A stretch of 53,081 bases of DNA, from contig NZ_LWSK01000032.1 in NCBI RefSeq assembly GCF_001642955.1, positions 1-53,081 of the forward strand, read 5' to 3'. Below, in pieces: positions 1 through 53,081 of the stretch (position 1 is its first letter; each line of letters opens with the position of its first letter). The notes beneath the pieces were generated by a model. The model saw only the letters and a list, made by a program, of their open reading frames with translations, did not search any database and was not told the origin of the DNA. Source of the stretch: Rubripirellula obstinata. GTDB taxonomy: Bacteria > Planctomycetota > Planctomycetia > Pirellulales > Pirellulaceae. The translations under genes and the position numbers were made by a program.

Positions 1-429
1 CGGAATCACAACTGGCGGCTACCAATGCTCCGTTTCAACGCCAGTTCCAATCTTCTTCAGCCACGATCTCCGCTGCGGGCTTGCCCCGGCGGGATCAACG
101 AATTTCGCTCGATCGCGCTCTTGATCGCGATGGGGGTAGCCAAGTCGTTAGCTCCGCCGGGACAAGCCCGCAACGGAGGCCTACGTGAGAGTACCCTTTC
201 GAATAATATCTGCGGTTAGTAGTAGCTTCCAGTTGCCGCTCCGTCCGGGGCAAGCCCGGCGGAAGCACTCAACGTCGCGGTGAGAATGAAACCTGCGCAA
301 ACGAGAACTGATGCAATACCAAAGATTTAGCGGTCCAGCCAGCAGCTGTTACCGCTGAGATATCGATTTAATCGACAAGCCGGTCAGCACCCGAATCATG
401 CCGCCCCATGTTTGTCAGAGCTTGACCCG
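1..429. other. Gene-free stretch with GC-rich inverted repeat
   Basis: No convincing coding sequence is visible. Positions 68-94 and 152-178 form an imperfect inverted repeat (about 24 of 27 positions pair) built on a GCGGGCTTG / CAAGCCCGC core. A related partial copy lies at about 232-266. The short open frame at 25-219 runs through this repeat and has no protein-like character. Confidence 0.6.
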
Positions 430-1197
430 CTAATTCAAACTGAAAGGCGGCGGAAACTGATCTGACTTTCCACCGGCATTCTTGAAACTACTCTTCAAAC
501 CAGTCGGGCCAGACATCGCTTGCTCTTCGACTGAAACCGAATGCAATTGGATTTTGCCGCTTTTTAGCAATTCGATCAGCGCCTCGGCACGATCGTCAAC
601 GTTGGGCTGAGCCAGTAATTGCAACTTGGACTCGACGTCGAACGGAAGCGTGTACGAAATGATGTCTGTGATTGGCCCCAGCCCCATTTGACCTGCCATC
701 AACTCGTGCAGGTTTTGCTGAACATTGGCTGTGGGCGGAATGATGTTTGCGAATTCGTTCAGTAGTTCCTGCTTCAGTTTCAGCCGCCCGTTCGCTCCGG
801 TGGGCGAGTAAAAATCTTGATCGACTTCGACTTCCGCGATTCGAAAGGGACGTCCTGTGTCCAGCTCTTGAACAATTTTGGCGCGGCGAATCCCGACCAA
901 CAGAATGTTGTGCTTTTCACTTTCGACCTCCGCATGTGACACAATTCGCCCCAAGCAAACCGTCGATGCGACCGGCGGCCCCGATTGTGGCACCGTGGCA
1001 ATGCCGCCGGTCAACGTTGCCATGGCAACCAGACGATCGGTCGAAAGCGAATCTGCCAACATTTCGCAATAACGCGGCTCAAGAATATGAAGCGGTTGCA
1101 TCGCGTGCGGAAAGACCACTAAGTCCGGCAGCGGAAATAGCCGAACTTTTGAATCGAAGTCTTCGGGCAATCGAGTCACATCGTCAAGGTTATCCAT
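430..1197 (-). CDS. LON substrate-binding domain protein
   Basis: A 255-residue protein consisting of the N-terminal substrate-binding domain of Lon (LON/PUA-like fold) without the AAA+ or protease domains. The family signature is visible in the first 50 residues: VRLFPLPDLVVFPHAMQPLHI, then EPRY, a typical Lon N-domain opening. A second conserved block around residues 80-110 (CLGRIV, NILLVGIRRAKI) also fits. Stand-alone LON proteins are common and poorly characterised; a role in substrate recognition or protein quality control is inferred. The C-terminal 30 residues are Gly/Ser/Pro-rich and probably disordered. It is the last of the minus-strand genes at this end of the window, 59 bases downstream of the Bax inhibitor-like gene, so co-transcription is possible. 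Confidence 0.88.
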   Translation of the reverse strand: MDNLDDVTRLPEDFDSKVRLFPLPDLVVFPHAMQPLHILEPRYCEMLADSLSTDRLVAMATLTGGIATVPQSGPPVASTVCLGRIVSHAEVESEKHNILLVGIRRAKIVQELDTGRPFRIAEVEVDQDFYSPTGANGRLKLKQELLNEFANIIPPTANVQQNLHELMAGQMGLGPITDIISYTLPFDVESKLQLLAQPNVDDRAEALIELLKSGKIQLHSVSVEEQAMSGPTGLKSSFKNAGGKSDQFPPPFSLN

Positions 1198-1256
1198 CGC
1201 GTCCTCAAATGGTCGCTGTATCCAAACAGTGAAGCTGTTTAATCATTCATCGATAC

Positions 1257-2003
1257 TCAATCGTCACTGGCAAACATCATCAAGATCCGCAAGACGTACC
1301 AGAACAGCAACACGACTGATGAAAACAGCGCCAGCGACGCGGCCACATGTTGGCTGCTGTGATAGTGATGGATCACGTTGGACGTGTCATACAAGATGTA
1401 ACCAACGGCAAGTGCCACCATCAGGGCGCTGAATCCAAGGCCGAACGAAAAGCCGAAAAAGATGCCGGCGACGATCGCACCCATGGCTACAAATCCGGCC
1501 ATCGCCAGGTACTTGCCCCAGCTAGCCAAGTCTGCACCGGTGACGAAGACAAACGCGGTCAAACCGATGAAGCTGATCCCCGTGATCGCCGCAGCCATGA
1601 CCGGCAATTGCGGTTCGCCCATGACGCGAATGCACATGTAAAGCATCGGCAGCAAAATCACTGCTTGTGCCACGACGTACAGGCCAAGCCCGGCGTATTG
1701 CATTGGTTTGGAAGTATCGCTGCTGGCCCAAGCTCTTGCCATCCAGGAAACGCCCATAAAGATGCCCAGGACGACAAGCCATCCCATTCCGCCGAGCATT
1801 CGCCCGACCAAGGCTTCCATCGTTGCCGCAGGCACGACGGTAAATAGAACCGCCTCAATTGCGATCAACGCCAAAATTGCGCCGGTTAGGTGTGCATAGG
1901 TTCGACGAATAAAACCGATTCGTTCGGCATCAAGCGAGATACCGAATTCGGCGGGCTGGTCCTGAGTGTGGACCGAATACGGATTCGATTTGTCAAATTG
2001 CAT
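1257..2003 (-). CDS. Bax inhibitor-1/YccA family membrane protein
   Basis: A 248-residue integral membrane protein of the BI-1/YccA (UPF0005) family. About seven hydrophobic segments are visible, with the family-like ending GYILYDTSNVIHHYH followed by a final helix (ASLALFSSVVLLFWYVLRILMMF). Bacterial members are thought to act as pH-sensitive ion leak channels or to modulate the FtsH protease; nothing here decides between them. The open frame extends upstream to 2102, but the Met at 2003 (MQFDKSNPY) starts the family-like cytoplasmic tail. The extra upstream residues are unlike the family, so I place the start at 2003. Short intergenic distance to the LON gene downstream suggests one transcript. 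Confidence 0.9.
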   Translation of the reverse strand: MQFDKSNPYSVHTQDQPAEFGISLDAERIGFIRRTYAHLTGAILALIAIEAVLFTVVPAATMEALVGRMLGGMGWLVVLGIFMGVSWMARAWASSDTSKPMQYAGLGLYVVAQAVILLPMLYMCIRVMGEPQLPVMAAAITGISFIGLTAFVFVTGADLASWGKYLAMAGFVAMGAIVAGIFFGFSFGLGFSALMVALAVGYILYDTSNVIHHYHSSQHVAASLALFSSVVLLFWYVLRILMMFASDD

Positions 2004-2104
2004 CGTTAGTTTCTTGTCTTCGTGTGGTGAGGTGTGATATCCGACCCTATCATACGCTAAACAGCGTCGCTCGAGGGATACAGAATCGGCCGCATAGCCC
2101 AAAA

Positions 2105-2173
2105 GTAGGCCGTAGCGAGTGACGGCAGCGCTGTCGAAAAATGCCGTAACTCGCTTTACTCGCTACGGCCTAC
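2105..2173. repeat. Family A palindromic repeat (GTAGGCCGTAGCGAG)
   Basis: The 15-base end GTAGGCCGTAGCGAG at 2105-2119 pairs exactly with CTCGCTACGGCCTAC at 2159-2173; the interior pairs only partly. It lies between divergent genes (BI-1-like and peroxiredoxin-like). Other copies are at 6857-6932, 36211-36284 and, as half copies, 36377-36407 and 52854-52884. Confidence 0.9.
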
Positions 2174-2216
2174 GAAAAAGCTCATCCGCCGAACCAACTC
2201 TACCCAGGAAAACCCG

Positions 2217-2984
2217 ATGAAGAATCTTGTCCGAAAATTGCTGCTCGCCGTTCCCGCTTCCATGATAGTGCTGGGGGCTAGTGAAGCTTTGTCGCAGCAG
2301 ACCGAAGTTGCTTCGCCCGACGCAAAGTCGCAATCGAGTCTTGCCGAGCAACTTGCCGCGAAGGCCGCAGGATTTGCCGAAACGGCCCCGCCGCAACTCC
2401 GCCAGGCATTTTCCAAAGGCGTCGATATCGTCCGAGCCACTGGAATCGAACAGTCGGCGAAACAGGTCGGCGACATGGCCGTCGATGCCAAACTGGTCGG
2501 CTGGGATGGCAAAATGGTTCAATTGAGTGACATGTGGAAGGAATCGCCCATTGTCTTGATGTGGTACCGCGGCGGATGGTGCCCGTATTGCAACATCCAA
2601 CTCAACGCGATGCAGCGGAGCCTAAACGAAATTGAAGGCGCAGGTGCCAAGCTGGTCGTGCTGACTCCGGAGCTGCCCGAGAAAGCAAAAGAAACGGCCG
2701 AGGCGAACAACTTAGGTATTGTCGCGTTGCATGACGAAAAGAATGCAGTGGCCGATGACTACGGAATCTTGTTCGACCTGCCCAAGCCAATCCTGCCGAT
2801 CTATCGAGACAAACTGAAAATGGGAACCTACAACGGTCACAGCAAAATGGAGTTGCCTTTATCAGCGACCTACGTGATCGATCAGTCCGGAAAAATCACC
2901 TACGCATTCCTGGACGCGGACTACAAAAACCGAGCCGAACCGGCCGAGGTGATCGCCGCGGTCAAGACCGTTTCGGGCAACTAG
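2217..2984 (+). CDS. Secreted peroxiredoxin-like (AhpC/TSA) protein
   Basis: A 255-residue thioredoxin-fold protein. A signal peptide is apparent (KLLLAVPASMIVLGASEALSQ, cleavage near residue 25). An alpha-helical linker of about 60 residues follows, then an AhpC/TSA-type domain from about residue 85. The active site is GGWCPYC with Cys122 and Cys125, the arrangement of the peroxiredoxin-like alkyl hydroperoxide/redoxin group. Predicted role: thiol-dependent peroxide reduction or disulfide exchange outside the cytoplasm. The ATG at 2217 is preceded by an AGGAAA-like ribosome binding site. It is transcribed alone, divergent from the BI-1-like gene. Whether it is a peroxidase or an oxidoreductase cannot be settled from sequence. 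Confidence 0.85.
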   Translation: MKNLVRKLLLAVPASMIVLGASEALSQQTEVASPDAKSQSSLAEQLAAKAAGFAETAPPQLRQAFSKGVDIVRATGIEQSAKQVGDMAVDAKLVGWDGKMVQLSDMWKESPIVLMWYRGGWCPYCNIQLNAMQRSLNEIEGAGAKLVVLTPELPEKAKETAEANNLGIVALHDEKNAVADDYGILFDLPKPILPIYRDKLKMGTYNGHSKMELPLSATYVIDQSGKITYAFLDADYKNRAEPAEVIAAVKTVSGN

Positions 2985-3146
2985 TCCTGTCACCCGTCGC
3001 CGTGAAGGGTTTCTAAGTTGTTTAGGAACGTACGACTTTTTATCGTCGCCTTTCGCTCGGGACGTCGCATCGGTTACTGCGAGTTAGGCCCGTAGGGCCG
3101 GCAGCTCCCTGCCGGGTGCGTGAGCACCCGGATGGCTGCCCCACAT

Positions 3147-3199
3147 CAATTCTCTGTCTCGGTTTCGCGGCGTAGCCGCGAAACCGAGACAGAGAATTG
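3147..3199. repeat. Perfect 25-bp-arm palindrome
   Basis: Arms 3147-3171 and 3175-3199 are exactly complementary (25 of 25) with a three-base loop. The arm starts CAATTCTCTGTCTCGG and ends GCGGC. There is no T-run after it, so it does not look like an intrinsic terminator. Confidence 0.95.
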
Positions 3200-3578
3200 G
3201 TTACAGAGAAAAAGTGAGATATAACGCTGCCATCCGGGGATTTACATCCCCGGCAGAGAGCTTCCGTCCCGCCGGGACTATTCACCAGCGTTATGATCGC
3301 GGAGCGATCAACGACAATTTGCATTTATTTGTTCGACTTCCCTCGGGATGAGTGACGACACCAATCCGGCAGTAATCAATACGACGTCCCCAGCGAAATC
3401 ACCTGCGAAAGGCAACACTTATTCCCCGCTCGTCCACGCGGGGCGATGCCCACGCGGCTAAACGAACAAATACGTGTTTTCCGGTACCAGAACTCTTCAC
3501 GGCGTTGTCTGTCACCCCGTCGGCTGAAAGCCAGTCGTGTTACACCATTCAGCCAAGACCGTCGGAACGATAAGTGGC

Positions 3579-3642
3579 GTAGCGAAACTCGCCAAGAGTT
3601 TCGGCAACTCGACAAACCGAAAGTCTTGGCGACTTTCGCTAC
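3579..3642. repeat. Family B palindromic repeat
   Basis: Ends GTAGCGAAACTCGCCAAGAG and CTTGGCGACTTTCGCTAC pair with few mismatches. Four other copies are in the window (18919-18986, 38441-38507, 42099-42161, 52907-52977), all between genes. Confidence 0.85.
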
Positions 3643-3673
3643 CAATTTCCCGACACTCATGGTTCCGACGGTG

Positions 3674-4357
3674 CTAGGTTTCCGCTGAAATGGCTTTGCT
3701 GAGCGGACATGTTGCGGGATCCACTTTCAAGCCACGTCGATACTTGTCCAGCAGCTTTCTCGATTCTTCGGCCAGCATCCGGCGAACCTCTCGTCGCTTT
3801 CCTTTGACTCGAGCAATCGTCATGTGATCGTAGGCCGTCGTTTGATGACGCATCCATGCGATCACCGCCGATTCAGCACGACGCTCGATCGGGATTCGCT
3901 CGGTTCGTGCGACAGTTCCGCTGCCGACGGGCGTGGCGTGATTCGTGACTGCCGTGGCTAGCTTGAACGCCAGGTCTGCATAGACGCTGTCAAACCGCAG
4001 GAACGTGCAAACTGCGCCGTGGAAGTCCTCGACGTAGGCCGCTTGCTTCTTTTCTCTGCGATTAGCGTCCGCAACTTTGCGTTTTGCGTATTCAGGTTTG
4101 TCGCGATCGGCCGCGACCGACGAACGGGCTGACGCAATCAATTCGGCCGGTGCCCAAACCCCTTTAGAAAAACTACGTCGGCCCTTCTTTTCTTTCACCG
4201 TCCACGATGGCCCCAGCGATTTCAGGCGGCGCGTCAAACCAGCGTCGCCGGGTGGCAATAGATCCCAGTTCGCCGGAACCTGTTTGACTTCACCATCGAT
4301 CGTCTTCACGCTCCGCTCAGTCGGACCGGGTGAAACTTCCAATTTTTCGTGTGCCAT
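3674..4357 (-). CDS. DUF2293 domain-containing protein
   Basis: A 227-residue basic protein of unknown function. The region from about residue 155 to 220 matches my recollection of DUF2293: IPIERRAESAVIAWMRHQ followed by TTAYD and a Lys/Arg-rich helix with EVRRMLAEESRKLL. No signal peptide or membrane segment is visible; high Lys/Arg content would suit nucleic acid binding, but that is only inference. It begins seven bases after the stop of the SLC12-type transporter gene on the same strand, so the two probably share a transcript. The function is unknown. Confidence 0.75.
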   Translation of the reverse strand: MAHEKLEVSPGPTERSVKTIDGEVKQVPANWDLLPPGDAGLTRRLKSLGPSWTVKEKKGRRSFSKGVWAPAELIASARSSVAADRDKPEYAKRKVADANRREKKQAAYVEDFHGAVCTFLRFDSVYADLAFKLATAVTNHATPVGSGTVARTERIPIERRAESAVIAWMRHQTTAYDHMTIARVKGKRREVRRMLAEESRKLLDKYRRGLKVDPATCPLSKAISAET

Positions 4358-4364
4358 GATCTCT

Positions 4365-6560
4365 CTAACTTTCCAATCTCATACCGCCAGCGCTTCGCAC
4401 CAAAGCAACTCTCGGCAGATTCCCAACCAAAGCTTCAGTCCGGTAAAAAAATTCATCTTCTTGTCCCGCTTGTGGCGGCTCCATCCCCAGCAACACAAAC
4501 GCGGCGTCGCGGCTGGTCGTTTGGATCGCTGACGCTGGGTCAGACGAAACAACGACTTTCGTTTTCCCCAAAATTCGTGCTTCTTTTAGCAACCCTTGCA
4601 GATGACTTTCAACCTCGTCAATTCCATCGGCACGATCGACCACCCGCAATAGCCTAAGCGTGTGATGCCGCCACTGGGGATGATCCAAGATCAGATGTGC
4701 CAGCAACACCATCAATTCACCGTTGGCGCGGCCACGCCACCAAACGTCAATGGTCCCACGCGGAATCGACCACTGATGATCAGGCTGATCGACACGGCGC
4801 AGCACCACGACGCTGCGGCCGAGCCCTTCAATGTTTCGAAGCAATCCGCCAAAGATTCGCATTCGATCGACCGTTAGCGGGCATCCAAGTAAGACCGTGT
4901 TGGGACGCAGACGTCCGAGGCCCTGGCATTGCACCAGTGCTTCCACTCCGGCCACGTAGTCCTTCGCCACCACGACCGCCGGGAACGCGCTTAAACTTTG
5001 TTCCTGGATCATTGCGTGCAAGATCTTTTCTTGGGAATCGCGTCGCGTTTGGTGATCGCCCAAATCGCCAGGGATCACTTGCCCCAGCGTTAGGACTCCG
5101 GTTTTCGATGTCAGCCAACTGCCAAAGACAACCAAGTGTGGTCGGCTAAATCCAGTACCGCTAAACGCCAAAATAAACGGACGCCAATTTTTGGGATGGT
5201 AGAGTTCGTCTTCTAGCTTCAACAGATTGCGGCGAGTTCGTTCGAACAACAATCCACTATTCAGGTTGCCCCAGTCGGCGTTCAAATCAGTTCGCGACAG
5301 ATAACTGTGCAGCGCCGCCACCATCACAGCCGCAACGATCGCCCATCGCCAATCGATTAACAACATCACCAATCCGCAACCGACCGCACCGGCTAACGAC
5401 AACGTCCAGTGCGAATACAGAAAGCGAGGACGGTAACTTGGATTCTTGGTAATCGCTTCATAGAACGTTGCCAAATTCAGCAGACCATACGTCGCCAAAA
5501 ACGCCATCGTGATTAGCGGCGCGATCGTGTTCAGGTCTGCCGCAAAAATCGCCGCCTGTGAAATCAAAAACGTTGCCAAGATCGCTCGGCGTGGTTCACC
5601 GTCGCGTGCCGATCCTAAGCCCAGCGGTTGCAGCAAGCGAAACAATCGATCACGAGCAACCGATTGAATGATCCGCGGCGCGCCCATCATGCTGCCCAAT
5701 GCCGACGACAGCGTCGCCGCGAATACTCCCATCGCAATCATCGCCGGCATGATCGCAATGTCCGCCATCACCAGCGTGTTGCCAACCAATTCAGCACGCG
5801 AAGTTGATCCACCCAACATGATCGCTTGCGAAGCATAGACAACCGCCGTGAACGCAACCGCCGCCAACGTCCCGCGAGGGATCGACCGCGCGGGATCTTT
5901 CAAATCCCCCGACATGTTCGCACCCGCCATAATTCCGGTGACCGCAGGAAAGAACAGCGCAAACATCGTCCAGAACGATTCGCCGTCAGCGAAACCTGGT
6001 GACAGATTTTTGCTCAATAATTGCGAATCAAAATCTTGCCAAGCTCCGATGTAGAACGACAACAGTGACACGATCACAGACGCCAAAATCAAGAACTGAA
6101 TCTTGATCGTCCAACCGGCTCCGATCGCAACGCACGCAAAAACCAAAATGTTAGTGATCGTTGCCACCAGCGTTGGCGACGTTCCGTCGGGCAAATAGTT
6201 GGTTGCCGCTTCGGTGAAACCAATCACGTACATGGCGACCGACAAGGCCTGGGCTGCAAAAAACATCAGTCCGATCGCGCCGCCAAATTCAGGCCCCAAA
6301 CTACGGCTGATTAAAAAGTAGGCTCCACCACCTTTGAACTTGGTATTCGTTGCGATCGCAGACAACGATAACGTGGTCAGGACGGTGATCACTTTGCTGG
6401 CCGCGACAATCCCCAGCGTCAAAATCACACCGGATTGTCCAACGACAAACCCAAAACGCAAAAACATGATGACGCCCAGGATCGTCAACACGCAGGGCGT
6501 AAACACACCGGACAGAGTGCTGAATCGATTCCCTGATTCGCGTGGCTGAGCGTCGGACAT
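4365..6560 (-). CDS. SLC12-type amino acid/cation-chloride permease
   Basis: A 731-residue membrane transporter. The N-terminal 430 residues contain about 12 hydrophobic segments. They open with the APC-superfamily/SLC12 pattern (FSTLSGVFTPCVLTILGVI, then MFLRFGFVVGQ) and include GANMSGDLKDPARSIPRGT, the block shared by Na-K-Cl-type cotransporters and bacterial homologues. The last 290 residues form a cytoplasmic domain like that of eukaryotic SLC12 proteins (VVVLRRVDQ, TIDVWWRGRANGELMVLLAHL). Substrate is uncertain: bacterial members are annotated either as amino acid permeases or Na-K-Cl cotransporter-like proteins. DUF2293 follows seven bases downstream. Confidence 0.88.
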   Translation of the reverse strand: MSDAQPRESGNRFSTLSGVFTPCVLTILGVIMFLRFGFVVGQSGVILTLGIVAASKVITVLTTLSLSAIATNTKFKGGGAYFLISRSLGPEFGGAIGLMFFAAQALSVAMYVIGFTEAATNYLPDGTSPTLVATITNILVFACVAIGAGWTIKIQFLILASVIVSLLSFYIGAWQDFDSQLLSKNLSPGFADGESFWTMFALFFPAVTGIMAGANMSGDLKDPARSIPRGTLAAVAFTAVVYASQAIMLGGSTSRAELVGNTLVMADIAIMPAMIAMGVFAATLSSALGSMMGAPRIIQSVARDRLFRLLQPLGLGSARDGEPRRAILATFLISQAAIFAADLNTIAPLITMAFLATYGLLNLATFYEAITKNPSYRPRFLYSHWTLSLAGAVGCGLVMLLIDWRWAIVAAVMVAALHSYLSRTDLNADWGNLNSGLLFERTRRNLLKLEDELYHPKNWRPFILAFSGTGFSRPHLVVFGSWLTSKTGVLTLGQVIPGDLGDHQTRRDSQEKILHAMIQEQSLSAFPAVVVAKDYVAGVEALVQCQGLGRLRPNTVLLGCPLTVDRMRIFGGLLRNIEGLGRSVVVLRRVDQPDHQWSIPRGTIDVWWRGRANGELMVLLAHLILDHPQWRHHTLRLLRVVDRADGIDEVESHLQGLLKEARILGKTKVVVSSDPASAIQTTSRDAAFVLLGMEPPQAGQEDEFFYRTEALVGNLPRVALVRSAGGMRLES

Positions 6561-6980
6561 TCAGATTGTGCCATCGTGGCGGAGCAAGATCACGATCGAT
6601 CCAGGTGCATTAGGAACCACTCGGATCCTGAATCCTTGATTCTAGCGTCACCAACGCGACAAATGAATGACGGCGGTTGGGATTGAATCAGGCGTTCTGC
6701 TTGAGAATTGTCCCGAAATAATTTACCAGCTTTCCCGTAGCTGGACCCGCCAGGGTTTAGCACCTGCTCAGTACCTGCTCAGTACATCATTAGTTGTACC
6801 CGACTGGACTGGGCTGATGAAAAGGTGTCGTTGCCAGCTTGTCACGACCCTTGAAAGTAGGCCGTAGCGAGCCAAAGCGAGTTACGGCGGTGCGCACATT
6901 GCCGTAACTCGCTTTGGCTCGCTACGGCCTACTTTTCTCTCCAACGCCATGATGGGTTTCTAAATCGGCCAACCTCTTTC
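6561..6980. other. Intergenic region with family A and D repeats
   Basis: No credible gene. 6706-6810 carries a family D element (TCCCGAAATAA near 6711, then TTTCCCGTAGCTGG, CCCGCCAGGGTTTAG and TTAGTTGTACCCGA), with a short tandem duplication of the ten-base unit CAGTACCTGCT-like sequence near 6769-6788. 6857-6932 is a perfect family A palindrome. The 66-residue frame at 6667-6867 is an artefact of the repeats. Confidence 0.7.
6857..6932. repeat. Family A palindrome, perfect 32-bp arms
   Basis: Arms 6857-6888 and 6901-6932 are exactly complementary over 32 bases with a 12-base loop. The outer end is GTAGGCCGTAGCGAG, the inner end GCGAGTTACGGC. It lies in the gap downstream of the minus-strand DUF1559 gene and upstream of the transporter gene. 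Confidence 0.95.
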
Positions 6981-8279
6981 TTAATCAATGACCTCGAAGT
7001 CGCCTGCACCCACCTCGGACGACGCTCGCGTTCCCAACGCTCCCCAGACGCCGTACGGGCTTGGGATGGTAGCAGCGTCTTTCGATTCGGCTTCTGGATG
7101 GCTGCCCGCGTGAACGGTCGGCTGACTTGAATTCCCAGCATCAATGGAATCAGTCACAAAGCTGACGGCACCATCTGCCATGCAAATTTGCACGCCACCT
7201 TGATGACGGCTACTCGGCGGCAAAACACCGTCGCTGTCTTCCTGGTCCAATGCCAATGCGATCTCGCGATTGGGTGGCAGGATCGTATTGAAGCCCGTAA
7301 ACAAAGGCATGCCATCGGCCCAACGATGCCCGCGTTTGGAGCTCGATGATTCGCCCGCCGTTAAAAACGGCGCACCCGATTTCCAGAACTGTGGACGATC
7401 AGCGTCACGCCAGTTTAGCTTTGATGCAAGCAACGGTACATCGCGAAGCAGTTTCGCTGTTTGCGTCAACGAGACTGCGACCGGGGCGGTGCGATTGTCG
7501 CCGTCACCCAAATCGGTGCAGATCTCACCCAGCAAAATCGTTTGCGACAAACCATCGGTCACGTCAGCGAATTTTGTAACACGGCGAGGAACAAAAACTC
7601 CTCGCATCGCAATTTCTGTTTCCAATGCTCGTTGCGGATCAAACACAAACGTTCCCTCGACCTCTTTCAATGGTCCAGTCGATGATGCAACAACGCCATC
7701 ACCAAGACAGATGGCATAGTTGCAACGTCCCATCGAAGGATGCCCCATCCCTGGATCGCTGGGACAACGCAAACCCAGTGGCTCGACATGCCACCAACGG
7801 TATTGGCTTTGGAATGTTTCAGGCCCTCCAGCAGGCCAGGTTTCAGCAACCGTTTCACTGTTCTGCTGCATTGAAAATTGTTGGTCGATGTAGCCACCGG
7901 TGGGATCGTACAGAACCTTCGGGTGAGCATGACCGATCTGGTCCGCCAAACTGGTGTTGTCCATGAACGGCAGCAACGCAACAAAAATACTCAGCCGCCG
8001 ATCGTTGTCCTGACCCGCAATCAGACTTCCATCCGTACCAGAGAGCTGCACCGGAAACTGGTCAAAGGCATGGTGGTAACCGACGACGGCCAAACCAACC
8101 TGAGACAGGTTCGATGAACACGACATCCGTCTCGCACCTTCACGCGACGCTTGGATCGCCGGCAACAACAAACCAACCAACACGCCGATGATCGCGACGA
8201 CCGCCAAGATCTCGATCATCGTAAAACCGGTCCAGCTTTTCTGCCCTGCGAAGTGCCCGCGATGATTCACCAAAGACAT
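6981..8279 (-). CDS. DUF1559 pseudopilin-like protein (H-x9-DG)
   Basis: A 432-residue protein of the planctomycete DUF1559 (SBP_bac_10) family. After a short basic leader comes a type IV pilin-like N-terminus: GFTMIEILAVVAIIG with the Glu at position +5 after the Gly-Phe cleavage site, then a hydrophobic helix. RMSCSSNLSQVGLAVVGYH is the usual family continuation. The C-terminus holds the H-x9-DG motif (HQGGVQICMADG) and [13 protein letters not shown]. Such proteins are exported by a type II secretion/type IV pilus-like system and are found in large paralogous sets; their function is not established. It is a single gene, divergent from the polysaccharide deacetylase gene. A second paralogue is at 25504-26787. 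Confidence 0.92.
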   Translation of the reverse strand: MSLVNHRGHFAGQKSWTGFTMIEILAVVAIIGVLVGLLLPAIQASREGARRMSCSSNLSQVGLAVVGYHHAFDQFPVQLSGTDGSLIAGQDNDRRLSIFVALLPFMDNTSLADQIGHAHPKVLYDPTGGYIDQQFSMQQNSETVAETWPAGGPETFQSQYRWWHVEPLGLRCPSDPGMGHPSMGRCNYAICLGDGVVASSTGPLKEVEGTFVFDPQRALETEIAMRGVFVPRRVTKFADVTDGLSQTILLGEICTDLGDGDNRTAPVAVSLTQTAKLLRDVPLLASKLNWRDADRPQFWKSGAPFLTAGESSSSKRGHRWADGMPLFTGFNTILPPNREIALALDQEDSDGVLPPSSRHQGGVQICMADGAVSFVTDSIDAGNSSQPTVHAGSHPEAESKDAATIPSPYGVWGALGTRASSEVGAGDFEVID

Positions 8280-8573
8280 GATTTAACCTTGCGACAAGAT
8301 CCAGGCGAGAAGACACCACTCGCCACTAAAGACATTATGTCTGTTTGGCGAGCTTCCGTCAAGTTCGTAGCGGGGAACGCGAAAAGCAACCGCTCCAATC
8401 CGGCTGACCGTTCTGATTGGCGGAATCCGCAAAACCATTTTGAGCGATCTCATTTAACGAGCTTTCGTAGCCTTCTCGAAGAAGTAACCGATGTCGTCAA
8501 TCGGCAATCAGATGACGGGCTAGGTTTTTGAAGCATACGTTTCTTTGGACCCTAAAACTGCCTTATCGCTGTC

Positions 8574-9458
8574 GTGAACTACCTACGCTCTCAATTGATT
8601 ACCCTTCGCAATGCCCTGGTTGCCAGGCGTCGCGAAGAGCGTTTGAACTTGATGTCACAGCGTGGGGAAGCTCCCTGCATGGTCGCCTTCTATCACCGAG
8701 TTGCCGACACGCACCCGAACGGTTGGTCGATCAGCCGAAGAGGCTTCCGAAAACATCTTGACTATTTCCAGCGTCGGTTTGAACCAGTATCGCTGTCGGA
8801 AGTGCAACGCCGCGTTCGCGAATCGTATTCGGCGAGGCCCACGATCACGATGACGTTTGATGATGGATATCAAGACAACATCGAATTCGCCTTGCCGCTT
8901 CTGATCGAGCGAAAGATGCCATGCACATACTTTGTATCAACAGCACACGTTTTGGATCAAAAGCCGTTTGGTCATGACATTGAATCAGGCATAGCATTGC
9001 CAATCAATACAGCGAAACAAATTCGTGAATGGTCAGATGCGGGAATCGAAATGGGATGCCACACTCGCAACCATGTCGATTTTGGGAAAGTCCACGATCC
9101 CGCCGAACGAAAGCAGGAAATTGTTGACGCAAAGAATGAACTGGAACAGATCATCGGAAAATCAGTGCGACACTTTGCGTTTCCCTTTGGAACAGAACAA
9201 CAGTTGACGCCGGAGGCAATCGAAACGGTACACCAAGCCGGTTTTGAAGGGTATTGCAGCGCATTCGGCGGCTACAACCTTGTCGGCCGAGATGCTTTCC
9301 ATATCCGACGCTTCCACGGCGACCCACAATTTGCTCGGCTGGTCAATTGGTGTTCGTATGATGAGAAAAAACTACAGCTTGAACCTGAACTTCTGATGCC
9401 AGAATCTGAAGCGAACAGTCACCAAGCAAGTCACGCCAACCAAACAATCGCATCTTAA
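8574..9458 (+). CDS. Polysaccharide deacetylase family protein
   Basis: A 294-residue NodB-fold (carbohydrate esterase 4-like) protein. MTFDDGYQDN carries the catalytic and metal-ligand Asp pair at residues 96-97, and MGCHTRNHVDF gives the H163-x3-H167 zinc ligands. RHFAFPFG is the next conserved block. No signal peptide is evident, so it probably acts at the cytoplasmic side or membrane during polysaccharide synthesis. The frame opens at a GTG (8574); a downstream start is possible because no clear ribosome binding site precedes it. A GT4 glycosyltransferase follows 92 bases downstream, with a family C palindrome between. The pair probably acts on a surface polysaccharide. Confidence 0.87.
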   Translation: MNYLRSQLITLRNALVARRREERLNLMSQRGEAPCMVAFYHRVADTHPNGWSISRRGFRKHLDYFQRRFEPVSLSEVQRRVRESYSARPTITMTFDDGYQDNIEFALPLLIERKMPCTYFVSTAHVLDQKPFGHDIESGIALPINTAKQIREWSDAGIEMGCHTRNHVDFGKVHDPAERKQEIVDAKNELEQIIGKSVRHFAFPFGTEQQLTPEAIETVHQAGFEGYCSAFGGYNLVGRDAFHIRRFHGDPQFARLVNWCSYDEKKLQLEPELLMPESEANSHQASHANQTIAS

Positions 9459-9461
9459 TAG

Positions 9462-9517
9462 TCGCCTTTCGCTCCGCGAAAGTGTGCTCTGACGCACTTT
9501 CGCGAAGCGAAAGGCGA
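9462..9517. repeat. Family C palindrome (TCGCCTTTCGCTCCGCGAAAG)
   Basis: An inverted repeat between two co-directional genes. The left arm begins TCGCCTTTCGCTCCGCG and the right arm ends GCGAAAGGCGA, with one or two mismatches. A perfect copy is at 42252-42309, and part of the left arm occurs near 3045. There is no T-run. Confidence 0.88.
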
Positions 9518-9550
9518 AAATTTTCCTGCTCGATCCATCGACTACTCTGA

Positions 9551-10798
9551 ATGCTAAACCTTTGCCGACCAAGACGAATTCAACAAAACCAAAAGCCCCT
9601 GCGATGCGCTTTTGTGATCACCAGCATGCCCGTTGGCGGTGCCGAAACACTGTTGGTCAACATGATGCGGGGAATGGATTCTGGCAAGATCGCACCCGAA
9701 GTGATCTGCCTAAAAGAACCAGGCCCGCTTGGTGAACAGATTCAAGATGAATTCCCCGTCCACAGCCGTTTGATCGGCGGGAAATGGGACATTGCTGTCG
9801 CTTGGCGATTGGCCAGGCTGATGAAACGGCGAAAATTCGATGTCGTGATCACGGTCGGGGCTGGCGACAAAATGTTCTGGGGCCGACTAGCCGCTGCTTT
9901 GGCACGTGTCCCCGTGATCGCATCCGCGTTGCACTCGACCGGGTGGCCAGACGGTGTTGGTCGCCTGAATCGGCTGCTGACGCCGATCACCGATGCAGTC
10001 ATCGGTGTCGCCGATTCTCATGGGGAATTCCTGCGAAGCTTTGAAAAGTTCCCAGCCGATAAGGTTCATGTCATTCGCAACGGTGTCGATTGCGAACGAT
10101 TTTCGCCAAACCCGGACGCAAGAAGTAGTTTGCGAAAAGAGCTTAGCCTACCGTCCGGCACACCGCTGATCGGAATTGTGGCAGCGCTGCGTAGCGAAAA
10201 GAATCATTCGATGTTGGTCCGCGCCGCATCAAAATTGAAATCCCAGCATCCTGATGCGCATTGGATCATCGTGGGTGATGGGCCAGAGCGACCGACGATC
10301 GAAAGTCTTGCGAAAGAATTAGGCGTCGCTGATCGAATTCACTTGCTCGGCACTCGGTATGACACACCAGCGATTCTTGCAGCACTGGATGTGTTTACGC
10401 TGTGTTCGCTGAACGAAGCATCGCCGGTATCGATCCTGGAATCGCTGGCTTGCGGAGTGCCCGTGGTTGCCACCGATGTCGGTTCAGTCAGCGAAACGGT
10501 GATCCACGAAGGCACAGGGCTGCTGATTGCATCGGAGGATACGGATGCAATGTCTGAGAGCATCGGTCGCTTGCTTGGCGATGCATCGCTACGACAACAG
10601 ATGGGAACAGCCGGCCGCAAATTGGTGCTGGAAACCGGATCGTTGGTTTCGATGGTTGCCGGTTACCAGGACCTAGCAATGACTCAGTACGCTCGTCATG
10701 CCAGCCGCAAGACCGCTGGCAAAATTGCTGAAGAAAAAGCTATGCCGCTTCGCGAATGGAATCGACTTGGGACGACACATGACCGGCGGCTTGGGTAA
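9551..10798 (+). CDS. Glycosyltransferase family 4 protein
   Basis: A 415-residue GT-B fold glycosyltransferase. The N-terminal domain starts FVITSMPVGGAETLLVNMM, the usual GT4 opening with the GG loop. The C-terminal nucleotide-sugar domain has NGVDCERF, GIVAALRSEKNHSMLV and the EX7E motif with Glu289 and Glu297 (EASPVSILE), then ACGVPVVATDVGSVSE. Donor and acceptor sugars cannot be deduced. With the adjacent polysaccharide deacetylase it fits synthesis of an exopolysaccharide or cell-surface glycan. The last 59 bases overlap the 3' end of the convergent gene on the other strand. Confidence 0.92.
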   Translation: MLNLCRPRRIQQNQKPLRCAFVITSMPVGGAETLLVNMMRGMDSGKIAPEVICLKEPGPLGEQIQDEFPVHSRLIGGKWDIAVAWRLARLMKRRKFDVVITVGAGDKMFWGRLAAALARVPVIASALHSTGWPDGVGRLNRLLTPITDAVIGVADSHGEFLRSFEKFPADKVHVIRNGVDCERFSPNPDARSSLRKELSLPSGTPLIGIVAALRSEKNHSMLVRAASKLKSQHPDAHWIIVGDGPERPTIESLAKELGVADRIHLLGTRYDTPAILAALDVFTLCSLNEASPVSILESLACGVPVVATDVGSVSETVIHEGTGLLIASEDTDAMSESIGRLLGDASLRQQMGTAGRKLVLETGSLVSMVAGYQDLAMTQYARHASRKTAGKIAEEKAMPLREWNRLGTTHDRRLG

Positions 10799-11492
10799 CC
10801 CACTGCTCACGCTCGATGCGTCCTTTGAATCCTAGGATCGCATTGAACGCTTCGCAATTTTCTGGTGTCCAATCAGCGATCTGCTCCATCAAGTAAACGC
10901 CGTTCTCGTACAGCTTTTGCTGATTGACGCCACCGATACCCCAGATCTCGGTAAGGTCGTCGCAGCGTTCGGGCGCCTCGGTGTAGACCAAACCAAGTTC
11001 CGGATCGATTCGGGTCGTGGAATCTTCGGCAGCGATTACTTCACTGGTGAAACCGACTTCGCTAGCGTTGTCTTGATTAGCTGATTCAGCGTCTTCGTAC
11101 AGGCTAAGTGTAGCGACGGCCGACGCTTGTTCTGCGTGAACGATCGCCTGCTGTTCCAATTCATACTGAGCCGATTCGAGCTGCTCGATACGATGCTGCA
11201 GGTCCGTGAATTCCAACTGCAGCGTTTGCAATCGGTGGTTGCAACTGACGAAGGCTTCGACCGTGTTGTTGAGTTCCAATTGCATGGCAGCGTTTTCTTT
11301 TTGCTGCAGATAGACCTGGCTCTTGATCGCCAGGATCTGACTGTCACGTTTTTTCTGTGACACGCCAAAGAATAGCCAGTAGGTGCCCCAGCAGACGATC
11401 AGCCCCAGATAAATACTCGCCAAACCGGCAAGCACTTCATAACTGGTGAGAGCAAGCAGGGAAAAAGCGGCTGGTGTTGTGAAAGAAATCAT
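10740..11492 (-). CDS. Membrane-anchored coiled-coil protein with H3TH-like domain
   Basis: A 250-residue protein. Residues 15-45 form a membrane segment (YEVLAGLASIYLGLIVCWGT). Residues 50-130 are a long Gln/Glu-rich coiled coil. The C-terminal 70 residues resemble the helix-hairpin-helix/H3TH domain annotated as flap-endonuclease-1-like (DLTEIWGIGGVNQQKLYENG, with ILGFKGRIEREQW near the end). The same C-terminal module occurs in many bacterial membrane proteins where nuclease activity is doubtful, because catalytic residues are absent. Function unknown; binding of nucleic acid or protein is possible. It converges on and overlaps the glycosyltransferase gene by 59 bases. Confidence 0.75.
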   Translation of the reverse strand: MISFTTPAAFSLLALTSYEVLAGLASIYLGLIVCWGTYWLFFGVSQKKRDSQILAIKSQVYLQQKENAAMQLELNNTVEAFVSCNHRLQTLQLEFTDLQHRIEQLESAQYELEQQAIVHAEQASAVATLSLYEDAESANQDNASEVGFTSEVIAAEDSTTRIDPELGLVYTEAPERCDDLTEIWGIGGVNQQKLYENGVYLMEQIADWTPENCEAFNAILGFKGRIEREQWVTQAAGHVSSQVDSIREAA

Positions 11493-11680
11493 GATGCATT
11501 GCGAATCGAAAATGAGCGGAAATCGTCATTACACCGGTCATCGACGTTTGTTGACTAGTGCGATCAAACAAATCGATTCAGCCGTTACAGCTTCACATCG
11601 CAGTGCCTGGGGAATCCATTTCCAGCAAACCCGGTACTGAACCGCTAAGGAATGGTCACGAAACAAGTTCCTGATTTCCC

Positions 11681-11744
11681 AACCCGAACGCGTAAGCGAG
11701 GGATCGTGTTTGACGCGGAAATCCCTCGCTCACGCGTTCGGGTT
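11681..11744. repeat. Inverted repeat, 23-bp arms
   Basis: Arms 11681-11703 (starting AACCCGAACGCG) and 11722-11744 (ending CGCGTTCGGGTT) are complementary with one mismatch. A weaker relative may be the GAAGCGTGAGCGAGGGA stretch near 24742. Confidence 0.85.
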
Positions 11745-11791
11745 CAGATTTGGTGGAATCCGGTCCCAGGAAGTTATTTCGGGACAATCCC

Positions 11792-11903
11792 TAAACCGCG
11801 TGGGCATCGCCGTGAAGGGTTTCAAAACCGTTTAACCGCGTGGGCATCGCCCCGCGCGTCCACGCTGAACGAAACGCGATGGCCGATGCCCGCGCGGTTA
11901 AAC
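11792..11903. repeat. Family E compound repeat (CCGCGTGGGCATCGCC)
   Basis: Two direct copies of AACCGCGTGGGCATCGCC (from 11792 and about 11832) are followed by an inverted copy ending in CGCGGTTAAAC near 11903. The same unit occurs inverted at about 3432-3465, again followed by TAAACGAAC. Confidence 0.8.
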
Positions 11904-11919
11904 GAACTAGCAAAATGAA

Positions 11920-12006
11920 GTAGGCCGGAACAAACGCAGCGAAGTTCCGGCAATGGCGCTAGACCATCATGCAATGCCGGAACTGCGCCAAGCTTGTTCC
12001 GGCCTA
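11920..12006. repeat. Long inverted repeat ending GTAGGCCGGAACAA
   Basis: GTAGGCCGGAACAA at 11920 pairs with TTGTTCCGGCCTAC ending at 12006; the inner GTTCCGGCA and TGCCGGAAC also pair. It resembles family A only at the outer GTAGGCCG ends. It lies about 100 bases upstream of the rhamnosidase operon. Confidence 0.85.
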
Positions 12007-12107
12007 CGGTAGTTCCAAAACATCGTCGTTGGGTTTTGTTATTATTGTAGCGATCGCCTGTCCAAATAATTCACTCCCGATCCCTGGGTTAGTCCCCCGG
12101 AATTCCA

Positions 12108-14459
12108 ATGAACCGATTCTTATTACTTATTGTTACCACTATTTCCTTGACGATCGGATCCGCTGCAAATTCAGCAGCGATGGATTGGAAGGCACATTGG
12201 ATCTGGCAAGCCAAAGATGGCCCGGCCAATACGTGGGTGGCGTTCCGCAAAGAATTCGAGATGAACGAGGTGCCAGAAAAGGTGCTCGCCAACATTTCGA
12301 CCGACACCAAATACTGGCTTTGGATCAATGGCGAGATGGTGCTGTTCGAGGGTGGACTGGCTCGCGGGCCGCATCGCGATGGAACGTACTATGACGAAGT
12401 CGAGTTACAACCATTCCTGAAGCCGGGAAAAAATAGCCTCGCAATTCTGGTTTGGTACTGGGGAAAAACGGCAAAGACTCACGAGGATAGCGGGAAAGGT
12501 GGTTTGGTCTTTTCGGCTGACCTGGGCGAAACAGTGCTGCAGTCCGACCGCAGTTGGATGCTGAAAGTGCATCCGGCTTACGACCCAAAAAGCAAAGGAC
12601 TGAATCGATCGGCCAACCGACCCAACGCGATGGACGTTAAATTTGACGCACGCAAGGCCATGGGGGACTGGTCAGGCAAAGCGTGGTATTCGGCTGATTA
12701 TTCAATGGACGAAAGCTGGAAGCCTGCCACCGAAAAAGGCGTTCCACCGGCAATGCCGTGGGGCAAACTGGTCAAGCGACCGATCCCGCATTGGAACGAT
12801 CGTGGTTTGACCGATTACGAATCACTGCGAATTGGCAAAAAGAAGATCACGTTGCCGTACAAGAATGAAGGCAAAAAACCGGTCACCATTTTTGCCAAGC
12901 TTCCTAAAAACAAACAGATCACGCCCTACTTGAAGGTGAACAGCAACGGCGGCAGAACGATCAAGATCGGAACCGACAATTCGTGGAATCTGATCAACGC
13001 ACAGTACACGACCAAACATGGCGTGCAATCGTTCGAGACGTATTCGTGGATGAGCGGCCATGCAGTGAAATATACGGTTCCGCCAGGCGTTGAAGTTCAA
13101 GACCTGCAATATCGCTGGACCGGTTTGGGATCGATCACAGGAACCTTCCAGTGCAGCGATCCGTTTTTCGAGCGACTGTGGTCGATGGCCGCAAACACAC
13201 TTTATATTTGTTCACGCGATTGTTACATGGACTGCCCAGACCGCGAACGTGGACTTTGGATCGGTGATGTGGCTGACCAGACCGGCGCGGTGTTTTACAC
13301 GCTTGGCGAACCAGGACGTTTGCTTTTGAAGAAGGGAATCGACAACACGATTGCCTATCAGAACAGCGATATCATCCAGGGACTGGCACCAGGATTTGGC
13401 AACTACCGCGGCAAGAGCAGCGAACTGACGGCCCAAAGCCTGCAATACATTGATCAAGGAATTTGGCGTTACTATTTCAACACCGGCGACAAGGCCACGC
13501 TGGCAAATGCTTATCCCTCAGTGTTAGCCTATTTGAAGTTATGGAACATGGAACCGAGTGGCTTGCCTGAAATTCGCAAAGGCTATGCATCGTGGGTGGA
13601 TTGGGGAACTAATCCAGACAAGAAGCCTGTCGAAGTGTGTTGGTACTACATCGCGCTGGACGCAGCCAAAAAGATGGCGATGGAACTAGACAAACCGGAC
13701 GACATCGGCTGGTACGATGAACGCATCCAAAGCATCGCAGCCAACTTTGACAAAATCTATTGGCGAGATGGCTATTACGGTTCGCAAGGCGCAGTCAAGG
13801 ATGAACGGGTCAGCGCGCTTGCGATTCTCAATGGCCTGGCCGACCCAAGCAAGTATTCCGCATTGCTAGAAAACGTGTTAACGACCGAGTACAACGCCAG
13901 CCCGCACATGGAATGGATCGTCGAAGAAGCGATCATGTTAGCCGGAGATCACGCTGCTGGTTTGAAACGAATGCGCGAGCGATATCAATCGCAGGTCGAT
14001 GACAAGGACCTGACCACGTTGTGCGAAAAGTTCGGTAAAAAAAGAGGCACGCCCAACCACGCCTGGAACGCACCCAACTACGTGCTATCCCGTTACATCG
14101 CTGGAATTGCGGCGGACGAAGTCGCCTGGAAAAGCTATCACGTTCTGCCCAACCTTGCGCACCTAACCGCCGTCAAGCAAGTGGTGCCGAGCGTTCAAGG
14201 CGATATCTCCGTCGATATCAAACTATCCGACAAAAACTACACGATGCACTTGATATCACCAGCGGGCACGAAGGCGGTCGTCGGGATTCCAAAGGCATCG
14301 ATTGCTACCACCGTGATTATGGTCAACGGTTCCACCATCTGGGAAAATGGCACCTTCGTTGACAACGTTTCGGGCATCTCTTGGAACGGAGAGAGTAGTG
14401 AACATCTGAAATTTGACGTCGCGTCTGGAACGTGGACGTTTACCGCAAAAGCGGATTGA
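12108..14459 (+). CDS. GH78-like alpha-L-rhamnosidase, secreted
   Basis: A 783-residue secreted glycosidase. Residues 1-24 form a signal peptide (LLLIVTTISLTIGSAANSAA). A beta-sandwich domain follows (WKAHWIWQAKDGPANTW; YWLWINGEMVLFEGG), then an (alpha/alpha)6 barrel. MDCPDRERGLWIGD places Asp375, Glu380 and Asp387 at the D-x4-E-x6-D spacing of the GH78 active site. TLCEKF with Glu640 is the candidate catalytic base, followed by NHAWNAPN. GH78 enzymes remove alpha-L-rhamnose from glycans. It leads an operon with DUF1080 (40-base gap) and a GH106-like gene. The paralogue at 45893 is clearly related, and a broken copy is at 35036. Substrate linkage is unknown. Confidence 0.88.
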   Translation: MNRFLLLIVTTISLTIGSAANSAAMDWKAHWIWQAKDGPANTWVAFRKEFEMNEVPEKVLANISTDTKYWLWINGEMVLFEGGLARGPHRDGTYYDEVELQPFLKPGKNSLAILVWYWGKTAKTHEDSGKGGLVFSADLGETVLQSDRSWMLKVHPAYDPKSKGLNRSANRPNAMDVKFDARKAMGDWSGKAWYSADYSMDESWKPATEKGVPPAMPWGKLVKRPIPHWNDRGLTDYESLRIGKKKITLPYKNEGKKPVTIFAKLPKNKQITPYLKVNSNGGRTIKIGTDNSWNLINAQYTTKHGVQSFETYSWMSGHAVKYTVPPGVEVQDLQYRWTGLGSITGTFQCSDPFFERLWSMAANTLYICSRDCYMDCPDRERGLWIGDVADQTGAVFYTLGEPGRLLLKKGIDNTIAYQNSDIIQGLAPGFGNYRGKSSELTAQSLQYIDQGIWRYYFNTGDKATLANAYPSVLAYLKLWNMEPSGLPEIRKGYASWVDWGTNPDKKPVEVCWYYIALDAAKKMAMELDKPDDIGWYDERIQSIAANFDKIYWRDGYYGSQGAVKDERVSALAILNGLADPSKYSALLENVLTTEYNASPHMEWIVEEAIMLAGDHAAGLKRMRERYQSQVDDKDLTTLCEKFGKKRGTPNHAWNAPNYVLSRYIAGIAADEVAWKSYHVLPNLAHLTAVKQVVPSVQGDISVDIKLSDKNYTMHLISPAGTKAVVGIPKASIATTVIMVNGSTIWENGTFVDNVSGISWNGESSEHLKFDVASGTWTFTAKAD

Positions 14460-14499
14460 ACCTTTCCATTTTTCGATCAAATTCCATTAGGAACCCATA

Positions 14500-15216
14500 G
14501 TGAATATCTCTCCGATGAAAAACACCTTAGCCCTGCTTCTTCTTTTCACCTGCGTAGCCACCGCCGCGACCTCGGTTGCCGCGAAAGGTAAAGCCGGGAA
14601 ACAGCCGATCAACACCGACTCCGAACCATACCTGAAGGGCGAAGGATTCGTATCCCTGTTCGACGGCAAAACGCTCGATGGCTGGGTGACCAGGCAGGGG
14701 ACGATGAAGTTCGAGGCAATTGATGGCGAGATCGTTGGAACCTGCAGCAAGGGGCCAAGCACGTTCCTGTGTACGGAAAAGGACTACACCGATTTTGTCT
14801 TCACCTGCGAATTCAAGTGGGCGGTCGATGGGAATTCCGGCGTCCAGGTTCGATCCCGAACACGCAAGGGTAAGGACGTCGAGATTGTCTTCGGTCCGCA
14901 GGTCGAGATGGAAGACCTTGCCAAAAAGGGACGTGGTTGGTCCGGCGGAATTTATGGGCAGGCCTGCGGCGGTTGGTTTTACCCGCTCAAATCCCCCGAG
15001 CATCGACCGCTCAAAGACATCATCGACCGCAGCGGTTGGAACCGCATGACGGTGAAGGTGCAGGGAAACGTGTTCAAGACCTGGATCAACGGCCAACCTG
15101 CGGCGAACTGGATCGACGAAGAAAACGAATACCCCAACGGCTTTATCGGCCTGCAGGTCCATGGCGGCAAACAGGGCACCATCCACTGGCGGAATCTCAG
15201 CATCAAAGAACTCTGA
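14500..15216 (+). CDS. DUF1080 (3-keto-disaccharide hydrolase) protein, secreted
   Basis: A 238-residue single-domain protein. A signal peptide (NTLALLLLFTCVATAATS) precedes one DUF1080 jelly-roll domain from about residue 48: FVSLFDGKTLDGWV, GEIVGT, FEFKWAVDGNSGVQVR-like strand, and GFIGLQVHGG near the end. Pfam calls this family 3-keto-disaccharide hydrolase, and some members cleave 3-keto-glycosides. No partner glycoside-3-oxidoreductase is in this operon, so a plain binding or hydrolase role is equally open. The start GTG at 14500 is seven bases after AGGA; the ATG at 14515 is the alternative. It lies between the GH78-like and GH106-like genes with gaps of 40 and 24 bases. Confidence 0.87.
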   Translation: MNISPMKNTLALLLLFTCVATAATSVAAKGKAGKQPINTDSEPYLKGEGFVSLFDGKTLDGWVTRQGTMKFEAIDGEIVGTCSKGPSTFLCTEKDYTDFVFTCEFKWAVDGNSGVQVRSRTRKGKDVEIVFGPQVEMEDLAKKGRGWSGGIYGQACGGWFYPLKSPEHRPLKDIIDRSGWNRMTVKVQGNVFKTWINGQPAANWIDEENEYPNGFIGLQVHGGKQGTIHWRNLSIKEL

Positions 15217-15240
15217 GACATCCACGAAGCATTCCATTAA

Positions 15241-18200
15241 TTGAAACAAATACTGATGAGCATCATGAGACATTTTGCGGTTGCAGCTCTTTTTATGGCT
15301 GCTGTCACAAACCTGGTTGCCGCGGAACCGCTGCGGGATAGTTTTCAATCGCCCCCCAATTCAGCCAAGCCGCATACGTGGTGGCACTGGATGAACGGCT
15401 ATGTGACGGCCGACGGCATCACGAAGGATCTGGAAGCGATGCAGCGTGCCGGGGTTGGCGGTTTCCAGGCTTTTCAGATTGAATTTGGGATGGATTCCGG
15501 GCCGGTTAAGTATCTGAGCAGCCAATGGCGCGAGCTGATGACGCATTCGATTCAAGAGGCCGAGCGTCTGGGGCTGGAGGTCTGCTTTCACAACTGTGCC
15601 GGATGGTCTAGCAGCGGCGGACCATGGATTACACCGGAGTACGCGATGCAGGAGGTTGTCTGGACCCAGCAACAGGTGCAGCAACAGATGCCGGGGGCCA
15701 AGAGGATCGACGTGAAGCTGCCACGTCCCAAAAATTTGCGGGATAACTATTTCCGAGACATCGCTGTTTTGGCGTTCCCAACCCCGAAATCAGAACGCGG
15801 TGACAAAACAGGTTTTCGCATCGACAATTGGAAAGCCAAAGCCGGTTACGAACGCGACAATGACATTCAAGCGGACACTCGCAAAGTCGATTCAGGCGAT
15901 CTGATTGAGTTGAACTCGATCATTGACCTGACCGAAAAGATGGACGCCTCCGGCCGACTTCGATGGAACGCACCCAAGGGCGATTGGACGATCGTCCGCT
16001 TCGGGCATGCGGTCTGCGGACTTCGCAACCGTCCTGCACCCAAAGAAGGACGCGGAAACGAATGCGATAAAATGAGCAAGGCCGCTGCAGAGTGGCACTG
16101 GAAAAACACGGTGCAAAAAGTGATTGATGATGCAGGACCGCTGACGGGCAAGTCATTCAATAGCGTGCTGATCGACAGCTACGAAACGGGGCAGCAAAAC
16201 TGGACCCGCGGCTTCGACGACGAATTCCAGCGCCGCATGGGCTATGACGTGATCAAACATCTGCCCGCCGTGACGGGGCGTGTGATCAATGATTTGGAAT
16301 ACACCGAGCGGTTCCTGTGGGATTTTCGACGTGTCGTTGCGGACCTATGGACCGAAAACTACTACGGTCACTTTGCCAAAATGTGCCACGAAAACGGCCT
16401 GTTGCTTGCGTGTGAGCCTTACGGTTTGCCGGGCAACTTGGACAACTTTCAGGTTGCCGATATGTCGGACATCCCGATGGGTGAATGGTGGGCCAGAAAG
16501 TCATCGGGACTGCACAACAGTTCGTCAAAAATGGCGGCGTCCGCCGCACACACCAATGGTCGCCGATTCGTGGGCGCAGAAGCCTTTACCGCTGGCCGAG
16601 CCGAAGCTGCGTTTGTGAATCACCCCTACGTGTTAAAAGCGCAGGGCGACTACTTTTTCTGCAAGGGCATCAACCGATTTTACTTCCATTCGTTTGTTCA
16701 TCAGCCCTGGGGCGACGATGTTCTGCCCGGCATGACGATGGCCGTATGGGGATTTCAAAACCACCGCAACAATACGTGGTACGAACAGGGGCGGGCGTGG
16801 AACGAATACCTGGCCCGCAGCCAATACATGTTGCAGGAAGGAACCTTTCAGGCAGACCTATGTTATTACCCCGGCGAAAATGCGCCGCAGGTCGCGGCAC
16901 TGCGCAAGGATATGCAACCGGCTGTCCCCGCAGGATATGACTACGACACGATTTCGAAAAACAACTTGATGAAGTTGACTGTCGAAGACGGATACGTGGT
17001 GCTGCCGGGGTTGATGAAATACCGGTTGCTGGTGATGCCCGAAGGTCCGGTGCGGCTCGATGTGTTGGAACACATTGAAGGTTTGGTGAAGGCAGGTGCC
17101 CACGTGGTTTGGGCAAAACCACAGCTTACACCCGCTTTGCAAGATTATCCCAAAGCGGATCAGGTCGTGCGTGCCGCCGCAGACAAAATGTGGGGCGACT
17201 GCGATGGGAAAACCGTCACCGAAGCCAGCTTCGGCAAAGGAAAGATTTACTGGACCGATTCGCTGCCAGAGATTCTTGCTTCGATGGACGTTCTTCCGGA
17301 TGTCGAGTTCCAGTCGGCTCAAGCCATCGCACCCACGCTTTATGAAGGCAATGGCTATGAATGGATTCATCGCAAGATCGAATCTGCGGATGTGTATTTG
17401 ATTTCCAACCAACAGGATGTCGCTCGTCAGGTCGAGGTTGTTTGTCGAGTAACCGACCGTGTGCCTGAGTTGTGGAACGCGGAGACCGGTTCGATCCAGC
17501 AGGCACCGATCTATCAATCCACCCAAGATGGACGCACGCTGGTAAGACTGTTTTTGGAACCAGCCGAATCCGTGTTTGTGGTCTTTGACGAACAGGTCAA
17601 AACGCCCAGCGTCGTGGACGTTTTGCACAATGGGAAAAGTTCGTTCACGACGTCAAAGAAAGACTCGCAAGTCTTGCAGATTCACCAAGCCGTCTACGGA
17701 GACTTGAACGGCGATTCCAGCCGTCAGTTGAATGTCACCGCGACGTTAAAGAAACGGGTTAACAATCATTCACTCCGTGCGGTCGTCAACAATCGACTGG
17801 CGGGGCGTGACCCAGCACCCAAGACAAAAAAACAATTACGAGTGGTTTATTCACTCGGTGACAACAAGTCCACGATCTTGGTTAATGAAAATGAAATGCT
17901 CAATCTAGGAAGCGAAACTGAAATGGTTGCTGCAACGCCAGAACCCGCCGTGCTGTCGAAATCTGAAAAAGGTTCCGTTCTGACAGCGATGGAAACCGGC
18001 GATTATGAACTGGTCTATTCCGATGGATCGCGACGATCGGTTCAGGTTTCATCGATCCCGAAACCGGTCGATCTGTCGCGTGATTGGAACCTCAACTGCC
18101 CTGATGGTTGGGGACCGTCGCAGATCGAATTGGATCAACTGATTTCATGGGCGGACCACAGTGACCCCGACCTGAAATACTTTTCCGGCACTGCGGTCTA

Positions 18201-18654
18201 CACCAAGCAGTTCGATGTGCCGGCCAATCGACTGGGCGACGACCACGCGGTCACGCTCGATCTTGGCGAGGTGCAGGTAATGGCGGAAGTCATTCTTAAC
18301 GGGAAAAACCTGGGGATCCAATGGAAACCGCCCTTCAAGGTGGATGCGACAGGACTGCTAAAAGGCAAGAACAATCAGCTTGAGGTCCGCGTGACCAACT
18401 TGTGGGTCAATCGCATGATTGGCGACGAACAGTATCCCGCGACTGACCGTTACATCCCGGGTCGTAAACCGCAAGAGCATTTGATTGAGAAGATTCCCGG
18501 ATGGTTGAAGAGCGGCAAACCGCGTCCGGCAACCGAGCGGAAGTCGTTCACCACCGCCCGGTTCTACGACCAGGATTCGCCGCTGGTTGAGTCCGGGCTG
18601 GTCGGTCCGGTGCAACTTCATTTTGGGATTCGCAAAGCGATATCCCATCAATGA
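15241..18654 (+). CDS. GH106-like alpha-L-rhamnosidase, secreted
   Basis: A 1137-residue secreted enzyme. The signal peptide is followed by the GH106 opening PPNSAKPHTWWHWMNG and GITKDLEAMQRAGVGG. Further GH106-type blocks are CFHNCAGWSSSGGPWITPE, DSYETGQQNW, FVGAEAFTAG, HSFVHQPW and HRNNTWYEQGRAWNEYLARS. The C-terminal 200 residues form a galactose-binding-like sandwich (YFSGTAVYTKQFDVP, NGKNLGIQW, LEVRVTNLWVNRMIGDEQ). GH106 enzymes are inverting alpha-L-rhamnosidases. The frame opens at TTG (15241); ATG 15256 or 15265 may be the real start. Last gene of the GH78-DUF1080-GH106 operon, 24 bases after DUF1080. Its 3' end is nearly identical to the pseudogene tail at 35504-35829. Confidence 0.87.
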   Translation: MKQILMSIMRHFAVAALFMAAVTNLVAAEPLRDSFQSPPNSAKPHTWWHWMNGYVTADGITKDLEAMQRAGVGGFQAFQIEFGMDSGPVKYLSSQWRELMTHSIQEAERLGLEVCFHNCAGWSSSGGPWITPEYAMQEVVWTQQQVQQQMPGAKRIDVKLPRPKNLRDNYFRDIAVLAFPTPKSERGDKTGFRIDNWKAKAGYERDNDIQADTRKVDSGDLIELNSIIDLTEKMDASGRLRWNAPKGDWTIVRFGHAVCGLRNRPAPKEGRGNECDKMSKAAAEWHWKNTVQKVIDDAGPLTGKSFNSVLIDSYETGQQNWTRGFDDEFQRRMGYDVIKHLPAVTGRVINDLEYTERFLWDFRRVVADLWTENYYGHFAKMCHENGLLLACEPYGLPGNLDNFQVADMSDIPMGEWWARKSSGLHNSSSKMAASAAHTNGRRFVGAEAFTAGRAEAAFVNHPYVLKAQGDYFFCKGINRFYFHSFVHQPWGDDVLPGMTMAVWGFQNHRNNTWYEQGRAWNEYLARSQYMLQEGTFQADLCYYPGENAPQVAALRKDMQPAVPAGYDYDTISKNNLMKLTVEDGYVVLPGLMKYRLLVMPEGPVRLDVLEHIEGLVKAGAHVVWAKPQLTPALQDYPKADQVVRAAADKMWGDCDGKTVTEASFGKGKIYWTDSLPEILASMDVLPDVEFQSAQAIAPTLYEGNGYEWIHRKIESADVYLISNQQDVARQVEVVCRVTDRVPELWNAETGSIQQAPIYQSTQDGRTLVRLFLEPAESVFVVFDEQVKTPSVVDVLHNGKSSFTTSKKDSQVLQIHQAVYGDLNGDSSRQLNVTATLKKRVNNHSLRAVVNNRLAGRDPAPKTKKQLRVVYSLGDNKSTILVNENEMLNLGSETEMVAATPEPAVLSKSEKGSVLTAMETGDYELVYSDGSRRSVQVSSIPKPVDLSRDWNLNCPDGWGPSQIELDQLISWADHSDPDLKYFSGTAVYTKQFDVPANRLGDDHAVTLDLGEVQVMAEVILNGKNLGIQWKPPFKVDATGLLKGKNNQLEVRVTNLWVNRMIGDEQYPATDRYIPGRKPQEHLIEKIPGWLKSGKPRPATERKSFTTARFYDQDSPLVESGLVGPVQLHFGIRKAISHQ

Positions 18655-19011
18655 TCCGTCGGGTTTTATTTGGAGTACCGCAGCCGAGCAATGGGTCACT
18701 TCAAGATGCCACGCCGCCTGGATGCCGGGTTGAGCCAGATGCCAAGAAAACCGTAGGTGCTTTGCCTCCAGCCCGATCAGACGGGCGCGAGCATCGGTTT
18801 TAAGATTGACGACGGCGGGAATGTCGGCGAAAAGCGCAGACTGCGATATCAGTAGCGTAAGGATGCTGATTCATCGCGAGATGAAAGGGTGACTTGTAGG
18901 TCATGGTGTAGCCCTATCGTAGCGGATGTCGTCAAGACTTTCGGCGAATCAAGAATCAAGCCGAAACTCTTGGCGAGTTCCGCTACCGACAATCTCAATC
19001 GCCGCCATCGA
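18655..19011. other. Intergenic region between convergent operons
   Basis: It separates the 3' ends of the rhamnosidase and sulfatase operons. The only structure I see is the family B palindrome at 18919-18986. No clear intrinsic terminator is visible for either operon. Confidence 0.6.
18919..18986. repeat. Family B palindromic repeat
   Basis: GTAGCGGATGTCGTCAAGAC at the left end pairs imperfectly with CTTGGCGAGTTCCGCTAC at the right. It sits between two convergent operons. Confidence 0.8.
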
Positions 19012-20427
19012 CTACGGCTCGCTTTGCTCTCTTGCGTCGTCCAGAACCCCGCTTAGTCGCTTCACAGTCTGCTGTTGCTCGGGGGCATCCGCGACGTTGA
19101 CATTCTCTTCGGGATCCTGGCTTCGCTCGTAAAGCATTGATTCGTCACCTTCATACTCGGTGTAAGTGAAATCCGGTGTCGTCACGACCAGGCCGTCTTT
19201 CCATTTTGTAAACGCTGCTGGTTTGCCTGGCGTTTGAGGATCCTGCAGTAATGGTACGACGCTCTTTCCTTCCAAGTGTTCGGGAGGTTCGATCCCCGCG
19301 AGTTCGCACAGTGTCGGGTAAAGATCGACCAGTTCAACGATGCTATCGGTGGTGACATTTTTCTTAAATCCCGGTGCGCTGATGATCAGCGGAACACGCA
19401 GCGCATTGTGCAACAGATTGTGTTTGCCCCAGTAGTTGTGTTCGCCGAGATGCCAACCATGATCGCCCCAGACGATCACGATCGTGTTGTCTCGCAAATC
19501 GAGTTCGTCCAACGTTGCCAGAACCTTGCCAACCAGCGTGTCGGCGTAGCTGACACAGGCGTAGTAGCCATGCCTCGCGATCTGATGGAACTCATCTGAG
19601 TTGTACTGAATCCCGCGGTCGTAATAGCCGCGGATCTCTCCTGAACCTCTCAACGCACGCGGCTTGTTCTTCGGTGCATCGCGATTGTCGGCCAGCGCAA
19701 TCTTTTCGCGATCATAGAGATCCCAGTATTTCTTGGGGGCATAGAAAGGCAGGTGTGGCCGAACGAACCCGCAAGCAAGAAAGAACGGCCCGTCCATCTT
19801 CGCCAACCGACGCATGTCCTTGATCGTCTTTTCGCATGTTTGGCCGTCGATGTACGTATTGTCAGAAACATCAGGCATCTCGAAGAAGGGTCCGAGATTA
19901 TTTTTTCGATTGATGAAGTTTACTGAATTGGGATCGTGGAGGGTCCGGTGATTGTTCTCTGGCAGTCCGTCGACGAGTGAGAATGGTTCTTCGGACCAGC
20001 TTTGCTCGGCATCATCTTCGCGTTGATGATAGATCTTGCCGTTGTTGATCGTGGTGTAGCCGGCTTTGCGGAAAGTCGCCGGCAGAGTCGGCTTGCCGGG
20101 AGCAAGCGTTTCGGGAACCATCGGCATGCCGTCGAAATGTCGGGTGTGAACCCCGGTTAACAGTGAAACGCGTGAGGGCGCGCAATGGGGAGCTTGGCAA
20201 TAAGCGCTCTCAAACAAAACTCCTTGCGAGCTAAATTCGTCGATATTGGGCGAAAGAACATGATCGGCACCATAGCACCCAAGTTCAGGCCGCAGGTCAT
20301 CAATCGCAATGAACAGAACATTGGGTTTTTCAGAATTGTCGCTAGCGGACACCGAGCCGGATGCGAGTGTCCATGAAACGGTTAGACCGATCAGCAGAAA
20401 AGCTGGCAGACGTTCAAGAAGTTGCAT
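19012..20427 (-). CDS. Sulfatase, iduronate-2-sulfatase-like
   Basis: A 471-residue secreted type I (formylglycine) sulfatase. After a signal peptide it reads NVLFIAIDDLRPELGCYG, the pattern of iduronate-2-sulfatase. The metal-ligand Asp pair is at 43-44. The active-site motif is C82-A-P-S-R followed by SLLTG, a fully canonical target for formylglycine conversion. VWGDHGWHLGEHNYWGKH is the second IDS-like block. It should remove sulfate esters from uronic acid or another sugar residue of a sulfated polysaccharide. It ends a minus-strand operon of four sulfatase genes, 53 bases after its closest paralogue (20481-21893); both share the N-terminal pattern LLIGL and the position of the catalytic Cys. 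Confidence 0.93.
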   Translation of the reverse strand: MQLLERLPAFLLIGLTVSWTLASGSVSASDNSEKPNVLFIAIDDLRPELGCYGADHVLSPNIDEFSSQGVLFESAYCQAPHCAPSRVSLLTGVHTRHFDGMPMVPETLAPGKPTLPATFRKAGYTTINNGKIYHQREDDAEQSWSEEPFSLVDGLPENNHRTLHDPNSVNFINRKNNLGPFFEMPDVSDNTYIDGQTCEKTIKDMRRLAKMDGPFFLACGFVRPHLPFYAPKKYWDLYDREKIALADNRDAPKNKPRALRGSGEIRGYYDRGIQYNSDEFHQIARHGYYACVSYADTLVGKVLATLDELDLRDNTIVIVWGDHGWHLGEHNYWGKHNLLHNALRVPLIISAPGFKKNVTTDSIVELVDLYPTLCELAGIEPPEHLEGKSVVPLLQDPQTPGKPAAFTKWKDGLVVTTPDFTYTEYEGDESMLYERSQDPEENVNVADAPEQQQTVKRLSGVLDDAREQSEP

Positions 20428-20480
20428 CAGAGTTTATCTTTTCGACGGAAAGAATCGTGGAGTATTCGGTAGGACTCGCA

Positions 20481-21893
20481 TCAAAAGCTAGCTTCATCCG
20501 CAAGTTTCATCTGTTCGCTGAGTTTCGCTTGCATGCTCCTTAGTTGCTGAGCATATTCTGGCGAGTTGGCAACATTTTCGTTCTCTTGCGGATCCATTTC
20601 TAGGTCATACAGCATTTCCTCACCGTTCTCAAATCGCGAATACGTCAAGCGATCAGTGACGACGGCGTCGGCTTCACGAAACCGCGTATAGATCACGTCA
20701 TTGATCTGATCTTCCGGATTTTTTAGCAGCGTCTGAAGACTCTTGCCTTGCACCGATTGCGGAACTTCGATTCCGGCCAACTTGCAGAGAGTTGGAAAAA
20801 TATCAATACCGGCAACCAGAGAGTTCGTTTGTTGGCCGGATGTCTTTCCCGGAACTTTGACGATCAAGGGAATACGCACTGCGTTGTGCAGCGTATTGTG
20901 TTTCCCCCAGAAATCATGCTCGCCCAAGTGCCAGCCGTGATCGCCCCAAACGACGACGATGGTGTTGTCGGCAAGTCCGAGGGATTCTAATTCGTTGAGG
21001 ACAGCGCCCGCCAACTTGTCGGAGTAGCTGGTCGCGGCGAAATAGCCGTGGCGCATCTTGCGGTGAAAGGCTTCTGATTTTGCTTGATAATCACCCATCG
21101 CATAGGCGGCGTATTCACGGAAACCCCTTAGCGCTTTGGGCGCATCCTTGGGGCGGAACCGATTCCTTGCCAACGGAAGACTCGATTCGTCGTAAAGATC
21201 CCAGTATTTTTTTGGGGCATAGAATGGCAAGTGAGGCCGAATGAACCCGCAGGCCAGGAAAAAGGGTTCACCACTCTGTTTCAGTTTCCTCAAGTCCGCG
21301 ATCGCGTTCTCTGCAACGACACCGTCGGGATAAGTGTTGTCGGGGGTGTCAACACATTCATAGAACAACCCGCGGCCTCGATCCGACGGAACATTCACCG
21401 TGGCAGGGTCAACATGGATCATGTGGCTCATTCCGGGACTGGTAACCGGACGGCTCCAACTTCGATCCGCCGTATCGCCGCTCTGATGAAAAATCTTGCC
21501 ATGCGCCAGCGAGGTGTAACCAGCTTCACGAAAAACCTGGGCAAGCGTCTTGGCGCCCGGTGCGTCTTGGTCGGCGCGAGATTTGGCTTCGGTAAAACGA
21601 GTTCTGGTTGGAAGGATGCCCGTCATCATGCTGGCGCGTGATGCACCACAAACCGCGACTTGGCAGTAGGCTCGATTGAACAATATTCCCTGTGAAGCCA
21701 GCTTGTCGATATTCGGCGACTTGACGACCGTGTCGCCGTAGCACCCAAGTTCCGGCCGCAGGTCATCAATTGCGATGAACAGGACGTTGGGTCGTTTAGC
21801 GTTTTCGCTGGCCGCCGCTGGGTAAGGTGTGAGCACCCATGAAATAGCGAGTCCGATCAGCAGAAGACAGGGCATTCGATTAAGTCGTTGCAT
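20481..21893 (-). CDS. Sulfatase, iduronate-2-sulfatase-like paralogue
   Basis: A 470-residue type I sulfatase closely related to the next gene downstream, probably a tandem duplicate. The open frame reaches up to 22016, but the Met at 21893 (MQRLNRMPCLLLIG) begins a signal peptide and aligns with the paralogue's start. The 41 upstream residues would overlap the neighbouring gene, so I use 21893. The active-site motif is C82-G-A-S-R, an accepted variant with Ala in place of Pro. The IDS-like blocks NVLFIAIDDLRPELGCYG and VWGDHGWHLGEHDFWGKH are present. Predicted role: desulfation of a uronate-containing glycan. Gaps to the neighbours are 55 and 53 bases, consistent with one transcript. Confidence 0.92.
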   Translation of the reverse strand: MQRLNRMPCLLLIGLAISWVLTPYPAAASENAKRPNVLFIAIDDLRPELGCYGDTVVKSPNIDKLASQGILFNRAYCQVAVCGASRASMMTGILPTRTRFTEAKSRADQDAPGAKTLAQVFREAGYTSLAHGKIFHQSGDTADRSWSRPVTSPGMSHMIHVDPATVNVPSDRGRGLFYECVDTPDNTYPDGVVAENAIADLRKLKQSGEPFFLACGFIRPHLPFYAPKKYWDLYDESSLPLARNRFRPKDAPKALRGFREYAAYAMGDYQAKSEAFHRKMRHGYFAATSYSDKLAGAVLNELESLGLADNTIVVVWGDHGWHLGEHDFWGKHNTLHNAVRIPLIVKVPGKTSGQQTNSLVAGIDIFPTLCKLAGIEVPQSVQGKSLQTLLKNPEDQINDVIYTRFREADAVVTDRLTYSRFENGEEMLYDLEMDPQENENVANSPEYAQQLRSMQAKLSEQMKLADEASF

Positions 21894-21948
21894 CAGAGTT
21901 GATCGGTTCGTGGAAAAAACATGTTGCTCAGAGTCGGCATTCGGGTGA

Positions 21949-23163
21949 CTATTCGCGGCCCCGGTTGGATTCTTTCTGGCGCGACTCGTTTCGGTGTTGA
22001 TAGAAATCATATCCATTAAGAGAATTTTTTAACTCGCGCGGCAGCGTCACCTTGTTCTTTGGGTGATTTAGCAAGTCCAACCTAAAATGCTTATGCGTCG
22101 CCAAGAAAGGCATGCTGCCCTCGTCTTTCAAGAAGTCGTTTTGCGTGACAAGCCACTGCTGTAGCTTCTGCTTTAGCTCTGACTTGATTTCACGATACGC
22201 AGGATCAGCCGCAAGGTTGTTTTGTTCGTGCGGGTCTTTGATCATATCGAACAGTTCTTCTTCCGGAACGTTGGGATGCTGCTCGGCACCCATTCTTAGA
22301 AACGCGGTCAACGCTTCGCCCGCTTTCTCCTTGCGCTGGACAACTTCCATCGCGTTGTAGTTTCGAGTGTACTTGTATTGTTTGGATCGAATCATTCGGC
22401 CGGGGAAAACATGAGCGTTGATGATGGCCTGGTTCGTCATCACACTATAGACGTATTGATGGTGTGAGTCGGTCTGTCCCTTTAGCAATGATTGCAGGCT
22501 CTTGCCGTCAAAATCCGAGTCAGGTTTTGCACCCGCGATCTCCATCATCGTTGGCAAAACATCGGCAAACGAGACAAGTGCATCGGATCGAGTTCCCGGC
22601 TCAACCACGCCGGGCCAACGAACGACAAAGGGAACGCTCAAACCACGATCGTAAACGGACCACTTCCCAAACCGCCCGTGATCCGACGCGTAGATGACCA
22701 CCGTGTTATCGGCCAAATCGTACTTATCCAACAATGCAAGCGCTCGCTCAAACTCCTCATCGCTATTCTTGACCGCCTGATTGAATTGAGCCTCCGATGC
22801 GCGAGTTCGCGGAGAGTCTTCTTGAAAGCGAGTGATTGCCACTGAGTCCTCGGTGAGCGTCGTTTGTTTCGGGTGTTCGCCGTGTGGATAGTAGCTGGTG
22901 ACCATGACACAAAAAGGTCGCTGGTTGTTTGGGCTACCGCCCGCGAAATACGCTTCTAACTGATCCAGAGGCGTTGCCGGCTTCGTGTACATCTTGGGAT
23001 CACCGGCAGGTTTCTTTGAATGCATTTCGATCGTCCATGGAAACGCACTGCGGGGATTGACGTGAGACTTGCCACACAGGATCACGTCATAGTCCAGATC
23101 TTTCAGATAGTGACAAACCGTTCGTGTGTCCTTAAAGCGAATCGCAAGCGATTCGAGTCTCAC
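21949..23163 (-). pseudogene. N-terminally truncated sulfatase (no catalytic Cys)
   Basis: A 404-residue frame matching the middle and C-terminus of an N-sulfoglucosamine sulfohydrolase-like sulfatase: YLKDLDYDVILCGKSHVNP, VVIYASDHGRFGKWSVYDRG, SVPFVVRWPG, then LFDMIKDPHEQNNLA. The first roughly 100 residues of the family are missing: the signal peptide, the metal-binding Asp pair and the C-x-P/A-S-R formylglycine motif. Only 42 bases separate the frame from the stop of the upstream sulfatase, so the head cannot be hidden in another frame. It cannot work as a conventional sulfatase and lacks an export signal. The remaining frame has no stop, so decay is recent or the product has another use. 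Confidence 0.75.
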
Positions 23164-23205
23164 AAAAGTGCGAAAGTCGAACTAAGACTAAAGTTAGTCG
23201 CAGCA

Positions 23206-24621
23206 CTAGTTGCCAATGCTGGCCGAACCGGCGGGGTGTTCAGCGGGATGCCAATTGTCGATCAGTTTGGTTAACTCGCTGACCTTCTCGGGCATTTTTG
23301 CCGCTAAATTTTCATCTTCAGTTGGGTCCACCGAAAGATCGTACAATTGCACTTCGGGAGTCGCGGGGTGTCGCCCTGCATAGCGATTGGCTTCACCATC
23401 GCGACGAAGCAGCAACTTGTGGTTATCCCGAATCACCCACTGGTACAACAATGATCGCGATGGATCATCCAGGTCAGCGATATCATGCGCGAGCGCCTCG
23501 CCAAAAACATGCTCGCGTTGGATTGGAGTCGCATTGGTTAGCGGAGGCAACAAATTCAATCCTGGCAAGTTGTTTGGCGGTTCCACACCCGCCGCTGCCA
23601 AGATCGTTGGATAAATGTCTAAACTTGTCGCCAACTCAGGACGTTCCTGTTGTGAAATCTTCCCAGGCCAACTGTACATGATCGGAGTGCGAACACCACC
23701 TTCGTTGGCCGATTGCTTGGAACGGTTTGCGAAGGTTCCAGATTGCGGGTTTTGAATCCAGCCGTTGTCACAGACGTAGACAAACAGAGTGTCCTGCGTC
23801 ATTCCCCGACGGTCGATCTCCGTGATCAACTGCCCGCAGGTTTCGTCGAACCATTCACACATCGCATAGTATTTTGCGACCGAAGGTGACTCGACTTTCG
23901 CCGCGTACTTATCCAGCAGTCGCTTGGGAGGATTGTGAGGCGAGTGTGGTAGAAACGGTGCATACCAAAGAAAGAACGGCTTTTCCTGCTGCTCGGCGAT
24001 ATCCAAGAAGTCAACGATTGGCTCCAGCCCTTCCCGGCCGATCTTCAGCCCATCATCACCGTGCCGCCCGCCTTTCTCTGGATAACCTCGTGTCATTCCA
24101 TGGGTAAATCCACAACGCTGGTAACTCCCCTCCCAGAGCTTCCCGCTCTGATGCGATAGGTAGCCTTGCCGCCCGAGCACTTCTGGAAGCAGGTCAAATG
24201 CATCCGTCTTGGCGATCAGTTCTGCACAGCGTTGCCTGTAGAGCTCGGAGCCTTTGGCAGCGTACTTGGGCGACGGGTCGTTCCCGGTGACATGGTTGGT
24301 CGACGCGTAATGACCCGTCAGCAATGTCGCCAGAGACGGGCGACAAAGTGCTGTTGGAACATAGCCTCGTTTGAACACAGCACTTCGTCGTGCTAGCGCA
24401 TCGAGACTGGGTGTTTCGATGTCGTCATGCCCCATAAATCCGTAGTCCGTCCAAGCCTGATCATCTGAAATGATTAGGACAATGTTGGGGCGATCGGAGT
24501 TCTCCGCCTCGGCGGCCTTCACAGGAATGCCTAGGCAACTGATAGCGATGACCACGATCGCAGCAATCGCCGAAAGCCGACGGCCACAGAAGAAGATGAG
24601 GGACTCGGTGTTACTGTTCAT
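23206..24621 (-). CDS. Sulfatase with C-R-P-S-L active-site variant
   Basis: A 471-residue secreted sulfatase-fold protein and first gene of the minus-strand operon. The signal peptide spans about residues 15-36. RPNIVLIISDDQAW carries the metal-ligand Asp pair (53-54). The active-site motif is C93-R-P-S-L followed by ATLLTG; the Arg five positions into the canonical C-x-P-S-R is replaced by Leu. The usual S-D-H-G is replaced by CDNGW. YAPFLPHSPHNPP and QSGKLWEG are shared with the sulfatase part of the large fusion at 31695, so both belong to one subfamily. Whether the Cys is converted to formylglycine is uncertain. Substrate unknown. Confidence 0.88.
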   Translation of the reverse strand: MNSNTESLIFFCGRRLSAIAAIVVIAISCLGIPVKAAEAENSDRPNIVLIISDDQAWTDYGFMGHDDIETPSLDALARRSAVFKRGYVPTALCRPSLATLLTGHYASTNHVTGNDPSPKYAAKGSELYRQRCAELIAKTDAFDLLPEVLGRQGYLSHQSGKLWEGSYQRCGFTHGMTRGYPEKGGRHGDDGLKIGREGLEPIVDFLDIAEQQEKPFFLWYAPFLPHSPHNPPKRLLDKYAAKVESPSVAKYYAMCEWFDETCGQLITEIDRRGMTQDTLFVYVCDNGWIQNPQSGTFANRSKQSANEGGVRTPIMYSWPGKISQQERPELATSLDIYPTILAAAGVEPPNNLPGLNLLPPLTNATPIQREHVFGEALAHDIADLDDPSRSLLYQWVIRDNHKLLLRRDGEANRYAGRHPATPEVQLYDLSVDPTEDENLAAKMPEKVSELTKLIDNWHPAEHPAGSASIGN

Positions 24622-25215
24622 GGTGAGAGCTGTGGGGTGAATTGAAAAACAGAGAGTAGCCAGAGACGGCAGCGTGTGATCAACAAGTAATGAATTAACC
24701 GTAGTGGATCTTGCTAAGACGCGCCCGACAAAAGTAACCCGAAGCGTGAGCGAGGGACTCTTATCTGTCCCTCGCTCGTATGTTGAAGTTGCGCCTTTCT
24801 AGCCACGAAGTGGCGGCAGCACTTAGCCTGGGGCGTCAGCCCCAGGAAATCGAATACCGCATTTCTGCAAAGCCCCGGAGGGGCGACACATTTCCCGAAT
24901 GGTTGATCGCTGTCGCCCCTTCGGGGCTTCTGTGATGCTTGTCCGGAAAAACCTGGGGCTGACGCCCCAGGCTAGGTGCTATCGTGCCTCCGGCACTCTC
25001 GAAAAATGCAACTTCAAAACGAACGCGTCGGGTTGTGAAGGAAACCATATTTTGCCTGTTCGGACTTTTGTCGGGCGCGTCTGCTAAAGATCCCATGCTG
25101 GAGATCTTTGGCAAGATCCACTACGCCAATGATGCTAGGTGGCGGATGCAAGCTCGCGAACGTGGGTAACGAAGAGTTACCGAAGTTGGAGTCCAGGCAC
25201 CATTTCAATCATGAA
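24622..25215. other. Gene-free region holding a nested inverted repeat
   Basis: It contains the promoter side of the sulfatase operon and the large nested inverted repeat at 24701-25124. No credible gene is visible; short frames at 24836-25114 and 24899-25208 follow the repeat arms. Confidence 0.7.
24701..25124. repeat. Nested inverted repeat, 424 bases
   Basis: Outer ends GTAGTGGATCTTG (24701) and CAAGATCCACTAC (ending 25124) pair; the next block GACGCGCCCGACAAAAGT pairs with ACTTTTGTCGGGCGCGTC. Inside, TAGCCTGGGGC (about 24825) with GTCAGCCCCAGG pairs with CCTGGGGCTGACGCCCCAGG ending near 24974, and GCCCCGGAGGGGCGACA (about 24871) pairs with TGTCGCCCCTTCGGGGC. The result is several palindromes inside one another. 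Confidence 0.85.
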
Positions 25216-25377
25216 CTAGAGGTCATCTTCACCTTCTACCGGAGGCGCAGGGTTCTGTTCGTTCCACTTTGCCAATTCATCCTTGGTGGTATTTACCTCT
25301 GGGGAACTCGAGCCGCCGCAACCGAGCAGCGTCATCGAGAACGACAAAGTGATCAGGACCAATAATTGTCGAGCCAT
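25216..25377 (-). CDS. Small lipoprotein next to DUF1559 gene
   Basis: A 53-residue protein. It begins MARQLLVLITLSFSMTLLGC, and L17-L18-G19-C20 is a good lipobox, so Cys20 would be lipidated. A Gly/Ser linker and an acidic tail follow (NEQNPAPPVEGEDDL). The ATG at 25377 is preceded on its strand by AAAGG at a spacing of about six bases. It begins 126 bases downstream of the DUF1559 gene stop on the same strand. Small lipoproteins of this form often follow DUF1559 genes in planctomycetes, to my knowledge; function is unknown, possibly a partner in surface assembly. Confidence 0.78.
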   Translation of the reverse strand: MARQLLVLITLSFSMTLLGCGGSSSPEVNTTKDELAKWNEQNPAPPVEGEDDL

Positions 25378-25503
25378 CGAAAACCTTTAGATTAAAAAAA
25401 TTAAAACGGACGGTCGCCCAGAAGAACCAGGCAACCCAATCAAACTAAAAATCGCGGCGAACCATCCGACGCACCGCGATTAAACGTGAACGCTAGCTGA
25501 GAA

Positions 25504-26787
25504 TTACAGCTCTTCGTCGATCACTTCCTTGGCAGCACGTGTGCCCAATGCACCCCACAACCCGTAAGGGCTCGCCGAACCGGCTGGCAAGAATCCAGCT
25601 TCGCTTCCGACTTGAGGGCTTGTTTGATCTCCCGCCTCGATCGAGTCAGTCACAAACTTCACGGCTCCATCACCCATTAAGACGTGAACTCCACCTTGGT
25701 GGCGACTACTTGGCGGCAGCAATGCTGGCGAAAGAGTGTTCCATCCAAGGCAAAGATCGCGGTTAGGAGGAGAAATCGTGGTGACGCTCCCGAAAAGCCC
25801 GCGGTGGTATGCCCACTTGAAACCGCGACCGTGTTCAGCAGGCGTTCCAACGCTACCGGGGAAAATCGCGGTGCCTGTCGCAGCCGCCAACCAGAACTGC
25901 GGTCTTAGAGGGTCAATCAGCGACTGACAACTCAAGTTGTCTCCTGCCTGGCCAAACGCACTGCCCCCTGTCTCATTATTGTTCCCCGCAGTGTTCCTTT
26001 GAGCACTCGTACGGATATCCTGGTCACCCAAGTCCGTTGCGATTTCCCCCGCCATGATCGTGTTCGACAAACCATCGAGGATGTCGCGGAATTTGGTCTC
26101 ATATCGCTGCATGAACGCTCCACGACTGCCAGCCCGAAGTCGCTGGCTAGCCTCGGCTTCTGTCAAGGCACCACCGCGTCTGTTAGTCCGTATCGTCCCA
26201 TCGTCGCCAAGAAACCCCTCTCGCTGGAAGTAGGCCGAGTCACCGATACACGCGGCGTAATTGGTTCGCCCTTGCGAAGGCAGGCCGACACCTGGATCGC
26301 TGGGGCAACGCAAAGTTGGAATGTTGGTTAACCACGGGTCGTACTGAACAACATTGTGATCCGCCAGGCGTCTTCCTGGGTTGGGGCCCATCGGTGGAAA
26401 CGACTGAGTAGCGCTGAAGCCCAATGGATTGCTGATCTGCTCCCAAACAGCCTGCTGCTCGAAGAAAGGCGTCAGCCCGACCAACCAACTGGCTTCGGTC
26501 AGATTGTAGCTGCGAACGGCATTTGCCGGGGACGCACCCCTTGAGATGGTTCGGTTCGGACCACTGGAACCACCGCCATGAAGCGGCATTTGCTTGAAGG
26601 CAGAATGGTAGTTGTGAACTCCCAGACCGATTTGCTTGAAGTTGTTACTGCAGCTCATGCGGCGAGCAGCTTCACGAGCCGCCTGCACTGCAGGCAGCAG
26701 TAGTCCCACCAAGACGCCAATAATGGCAATCACAACAAGAAGTTCGACGAGTGTAAAGCCTCGCCGGTTCGATCGAACGATCATCAC
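25504..26787 (-). CDS. DUF1559 pseudopilin-like protein (H-x9-DG)
   Basis: A 427-residue DUF1559 protein. [17 protein letters not shown] is a textbook type IV pilin/pseudopilin leader with Glu at +5, followed by the hydrophobic helix and [19 protein letters not shown]. The C-terminus has [12 protein letters not shown] (H-x9-DG) and [16 protein letters not shown]. It is probably processed by a prepilin peptidase and exported through a type II secretion-like machine. On its strand AAAGG lies about seven bases before ATGATG. The small lipoprotein gene follows. About 85 bases upstream, at 26871-26899, lies a candidate regulatory element shared with the two-component genes and the PEP-CTERM gene. 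Confidence 0.93.
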
Positions 26788-26870
26788 TAAACCTTTAAGA
26801 AAAGAGAAATTGGAATCCGCTAATTGGGAACCGCTTACCCCAGGGATTTTAGAAGGCGGGGTTGGGCACC

Positions 26871-26899
26871 ACTATTGTCCGATAGGCCAGTGTCTTGGA
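26871..26899 (-). promoter_or_regulatory. Candidate operator copy 1 (upstream of DUF1559)
   Basis: Read on the minus strand this 29-base element contains ACTGGCCTATCGGACAATAG and matches copy 3 (30433-30461) at 28 of 29 positions. It lies about 85 bases upstream of the DUF1559 start on the same strand. Binding by the adjacent NarL-type regulator is my hypothesis. Confidence 0.5.
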
Positions 26900-27035
26900 G
26901 ATATCAACCTTCTTCCTGGCCGAAAAAATGCGTCTCTCCAACGGGTGTTTTTCGTGCACAGGCGCCTTGAAATGCGAGTCTCCAACAGCACCCCAGCAGA
27001 GCAAAAGCGAATTCCGTTTCAGCAAACGAAAAATG

Positions 27036-27080
27036 CCTGGCCCGGTGGTCCCTGGTCCGGTCGTCCCTAGCCCGGTCGTC
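27036..27080. repeat. Three tandem 15-bp units
   Basis: Units 27036-27050, 27051-27065 and 27066-27080 follow CCTGGCCCGGTGGTC with up to three changes each. On the minus strand they read as Gly-Thr-Thr-Gly-Pro repeats in a short frame, which I do not consider a gene. Confidence 0.85.
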
Positions 27081-27204
27081 ATGGAACACACCTCGCCGAA
27101 ACAGACTTAAAATGTTTCGAGTCATTGACTCACGACAACTTCACTCGTTTGGGCCGAATCCGATCAAGCCTTCTTGAGCATACAAGGGAGCCGCGTCCGC
27201 ATTA

Positions 27205-27226
27205 CTATTGGCCAATCGGACAGTAT
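27205..27226 (+). promoter_or_regulatory. Candidate operator copy 2 (upstream of kinase)
   Basis: CTATTGGCCAATCGGACAGT shares the core GGCC-A/T-ATCGGACA-A/G-TA with copies 1 and 3 on either strand. It is about 90 bases upstream of the histidine kinase start, a distance suited to autoregulation. Inference only. Confidence 0.45.
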
Positions 27227-27316
27227 CGCGAGTTAAAATTCGGGTTATGGTTAGGGTTCGGGTTGCTCCCTAACTAGCATCATCCCGGCTGGGGCGACGG
27301 TATCAGGCGAGGCCGA

Positions 27317-29653
27317 ATGATGACTTTACAATTGCTAGGATTGCTTGTGCACGAACGTTCGCGCCTGGTGAGCAAGACCGCTCTTATCCAAGCCGCACCG
27401 TTCATTTTGGTCATCATGCTCGCGACGGTGGCCAGTGCCCAGACAGTGGTCAGTGCCCAGACGGTGGTCAGTGCCCGGACAGACGGGGTGCACAAGGATG
27501 CGTTGGAAGTCCAGTCTATCGGTGAGCTGATCGCAACCCCTCGCGACGAAGCCGCTCTTCGGCCCCCGATTCGTATTGTTGGTACCGTTTCTTCAGTCGG
27601 GGAGGGAATCGCTGCCACGCCCCCCGAACACAATTCCCCCAGGCACTTTTGCATCGAGGACGCGACCGGTGGGATTTGGGTGCAGGTCATCCAAGCGATG
27701 CGAGAAGGAATTCTAGTTGACTCCAAAGAGGTGTTACCGAAAATTCAATATGGTCAGCGTGTCGAGATCTTCGGTGATTTGGGTGAGGGTGGTTTCGCCC
27801 CAGTCGTTATTCCTCGCTCGATCAAATTCGAAGGAAGCGGGAGCTTACCGCCTGCCGAGCGTGCGAGCCTTCGCACCTTCTTAAGGGGTGGCAGTGCGCT
27901 GCGAAGGGTAACGGTCAATGGCGTGGTGCAAAACTTGACAAAAGAAAATCGTCGAGGTTACTTGTTCCGAATTGAAACGGGTGTCGGCCACTTCTTGACG
28001 TGGTTGCCTAAACAACCTCGTTACGCCCCTGATCGACTACTAGATGCTAAGGTTCGCGTCACGGGACTCGCCGGAACGTCTCGCAACTGGCGGGCAGAAT
28101 TTGTCTGCCCCCGACTGATTGTCAATCAGCATGATGACTTCGTCGTCCTTCAAGCGGCACCTGCCGATCCGTTCTCGGTTGACCTGGTGCCGATCAAGCA
28201 GGTCGACGCCTTTCATCCCGACGGTCGTCCACTGCACCGCCGCCGTATTAGAGGAACGGTCACGTTTAACAATCAACAGACGATGTACGTGCAGTCAGAA
28301 AATACTGCCGTCAGGATCACCCTGAATCAAAGCGACGAATCGATTCAAGTTGGCGAACGGGTGGACGTCACAGGCTTTATCGATACCAGCCAGTACCAAG
28401 CGGGGTTGTCTGGCGGACTCATTCGGCGATTGCAAGGTGAGGCCCGCATCGAACCGCAGCCAATTTCCTTTGACGAGATCTTGATCGACCACAAAAAAGC
28501 AAAATGGAATTCGTCAAAGCAACGTGATATGGATGGTCGGCTCGATGGTCGGCTGGTGTCGATCGAAGGGGTGTTATTGAATTTCCAAGTCGCGAGGGCA
28601 CCGCAGCCCCATCGCCTTGCGATTGATTGTGGCGATTCGATTACCACCGCTTACCTTTTCGCCGCCTCCGAGGAAATTCGCCCCCAAACAAAGCTACGGC
28701 TGACCGGCGTTGCTCGATTATTGTACGACGCGCCTGCTGTGAAATTTAACGACGCGCCTGCTGCAAACTCGAATTTTGCGATGCCGTATCAGTTGGACTT
28801 GCTGCTTCGTTCCGACGACGACATCACTGTGCTTAGCCTTCCACCATGGTGGACCGGACCGCGTGCGTTGACCGCGTTCACCTTGGTTGCGTTCATTTCC
28901 TTGGCGGCCTTCGCTTGGGCGTTCGCATTGCGACGCGCGCTGAAACAGCGTACCGGTCAGTTGACCCGCGAGATGAAGGATCGGCGCGATGCAGCGATTG
29001 AATTCCAGGGTGCCATGCGAGAGCGAACCCGATTGGCCGCCAACTTGCATGACACCTTATTGCAAACCATGGCGGGTATCGCCTACCAAGTGGAAACCTG
29101 TGCCCAGCACGAAGGTCAAGACCCAAAGCAGATCGACGCTTCGCTGCAGACAGCGCGAAAAATGATTCAGCATGGACAGGACGATCTTCGCGATACAGTC
29201 TGGGCGCTCAATAGCCTCCCGAATGATGAAGATACGCTTCCTGATGCGGTGCGTTTCGCGGCCGGGCGAATCACCAGTGGATATCCGCTCAAAGTCCACG
29301 TTCGTAGCTCCGACGATTTTCCTCCGCTGGCTGAGCATATCGCCGGCAATTTGCTCTTGTTCGTTAGAGAAGCCATTCACAATTGCGTCAAACATGCGGA
29401 CGCCAGCAAGATCGAAGTCGAGATGGTAAAGGTTGCTAAATGTGAGTCTGTTCGGGTTTGCGTTCGGGACAACGGCGGTGGCTTTGATGTGGACAAGCGG
29501 CGCAGGTCAAAAGACGGACACTTCGGCATCGAAGGAATGATCCACCGCATTGAACGACTCGGCGGCACGCTGGTCATCGACAGTCAGGTCGGTCATGGGA
29601 CGACCGTGACGGGCGAAGTCCCCACTCATCAGTTCGATTCAGAGATAGCTTGA
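27317..29653 (+). CDS. NarL-type sensor histidine kinase
   Basis: A 778-residue membrane sensor kinase. An N-terminal hydrophobic segment (about residues 27-45) is followed by an unusually long extracytoplasmic region (about 50-510) made of several beta-rich OB-like stretches. A membrane helix lies at about 515-538. The HisKA_3 domain has His578 in LAANLHDTLLQTM. The HATPase domain follows: N-box REAIHNCVKHA near 684, DNGGGFD, and GHFGIEGMIHR near 734. No HAMP or PAS domain is visible. It would autophosphorylate His578 and pass the phosphate to the response regulator four bases downstream. Near residues 37-54 an 18-base tandem repeat triplicates the signal-peptidase-like A/V-S-A motif. Ligand unknown; sugars or glycans are plausible from context. 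Confidence 0.9.
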   Translation: MMTLQLLGLLVHERSRLVSKTALIQAAPFILVIMLATVASAQTVVSAQTVVSARTDGVHKDALEVQSIGELIATPRDEAALRPPIRIVGTVSSVGEGIAATPPEHNSPRHFCIEDATGGIWVQVIQAMREGILVDSKEVLPKIQYGQRVEIFGDLGEGGFAPVVIPRSIKFEGSGSLPPAERASLRTFLRGGSALRRVTVNGVVQNLTKENRRGYLFRIETGVGHFLTWLPKQPRYAPDRLLDAKVRVTGLAGTSRNWRAEFVCPRLIVNQHDDFVVLQAAPADPFSVDLVPIKQVDAFHPDGRPLHRRRIRGTVTFNNQQTMYVQSENTAVRITLNQSDESIQVGERVDVTGFIDTSQYQAGLSGGLIRRLQGEARIEPQPISFDEILIDHKKAKWNSSKQRDMDGRLDGRLVSIEGVLLNFQVARAPQPHRLAIDCGDSITTAYLFAASEEIRPQTKLRLTGVARLLYDAPAVKFNDAPAANSNFAMPYQLDLLLRSDDDITVLSLPPWWTGPRALTAFTLVAFISLAAFAWAFALRRALKQRTGQLTREMKDRRDAAIEFQGAMRERTRLAANLHDTLLQTMAGIAYQVETCAQHEGQDPKQIDASLQTARKMIQHGQDDLRDTVWALNSLPNDEDTLPDAVRFAAGRITSGYPLKVHVRSSDDFPPLAEHIAGNLLLFVREAIHNCVKHADASKIEVEMVKVAKCESVRVCVRDNGGGFDVDKRRRSKDGHFGIEGMIHRIERLGGTLVIDSQVGHGTTVTGEVPTHQFDSEIA
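27425..27478 (+). repeat. Three in-frame 18-bp tandem repeats
   Basis: Units 27425-27442, 27443-27460 and 27461-27478 each encode T-V-A/V-S-A-Q/R within the kinase N-terminus. The unit is ACGGTGGTCAGTGCCCAG with one to three substitutions between copies. Confidence 0.93.
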
Positions 29654-29657
29654 CCTT

Positions 29658-30311
29658 ATGATGAAGTCCGCCCCAAATCTTCCTGCTGCTCATCCTCCGC
29701 AACGATTGTTATTAGTCGACGACCATGCGGTCATGCGGGCGGGACTAGCCAATATGCTCAATTCACGTCCGGAATTCGTTGTCGTTGCTCAAGCGGACAA
29801 TAGCGACTTGGCACTCGAACACTACAAAGCTCATTCGCCTGACATTGCGTTGCTCGATGTCATGATGCCGGGGATCAGTGGTATCGAGTGCTTGCGACGG
29901 ATCAGGGATCACGACCCGGCGGCCAAAATTTTGATGCTTAGCTCGACCGAGATGATCGCTGAGATCGACGAAGCCATTCACGCAGGTGCCAGCGGCTTCG
30001 TCAGCAAGACCGCGTTGCCCGCTGAACTGATCGCTGCCATTAAGACGGTCCTAAACGGAGAACAGGCGTTGGACGAAGATCTCAAACGCCGCTTGGAAGT
30101 GGAATCCCGTCAGGCTCATCTGACGCCTCGCGAATTGGAAGTTCTGCATCTGCTTCGCCATGGGATGAGCAATCCCGCAATCGGAAACGAGCTTCGTATT
30201 ACTGCACGAACGGCTAAAGCACACGTCGCAGCCATCATGGAAAAACTGGAGGCTCAGGATCGAGCCGAAGCAGTCGCGAAAGGATTCGAACGCGGTTTAC
30301 TTCGCCCCTAA
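29658..30311 (+). CDS. NarL/LuxR-family response regulator
   Basis: A 217-residue two-domain regulator. The receiver domain has the acidic pair Asp21-Asp22 (LLLVDDHAVMR), phosphoacceptor Asp67 (LLDVMMPG), and Lys117 (GFVSKTAL). The C-terminal LuxR-type helix-turn-helix spans about residues 154-215 (LTPRELEVLHLL, ITARTAKAHVAAIMEKL). It starts four bases after the kinase stop and is certainly its partner. Targets are unknown. Three similar elements upstream of the DUF1559 gene, the kinase gene and the PEP-CTERM gene are candidate binding sites. Confidence 0.95.
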   Translation: MMKSAPNLPAAHPPQRLLLVDDHAVMRAGLANMLNSRPEFVVVAQADNSDLALEHYKAHSPDIALLDVMMPGISGIECLRRIRDHDPAAKILMLSSTEMIAEIDEAIHAGASGFVSKTALPAELIAAIKTVLNGEQALDEDLKRRLEVESRQAHLTPRELEVLHLLRHGMSNPAIGNELRITARTAKAHVAAIMEKLEAQDRAEAVAKGFERGLLRP

Positions 30312-30730
30312 ACGATCCAGGAATCAATCCGCTGTATTTCGTTTGGTGACATGAACCGATCGTCTGTTTCTCCCGGAAGGAGAGTGAATACGCACCGGCG
30401 TTCACCGAGAGGTGTCAGAAACTGCTTAGATTTCCAAAACACTGGCCTATCGGACAATAGTTTCGCCCAAACACGGCTACTACCTTAAACGGTTCTTAGG
30501 TGGTCTTGGTGGCCTTAGAGGCCTCAGTCAATTCCCGTTGATGGCCAGCACTAGGATTTCGAGAGGAATTGAGGTTGGTTTGGTGACAACGAATTGTCTT
30601 TCGCGCTGAAAGCGGTTGGTGTTGCAACTCCACCCTGGGGTCTGAGGTTGCTTCGTTAGTTTGCCCGGGCCTTAAACGTTAGCGAAAGCTAATGCGACTA
30701 GTTTTTACACCCAGTTTAAGGAGTACAAGA
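30312..30730. other. Leader region of the PEP-CTERM gene
   Basis: 419 bases without a gene. It holds the third copy of the candidate operator at 30433-30461 and an AAGGAG ribosome binding site at 30718-30723. I see no repeat palindromes of families A-E here. Confidence 0.6.
30433..30461 (+). promoter_or_regulatory. Candidate operator copy 3 (upstream of PEP-CTERM gene)
   Basis: ACTGGCCTATCGGACAATAG in a 29-base element that is the reverse complement of 26871-26899 with one mismatch; GCCCAA follows three bases after both copies. It is about 270 bases upstream of the PEP-CTERM start. Confidence 0.5.
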
Positions 30731-31531
30731 ATGAAGCGATTCTTATCAGGATTTTTAGTTTTGCTGGCGATGAGCGCCACGGCAGTCAATGCCCAAACCA
30801 TTGTGACCAGCGCCCCGTCAGACATGCCCGGTCCGACGGTTTCTAGCATTGATCTACTGCAGACCTCGCTGGCGGCGGGTGAAGGAACCGAGGGTAACCT
30901 AGCCTTCACAGGCGGTACGATCGCCAACACTATTACCGCAGGCAACGGCATCAATGCCTCATGGCTGGGGAATGACGGAACCTCTCTGACCAACTCTGGC
31001 GGAACTACTCTGGCGGCACATGTCACCGCGACCGGCTTGTCGAATGCGGCCATGCTTTCCGATGGCATTTGGGGAAACGAGGCTGCTACGAGCCGAGGTA
31101 CCGCAGTATTCCAAACTGACGAGTACATCGAGTACACGTTTGACTTGAGCTCGGCTGCTTTGGGTTTCGACATCACCGGAATCGACCTGTATAGCAATTG
31201 GGGAACGGGTGACGGGCGTAACGAGATCAACGTTGATATCGATTACTCCTTGGTCGGATCTCCGACGGTCTTCGATCAAGATCTGATTGCGCCAGCAGCG
31301 TACGATCCGCCAGCCGGCACAACCCAGGCGATCATGAACATCTCGGGTCTCACTGCGACGGGTGTCGCTGGAATTCGTTTCAACTTCCCCGCTCAGGAAA
31401 ACAATGGCGTTGGTTACTCGGAAATCGATGTTTTCGGTACCGCCACCGTTATTCCGGAACCGACATCGCTGGCGCTTTTGTCGGTGGTCAGCCTAGGTGC
31501 GATGGCGCGTCGCAGAAAGCGAAACGCCTAA
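30731..31531 (+). CDS. PEP-CTERM sorting domain protein
   Basis: A 266-residue exported protein. The ATG at 30731 is seven bases after AAGGAG, which decides the start against the longer frame from 30692. The signal peptide is MKRFLSGFLVLLAMSATAVNA. The body is a beta-rich domain with low Lys/Arg content and no recognised catalytic motif. The C-terminus is a PEP-CTERM tail: VIPEPTS, a hydrophobic segment, then RRRKR. Such tails are recognised by exosortase, which anchors or releases the protein at the cell surface; no exosortase gene is in the window. It is transcribed in the direction of the two-component genes and ends in a strong terminator. Confidence 0.9.
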   Translation: MKRFLSGFLVLLAMSATAVNAQTIVTSAPSDMPGPTVSSIDLLQTSLAAGEGTEGNLAFTGGTIANTITAGNGINASWLGNDGTSLTNSGGTTLAAHVTATGLSNAAMLSDGIWGNEAATSRGTAVFQTDEYIEYTFDLSSAALGFDITGIDLYSNWGTGDGRNEINVDIDYSLVGSPTVFDQDLIAPAAYDPPAGTTQAIMNISGLTATGVAGIRFNFPAQENNGVGYSEIDVFGTATVIPEPTSLALLSVVSLGAMARRRKRNA

Positions 31532-31550
31532 TTTTGATTCTCTAGCAACG

Positions 31551-31580
31551 AACCCGGCCGCATTATGCGGCCGGGTTTTT
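31551..31580 (+). terminator. Intrinsic terminator after PEP-CTERM gene
   Basis: Arms 31551-31563 (AACCCGGCCGCAT) and 31565-31577 are perfectly complementary. The T-run completes at 31580. It lies 20 bases after the stop codon. Confidence 0.93.
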
Positions 31581-31694
31581 CTGTTCCCTTTGACCGGTTG
31601 ATGAATTCGGTTTTCACGGGGAAGGGCCTATGCGTGTTCTCACTGCCCGCTCTGATGCGGGATCGCAATGACTTTACATTTTGGATGGAAAAAG

Positions 31695-34600
31695 ATGCTT
31701 GCTCGTTCCTTGGTCAGCCCCGTCGGTTTGGTAATCGGATGCCTAGTCGTGGTTCTGGGCGGTTCGGATTTCGCGCAAGCGGACCTGATCGCGCGTTGGA
31801 CGTTTGATAACGACGCCAGCGACAGTTCTGGCAATGGACTCAACGGATCCTTGTTGGGCGGTGCGGCTGCAGGTGTTTCAGATCCTAATCGAAGCACTGG
31901 CGTTTTGGCGTTGGACGGAATCGACGATTACGTTGCTGTCCCTCACAGCTCGCTGCTTGATCTGGGTGGGCAATTCACCATCACCAGTTGGTTTAAGAGC
32001 GAACAGCCGGGCGCGAGCGGCGCGCAGCATCTGCTTAGAAAAATTGGCAGCGCTGGCTCGCCTAACGAAGTCTATTACACGCGAATTCAACCCGGCGGGT
32101 CGCCCTTGCGTTTCAACGTAACCAACAACAACGACAACGGTAGCAATGCCGATATCCCGTTAACGGGCGCGGGACAATTAGATGCATCCACTTGGTATTT
32201 TTTGGCCGCGACTTTTGACGGCACGGCCAATCAGCAGCGCCTCTTCCTAGACGACGTGACCCAGCCCGCCGCATCAATCTCGACGACCAATAGTGCGCCT
32301 GCCGCCTCCACTGGCGAACTGAGAATCGGGCGAGGGAACCCCGGTGGATACTTCGACGGAAGCATTGATGATGTAAGACTGTACGGTCGGGTATTGAGCA
32401 TTTCTGAGCTAGAGACCGTGGCCGACGGGGGCATGCTTGACGGCAACACGGGAATTCTGATCCCCGGGGATTACAACGGTGATCGCCTGGTCGACCTCGG
32501 TGATCTAGAAACCATTCGTGCGGGTTATGGAACGACGTTTGTCTTCGGCGATCTGGAAGTCTGGCAAATCCATTACACGGGGCCACTGACACAGGCGAGT
32601 CAAGCCGTGATTTCCTCGTTGATCGCAACCAGCGTGCCCGAGCCCGGATCCGCCTTGGGGCTGGCGTTGCTGTTTGCCGCAGGATTGATTCGCCGGCGAG
32701 TGCGGCCAGGACGTCATGATTCAGCAAGTGAAGAAGACAGCGGACGCGCGGGGGCCAGCCGACACAATGCGGGGTTTGCCAAAAGCAAAAGATTGCTGGC
32801 TTCGCTATTGGCCATTCTTGCGTTGCCATTTTTTGCTTCCATGGCCGATGCACAAAGCAGCAGCCCCAACATTGTTGTGATTGTTTCTGACGATCACCAT
32901 TGGCGCGACTATTCGTACACCGGCGAAAATAACTTTGTAAACACTCCCAATATTGACACCTTGGCCCGTGAAGGCTTGATGTTCAATCGCGGCTACGTGC
33001 CAATGTCGTTGTGCCGCCCTTCTTTGGTAACGATGTTGACTGGAATGTACGGCGTTCAGAATGGAGTTTACGGGAACGATCCAAACACCCGTCGGGATAG
33101 CGATCCCCTCAACTTAAATAACAGCTATCCAAATTCGGTCGACAATCGAATCATCCGTCGAAACATCCAACACGATGCGACGCTTCCAAAGATGTTGGCG
33201 TCGGCCGGCTACGTCAGCCAGCAAACCGGAAAACTGTGGGAAGGCGATTATCGAAGGTCAGGTTTCACCGAGGGGTTTGTTCGAGATAGCGACCGACATC
33301 AAGACAACATTGCAATCGGACGCCCCGGCGGCGGCCAGAGTTCGGATGTGTCCGAAGTGACGAATTTCGTTGATCGTGCGGTGGCTGACGACAATCCGTT
33401 TTTCGCGTTCTATGCACCCTTCCTGCCGCACACGCCTCACAACCCCCATGCGAACTATCGGGACCGATATGACCCGCTGGTTGCCAGCGGCCAGTTGACC
33501 ACTCACGAGGCTAACTACTACGCCAACATTGACGCGCTGGATGATTCCGTTGGCCGCATCCGATCCCACATTCAAGGCAAGACCGATGCCCGTGGAAACA
33601 ACGTTGACGACAATACCATGTACGTCTACGTGGCGGACAACGGTTGGGATCAGGATCCTAATCGCCAAGGGGAATTGCCAGGAGACAATGGAAAACGAGG
33701 ACCAAATGAGGCGGGGATTCGAACGCCGATTCTGATCTCGTGGAAAGACCAGATCCTGGATGCGCGATCGTTGGAAGCGAAGCTCGCCGACACGTCGCTA
33801 GCCAGCAGCATCGATATCGCGCCGACCATCCTGGCCGCCGCGGGGTTGGCTCCGACCGAGCGCATGGAAGGCGTCAACCTGGCGACGCATCGCCGCGAGA
33901 AAGTGTTCGGGGATATCTATCACCATGATCAGGAAGTGTATGTCAACAACCAGTACCGTGTAGGATCGCCCGAAGATACCCTGCGGTGGCGATGGATGAC
34001 CGAAGGAGATTGGAAGCTGGTGGTCCCCAAAACCGGTTCCGCAGAATTGTATAACTTGGCCGCTGATCCCGATGGTTTAAACAACCTTGCAAACGTCGGT
34101 GCCAATGCGGATCGGGTCGCCAGCATGACCCAGGAAGTCAACGACTGGTACGCAACTAACCGTCCCACGACGATTTACAGCCACGAATTCAACGGATCAG
34201 CAAGCTCGATTCAGGGGACCACCCCCGACGTCATCGATGATGTTGTCGCTTTGAACCAGTGGGAAGTCGGCCCGCAATTTGTCAACAACAACGGCGAGAT
34301 CGCCGGGCGGACCATGGCAGTGCTGCCGTTTACACCGGAGGACGACAAGCGTTACGAACTGCGGACGGCCCTGTCACCGGCGGCCACCAACAACAGCCTG
34401 TCGTGGGTGTCATTCGGTTTCCAAGAGGGTTCCGAAGCAGGTATCGACCCTTCCGCGGATGGCGTCGCATGGGCACGCCTACGCAACGATGCCTCACTAG
34501 ATGATTTGACGCTGCACGGTTTCCCCGATGGCGGCACCGGTGGCGAAGGTTCGGAGTTGTTTTCAATAGACGACCTGACCTATTTCGATAGCTTTGCGAC

Positions 34601-34919
34601 CTTAACCCTCGTTTTGGATACTCGCGACCACGATGAGTCGCTGGCAGGTAGCCAATGGCTGATTGATTTGTTGGCCGATGGTGTCAGCCAGCATCAGTTC
34701 ATCTTTACCGATGGCAACCCGGACATTGGCGGAATCAATCTGGGTAGCTTCACCCTTCCCGGTTCAACGGATCTTGCCGGGCTGGTGGATTACTTTCAGC
34801 TCATTGAAATTCCGACATCCACGTACCAGGTGGGCGTTCCCATTGTAATTCCCGAACCCTCTAGCTTTGCTTTCTTGTTGATGGCGGGGGCGTTTACGCT
34901 TCGACGCCGACGCCGTTGA
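31695..34919 (+). CDS. LamG / PEP-CTERM / sulfatase / PEP-CTERM fusion
   Basis: One open frame of 1074 residues. ATG 31695 gives a signal peptide (LVSPVGLVIGCLVVVLGG) and has GGA upstream; ATG 31668 is the alternative. Order: LamG/concanavalin-like domain (about 30-245; RWTFDNDASDSSGNGLNGS), a dockerin-like stretch (PGDYNGDRLVDLGDLETI, about 255-275), a complete PEP-CTERM tail from 314 (VPEPGS, hydrophobic run, RRRVRPGR), an internal signal-peptide-like segment (RLLASLLAILALPFFASMA, about 366-384), a sulfatase from 388 with C440-R-P-S-L, a second beta-rich domain, and a terminal PEP-CTERM tail from 1051 (VIPEPSS, then RRRRR). It looks like two exported proteins joined head to tail. The sulfatase belongs to the subfamily of 23206-24621. 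A recent frameshift could have created the join. Confidence 0.82.
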   Translation: MLARSLVSPVGLVIGCLVVVLGGSDFAQADLIARWTFDNDASDSSGNGLNGSLLGGAAAGVSDPNRSTGVLALDGIDDYVAVPHSSLLDLGGQFTITSWFKSEQPGASGAQHLLRKIGSAGSPNEVYYTRIQPGGSPLRFNVTNNNDNGSNADIPLTGAGQLDASTWYFLAATFDGTANQQRLFLDDVTQPAASISTTNSAPAASTGELRIGRGNPGGYFDGSIDDVRLYGRVLSISELETVADGGMLDGNTGILIPGDYNGDRLVDLGDLETIRAGYGTTFVFGDLEVWQIHYTGPLTQASQAVISSLIATSVPEPGSALGLALLFAAGLIRRRVRPGRHDSASEEDSGRAGASRHNAGFAKSKRLLASLLAILALPFFASMADAQSSSPNIVVIVSDDHHWRDYSYTGENNFVNTPNIDTLAREGLMFNRGYVPMSLCRPSLVTMLTGMYGVQNGVYGNDPNTRRDSDPLNLNNSYPNSVDNRIIRRNIQHDATLPKMLASAGYVSQQTGKLWEGDYRRSGFTEGFVRDSDRHQDNIAIGRPGGGQSSDVSEVTNFVDRAVADDNPFFAFYAPFLPHTPHNPHANYRDRYDPLVASGQLTTHEANYYANIDALDDSVGRIRSHIQGKTDARGNNVDDNTMYVYVADNGWDQDPNRQGELPGDNGKRGPNEAGIRTPILISWKDQILDARSLEAKLADTSLASSIDIAPTILAAAGLAPTERMEGVNLATHRREKVFGDIYHHDQEVYVNNQYRVGSPEDTLRWRWMTEGDWKLVVPKTGSAELYNLAADPDGLNNLANVGANADRVASMTQEVNDWYATNRPTTIYSHEFNGSASSIQGTTPDVIDDVVALNQWEVGPQFVNNNGEIAGRTMAVLPFTPEDDKRYELRTALSPAATNNSLSWVSFGFQEGSEAGIDPSADGVAWARLRNDASLDDLTLHGFPDGGTGGEGSELFSIDDLTYFDSFATLTLVLDTRDHDESLAGSQWLIDLLADGVSQHQFIFTDGNPDIGGINLGSFTLPGSTDLAGLVDYFQLIEIPTSTYQVGVPIVIPEPSSFAFLLMAGAFTLRRRRR

Positions 34920-35035
34920 TCGAAATCCCAGCATCGAACCTACACGCGCAAAGGGCGCGGACGAGACCCAATCAGCCGCCACAGAAGTCATTTCCAAACG
35001 CCCCCGAACTGATTTGTTCCACGAGCGAATGTCTA

Positions 35036-35829
35036 ATGGCCAGATTGCTGGTTTTCGCCACATCGACTTTTCTGTTTTCGATGGGAGTCGCCGCGAACGA
35101 CGCTTCGGTGGATTGGCAGGCTTAATGGATTTGGCAGGCGGAAGATGGTCCGGCCAACACATGGGTGGCCTTCCGCAAAGAATTTGATTTAAACGAGGTG
35201 CCGCAAAAAAGTCATCGCGAATGCAAGAAGAAACTGACTTTTGATCGCAGTTGGAAGGTCAAAGCGGATCCCCCCTATGCGTAGTACAGCGGTGATACGG
35301 GCAAGAACATTGTGCAGTTCCATGTGAAGTACGACGCTCGCAAATCAATGGGCGTCTGGATGTCGCCGGACTATTCGGATGCCGATTGGAAAGCGGCATC
35401 CGAGAAAGGAATCCCACCAGCAGCACCTTGGTACAACCTGGAAAAGAACGACGTACCCGCGCTGGTGAACCACGGTTTGCAGTTCTATCAAGATTATGGA
35501 AGCCGCCTTATAAACTCGATCTATCAGGACAGCTCAAAGGTAAGAGCAATCAGCTTGAAGTGCGGGTGACCAATCTGTGGGTGAACCGCATGATTGGCGA
35601 CGAATAGTATCCGGCGACTGACCGTTACATGGCGGGTCGTAATCCGACAGAGCATTTGATTGAAAAAGATCCTGGTTGGTTAAGGAACGGAAAACCTCGG
35701 CCGACAACCAAGCGAAGATCATTCGCCACCGCCCGGTTCTACGACCAGGATTCGCCCTTGGTTGAGTCCGGGCTGATCGGTCCGGTGCAACTTCATTTTG
35801 GGATTCGCAAAACGATATCCCATCAATGA
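35036..35829 (+). pseudogene. Chimeric GH78-GH106 pseudogene
   Basis: The 5' part (35036 to about 35509) is a decayed GH78-like gene, close to identical in places to 45893-48256 (compare 35314-35500 with 46466-46650). It has the signal peptide start MARLLVFATSTFLFS, a CAA-to-TAA stop at 35123, an extra A in the A-run at about 35205-35210, an internal deletion of about 300 bases near 35220, and a stop at about 35282. At about 35504-35510 it joins the 3' end of a GH106-like gene matching 18320-18654, with another stop (CAG to TAG) at about 35605 and a normal final TGA at 35827. It is not functional. It records a third GH78...GH106 locus that collapsed by deletion. Confidence 0.92.
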
Positions 35830-36210
35830 TCCGATGTCTTACACACGAACCTCTAATGCGATCGGACATTTCACGGCTTGTCGATTAAAGTGAGCCGCGA
35901 CGCGTGAGCGGCCGGGCCTACCGCATTGCCCGAAGGCCTCACGGCCAGAAAGGTGGCAGGACGCGACGGACTAAACCGTAGCGCTACCGAAGGATTTTGA
36001 CGAATGCCGTCACCGCTGCGAGCATGACCGAGGTTCTTGAGTGGCTTCACATTGCCAACAACGCGAACAACAAACGGGATCCCGCGTTTCCCGCGACGAG
36101 TGCCCCTTGGGAACTGTCCCGAAACAGCTTCCCGGTTTTCCCGTAGCTGATCCCGCCAGGGTTCAGTGAGAGACAAGTGGGTACAGGAACACAAATCGCC
36201 AATGGTTTTT

Positions 36211-36284
36211 GTAGGCCGTAGCGAGTGGAGCGAGTTACGGCATTTGAGCCCCTGCCGTAACTCGCTCCACTCGCTACGGCCTAC
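36211..36284. repeat. Family A palindrome, perfect 31-bp arms
   Basis: Arms 36211-36241 and 36254-36284 are exactly complementary. The half copy at 36377-36407 is identical to the right arm, and the half copy at 52854-52884 is identical to the left arm. Confidence 0.95.
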
Positions 36285-36288
36285 TTTA

Positions 36289-36370
36289 GGAACAGTCCCG
36301 GAATAGCTTCCCGGTTTTCCCGTAGCTGATCCCGCCAGGGTTCAGTCCATGATTAGCTGTACCCGATTGA
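36289..36370 (+). repeat. Family D repeat (CCCGTAGCTGATCCCGCCAGG)
   Basis: A unit of about 75 bases: GGAACAGTCCCGGAATAGC, TTCCCGGTTTTCCCGTAGC, then CCGCCAGGGTTCAGT and GATTAGCTGTACCCG. Very similar units at about 36111-36168, 6706-6810 and 41865-42050. Confidence 0.82.
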
Positions 36371-36691
36371 AGCCCTGCCGTAACTCGCTCCACTCGCTAC
36401 GGCCTACTTTGGGAACCGTCCCGGAATAACTTCCCAGTTTGGTTGAAATCCGAGAAATCGCGTGGACAGACGGGTGAGATTTGGGCAGTTTGGGTAACAC
36501 TTAGTATAGCGATCTGGTCATTCCGCTTTGGCGGCCAACTCGCTGTCAATTCGTTTTGCCCTCCTTTGAAGCATCTTCGTTAAAACAGATTCGGTCGCTG
36601 GTTTGAAAACCGATCGCGATGGTGAACTTGGCCTCACCGACTTTGCCGCTTTCCGAGGAGCATTTGGAACACAGGTTGGTGCCCCATTCCA

Positions 36692-38362
36692 ATGAGTGTG
36701 ATAGGCCGCAGGCTCACGCTTCCTGCCCTTGTTTTTCTGGCTGGGGTAAGCACATGCGCCGCCATTGAGCGCCCCGTGGTTGTTACCGTCGACTTCACCG
36801 CGGCAGAAACCGCTGGTGAACGCTTGTTCGACATGTGGAACGTTGCCAACCGAATCAGTCCGAAAAATGGAGCCAACGTTCGTGCTGGGATGAAGGTCAA
36901 TACCGTGCGAATGCTCGGCGGAATCGTCCATAAAGACAAGAACCGAAAACAATCAAAGCGACCCAATTTTAAGTTCGACATCTGCACCTACGACCAACGG
37001 CGGCAACGATACGTTTACCATTTCGACCGATTGGTAGATCGCATCAACCGCATCGGAAAGGGCGGCACGCAGATCCACCAGATCGTGCTCGACCAACCAC
37101 CCTGGTGCTTTCACCGTGACTATAAGTTCATCCCGGAAGGAAAAAGGGATGGGATCAACTTTCGCGAAAACGAGCGAGTATCGCACTACGGAAATTCATT
37201 GCCACCTTCGGACAAGGAGGCGTGGGCGGATTTCATCAAGGCGCTGATGCGACATTTGATCGAGGTCTACGGCAAAAAGACTGTCCAGAATTGGCGATTC
37301 CGAGTGGGGTCAGAAATCGAGACGCCGGACCATTGGTTTGGAACCGAAAAAGACTTCATCGAACACTTTGCCAACACGGTCACAGCAATCCGCTCGGTCA
37401 TGCCAGACGCGATCGTCGGTCTCCACACGCGTCCGCCGGATTTCGTTTACGTGAAAGATAAATCGGGGAACTACAAAGGGGAACAGATCAAGTCTTTCGC
37501 CAATGGAATCATCGAATACTGCCACGACAATAAAATCCGCTATGACTTTTGGGGCATCTCGGACTATCCAAACATCAAAATCGCTGAGCAACGCGATCCG
37601 AAGACAAAGTACGCCACTCTCTTCGAACCGCTCATCAACCATCCAAAGTGGTTGCCCGGTACGGTCATCGATTTGGAAGAGTTCAGCGTGATCACGAGCA
37701 TGGACCCTCTGTCCAGCTCCGATTCTGTTCAAGCGGACACATTCAAGGTCGCGCTAACGGACCATTTTTATACTCACGGAGTCAGCCAGATCTTCCAGTG
37801 GGGAAACCGGACTGATAGCGAGCCGGCATGGCCCACGAAGGTCTTTCAAGGAATGATCGGAAAGACTCGCTTCGATGCAAAGATCAAAGGCAGAAAGTCG
37901 AGTGCAGCGAAGCACGTTGGCGCGATCGTCGCTAAGGGAGCCTCCAACGAATCGATCGACGCACTGCTCTACTACTACAACCCAGCCGATCTCGAAGCCA
38001 ATGATTTCCAAGAAGTCAACCTAACGCTGACAACCGAGTTCCCGGTCGGGACAAGGATTGCGTTTCGCAAAGTACTAATAACTGGCGAACATCATCAATT
38101 CAGCTCCTTCATGCAGCATCGATCGAGTTCGTCCTGGCTTAAAAAGGGCGGCAGTAAATACGGAAACGCCAACGACTCTCTTAACGATGCTGGAAAAGCC
38201 GCTTGGGCAAGTTATCGCTCTTCGAGTCTGCCAAGCTGGACAAAAACAAAATTCATCAAGACGCGTCCGACTGCTGACGGTCGCCCCGGATCCGTCATTG
38301 TCATTGACACCCAACTTCCACTTTTTTCGTTCGAGAAAATCGAGATGATGCAATTGAAATGA
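36692..38362 (+). CDS. GH39-like clan A glycoside hydrolase, secreted
   Basis: A 556-residue protein with a probable signal peptide (LTLPALVFLAGVSTCAA) and a TIM-barrel glycosidase body resembling GH39 beta-xylosidase/iduronidase relatives. FDRLVDRINRIGKGGTQIHQ is followed by IVLDQPPW, as in GH39-type barrels. NWRFRVGSEIETPDHWFG offers Glu208 and Glu210 as the acid/base; the usual N-E pair is absent, so the match is distant. VIDLEEFSV with Glu329/Glu330 is the candidate nucleophile. Predicted role: exo-cleavage of a xyloside, uronide or related unit of the polysaccharide. It is alone between repeat-rich gaps. I am sure of the glycosidase fold, less so of the family. Confidence 0.7.
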   Translation: MSVIGRRLTLPALVFLAGVSTCAAIERPVVVTVDFTAAETAGERLFDMWNVANRISPKNGANVRAGMKVNTVRMLGGIVHKDKNRKQSKRPNFKFDICTYDQRRQRYVYHFDRLVDRINRIGKGGTQIHQIVLDQPPWCFHRDYKFIPEGKRDGINFRENERVSHYGNSLPPSDKEAWADFIKALMRHLIEVYGKKTVQNWRFRVGSEIETPDHWFGTEKDFIEHFANTVTAIRSVMPDAIVGLHTRPPDFVYVKDKSGNYKGEQIKSFANGIIEYCHDNKIRYDFWGISDYPNIKIAEQRDPKTKYATLFEPLINHPKWLPGTVIDLEEFSVITSMDPLSSSDSVQADTFKVALTDHFYTHGVSQIFQWGNRTDSEPAWPTKVFQGMIGKTRFDAKIKGRKSSAAKHVGAIVAKGASNESIDALLYYYNPADLEANDFQEVNLTLTTEFPVGTRIAFRKVLITGEHHQFSSFMQHRSSSSWLKKGGSKYGNANDSLNDAGKAAWASYRSSSLPSWTKTKFIKTRPTADGRPGSVIVIDTQLPLFSFEKIEMMQLK

Positions 38363-38706
38363 CAAGATCCATGACGGCAGGTAAGAAGTCATCTGCCGAT
38401 CGCCTAACGCTTCATCCGGGTTTAATTTTAGGTTTGGGTGGTAGCGAAAGTCGCCAAGACTTTCGGCGTTCCCTAAGATTTCCGAAACCCTTGGCGAGTT
38501 TCGCTACCCTTAATTCAAAGCGAACTGTTCAAGAACGAGTTCTTGTTTTGCTTTAAAGAAGCTTACAATAACGATTACCAAGACGACGTTTTCCTAATCA
38601 GTAACATCCAACCAATCAACGATTCAAACGACTGAGCAATCAGCATTCGAGCATGAAACTTATGAAACCAATCAACGCGATAATCAACTTGCAAGGATCC
38701 CTGCAC
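38363..38706. other. Intergenic region with a family B repeat
   Basis: Holds the family B palindrome at 38441-38507 and an AAGGA ribosome binding site at 38693-38697 for the GH2 gene. Nothing else recognisable. Confidence 0.6.
38441..38507. repeat. Family B palindromic repeat
   Basis: GTAGCGAAAGTCGCCAAGAC at the left pairs with CTTGGCGAGTTTCGCTAC at the right, with few mismatches. Confidence 0.85.
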
Positions 38707-41664
38707 ATGCCAAAGGCAAAACTATTCACGATCGTTCTTGGACTCTTCGTCACTTGCGTCCCACTTGCTTTCGCGGAAGAAGGTCGCACGAAGTACAACT
38801 TCAACTACGACTGGAAGTTCCTGAAAGACAATCCTGCAGAAGCCCTGCAAGTTGAATTTGATGACTCCGCCTGGGCCTCAGTGAGTTGTCCTCACACATT
38901 CAACGACGTCGACACCTTCGATGATCTCAGCTTGGGGAAACACAACGGCGAAAAAAATCATTGGCGGGGTACGGTTTGGTACCGCAAGGAATTCAAATTG
39001 CCCGCAGCCGACGCCGGGAAAAAAGTGTTCATCGAATTTGAAGGAGTGCGTCAGATTGCTGACGTTTACGTCAACGGCCAGCATCTCGGTACGAACCAAA
39101 CTGGATTCATCCCTTTCGGGTATGACCTCACTGAACACCTAAAATTTGGTGATGAAACAAACGTGCTTGCAGTCAAGGTCAACAACGACCGGGGCGATCA
39201 TTTCCGAGACAACTTTCCGCTGGTTTGGAACCACGAACATTGGCATCCCATCCATGGCGGAATCTACCGCAACGTGTTCCTGCACACGATGGATCCGCTG
39301 CACATCACGCTGCCACTGTACGACAACCTTGAAACCGTCGGCACCTATGTTTATGCAGAAAACATCAGTGAGAAGAGCGCGGACATCACCGTTGAGGCTG
39401 AAGTGAGGAACGAACATCCTGCGGGAAAGAGCATTACGTTTGAAGCACAGATTATCGATGCCGAAGGAAAAACGGTTGACACTGCCTCGACGGAAAAAAC
39501 AATCAGCGCCGGCGAAACGGTCAACGTTTCCGTTGAAACTCAATTAGCAAATCCAAAACGATGGTACACGCGTTATCCCTATCTGTACTCGGTTCGGACG
39601 GTGATCAAAGAGAACGGAAAGGAAATCGATTCCTGCGAAACGCCATTGGGAATTCGCAGCTTTGAGTTCAACAAGGACACTGGATTCTCGAACAACGGCG
39701 AGTATGCAAAGCTGACTGGCTGGGGACAAAAACCGACTCATGCGTGGCCCGGACTGGGAGCTGCTTTGCCGGATTGGCTACGAGATTTGACGTTTCACCT
39801 GATGGATGAAGCCGGCGGAAACCTGATTCGCTGGGGGCACTGCGCAGGAGGGCCAAGCGAAGTTGCGATGGGCGATAAGTATGGATTTGTGACGTTGATG
39901 CCGGGCGTCAGTGGCGAATCATCTGATCATGGCGAAACGTGGGACATCCGCATCGCTGCCTTCCGGGACACGGTCGTGTACTACCGAAACCATCCCTCGA
40001 TCTTTATCTGGGAGGGAGGAAACTGGGCAGAAACGGCTGCGCACTACCAGCAGATCCTCGACGTCATCGAAACTTACGATCCCAAGGGCAAACGTTTGAT
40101 GGGCAACCGCAGGGCCGACGTCAAGCTGGAATCCGAAAAGTATGTGACCATCGAAATTGGAACCGAAGGTTGGGAACGCGAGTACGCTCATCTGCCGTTG
40201 GTGGAAAGCGAATACTGCCGCGAAGAAGCACCGCGACGGATTTGGGATAAACAATCCCCGGACGACAACTTTTGGAGCCACCCGAATCTGAAAAAGAACA
40301 TCTACAAGATCGGGTCCGAGGAATTTGCGATCCGTCAGGTAGATCAATGGTGGAACAAGATGGGCAAAAAGACTTATCACTCCGGCGGCGCGAACTGGAT
40401 TTTCAGCGATGGACCTCACGGCGGTCGCTGCCCAACCGAAGTCACGCGAGCCAGCGGTGAAGTCGATGCCGTCCGGCTTCCGAAAGAAGCTTTCTATGCC
40501 GTCAAGGCAATGTGGCGACCCGAACCGCAGGTGCATCTCATCGGCCACTGGAACTACGACGACAAGACTCGGAAAGACATCCACGTCGTTTCAAATTGTG
40601 ATCAGGTCAACCTGTTGGTCAACGGCAAGTTCATTGCCGCGAACAAAACGCCCGAGAATGGTTACCTGTTCACGTTTCCCAAGGTCAATTGGGAATCGGG
40701 CCAGATCACGGCGAAGGCTTTTATCGATGGCAAGTTACGTACTTCTCAAACCAAAGAAACAGTCGGCGAACCGGCGTCGCTCAAGTTAACGCCGATCACC
40801 GGAATCAATGGTTGGCGAGCTGACGGATCCGACGTGGTTCTGATCGATGTGGAAGTGGTCGACAGCGAAGGTCGTCGATGCCCGCTGGACAAAGGCCGCG
40901 TCGATTTCCAGGTGACTGGCCCCGGAACTTGGCGAGGTGGTTACAACAGTGGCAAGGCAAACAGCACCAACAATCTTTATCTCGATACCGAGTGTGGCAT
41001 CAACCGAGTGGCGATACGTTCGCAGCGCACGCCAGGCACCGTTACCGTGACGGCGGAAAAAGAAGGACTGGAACCAGTCAGCATCAGTGTTGAATCGCAA
41101 CCCGTCGTTGTTCAGGACGGTCTGTCGCTGGAGATGCCGCAGGCCTACGCCGCCTGGTCGCTCAAGCGAGAACCGCTTCCGGCTCATGTACCGGAAATGC
41201 CAGAGTACATTCCAAGCGAGCAGAACAAGAGCAAACTGTTCACCCGATTTAGCTACACCGGTGACGGTAAAGCGATGCTACGCACCAACACCAACTGGGG
41301 CAAAAAGGCGTACACTGATAGAGAAGTGAACTACACCGTTATCCCCAAGTACTTTCGGGGTTGCGAATACATCCGAACGCCGAATTCAGACAAGTCGTAT
41401 TGGGCACGCGATCAGTTGCAGTTTATTGCCGGCGCGGACATGACGATCTATGTCTGTCACGATGACCGTGTGCCGCGGCCAGAATTCCTGCTCAATGATT
41501 TCACCGATACCGGCGACGATCTTAATCTCGGCGGTACCAAGCTTTCCATCTTCAAACGAGTTGCCAAGCAAGGCGAAAGCATCATCATGGCTGGAAACAG
41601 CGATGGTGAAGTTCCAGAGAATGCCGTGATGTATACGGTGCTGGCGAAGAAGGGGACGCATTGA
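38707..41664 (+). CDS. GH2 family glycoside hydrolase, secreted
   Basis: A 985-residue enzyme of the beta-galactosidase/beta-glucuronidase family. ATG 38707 has AAGGA nine bases upstream and opens the signal peptide (LFTIVLGLFVTCVPLAFA); ATG 38653 lacks such a site. Domains: sugar-binding sandwich (NFNYDWKFLKDNP, WRGTVWYRKEF, GVRQIADVYVNGQHLG), Ig-like sandwich, TIM barrel from about residue 325, then C-terminal sandwich domains. SEY with Glu502 fits the nucleophile. At the acid/base position the usual N-E is N439-W440 in IFIWEGGNWAE, so Glu436 or Glu442 must substitute. It should release a terminal beta-linked galactose, glucuronate or similar residue. It is flanked by repeats and is probably transcribed alone. 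Confidence 0.87.
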   Translation: MPKAKLFTIVLGLFVTCVPLAFAEEGRTKYNFNYDWKFLKDNPAEALQVEFDDSAWASVSCPHTFNDVDTFDDLSLGKHNGEKNHWRGTVWYRKEFKLPAADAGKKVFIEFEGVRQIADVYVNGQHLGTNQTGFIPFGYDLTEHLKFGDETNVLAVKVNNDRGDHFRDNFPLVWNHEHWHPIHGGIYRNVFLHTMDPLHITLPLYDNLETVGTYVYAENISEKSADITVEAEVRNEHPAGKSITFEAQIIDAEGKTVDTASTEKTISAGETVNVSVETQLANPKRWYTRYPYLYSVRTVIKENGKEIDSCETPLGIRSFEFNKDTGFSNNGEYAKLTGWGQKPTHAWPGLGAALPDWLRDLTFHLMDEAGGNLIRWGHCAGGPSEVAMGDKYGFVTLMPGVSGESSDHGETWDIRIAAFRDTVVYYRNHPSIFIWEGGNWAETAAHYQQILDVIETYDPKGKRLMGNRRADVKLESEKYVTIEIGTEGWEREYAHLPLVESEYCREEAPRRIWDKQSPDDNFWSHPNLKKNIYKIGSEEFAIRQVDQWWNKMGKKTYHSGGANWIFSDGPHGGRCPTEVTRASGEVDAVRLPKEAFYAVKAMWRPEPQVHLIGHWNYDDKTRKDIHVVSNCDQVNLLVNGKFIAANKTPENGYLFTFPKVNWESGQITAKAFIDGKLRTSQTKETVGEPASLKLTPITGINGWRADGSDVVLIDVEVVDSEGRRCPLDKGRVDFQVTGPGTWRGGYNSGKANSTNNLYLDTECGINRVAIRSQRTPGTVTVTAEKEGLEPVSISVESQPVVVQDGLSLEMPQAYAAWSLKREPLPAHVPEMPEYIPSEQNKSKLFTRFSYTGDGKAMLRTNTNWGKKAYTDREVNYTVIPKYFRGCEYIRTPNSDKSYWARDQLQFIAGADMTIYVCHDDRVPRPEFLLNDFTDTGDDLNLGGTKLSIFKRVAKQGESIIMAGNSDGEVPENAVMYTVLAKKGTH

Positions 41665-41909
41665 AATCGCCCAGCAAATGGACAACGGTTCCGCGATCTG
41701 GAATAGCGGAGCCGTTGTCAGCGATGTATTGCGTGTTACTTGGCAAGTCGTTCTGTGACTGCAAAGAAAGTCATGAGCCAAAAATTGCAGTATCGATTTT
41801 GACGCCCTGACCATGGCAACAACGTACGCTCAAGCCGCGGCGACGCGGCGAGTTCCCGCCTACCTTTAGAACCTGCCCCGAAACAACTTCCGTATTTGGG
41901 GAAATCTCT

Positions 41910-42010
41910 CGTAGCTGGGCCCGCCAGGGTTCAGTCGAGTACAGCTAATGATGGACTGAACTGGACTGAACTGGACTGAACTGGACTGAACCCTGGCGGG
42001 CCCAGCTACG
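41910..42010. repeat. Family D palindrome with 10-bp tandem repeats
   Basis: Arms 41910-41936 and 41984-42010 are exactly complementary over 27 bases (outer end CGTAGCTGGGCCCGCC). In the loop and right arm the 10-mer GGACTGAACT is repeated four times at 41953-41992, the last copy with one change. Confidence 0.95.
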
Positions 42011-42098
42011 GGAAAACCGGGAAGTCATTTCAGGACAATTCCCCAGAGAGAACGATCTAAACGAAGCATCGCGTGATCAATAAGTGACGAGCTTTGAG

Positions 42099-42161
42099 GT
42101 AGCGAAAGCCGCAGAGACTTTTGATTTCCACACAGCCCAATCTCTCTGCGAGATTCGCTAC
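42099..42161. repeat. Family B palindromic repeat, degenerate
   Basis: GTAGCGAAAGCCGCAGAGAC pairs imperfectly with TCTCTGCGAGATTCGCTAC. It differs from other copies by using CAGAGA in place of CAAGA. Confidence 0.75.
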
Positions 42162-42251
42162 CTCAGTTGTTGTAATTAAGACGACGTCCGTTGTACGCAA
42201 AATTTGATTTGGCCGAAGCAATAAGAACTAGGGAACGTGCGACTTTTGATA

Positions 42252-42309
42252 GTCGCCTTTCGCTCCGCGAAAGCAGCGGATTCGCTACTTTCGCGGAGCG
42301 AAAGGCGAC
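42252..42309. repeat. Family C palindrome, perfect 22-bp arms
   Basis: GTCGCCTTTCGCTCCGCGAA and its exact complement flank a 14-base loop. It ends 38 bases before the GH106-like start codon and could fold in the leader of that mRNA. Confidence 0.93.
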
Positions 42310-42347
42310 ACTAATTTTCCGCTCGTTCCTAAATAGATAGAGTAAGC

Positions 42348-45300
42348 ATGAAAGCAATGAAACGCATTTTCTTTAGCATCACCATTCTGCTTGTGGTCGC
42401 AACCGCGAACGCGCTGGCATCTGACCCTTTGAAACAGGGTTTCCGTACGCCGCCCGATTCTGCCAAGGCTTTGACGTGGTGGCATTGGATGAATGGCAAT
42501 GTTTCCAAGGAAGGGATCACGGAGGATTTGGAATCGATGAAGAGAGTGGGGGTTCACGGTGCCCAGTTGTTCAATGTCAACCTCGGTCATCCTCCGGGGT
42601 CTACGGCGTACCTGAATCCGGAATGGTTGGACTTGTTCAAATTTGCTGCCGAGGAGGCGGATCGTCTGGGGTTGGAACTTGCGTTCCATAATGGCCCCGG
42701 TTGGTCGTCCAGCGGTGGGCCGTGGGTCACACCCGATCTCGCGATGCAAGAGTTGGTTTTCAGTGAGGTAACGCATCAGGGCGGGAAGCCGTTCAAGGCC
42801 CGATTGCCTCAACCGAAGACTCAATTGGATTACTACCAGGACATCGCCATTCTGGCTTTTCCTACACCGAAAGTGTCCGAACACATCCACTCGTTGGACT
42901 ACAAAACGCTTTCCGGAAAAGTTCGCAATCGCTTGATGCCTGAATCAAAAACGATTCCTGCCGATGCGGTGATCCGAGCGGAGACATTGATTGATCTCAC
43001 AGACCGCGTTTCGGACGAAGGGTTGCTGAATTGGAACGCTCCCGCCGGCCAGTGGACGATTCTGCGGCTTGGGTATACGCCGACCGGCGCGAGAAATCGG
43101 CCGGGCGTTGTGGGTGGCCAAGGATTGGAATGCGACAAGATGAGCCGCAAGGCAGTGGATGCTTTTTGGAAGGATGGCATTGATCCGATCATTCAAAAAC
43201 TGGGGCCGTTGATTGGGACGGCCGTTACCAAATGCCACATCGATAGTTACGAGGTAGGTACAGCCAATTGGACGAAAGATTTTGAAACAGAATTCAAGCG
43301 GCTTCGCGGTTACGATTGCAGTGATTTCTTGCCGGCATTGGCTGGATACTACGTTGAAAGCGGCGACGTCTCCGAACGGTTCTTGTGGGACTTTCGTCGT
43401 ACGATCGGCGACTTGATGGCTGAGAATTACTACGGTCGCTTTCGTGAGCTTTCTCATCAACATGGAATGGTCTTTTCCTTGGAACCGTATTGGGGACCAT
43501 TCGACAATATGCAGGTCGGTGAAGCGGCGGATGTGGTGATGGCAGAATTCTGGAGTGGAGTACTGGCGTTTTTTGATTCGCCCAAGTTTGTCGCCTCCAT
43601 CGCAAAACTCAACGGAAGTTCGATAGCCGAATCGGAAGCCTTTACGTCCACCGGCGGATGGGACCAGTCGCCGGCGACACTGAAAGCCATTGGCGATCGA
43701 GCGTGGGCGCAAGGGATCAATCGATTTGTTTATCACACGTACGTTCATCAACCCTGGGACGCCAAACCGGGATTGACGCTGGGGCCGTTCGGTATTTCAT
43801 TCAATCGCCACAACACGTGGTGGGAACAGGGCAAGGCATACATGGATTACGTTGCCCGTTCGCAGTTCTTGCTGCAACAGGGTCAGACCGTTGCGGATGT
43901 TTTGGTCTTCGTCGGCGAATCGTCGCCCAATGATACGTTTCTGGTTCCGGGCATCGAGGAGCTTGGATTCAATTACGATTTGATCGGACACAACAAATTG
44001 GCTGCGTTGACTGTTGAGGATGGAAAGATTTACACGCCATTTGGTGATGCCTATTCAATCTTGATGCTTCCCGAAACGACTTGGATGCGTCCCGAGACCC
44101 TTGGTTTGATTCGTCAACTCGCGAAAGCGGGGGCAACGATAACAGGACCGAAACCGACTCGATCTCCGAGTCTTCAAGGTTATCCCGCTTGCGATGACCA
44201 GCTTGCTGAAATGGCCGATGCACTTTGGGATACTGGCATCATTAGGAACGATCCCGTGCTCGATATGCTTCAGCAGGGAACACTGTCGCCTGACTTTAGG
44301 GTGGTGAGAGGTTCAGACGAAAACCTTGACGTGACTCATCGCAGGGCTGGTGAAACTGAAATCTATTTTCTCGCCAACTCACAAAAAAACAGTCGAGTTG
44401 AAGAGTGCCGTTTTCGGGTAGCCGGCAAACAGCCCGAGTTCTGGGACGCAATGACCGGCGAAATTTCTAATGCCGCCGTGTGGCACGATCATGGTGACGG
44501 CACCACAACGGTGCGAGTTCAACTGGAATCCGAAGCGTCCGTGTTTGTCATCTTCCAAAAGCCTGCTGCCGCATCGGATTCGATTGTCGAAGTCGCAATG
44601 AACCTAAATCGCACCGCACCGACTCCACTACCTGATTTGAAAATAGTGAAGGCCCAGTATGGAACGTTTCTGCCAGCCGGATTGATCGACGTTAAAGAGA
44701 TTGTCGAAAGCCGGATTAAAAACGGTATGCTCAGCCTGAACGCCACACGCAGCGAACTTTGCCAGAGCGATCCAGCGCCGGGTTATCACAAAGAACTTCG
44801 CGTGGAATACCAAATCGGTGACCAACGTGCATTCAAATATGCCAAGGAACGCGAGCGACTTGAAATTGACGCCAACGGAAAAGGTGAGCTAACGATCTTG
44901 AAGGCAGTCTTCGGAAAGTTTGAATTGGGGGTGGAGGGTGTTCCGTCGGTTTACCCCGTCCATGATGTGACGGATAGAATTGAATCGCTGATTGATGCTG
45001 GCAAGTATCAGATCGCTGTCGATGATGGGTTAGTCGAAGGTGCTTCGGTTGTTGGTCATCGGAATACGTTGCGACTCGTGTATTCGTCGGGTGTGGAAAC
45101 ATTCAAGCAAACGGTTGCTGCCGGAAAATTTTTAAAGCTAACGCAGCCAACCCCAGAGCCGACTCTTTTACGGAGCAACCGGATCGTCACGTGGAAGACG
45201 CCTTGTCCGGGAACGCTGACGTGCAAAATGGCATCGGGTCAGACAGTCACTGCGGAAGTGAAATCTGTTCCAGCACCGATTGAGTTGACGGGATCGTGGA

Positions 45301-45896
45301 ACGTGGAATTCCCTCCCAACTTGGGCGCGCCCAAAAGTGAGGTCATCAATAAACTTGCCTCATGGACGACTTCGCCCATTGATGGAATTCGATACTTTTC
45401 CGGAACAGCAAACTATCAAAAACAGTTCCATGTGCCTGAGAATTGGGTGCAGTCAGATTATTCTATTGAGTTAGATCTTGGCCGCGTTCACGTGATGGCG
45501 AAAGTCATCGTCAATGGAAAAAACCTGGGCGTTTTTTGGAAAGCACCGTTCCGAATCAATCTGGATAAACATGCCAAAGCTGGCGTGAATGATTTGGAAG
45601 TAAGAGTCACGAATCTGTGGCCCAATCGATTGATCGGGGATGAACAACTTCCTGATGATGTAAAAAGGCGGGGACCGAATGTGAAACAATGGCCGGACTG
45701 GCTGTCCCGGGGTAGCCAACGCCCTACGAATCGAATTACTTTTCAAGGGTATAAGCATTGGAGTAAGGATTCGGAACTAAAACCTTCCGGTTTGTTGGGG
45801 CCGGTCCTGGTACGACCCTACGTCCGGGCGGTCGTACAATCTCCATTGGAAACTGCTGATTTAAACCGGATTGATACTACAAAAGAGAACCAATGA
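42348..45896 (+). CDS. GH106-like alpha-L-rhamnosidase, secreted
   Basis: A 1182-residue secreted enzyme, paralogue of 15241-18654. The signal peptide is followed by PPDSAKALTWWHWMNGNVSK, FHNGPGWSSSGGPWVTPD, IDSYEVGTANW, SIAESEAFTSTGGW, YHTYVHQPW and HNTWWEQGKAYMDYVARSQ, all GH106-like. The C-terminal sandwich reads YFSGTANYQKQFHVP, NGKNLGVFWKAPF and LEVRVTNLWPNRLIGDEQ. An inserted beta-rich segment at about residues 760-940 makes it longer than its paralogue. The stop overlaps the start of the GH78-like gene by four bases (ATGA), so the two are translationally coupled. Here the order is GH106 then GH78, the reverse of the 12.1 kb operon. Confidence 0.87.
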   Translation: MKAMKRIFFSITILLVVATANALASDPLKQGFRTPPDSAKALTWWHWMNGNVSKEGITEDLESMKRVGVHGAQLFNVNLGHPPGSTAYLNPEWLDLFKFAAEEADRLGLELAFHNGPGWSSSGGPWVTPDLAMQELVFSEVTHQGGKPFKARLPQPKTQLDYYQDIAILAFPTPKVSEHIHSLDYKTLSGKVRNRLMPESKTIPADAVIRAETLIDLTDRVSDEGLLNWNAPAGQWTILRLGYTPTGARNRPGVVGGQGLECDKMSRKAVDAFWKDGIDPIIQKLGPLIGTAVTKCHIDSYEVGTANWTKDFETEFKRLRGYDCSDFLPALAGYYVESGDVSERFLWDFRRTIGDLMAENYYGRFRELSHQHGMVFSLEPYWGPFDNMQVGEAADVVMAEFWSGVLAFFDSPKFVASIAKLNGSSIAESEAFTSTGGWDQSPATLKAIGDRAWAQGINRFVYHTYVHQPWDAKPGLTLGPFGISFNRHNTWWEQGKAYMDYVARSQFLLQQGQTVADVLVFVGESSPNDTFLVPGIEELGFNYDLIGHNKLAALTVEDGKIYTPFGDAYSILMLPETTWMRPETLGLIRQLAKAGATITGPKPTRSPSLQGYPACDDQLAEMADALWDTGIIRNDPVLDMLQQGTLSPDFRVVRGSDENLDVTHRRAGETEIYFLANSQKNSRVEECRFRVAGKQPEFWDAMTGEISNAAVWHDHGDGTTTVRVQLESEASVFVIFQKPAAASDSIVEVAMNLNRTAPTPLPDLKIVKAQYGTFLPAGLIDVKEIVESRIKNGMLSLNATRSELCQSDPAPGYHKELRVEYQIGDQRAFKYAKERERLEIDANGKGELTILKAVFGKFELGVEGVPSVYPVHDVTDRIESLIDAGKYQIAVDDGLVEGASVVGHRNTLRLVYSSGVETFKQTVAAGKFLKLTQPTPEPTLLRSNRIVTWKTPCPGTLTCKMASGQTVTAEVKSVPAPIELTGSWNVEFPPNLGAPKSEVINKLASWTTSPIDGIRYFSGTANYQKQFHVPENWVQSDYSIELDLGRVHVMAKVIVNGKNLGVFWKAPFRINLDKHAKAGVNDLEVRVTNLWPNRLIGDEQLPDDVKRRGPNVKQWPDWLSRGSQRPTNRITFQGYKHWSKDSELKPSGLLGPVLVRPYVRAVVQSPLETADLNRIDTTKENQ

Positions 45897-48256
45897 ACAA
45901 ATTACTTACAATACTCGCTGCATCGTTATTCATACCTCTATGCGGCTCCGTGAATGCAGAACCGGTTGATTGGAAGGCGCAATGGATTTGGCAGGCGGAA
46001 GATGGCCCATCGAATTCTTGGGTGGCGTTTCGCAAAAACGTCAAACTGGATGCAGTGCCACAGAAAGTGGTCGCGAACATTTCTGCTGACAGTAAATACT
46101 GGATGTGGATCAACGGCGAGATGGTCGTCTTTGAAGGCAGCGTCGCTCGCGGACCAAGTCCGTCCAAGCCCTGGAAACGCGGCAAAGAAGTTTGGAAAAA
46201 GCCACCCGAAGCCAAGCCGTCGAACACTTGGTACGAAGAAGTTGATATCACGCGATTCTTAGAACCGGGCGAAAACACGATTGCGGTGCTGGCTTGGTAT
46301 TGGGGCAACGAAACTCACAAGGGCACCCACATCGATAGCGGCAAAGGCGGATTCATTTTCCAGGCTGACATTGGCGAGAAGAAACTGGTTTCCGATCGCA
46401 GTTGGAAAGTCAAAGCGGATCCCGCTTACGCGATCGACAGTGGCGACACCGGAAAAAACATCGTGCAGTTCCATGTGAAGTACGACGCTCGTAAATCGAT
46501 GGGCGACTGGATGTCACCGGACTATTCCGATGCCGATTGGAAAGCAGCAACCGAGAAAGGAATCCCACCAGCAGCACCTTGGTACAACCTGGAAAAGAAC
46601 TACGTGCCCGCGCTGGTGAACCACGGTTTGCAGTTCTATCAAGACTATCCGGAATCGAAATTCCCGCTGATCAGTGAAGGCCAAGCGATCAGTTGCACGC
46701 TGCCGTTCAACCAGCAGATCACGCCTTATCTTGACATTGAATGCGACGCTGGGCTGGAGATCAAGATCACCACCGATGACCGTCACAATATGATCGACGC
46801 GTTCTATACAACTAAACAGGGCCGTCAAAGCTTTGAGAGTTTTTCATGGATGAATGGTCACAAGGTGATCTATGAAATCCCTGCTGGCGTGAAGATACAC
46901 GGGTTGAAGTATCGCTGGATGAGCGTCGGTAACATGGCCGGTTCATTTCAATGCAGCGACCCATTCTACGAACGTTTGTGGTGGATGGGGCGCAACACGC
47001 TTTTTGTTTGCGCCCGCGACAACTTCATGGATTGCCCCGACCGCGAACGGGCGTGTTGGATCGGCGACGTGTCGGATCAGGCCAGCTATCTGTTTTACTG
47101 CATGGACGATCCGGGACGACAACTGCTGAAAAAAGCGATCCGGGTGACGATGGCGTATAGCGAAGACGGCGTCTATGCCGCGCTGGGGCCGCTGCGTTTG
47201 CGTGAACTTCCTAGCCAGAGTCTGCAGTTTGTGGACCAGTGCATCTGGCAATACTATTTCAACACGGGTGACGAAGAAACGCTGCGATACGCCTACCCGT
47301 ATGTTCGCGAATACTTGAATCTGTGGAGCATCGGTGCCAATGGTTTGCCCAAACGAGAAAAGCGTTCGAGCGATTTTTGGAACTGGAGCGACTGGGGAGT
47401 GAAGAATACGCTCGATCAGGACGTTGTGCTTGATTCGCTGTACTACATGGCACTGAACAGCGCAAAGAAAATGGCGATGGAACTCGGCGAGAAAAAAGAC
47501 ATCGTCTGGTACGACGAGCGTATCGAGTCGATGGACAAGGCTTTCAACAAGGCGTACTGGACGGGCAAGTATTACAGCAGTCGCCCAGGAAAGTTGCAGG
47601 ACGATCGGGCGAACTGCCTGACGATTCTGTCCGGGTTAGCTGACGAGGATAAGCACGATTCGATCGTCGAAAATGTGCTGATCCCCAACCAGTTTTGCAG
47701 TCCGCACTTTGAGTGGATGGTGGAGGAGGCGATGTGCTATGCCGGGCGATACGACGCTGCTCTGACGCGAATGAAAGAACGATATCAGAGTCAGGTCGAT
47801 CGCGAGGGGATGAGCACGTTGTATGAAATGTTCCCCAATGGTGGAACGTACAACCACGCTTGGAACGCGCCGAACACGATTCTTTCCAAGCACATCGCTG
47901 GCATTGAACCGACCGGTATCGGCTGGAGCGAATTTCAGATCTTGCCAAACATGGAACACTTCGCTTCGCTGAAACAGGTGGTTCCAAGTGTGAGTGGAGA
48001 CATCACCGTTGGCCTAGAACAAAAGGAAAACGCTTTCAACCTGGACCTCGTTTCGCCAGATGGAACGACGGCAGTCATCGGTATTCCAAAATCAATCGGA
48101 ACCCTGGCCGAAATCCGTGCCAACGACAAACCGATCTGGAAGGAAGGGCAGTTCATCAGCAGCGGTTTGCAGATCCAGCAAGCAGATGAAGACGACAAAT
48201 ACCTGAAGTTCAAACTCCCCGCCGGCACCTGGAAAATCTCCGCGACGGCTCGGTAA
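45893..48256 (+). CDS. GH78-like alpha-L-rhamnosidase, secreted
   Basis: A 787-residue secreted enzyme, paralogue of 12108-14459. Signal peptide (LLTILAASLFIPLCGSVNA), sandwich domain (WKAQWIWQAEDGPSNSW) and (alpha/alpha)6 barrel. MDCPDRERACWIGD gives Asp380, Glu385 and Asp392 with the GH78 D-x4-E-x6-D spacing; TLYEMF with Glu645 is the candidate base, followed by NHAWNAPN. Its residues 28-250 region has the close degenerate copy at 35036. The start codon overlaps the GH106-like stop, so the two proteins are made in coordinated amounts and probably attack the same rhamnose-containing substrate. Compared with the paralogue it has an insertion of charged residues near residue 85-105. Confidence 0.9.
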   Translation: MNKLLTILAASLFIPLCGSVNAEPVDWKAQWIWQAEDGPSNSWVAFRKNVKLDAVPQKVVANISADSKYWMWINGEMVVFEGSVARGPSPSKPWKRGKEVWKKPPEAKPSNTWYEEVDITRFLEPGENTIAVLAWYWGNETHKGTHIDSGKGGFIFQADIGEKKLVSDRSWKVKADPAYAIDSGDTGKNIVQFHVKYDARKSMGDWMSPDYSDADWKAATEKGIPPAAPWYNLEKNYVPALVNHGLQFYQDYPESKFPLISEGQAISCTLPFNQQITPYLDIECDAGLEIKITTDDRHNMIDAFYTTKQGRQSFESFSWMNGHKVIYEIPAGVKIHGLKYRWMSVGNMAGSFQCSDPFYERLWWMGRNTLFVCARDNFMDCPDRERACWIGDVSDQASYLFYCMDDPGRQLLKKAIRVTMAYSEDGVYAALGPLRLRELPSQSLQFVDQCIWQYYFNTGDEETLRYAYPYVREYLNLWSIGANGLPKREKRSSDFWNWSDWGVKNTLDQDVVLDSLYYMALNSAKKMAMELGEKKDIVWYDERIESMDKAFNKAYWTGKYYSSRPGKLQDDRANCLTILSGLADEDKHDSIVENVLIPNQFCSPHFEWMVEEAMCYAGRYDAALTRMKERYQSQVDREGMSTLYEMFPNGGTYNHAWNAPNTILSKHIAGIEPTGIGWSEFQILPNMEHFASLKQVVPSVSGDITVGLEQKENAFNLDLVSPDGTTAVIGIPKSIGTLAEIRANDKPIWKEGQFISSGLQIQQADEDDKYLKFKLPAGTWKISATAR

Positions 48257-48415
48257 ATGAAAAGTTCATGCTGACCACCCTTGCAACTGATAGGGCAAGA
48301 CCAATTAGGACTGTGCGTCGGTCGCCCAAGAAGCGTTGTTGAACCTGCTAGAACAGATGCGGACGTAACAGCGGCCGCATTTGATGAAGGGGACTGCAAT
48401 CGAAAGATTTCGCTG

Positions 48416-49420
48416 ATGATCACACTTTCCAACACCGACATCCAACTTCCTTCCGGCGACCTTCATGGGCTGGCTAAGTACAGCGAATTGAAGGAAATGG
48501 CCCGTGGCGGTAACGGGGTTTTGTATTCTGCCCACGATCAAATTGTCGGGCGAACAGTCGCCATCAAAACGCTGTTGCCTCAGTTCCGCTTTGACCGTTC
48601 GTATCGTCGGCGGCTTTTGCGAGAGGCTCGCGTGACGGCGCAACTTGAACATCCCGGCACGGTGCCGGTTCACGAAATCGGAGACGACGACGAATTCGGA
48701 ATCTATTACGCGATGAAACGAATCTCTGGCGAGAACTTCTTTGCGGTGCTACGGAGAATTGGGAAGGGCGACGAAGAGACGGTCGGAGCGTTTCCGCTGC
48801 GACGTCGGATCGAAATCGTGACTGCAACCTGTCGCACTTTATCGTTCGCTCATGCGGTCGGTGTCATTCATCGAGACGTCAAGCCCGACAATATCTGGGT
48901 GGGGAACTTTGGCGAAGTGACGTTGCTGGATTGGGGCACGGCTAAGGTTTGGGGAGAATCCAACTTTGACGATGACCGATATCAAGTGACTCCTACGCGT
49001 CCACAACATGCGATGTCAGCGGAGGTTGATGATCCTGCTGTCCAACACATCCACAGCGGCATCGCCGACTTGCCAGCACTCACGCCGACCAAGCAATTGC
49101 TCGGGACACCGACCTACATGTCACCCGAGCAGATTCGCAATCTTGATCTCGACGAGCGAAGCGACATCTTTTCAGCCGGCATTTGCCTGTACGAAGCGAT
49201 GGCAATTGCGGAACCTTTTCGCGGCACGAATCAAGACGAAACTTTCGAGAATATCTGCTCTCGGCAACCCGCTCCACCGAGCGAACGTTCGCCACAACAC
49301 CAGATCCCAGCACGTGCGGATGCGATCGTTTCCAGAGCGATCGCAAAGCAGCCATCCGCAAGGTACGAATCGATGCATCAACTGATTGTAGATCTGGAAG
49401 AGTTAATCCAATCGCTCTGA
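48416..49420 (+). CDS. Serine/threonine protein kinase
   Basis: A 334-residue Hanks-type kinase, essentially a bare catalytic domain. Gly-rich loop MARGGNGVLY, Lys51 in VAIKTLLP, catalytic loop HRDVKPDN with Asp154, and DWG (Asp172) in place of DFG, as in several planctomycete kinases. GTPTYMSPEQ is the activation-segment end. No membrane segment or sensor domain is visible. The frame extends upstream to 48281, but the Met at 48416 starts the protein-like part. It lies 160 bases after the GH78-like gene on the same strand; a functional link is possible but unproven. Confidence 0.9.
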   Translation: MITLSNTDIQLPSGDLHGLAKYSELKEMARGGNGVLYSAHDQIVGRTVAIKTLLPQFRFDRSYRRRLLREARVTAQLEHPGTVPVHEIGDDDEFGIYYAMKRISGENFFAVLRRIGKGDEETVGAFPLRRRIEIVTATCRTLSFAHAVGVIHRDVKPDNIWVGNFGEVTLLDWGTAKVWGESNFDDDRYQVTPTRPQHAMSAEVDDPAVQHIHSGIADLPALTPTKQLLGTPTYMSPEQIRNLDLDERSDIFSAGICLYEAMAIAEPFRGTNQDETFENICSRQPAPPSERSPQHQIPARADAIVSRAIAKQPSARYESMHQLIVDLEELIQSL

Positions 49421-49437
49421 AGTTCACCGTAACCTAG

Positions 49438-49482
49438 CCTAACTTTGCTTGGCCTAACTTTGCTTGGCCTGGCTTTGCTTGG
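49438..49482. repeat. Three tandem 15-bp units
   Basis: CCTAACTTTGCTTGG at 49438-49452 and 49453-49467 are identical; the third unit at 49468-49482 differs at two bases. The repeat lies between the convergent kinase and serS genes. Confidence 0.93.
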
Positions 49483-49519
49483 CTCGCTGATGCATTGGGC
49501 AGACGGACCTTCGTTCGCG

Positions 49520-50794
49520 TTACCCAATGACTGCTTTGCCAACCCAGGGCTGCAACGCCTTGGGAACCTTGACCGAGCCATCGGCTTGTTGGTGGTTTTC
49601 CAGGATCGCGATCATGGCTCGGCCGGTCGCTACGGCGGTACCGTTGAGCGTGTGGACGAAGTCGGTTCCTTTTTTCCCGGCCTGTTTGGATCGCACGTTC
49701 AATCGGCGTGCCTGGTAATCGGTGCAATTACTTGTGCTGGTGACCTCGCCCCATTGTCCCGAATCTCCACGGCCTGGCATCCATGCTTCCAGATCGAATT
49801 TGCGGTAGGCCGGTCCGCCAAGGTCGCCGGCAGCGGTGTCGATGACACGATAGGGAACTTCCAACGCGTCAAAGATCTCACATTCTAAATCGCGAAGTCG
49901 ATCGTGCATTGCATCGCTTTGCTCGGGTGATGTGAAAGCGAACATTTCGACTTTTGTGAATTGGTGTACACGGTACAAACCTTTGGACGCTCGACCCGCC
50001 GCGCCTGCTTCGGTTCGGAAACAGTGACTCAGTCCGCAAAGCAGTAGCGGCAAATCAGCTGCGTCGATCGTTTGACCAGCCATCATGCCACCGAGCGTGA
50101 TTTCAGCCGTTCCGACCAGGTTTAACTCGGTGTCTTCGACGCTGTAAATTTGAGTTTCAGGGCCACGCGGATTGAACCCAATTCCTTGTAGGATATGGGT
50201 CAGGGCCAAGTCAGGTGTGGTGACCGGGGTGAAGCCGACACCGGCCAGCTTGCTGATTGCAAACTGTTGCAGCGCCAAGTCCAAAAGCACGGCATCGTTC
50301 TTCAAAAAGTAGAAACCCGAACCGGAAACGCGGGCACCGGCCTCGAAGTCGAACAGGTCATGTTTTTCGCCAATCGCAACATGGTCCAGCGGTTGGAAAT
50401 CAAACTCCGGCTTGGCTGTTTTCCCAAACGACAATTCTTTTGCATCATCCTCGCCACCTTCGGGCACGTCAGGATGCGTCATGTTGGGAAGTTCTGAAAT
50501 GATCTCGCTAATTTGCTGATCAATTGCATCTTGTTCGGCTTGCGCTGCGTCTTTGGCGGCGCGAAGTTCTCGGCCTTTTTCGATCAGCACTTGACGTTCA
50601 TCGTTATCCTTTGCTTTCGGAATCAGCTTGCTGGTTTCGTTGGCTTGGCGGTTGAGGTCTTCGGCGAGCTTTAGTTTTTCCAGCCGACTGGCATCCAAAG
50701 CAATCACTGCCGACGGATCGCATTGGACGCCACGCGAGGCGCAATTTTTGATAACGGCGTCCAAGTTTTCGATAAGGAATTTTCGATCAAGCAT
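49520..50794 (-). CDS. serS: Serine--tRNA ligase
   Basis: A 424-residue class II aminoacyl-tRNA synthetase of normal length for bacterial SerRS. Residues 1-110 form the tRNA-binding coiled-coil arm (MLDRKFLIENLDAVIKN; EKLKLAEDLNRQANE). The catalytic domain has motif 2 (FRTEAGAAGRASKGLYRVHQF) and TSTSNCTDYQARRL near motif 3, ending in GTAVATGRAMIAILENHQ. It charges tRNA-Ser and tRNA-Sec-like substrates with serine in the cytoplasm. It is the second minus-strand gene after the M20 dipeptidase, 62 bases downstream. Confidence 0.97.
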   Translation of the reverse strand: MLDRKFLIENLDAVIKNCASRGVQCDPSAVIALDASRLEKLKLAEDLNRQANETSKLIPKAKDNDERQVLIEKGRELRAAKDAAQAEQDAIDQQISEIISELPNMTHPDVPEGGEDDAKELSFGKTAKPEFDFQPLDHVAIGEKHDLFDFEAGARVSGSGFYFLKNDAVLLDLALQQFAISKLAGVGFTPVTTPDLALTHILQGIGFNPRGPETQIYSVEDTELNLVGTAEITLGGMMAGQTIDAADLPLLLCGLSHCFRTEAGAAGRASKGLYRVHQFTKVEMFAFTSPEQSDAMHDRLRDLECEIFDALEVPYRVIDTAAGDLGGPAYRKFDLEAWMPGRGDSGQWGEVTSTSNCTDYQARRLNVRSKQAGKKGTDFVHTLNGTAVATGRAMIAILENHQQADGSVKVPKALQPWVGKAVIG

Positions 50795-50856
50795 GGGAAT
50801 CGTGATTGGGTTCAGTGGAGAGGAATGTGCGGTGGAAATTACACGGGAGAATCAAT

Positions 50857-52254
50857 TCAGGAAGACAACTTCCCAATCGATTCCCACAGCATCGTTGATG
50901 CTTGGATGCCGCGGTAGAAATCTTCGATGCAGAATTTTTCGTCGGGGCTGTGAGCGTTGTCATCCGACAGACCCCATCCCAATAACAGGCAATCGCACCG
51001 GAGTGTTTCTTGGAACCGTGTGACGATGGGAATCGAACCGCCTTCGCGAATCAGGACGGGTGGCGTTTCAAAAGCTGCCGTGATGGCGGCGCGGGCTGCG
51101 TCCATGAAACGGCTGTTGGTGTCGGCCAACATGCCGGGTGCTCCGTGGTCGGGCGTCAGTTTAAACGTGACGCCGGTCGGCAAGTGCTTTGTCAGGTGTG
51201 AATTAATGGCATCAGTTAATTGCGTGGGATCCTGATCGGGAACAAGACGAAAACTGAACTTTGCGGACGCTTGTGCTGGCAAGACGGTTTTGACGCCTTC
51301 GCCTTGATGGCCGCTGGTCAGGCCGTTGATGTCGAACGTCGGCCGCGCCCATCGTCGCTCGTCGGCCGAGTAACCTTTTTCGCCGAACAGTTCACTCGCA
51401 CCGACGGACTTGGCGAAGTCGTCAGTTTTAGGAAGCTGGTCCCATGCTTCACGCTCGGCTGGCGAAAGATCGCGAACGCTGTCGTAGAAACCATCGATTG
51501 CAATTCTGCCTTCGCGATCGACCATCGATGACATCAGATGGCACAGCGCGATCGCCGGATTCATCACCGCACCGCCAAACGAACCACTATGCAGATCCTG
51601 TTTTGGACCTTGCACCAACAATTCGTAGGTCGCGATTCCTCGCAGTCCGTAGGTGATCGCCGGCTGGCCGGGACCGTATTGGCTGCTGTCGCTGATCACA
51701 ACGCAGTCGCATGCCAGCTTGTCGGCCAATTCTGGCATCATGCGTTCCAAGTTTTCGCTGCCGACTTCTTCTTCGCCTTCGATCAGCAACTTGATCTGTA
51801 GCGGCAAGGGTTTACCGGTCGCCATCCAATCACAAATGCTATGGACGTGTGTTAAGACTTGGCCTTTGTCATCGGTCGCACCGCGTGCATACAAATTTCC
51901 GTTGCGGACGGTGGGTTCAAACGCGGGGGTGGTCCAAAGATTCAGCGGTTCGGGCGGCTGAACGTCGTAGTGTCCGTAGACCAAAACAACGGGCGCACCA
52001 TCGATCGCCGGACTTTCCGCATAGATCATCGGATGGCCTTGGGTCTGGATTGTTTCGACCTTTAAGCCGGAATCTGCCAACTTGTTAGCGATCCAGTCGC
52101 CAGCGGCTTTGACGTCGCCGATTTTGGAGGTGTCGCTGCTAACGCTGGGAATTTTTAGCCATTGAATCAATTCGTCCAGATGTCGCTGTTGTGATTGCTG
52201 AAGCGATTGGGCCATGAAATGGGCTGACATTGGTTTTTGAGTGGATTCGGTCAC
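50857..52254 (-). CDS. M20 family dipeptidase
   Basis: A 465-residue zinc peptidase of the M20 (CNDP/PepV-like, ArgE/DapE superfamily) group. Metal-binding YGHYDVQPPEP has His95 and Asp97, the bridging Asp is at ARGATDDKGQ (residue 128 or 129), and the catalytic Glu lies in IEGEEEVGSEN (about 161-162). RGIATYELLVQGPKQDLHSG is the usual start of the dimerisation domain. It should hydrolyse dipeptides or acylated amino acids in the cytoplasm. There is no signal peptide. It sits upstream of serS and divergent from clpS. Confidence 0.93.
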   Translation of the reverse strand: MTESTQKPMSAHFMAQSLQQSQQRHLDELIQWLKIPSVSSDTSKIGDVKAAGDWIANKLADSGLKVETIQTQGHPMIYAESPAIDGAPVVLVYGHYDVQPPEPLNLWTTPAFEPTVRNGNLYARGATDDKGQVLTHVHSICDWMATGKPLPLQIKLLIEGEEEVGSENLERMMPELADKLACDCVVISDSSQYGPGQPAITYGLRGIATYELLVQGPKQDLHSGSFGGAVMNPAIALCHLMSSMVDREGRIAIDGFYDSVRDLSPAEREAWDQLPKTDDFAKSVGASELFGEKGYSADERRWARPTFDINGLTSGHQGEGVKTVLPAQASAKFSFRLVPDQDPTQLTDAINSHLTKHLPTGVTFKLTPDHGAPGMLADTNSRFMDAARAAITAAFETPPVLIREGGSIPIVTRFQETLRCDCLLLGWGLSDDNAHSPDEKFCIEDFYRGIQASTMLWESIGKLSS

Positions 52255-52393
52255 GTACGTTTCGCCTGGGTATTTCGCAATTTTGGGACTCCCGATCGGT
52301 GGTCGGACGCGCTAGAATGTTAGCAGTGAAAGAATAACGCCAAAGTGGCCGAAGATTAATGCCCGGTAGAAGTTGCAAGGAGCAAGCGGCATC

Positions 52394-52780
52394 ATGTCAG
52401 ACGAACAATCCATGGTGGCTGAACTTGAAATCGACGAACAGACCCAAGATCAAGTCGAAGAACGTTACAGCACACGACGACAACGCCAAGAAAAGACCGA
52501 GCGTAAACGCCAACCTCGGTACAACGTTATTTTGTGGGATGATAAAGATCACAGCTACGACTATGTCGTGTTAATGATGAAGGATTTATTTCATCATCCG
52601 ATCGAAATTGGTTTCCAAATTGCCAAGCAGGTCGATAAGGGTGGCAAGGCATGTTGCTTGACCACAACGCTGGAACACGCCGAATTGAAACGCGATCAAA
52701 TTCATGCGTTCGGCAAAGACGATCTGATTGCACGTTGCAAAGGCAGCATGTCGGCAACGATCGAACCGGTTCCCGAATAA
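52394..52780 (+). CDS. clpS: ATP-dependent Clp protease adaptor ClpS
   Basis: A 128-residue ClpS. The core starts at RYNVILWDDKDHSYDYVVLM, with the ClpS N-D/E-D loop replaced by WDDKDH. MMKDLFHHPIEIGFQIAKQV and GKACCLTTTLEHAE follow the family pattern. ClpS delivers N-degron substrates to ClpA/ClpC. The N-terminal 35 residues are acidic and Gln/Arg-rich extension. An AAGGAG site lies about 11 bases before ATG 52394; the TTG at 52373 has no such site, so I prefer the ATG. Confidence 0.9.
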   Translation: MSDEQSMVAELEIDEQTQDQVEERYSTRRQRQEKTERKRQPRYNVILWDDKDHSYDYVVLMMKDLFHHPIEIGFQIAKQVDKGGKACCLTTTLEHAELKRDQIHAFGKDDLIARCKGSMSATIEPVPE

Positions 52781-53081
52781 ACTGCTTCGCAAGAGTTTTT
52801 GGAATTGGATTCCGGACCTGAAAACCGCAACCGTAGCTGTGACGGTTGCCAAAGTAGGCCGTAGCGAGTGGAGCGAGTTACGGCTGGTATCGCTGTGACG
52901 CAATTGGTAGCGGAAGTCGCCAAGACCAGGGCTTTCGGTGATCCCGCGATCGTGGCCGAAACTCTTGGCGACTTGTTGAACTATCTCGTTTTCGATGGGT
53001 TTTGGGGTGGTTTCCCCCTTACCCCCGCTGCGCTCATCGCGCAGCGGGAGCCTCGTTAAGTCGTCGTGTCGGGTTGGAGGG
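52781..53081. other. Terminal intergenic region with families A and B
   Basis: Holds a family A half copy (52854-52884), a degenerate family B copy (52907-52977) and a small GC hairpin at about 53027-53051. No gene is visible up to the window end. Confidence 0.65.

Follow-up and report, generated by a model that had tools for sequence, protein, structure and literature searches.

An internal PEP-CTERM tail between two exported units in an open reading frame of Rubripirellula obstinata, and similar tandem chains in other Planctomycetota

We investigated an open reading frame of Rubripirellula obstinata (Planctomycetota; Pirellulaceae) that carries a complete PEP-CTERM sorting signal in its interior, followed by a second signal-peptide-like segment and a sulfatase with a terminal PEP-CTERM tail of its own. 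The frame lies on contig NZ_LWSK01000032.1 within the window, i.e., the whole stretch of DNA analyzed (53,081 nucleotides). We propose that this architecture, which is plain in the translation, represents a two-unit exported polyprotein that would be translated as a single chain, adopt a membrane topology set by its signals, and be cut by signal peptidase and exosortase; we put the probability of this reading at roughly 0.6. Comparable chains recur in other genomes, and it is highly likely that they form a real class of exported proteins, of which the R. obstinata frame is probably a two-unit member. We further favor, with moderate confidence, the view that such chains are modular exported polyproteins of planctomycetes, with two to five units that each bear a signal peptide and a PEP-CTERM tail. 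Signal peptidase and exosortase would take turns in cutting them, joined by prepilin peptidase in the prepilin-like type, so that a single gene would yield a set of surface proteins in a fixed ratio. In this view, the internal PEP-CTERM would be a functional cut site and no relic.

Two exported units in one open frame

Positions 31668..34919 (+) form a single open frame, which encodes 1083 amino acids from the ATG at 31668 or 1074 from the ATG at 31695 and ends in a stop codon at 34917-34919; the features below are all on the + strand. The first unit begins with a signal-peptide-like segment (31695..31781, residues 1-29; read by eye from the translation) and contains a LamG_3/concanavalin-like domain (PF13385; 31914..32408, residues 74-238; Pfam, E = 3.2e-23) and a dockerin-like calcium-loop stretch (32466..32531, residues 258-279) that was recognized by eye only and had no Pfam call. 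It closes with the internal PEP-CTERM tail (32634..32702, residues 314-336), which consists of VPEPGS, a hydrophobic run, and an Arg cluster. A linker without an in-frame ATG (32703..32780, residues 337-362), presumably a cytosolic loop, leads to the second signal-peptide-like segment, whose ADA end stands before a Q (32781..32852, residues 363-386; by eye, hydropathy, and motif). The second unit comprises a sulfatase domain (PF00884; 32865..33845, residues 391-717; Pfam, E = 1.8e-34) with a putative active-site Cys at residue 440, an SGSH_C domain (PF16347; 33693..34145, residues 667-817; Pfam, E = 4.1e-09), a C-terminal domain with no Pfam match and only weak relatives (34167..34844, residues 825-1050), and the terminal PEP-CTERM tail (34848..34916, residues 1052-1074; PF07589, 24 bits).

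Both tails score above the TIGR02595 (PEP-CTERM) cut-off of 16 bits (23.8 for the internal and 22.7 for the terminal one), and the extreme C-terminal position holds for the terminal tail but not for the internal one (residues 314-336 of 1074). Signal-like segments precede both units, by eye and hydropathy; throughout this study, signal peptides were judged by hydropathy and a lax AxA pattern; the AxA pattern was present in every case and carries little weight. Taking a chain as one uninterrupted frame with at least two complete exported units, the frame at 31668..34919 is one. The idea that its two halves are duplicates of each other was rejected, as only the PEP-CTERM tails align (E = 0.026).

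The sequence-only reading had described a complete PEP-CTERM tail at residue 314 of 1074, a second signal-like segment, and a sulfatase with its own terminal tail, and this description was confirmed by the open frame, TIGR02595, and Pfam. It had also called the placement very unusual, which the genome of R. obstinata bears out. TIGR02595 has 43 matches there, 41 of which end at most 14 residues from the stop codon (the distance was read for 42, the 43rd being the terminal tail of the frame itself), and one weak match (C275; 15.9 bits) is followed by 31 residues. The tail at 32634-32702 is the only one of the 43 with a long chain after it. The observation of an internal tail is thus right, and such a tail is unusual. 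The same genome also contains a PEP-CTERM gene (C221) that is separated by one stop codon from another exported protein in the same frame; this pair is one change away from such a chain.

Tandem chains in other genomes

We examined 76 of 313 PEP-CTERM matches, namely 46 picked by eye among the matches listed (frames of at least 390 amino acids) and 30 loci. Ten genomes were covered, eight of them single-contig; nine supplied the matches and the tenth had none. Eleven of these 76 motifs were truly internal, a count that reflects selection by frame length and is not a rate. Nine of the 11 were in G042, a single-contig genome of the same order, and a new signal-like segment follows each of the nine. 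A twelfth motif with at least 20 residues after it (L112; 21 residues) was an ordinary tail.

At least 20 open reading frames of G042 are tandem chains of the form signal–domain–PEP-CTERM. They comprise 54 units joined at 34 internal junctions, the number of PEP-CTERM motifs per chain reaching five. The junctions derive from 36 internal pattern matches, 34 of which have a PEP helix and a later hydrophobic run; the other two lie inside domains without a PEP helix and were dropped. The frame of the chain with five motifs does not include the N-terminal part of the first unit. The unit between motifs 1 and 2 is near-identical to that between motifs 2 and 3, suggesting that chains grow by in-frame duplication. 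One chain joins a PEP-CTERM unit to a GDSL hydrolase, with the enzyme in second place like the sulfatase of R. obstinata. Six other long frames of G042 (L192-L197) have one terminal tail only and form no chain.

Within the family of R. obstinata, a two-unit Sec-type chain was found in G095. It was the one internal case among 30 loci read from a junction profile (A1) run on 199 family genomes, the other 29 being terminal, as were the tails of four more long frames from the A1 list; because the profile does not rank internal tails above ordinary terminal ones, these numbers give no base rate.

We then took a three-unit G042 chain of 1,383 residues as a query in 39 relatives, 19 of which had matches at 1e-30. 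Full-length, stop-free frames of 1,390-1,452 residues occurred in six genomes (G296, G311, G334, G328, G059, and G370), with 23-68% identity per unit to the G042 chain; G334 and G059 are single-contig. In 24 of the 29 other loci recovered by this search, a single frame contains one or more internal PEP helices with a second hydrophobic run after the helix, and these 24 span 16 genomes, 11 genera, and one family (G042 included); of the remaining five, four had a terminal tail only and one had no PEP motif. In 13 hand-picked aligned rows, the PEP triplet was kept in 12/13 at the first junction (PEH in G059), 13/13 at the second, and 12/12 at the terminus, where one of the 13 rows is cut. A split arrangement of related units is also present, in G334.

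A different kind of chain is found in the window's own family, where a PEP-CTERM unit is paired with a prepilin-like one (DUF1559 in the one partner tested). Among 18 genomes with the gene, the pair is fused in one frame in eight species of two genera, that is, in G001, G012, and G019 of the window's genus and in G187, G208, G214, G219, and G224 of another. A stop codon separates the two genes in nine of the 18, including R. obstinata itself, and the available stretch after the PEP-CTERM gene of G153 shows no pilin motif. Since the pair is fused in eight species and split in nine, fusion and separation appear to interchange, and fused states last. One of the two outcomes that the sequence-only reading had named as speaking against a polyprotein, namely homologues that always exist as separate genes, thus does not hold for this analogous pair. 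PEP and the pilin motif of the fused frames lie exactly 48 residues apart in five species; the other values are 36, 38, and 39 residues. The dN/dS of their linkers was 0.2-1.8 (near neutral), whereas that of the units was 0.03-0.39 (strong purifying selection), as calculated for pairs above 60% identity only, a few saturated pairs giving no value. What these linkers clearly conserve is limited to length and frame, and length changes preserve the frame.

Error or chance fusion was the explanation favored first, because no other tail in the R. obstinata genome is internal with a long chain after it. For the class it was dropped in view of the recurrence of chains and their conservation in relatives; the R. 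obstinata locus itself is not fully cleared by this.

Possible routes of export and cutting, and the status of the locus

We suggest that the first signal peptide would start translocation of the LamG unit and that the internal PEP-CTERM helix would halt it, its Arg cluster facing the cytosol. The linker would then lead to the second signal peptide, which would restart translocation, tail and signal together making a membrane hairpin. In the chains, the basic cluster of a PEP-CTERM tail appears to adjoin, or run into, the positively charged beginning of the signal peptide that follows, and this neighborhood suggests that the two form such a hairpin. The sulfatase unit would cross in turn and be halted by the terminal PEP-CTERM. 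Two proteases would be needed: signal peptidase I, acting directly behind the second signal peptide, and exosortase, acting at each PEP motif. Their cuts would give two surface proteins. Because each unit has its own entry and exit signals, two such genes should tolerate the loss of the stop codon that separates them, after which chains may grow by fusion and tandem duplication. Exosortases were present in all 11 other chain-bearing genomes tested and in R. obstinata (G000), which has two PF09721 matches (86.5 and 59.2 bits).

The earlier proposal was that exosortase could cut the chain twice and release a LamG protein and a sulfatase in equal amounts. Its polyprotein reading is supported for the class, in that chains recur, are conserved across species and genera (single-contig genomes among them), and occur where exosortases are present; cutting and equal amounts are inferred. 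The reading fares less well for this particular pair, which has no close homologue.

A chain of this kind might also be made and remain uncut at the internal tail, as a membrane protein whose two external domains are joined by the hairpin. The PEP helix, the basic loop, and the second hydrophobic segment would suit a stable hairpin, and the PEP-CTERM helix is itself a membrane anchor according to the available text of Haft 2006 (PMC1569441). Yet the PEP triplet is kept at internal sites as at terminal ones, and so is a second segment resembling a signal peptide, features that would be superfluous in a plain tether. Every chain-bearing genome tested also has exosortases; we regard the uncut form as rather improbable.

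Internal initiation, from a GTG or TTG of the linker, could be an additional or even the only source of the sulfatase, the two proteins having separate starts in one frame. An in-frame GTG at 32700 and a TTG at 32793 are available there, and the linkers at 23/34 G042 junctions contain an ATG, GTG, or TTG (an ATG at 11/34). However, the R. obstinata linker contains neither an in-frame ATG for a separate sulfatase nor, in our scan, a Shine-Dalgarno-like 4-mer upstream of any start, and starts with such a stretch occur at only 5/34 G042 junctions and 4/20 others. Their rarity at the G042 junctions indicates that separate initiation is not the general rule, and we consider this explanation very improbable.

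The frame of R. obstinata differs from most chains in its linker. By the measure applied to Sec-type linkers, this is 34 residues long against a median of 10 elsewhere; of the 54 linkers of this type from other loci, one is just as long (L281, in the single-contig genome G059) and 53 are shorter. From VPEP to the next hydrophobic segment there are 53 residues, compared with 36-48 in the fused prepilin-type chains. The linker contains acidic residues, its codon-position composition is unusual, and a second reading frame with ATGs is also open through it; codon scores were uninformative on its frame. An apparent mosaic of composition, with low third-position GC in the sulfatase, proved to be an out-of-frame artifact, since in-frame values are even and only the linker is odd. 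Directly downstream of the frame, positions 34920-36690 hold damaged sequence with pieces of two kinds of rhamnosidase. A sulfatase that lacks its N-terminus also occurs near the locus.

Judging from the genomes searched, neither half of the frame has a close relative. The LamG half matched nothing besides itself at E 1e-20 in 199 family genomes; at E 1e-15 in 296 genomes of the order it had 13 matches (self aside), which cover the LamG domain at no more than 38% identity. Relatives of the sulfatase half were found in 47/60 related genomes at E 1e-60, with identity of at most 46%, and the C-terminal domain had only weak matches, in 5/199 family genomes besides its own. Four of the sulfatase relatives were read: three stand alone, one (L032) has another sulfatase-like domain after it, and a PEP-CTERM unit precedes the sulfatase in none of the four. 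A contig scan of the genomes gave three loci, two of them sulfatases with no PEP-CTERM unit before them and the third (L051) at 22% identity. No homologue with a conserved fusion of this exact LamG–sulfatase pair was found among the 60 relatives, the 199 family genomes, or the 296 genomes of the order. The sulfatase belongs to the type I family, as its PF00884 match indicates, and its signature reads C-R-P-S-L. The canonical type I signature is C-x-P-S-R, with Arg where the frame and all four relatives read have Leu; the canonical form is thus absent.

As far as sequence can tell, several points weigh against the polyprotein reading at this locus: the missing homologue of the pair, the long and odd linker, the split prepilin-type pair in the same genome, the damaged surroundings, and the near-neutral linkers of the prepilin-type chains. 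By itself, the evidence from the locus would not separate a polyprotein from a lost stop or an error. The locus might be an accidental join of two ordinary neighboring genes, brought about by recent stop loss, a small deletion, or an assembly or sequencing error, with the class real elsewhere. Such a join would fit a pair without a conserved homologue, and it would fit a linker that is long, odd in composition, and has start codons in another frame. It would also agree with the presence of only one internal match among the 43 of the genome, with the gene pieces directly downstream and the N-terminally incomplete sulfatase nearby, and with the C221 pair, whose same-frame members lie one stop apart. 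Nevertheless, fused PEP-CTERM chains are an established feature of other genomes in the genus (G001, G012, and G019) and the family, the single-contig genome G059 has an equally long linker, and both halves lie in one frame with no in-frame ATG for a separate sulfatase. We consider an accidental join possible but unlikely, and a two-unit exported polyprotein the preferred reading of the frame.

Relation to known systems and implications

In the available parts of Haft 2006 (PMC1569441), PEP-CTERM tails are placed near the extreme C-terminus, 87% of them with fewer than 10 further residues, and lack of function is suggested as a possibility for the very few that continue much further. According to the same text, a membrane segment between the signal peptide and the tail is found in only one family, of three members; PEP is placed at the periplasmic face, and EpsH is proposed to cut there (PMC1569441). 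The chains described here share the motif, helix, and Arg cluster of PEP-CTERM/exosortase (EpsH) sorting (TIGR02595, PF07589, PF09721), and their genomes have exosortases. However, the tail is terminal in the descriptions available to us, whereas in the R. obstinata frame it is internal and in many chains it is conserved as internal. We found no description of PEP-CTERM polyproteins in the portion of the open-access literature that was accessible.

The nearest precedent is the cytochrome b/c1 precursor FbcH of Bradyrhizobium, in which signal peptidase cuts at an internal signal sequence to give two proteins. These are two subunits of one complex without a C-terminal sorting signal, and FbcH is a single case; unlike the PEP-CTERM chains, it is not a modular, repeated design. 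Viral membrane polyproteins have alternating stop-transfer and signal segments and are cut at the outer face by signal peptidase. The chains described here differ in being bacterial, in having lectin-like or enzyme units, and in the second enzyme, which would be exosortase. They look like a real but undescribed bacterial way to make several surface proteins from one gene, and they represent a variant of PEP-CTERM/exosortase sorting that may amount to a separate system.

Descriptions and annotations place C-terminal sorting signals at the end of the protein, and conserved internal ones imply that exosortase may also split polyproteins. Counts of PEP-CTERM genes in planctomycetes would then understate the number of products. 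The chains offer an unusual test of exosortase, in that the size of the mature product tells directly whether it was cut, and a gene pair that is fused in some sister species and split in others constitutes a natural experiment on the origin of polyproteins. Conserved chains of this kind suggest that bacteria may make several surface proteins in a fixed ratio from one gene.

Fused and nearly fused frames in this and related genomes

Nearly fused and fused frames were found in the genome of Rubripirellula obstinata and in those of its relatives. At 391-3051 of L305 (G000:C221:12500-17500), a stretch of another contig of the same genome, a PEP-CTERM gene of 256 aa terminates at a TAG codon, beyond which its reading frame continues into another exported protein with a signal-like start; a single stop codon lies between the two. 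In L188 (G042:C1:3717500-3727500), from a genome of the same order, one frame carries five PEP-CTERM motifs in a chain, and two neighbouring units of about 262 residues each are nearly identical, the product of a recent in-frame tandem duplication. Inspection by eye of L032 (G023:C56), a stretch encoding a sulfatase relative, found two sulfatase domains in a single 920-residue frame (64-2826, minus strand); no PEP-CTERM was present in that frame as read.

The sulfatase signature

The sulfatase signature of the studied frame (33012-33026) reads C-R-P-S-L; the canonical signature has Arg in place of this Leu. The Leu was shared by all four sulfatase relatives read, and this subfamily may use a different maturation signal.

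Decayed and apparently truncated genes within a probable polysaccharide-degradation cluster

Directly downstream of the studied frame, 34920-36690 contains no intact gene. Within it are pieces that match two rhamnosidases: the GH78-type enzyme at 45893-48256, in its N-terminal part (90% over residues 162-252), and the GH106 enzyme at 15241-18654, at its C-terminal end (82% over residues 1028-1137). The stretch is a decayed chimera of duplicated rhamnosidase parts. Separately, short stretches at 36150-36510 recur several times between genes as similar translated pieces, and perhaps represent an intergenic repeat family. The sulfatase at 21949-23163 (minus strand), about 40 bases after a different sulfatase gene, lacks its N-terminal part, with its Pfam match starting at profile position 81, and looks truncated. 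Sulfatases, GH106 and GH78 rhamnosidases, a relative of GH39-like alpha-1,4-L-rhamnosidase and a GalA-like beta-galactosidase make up a cluster at 12108-48256, which probably serves the breakdown of a rhamnose-rich, sulfated polysaccharide.
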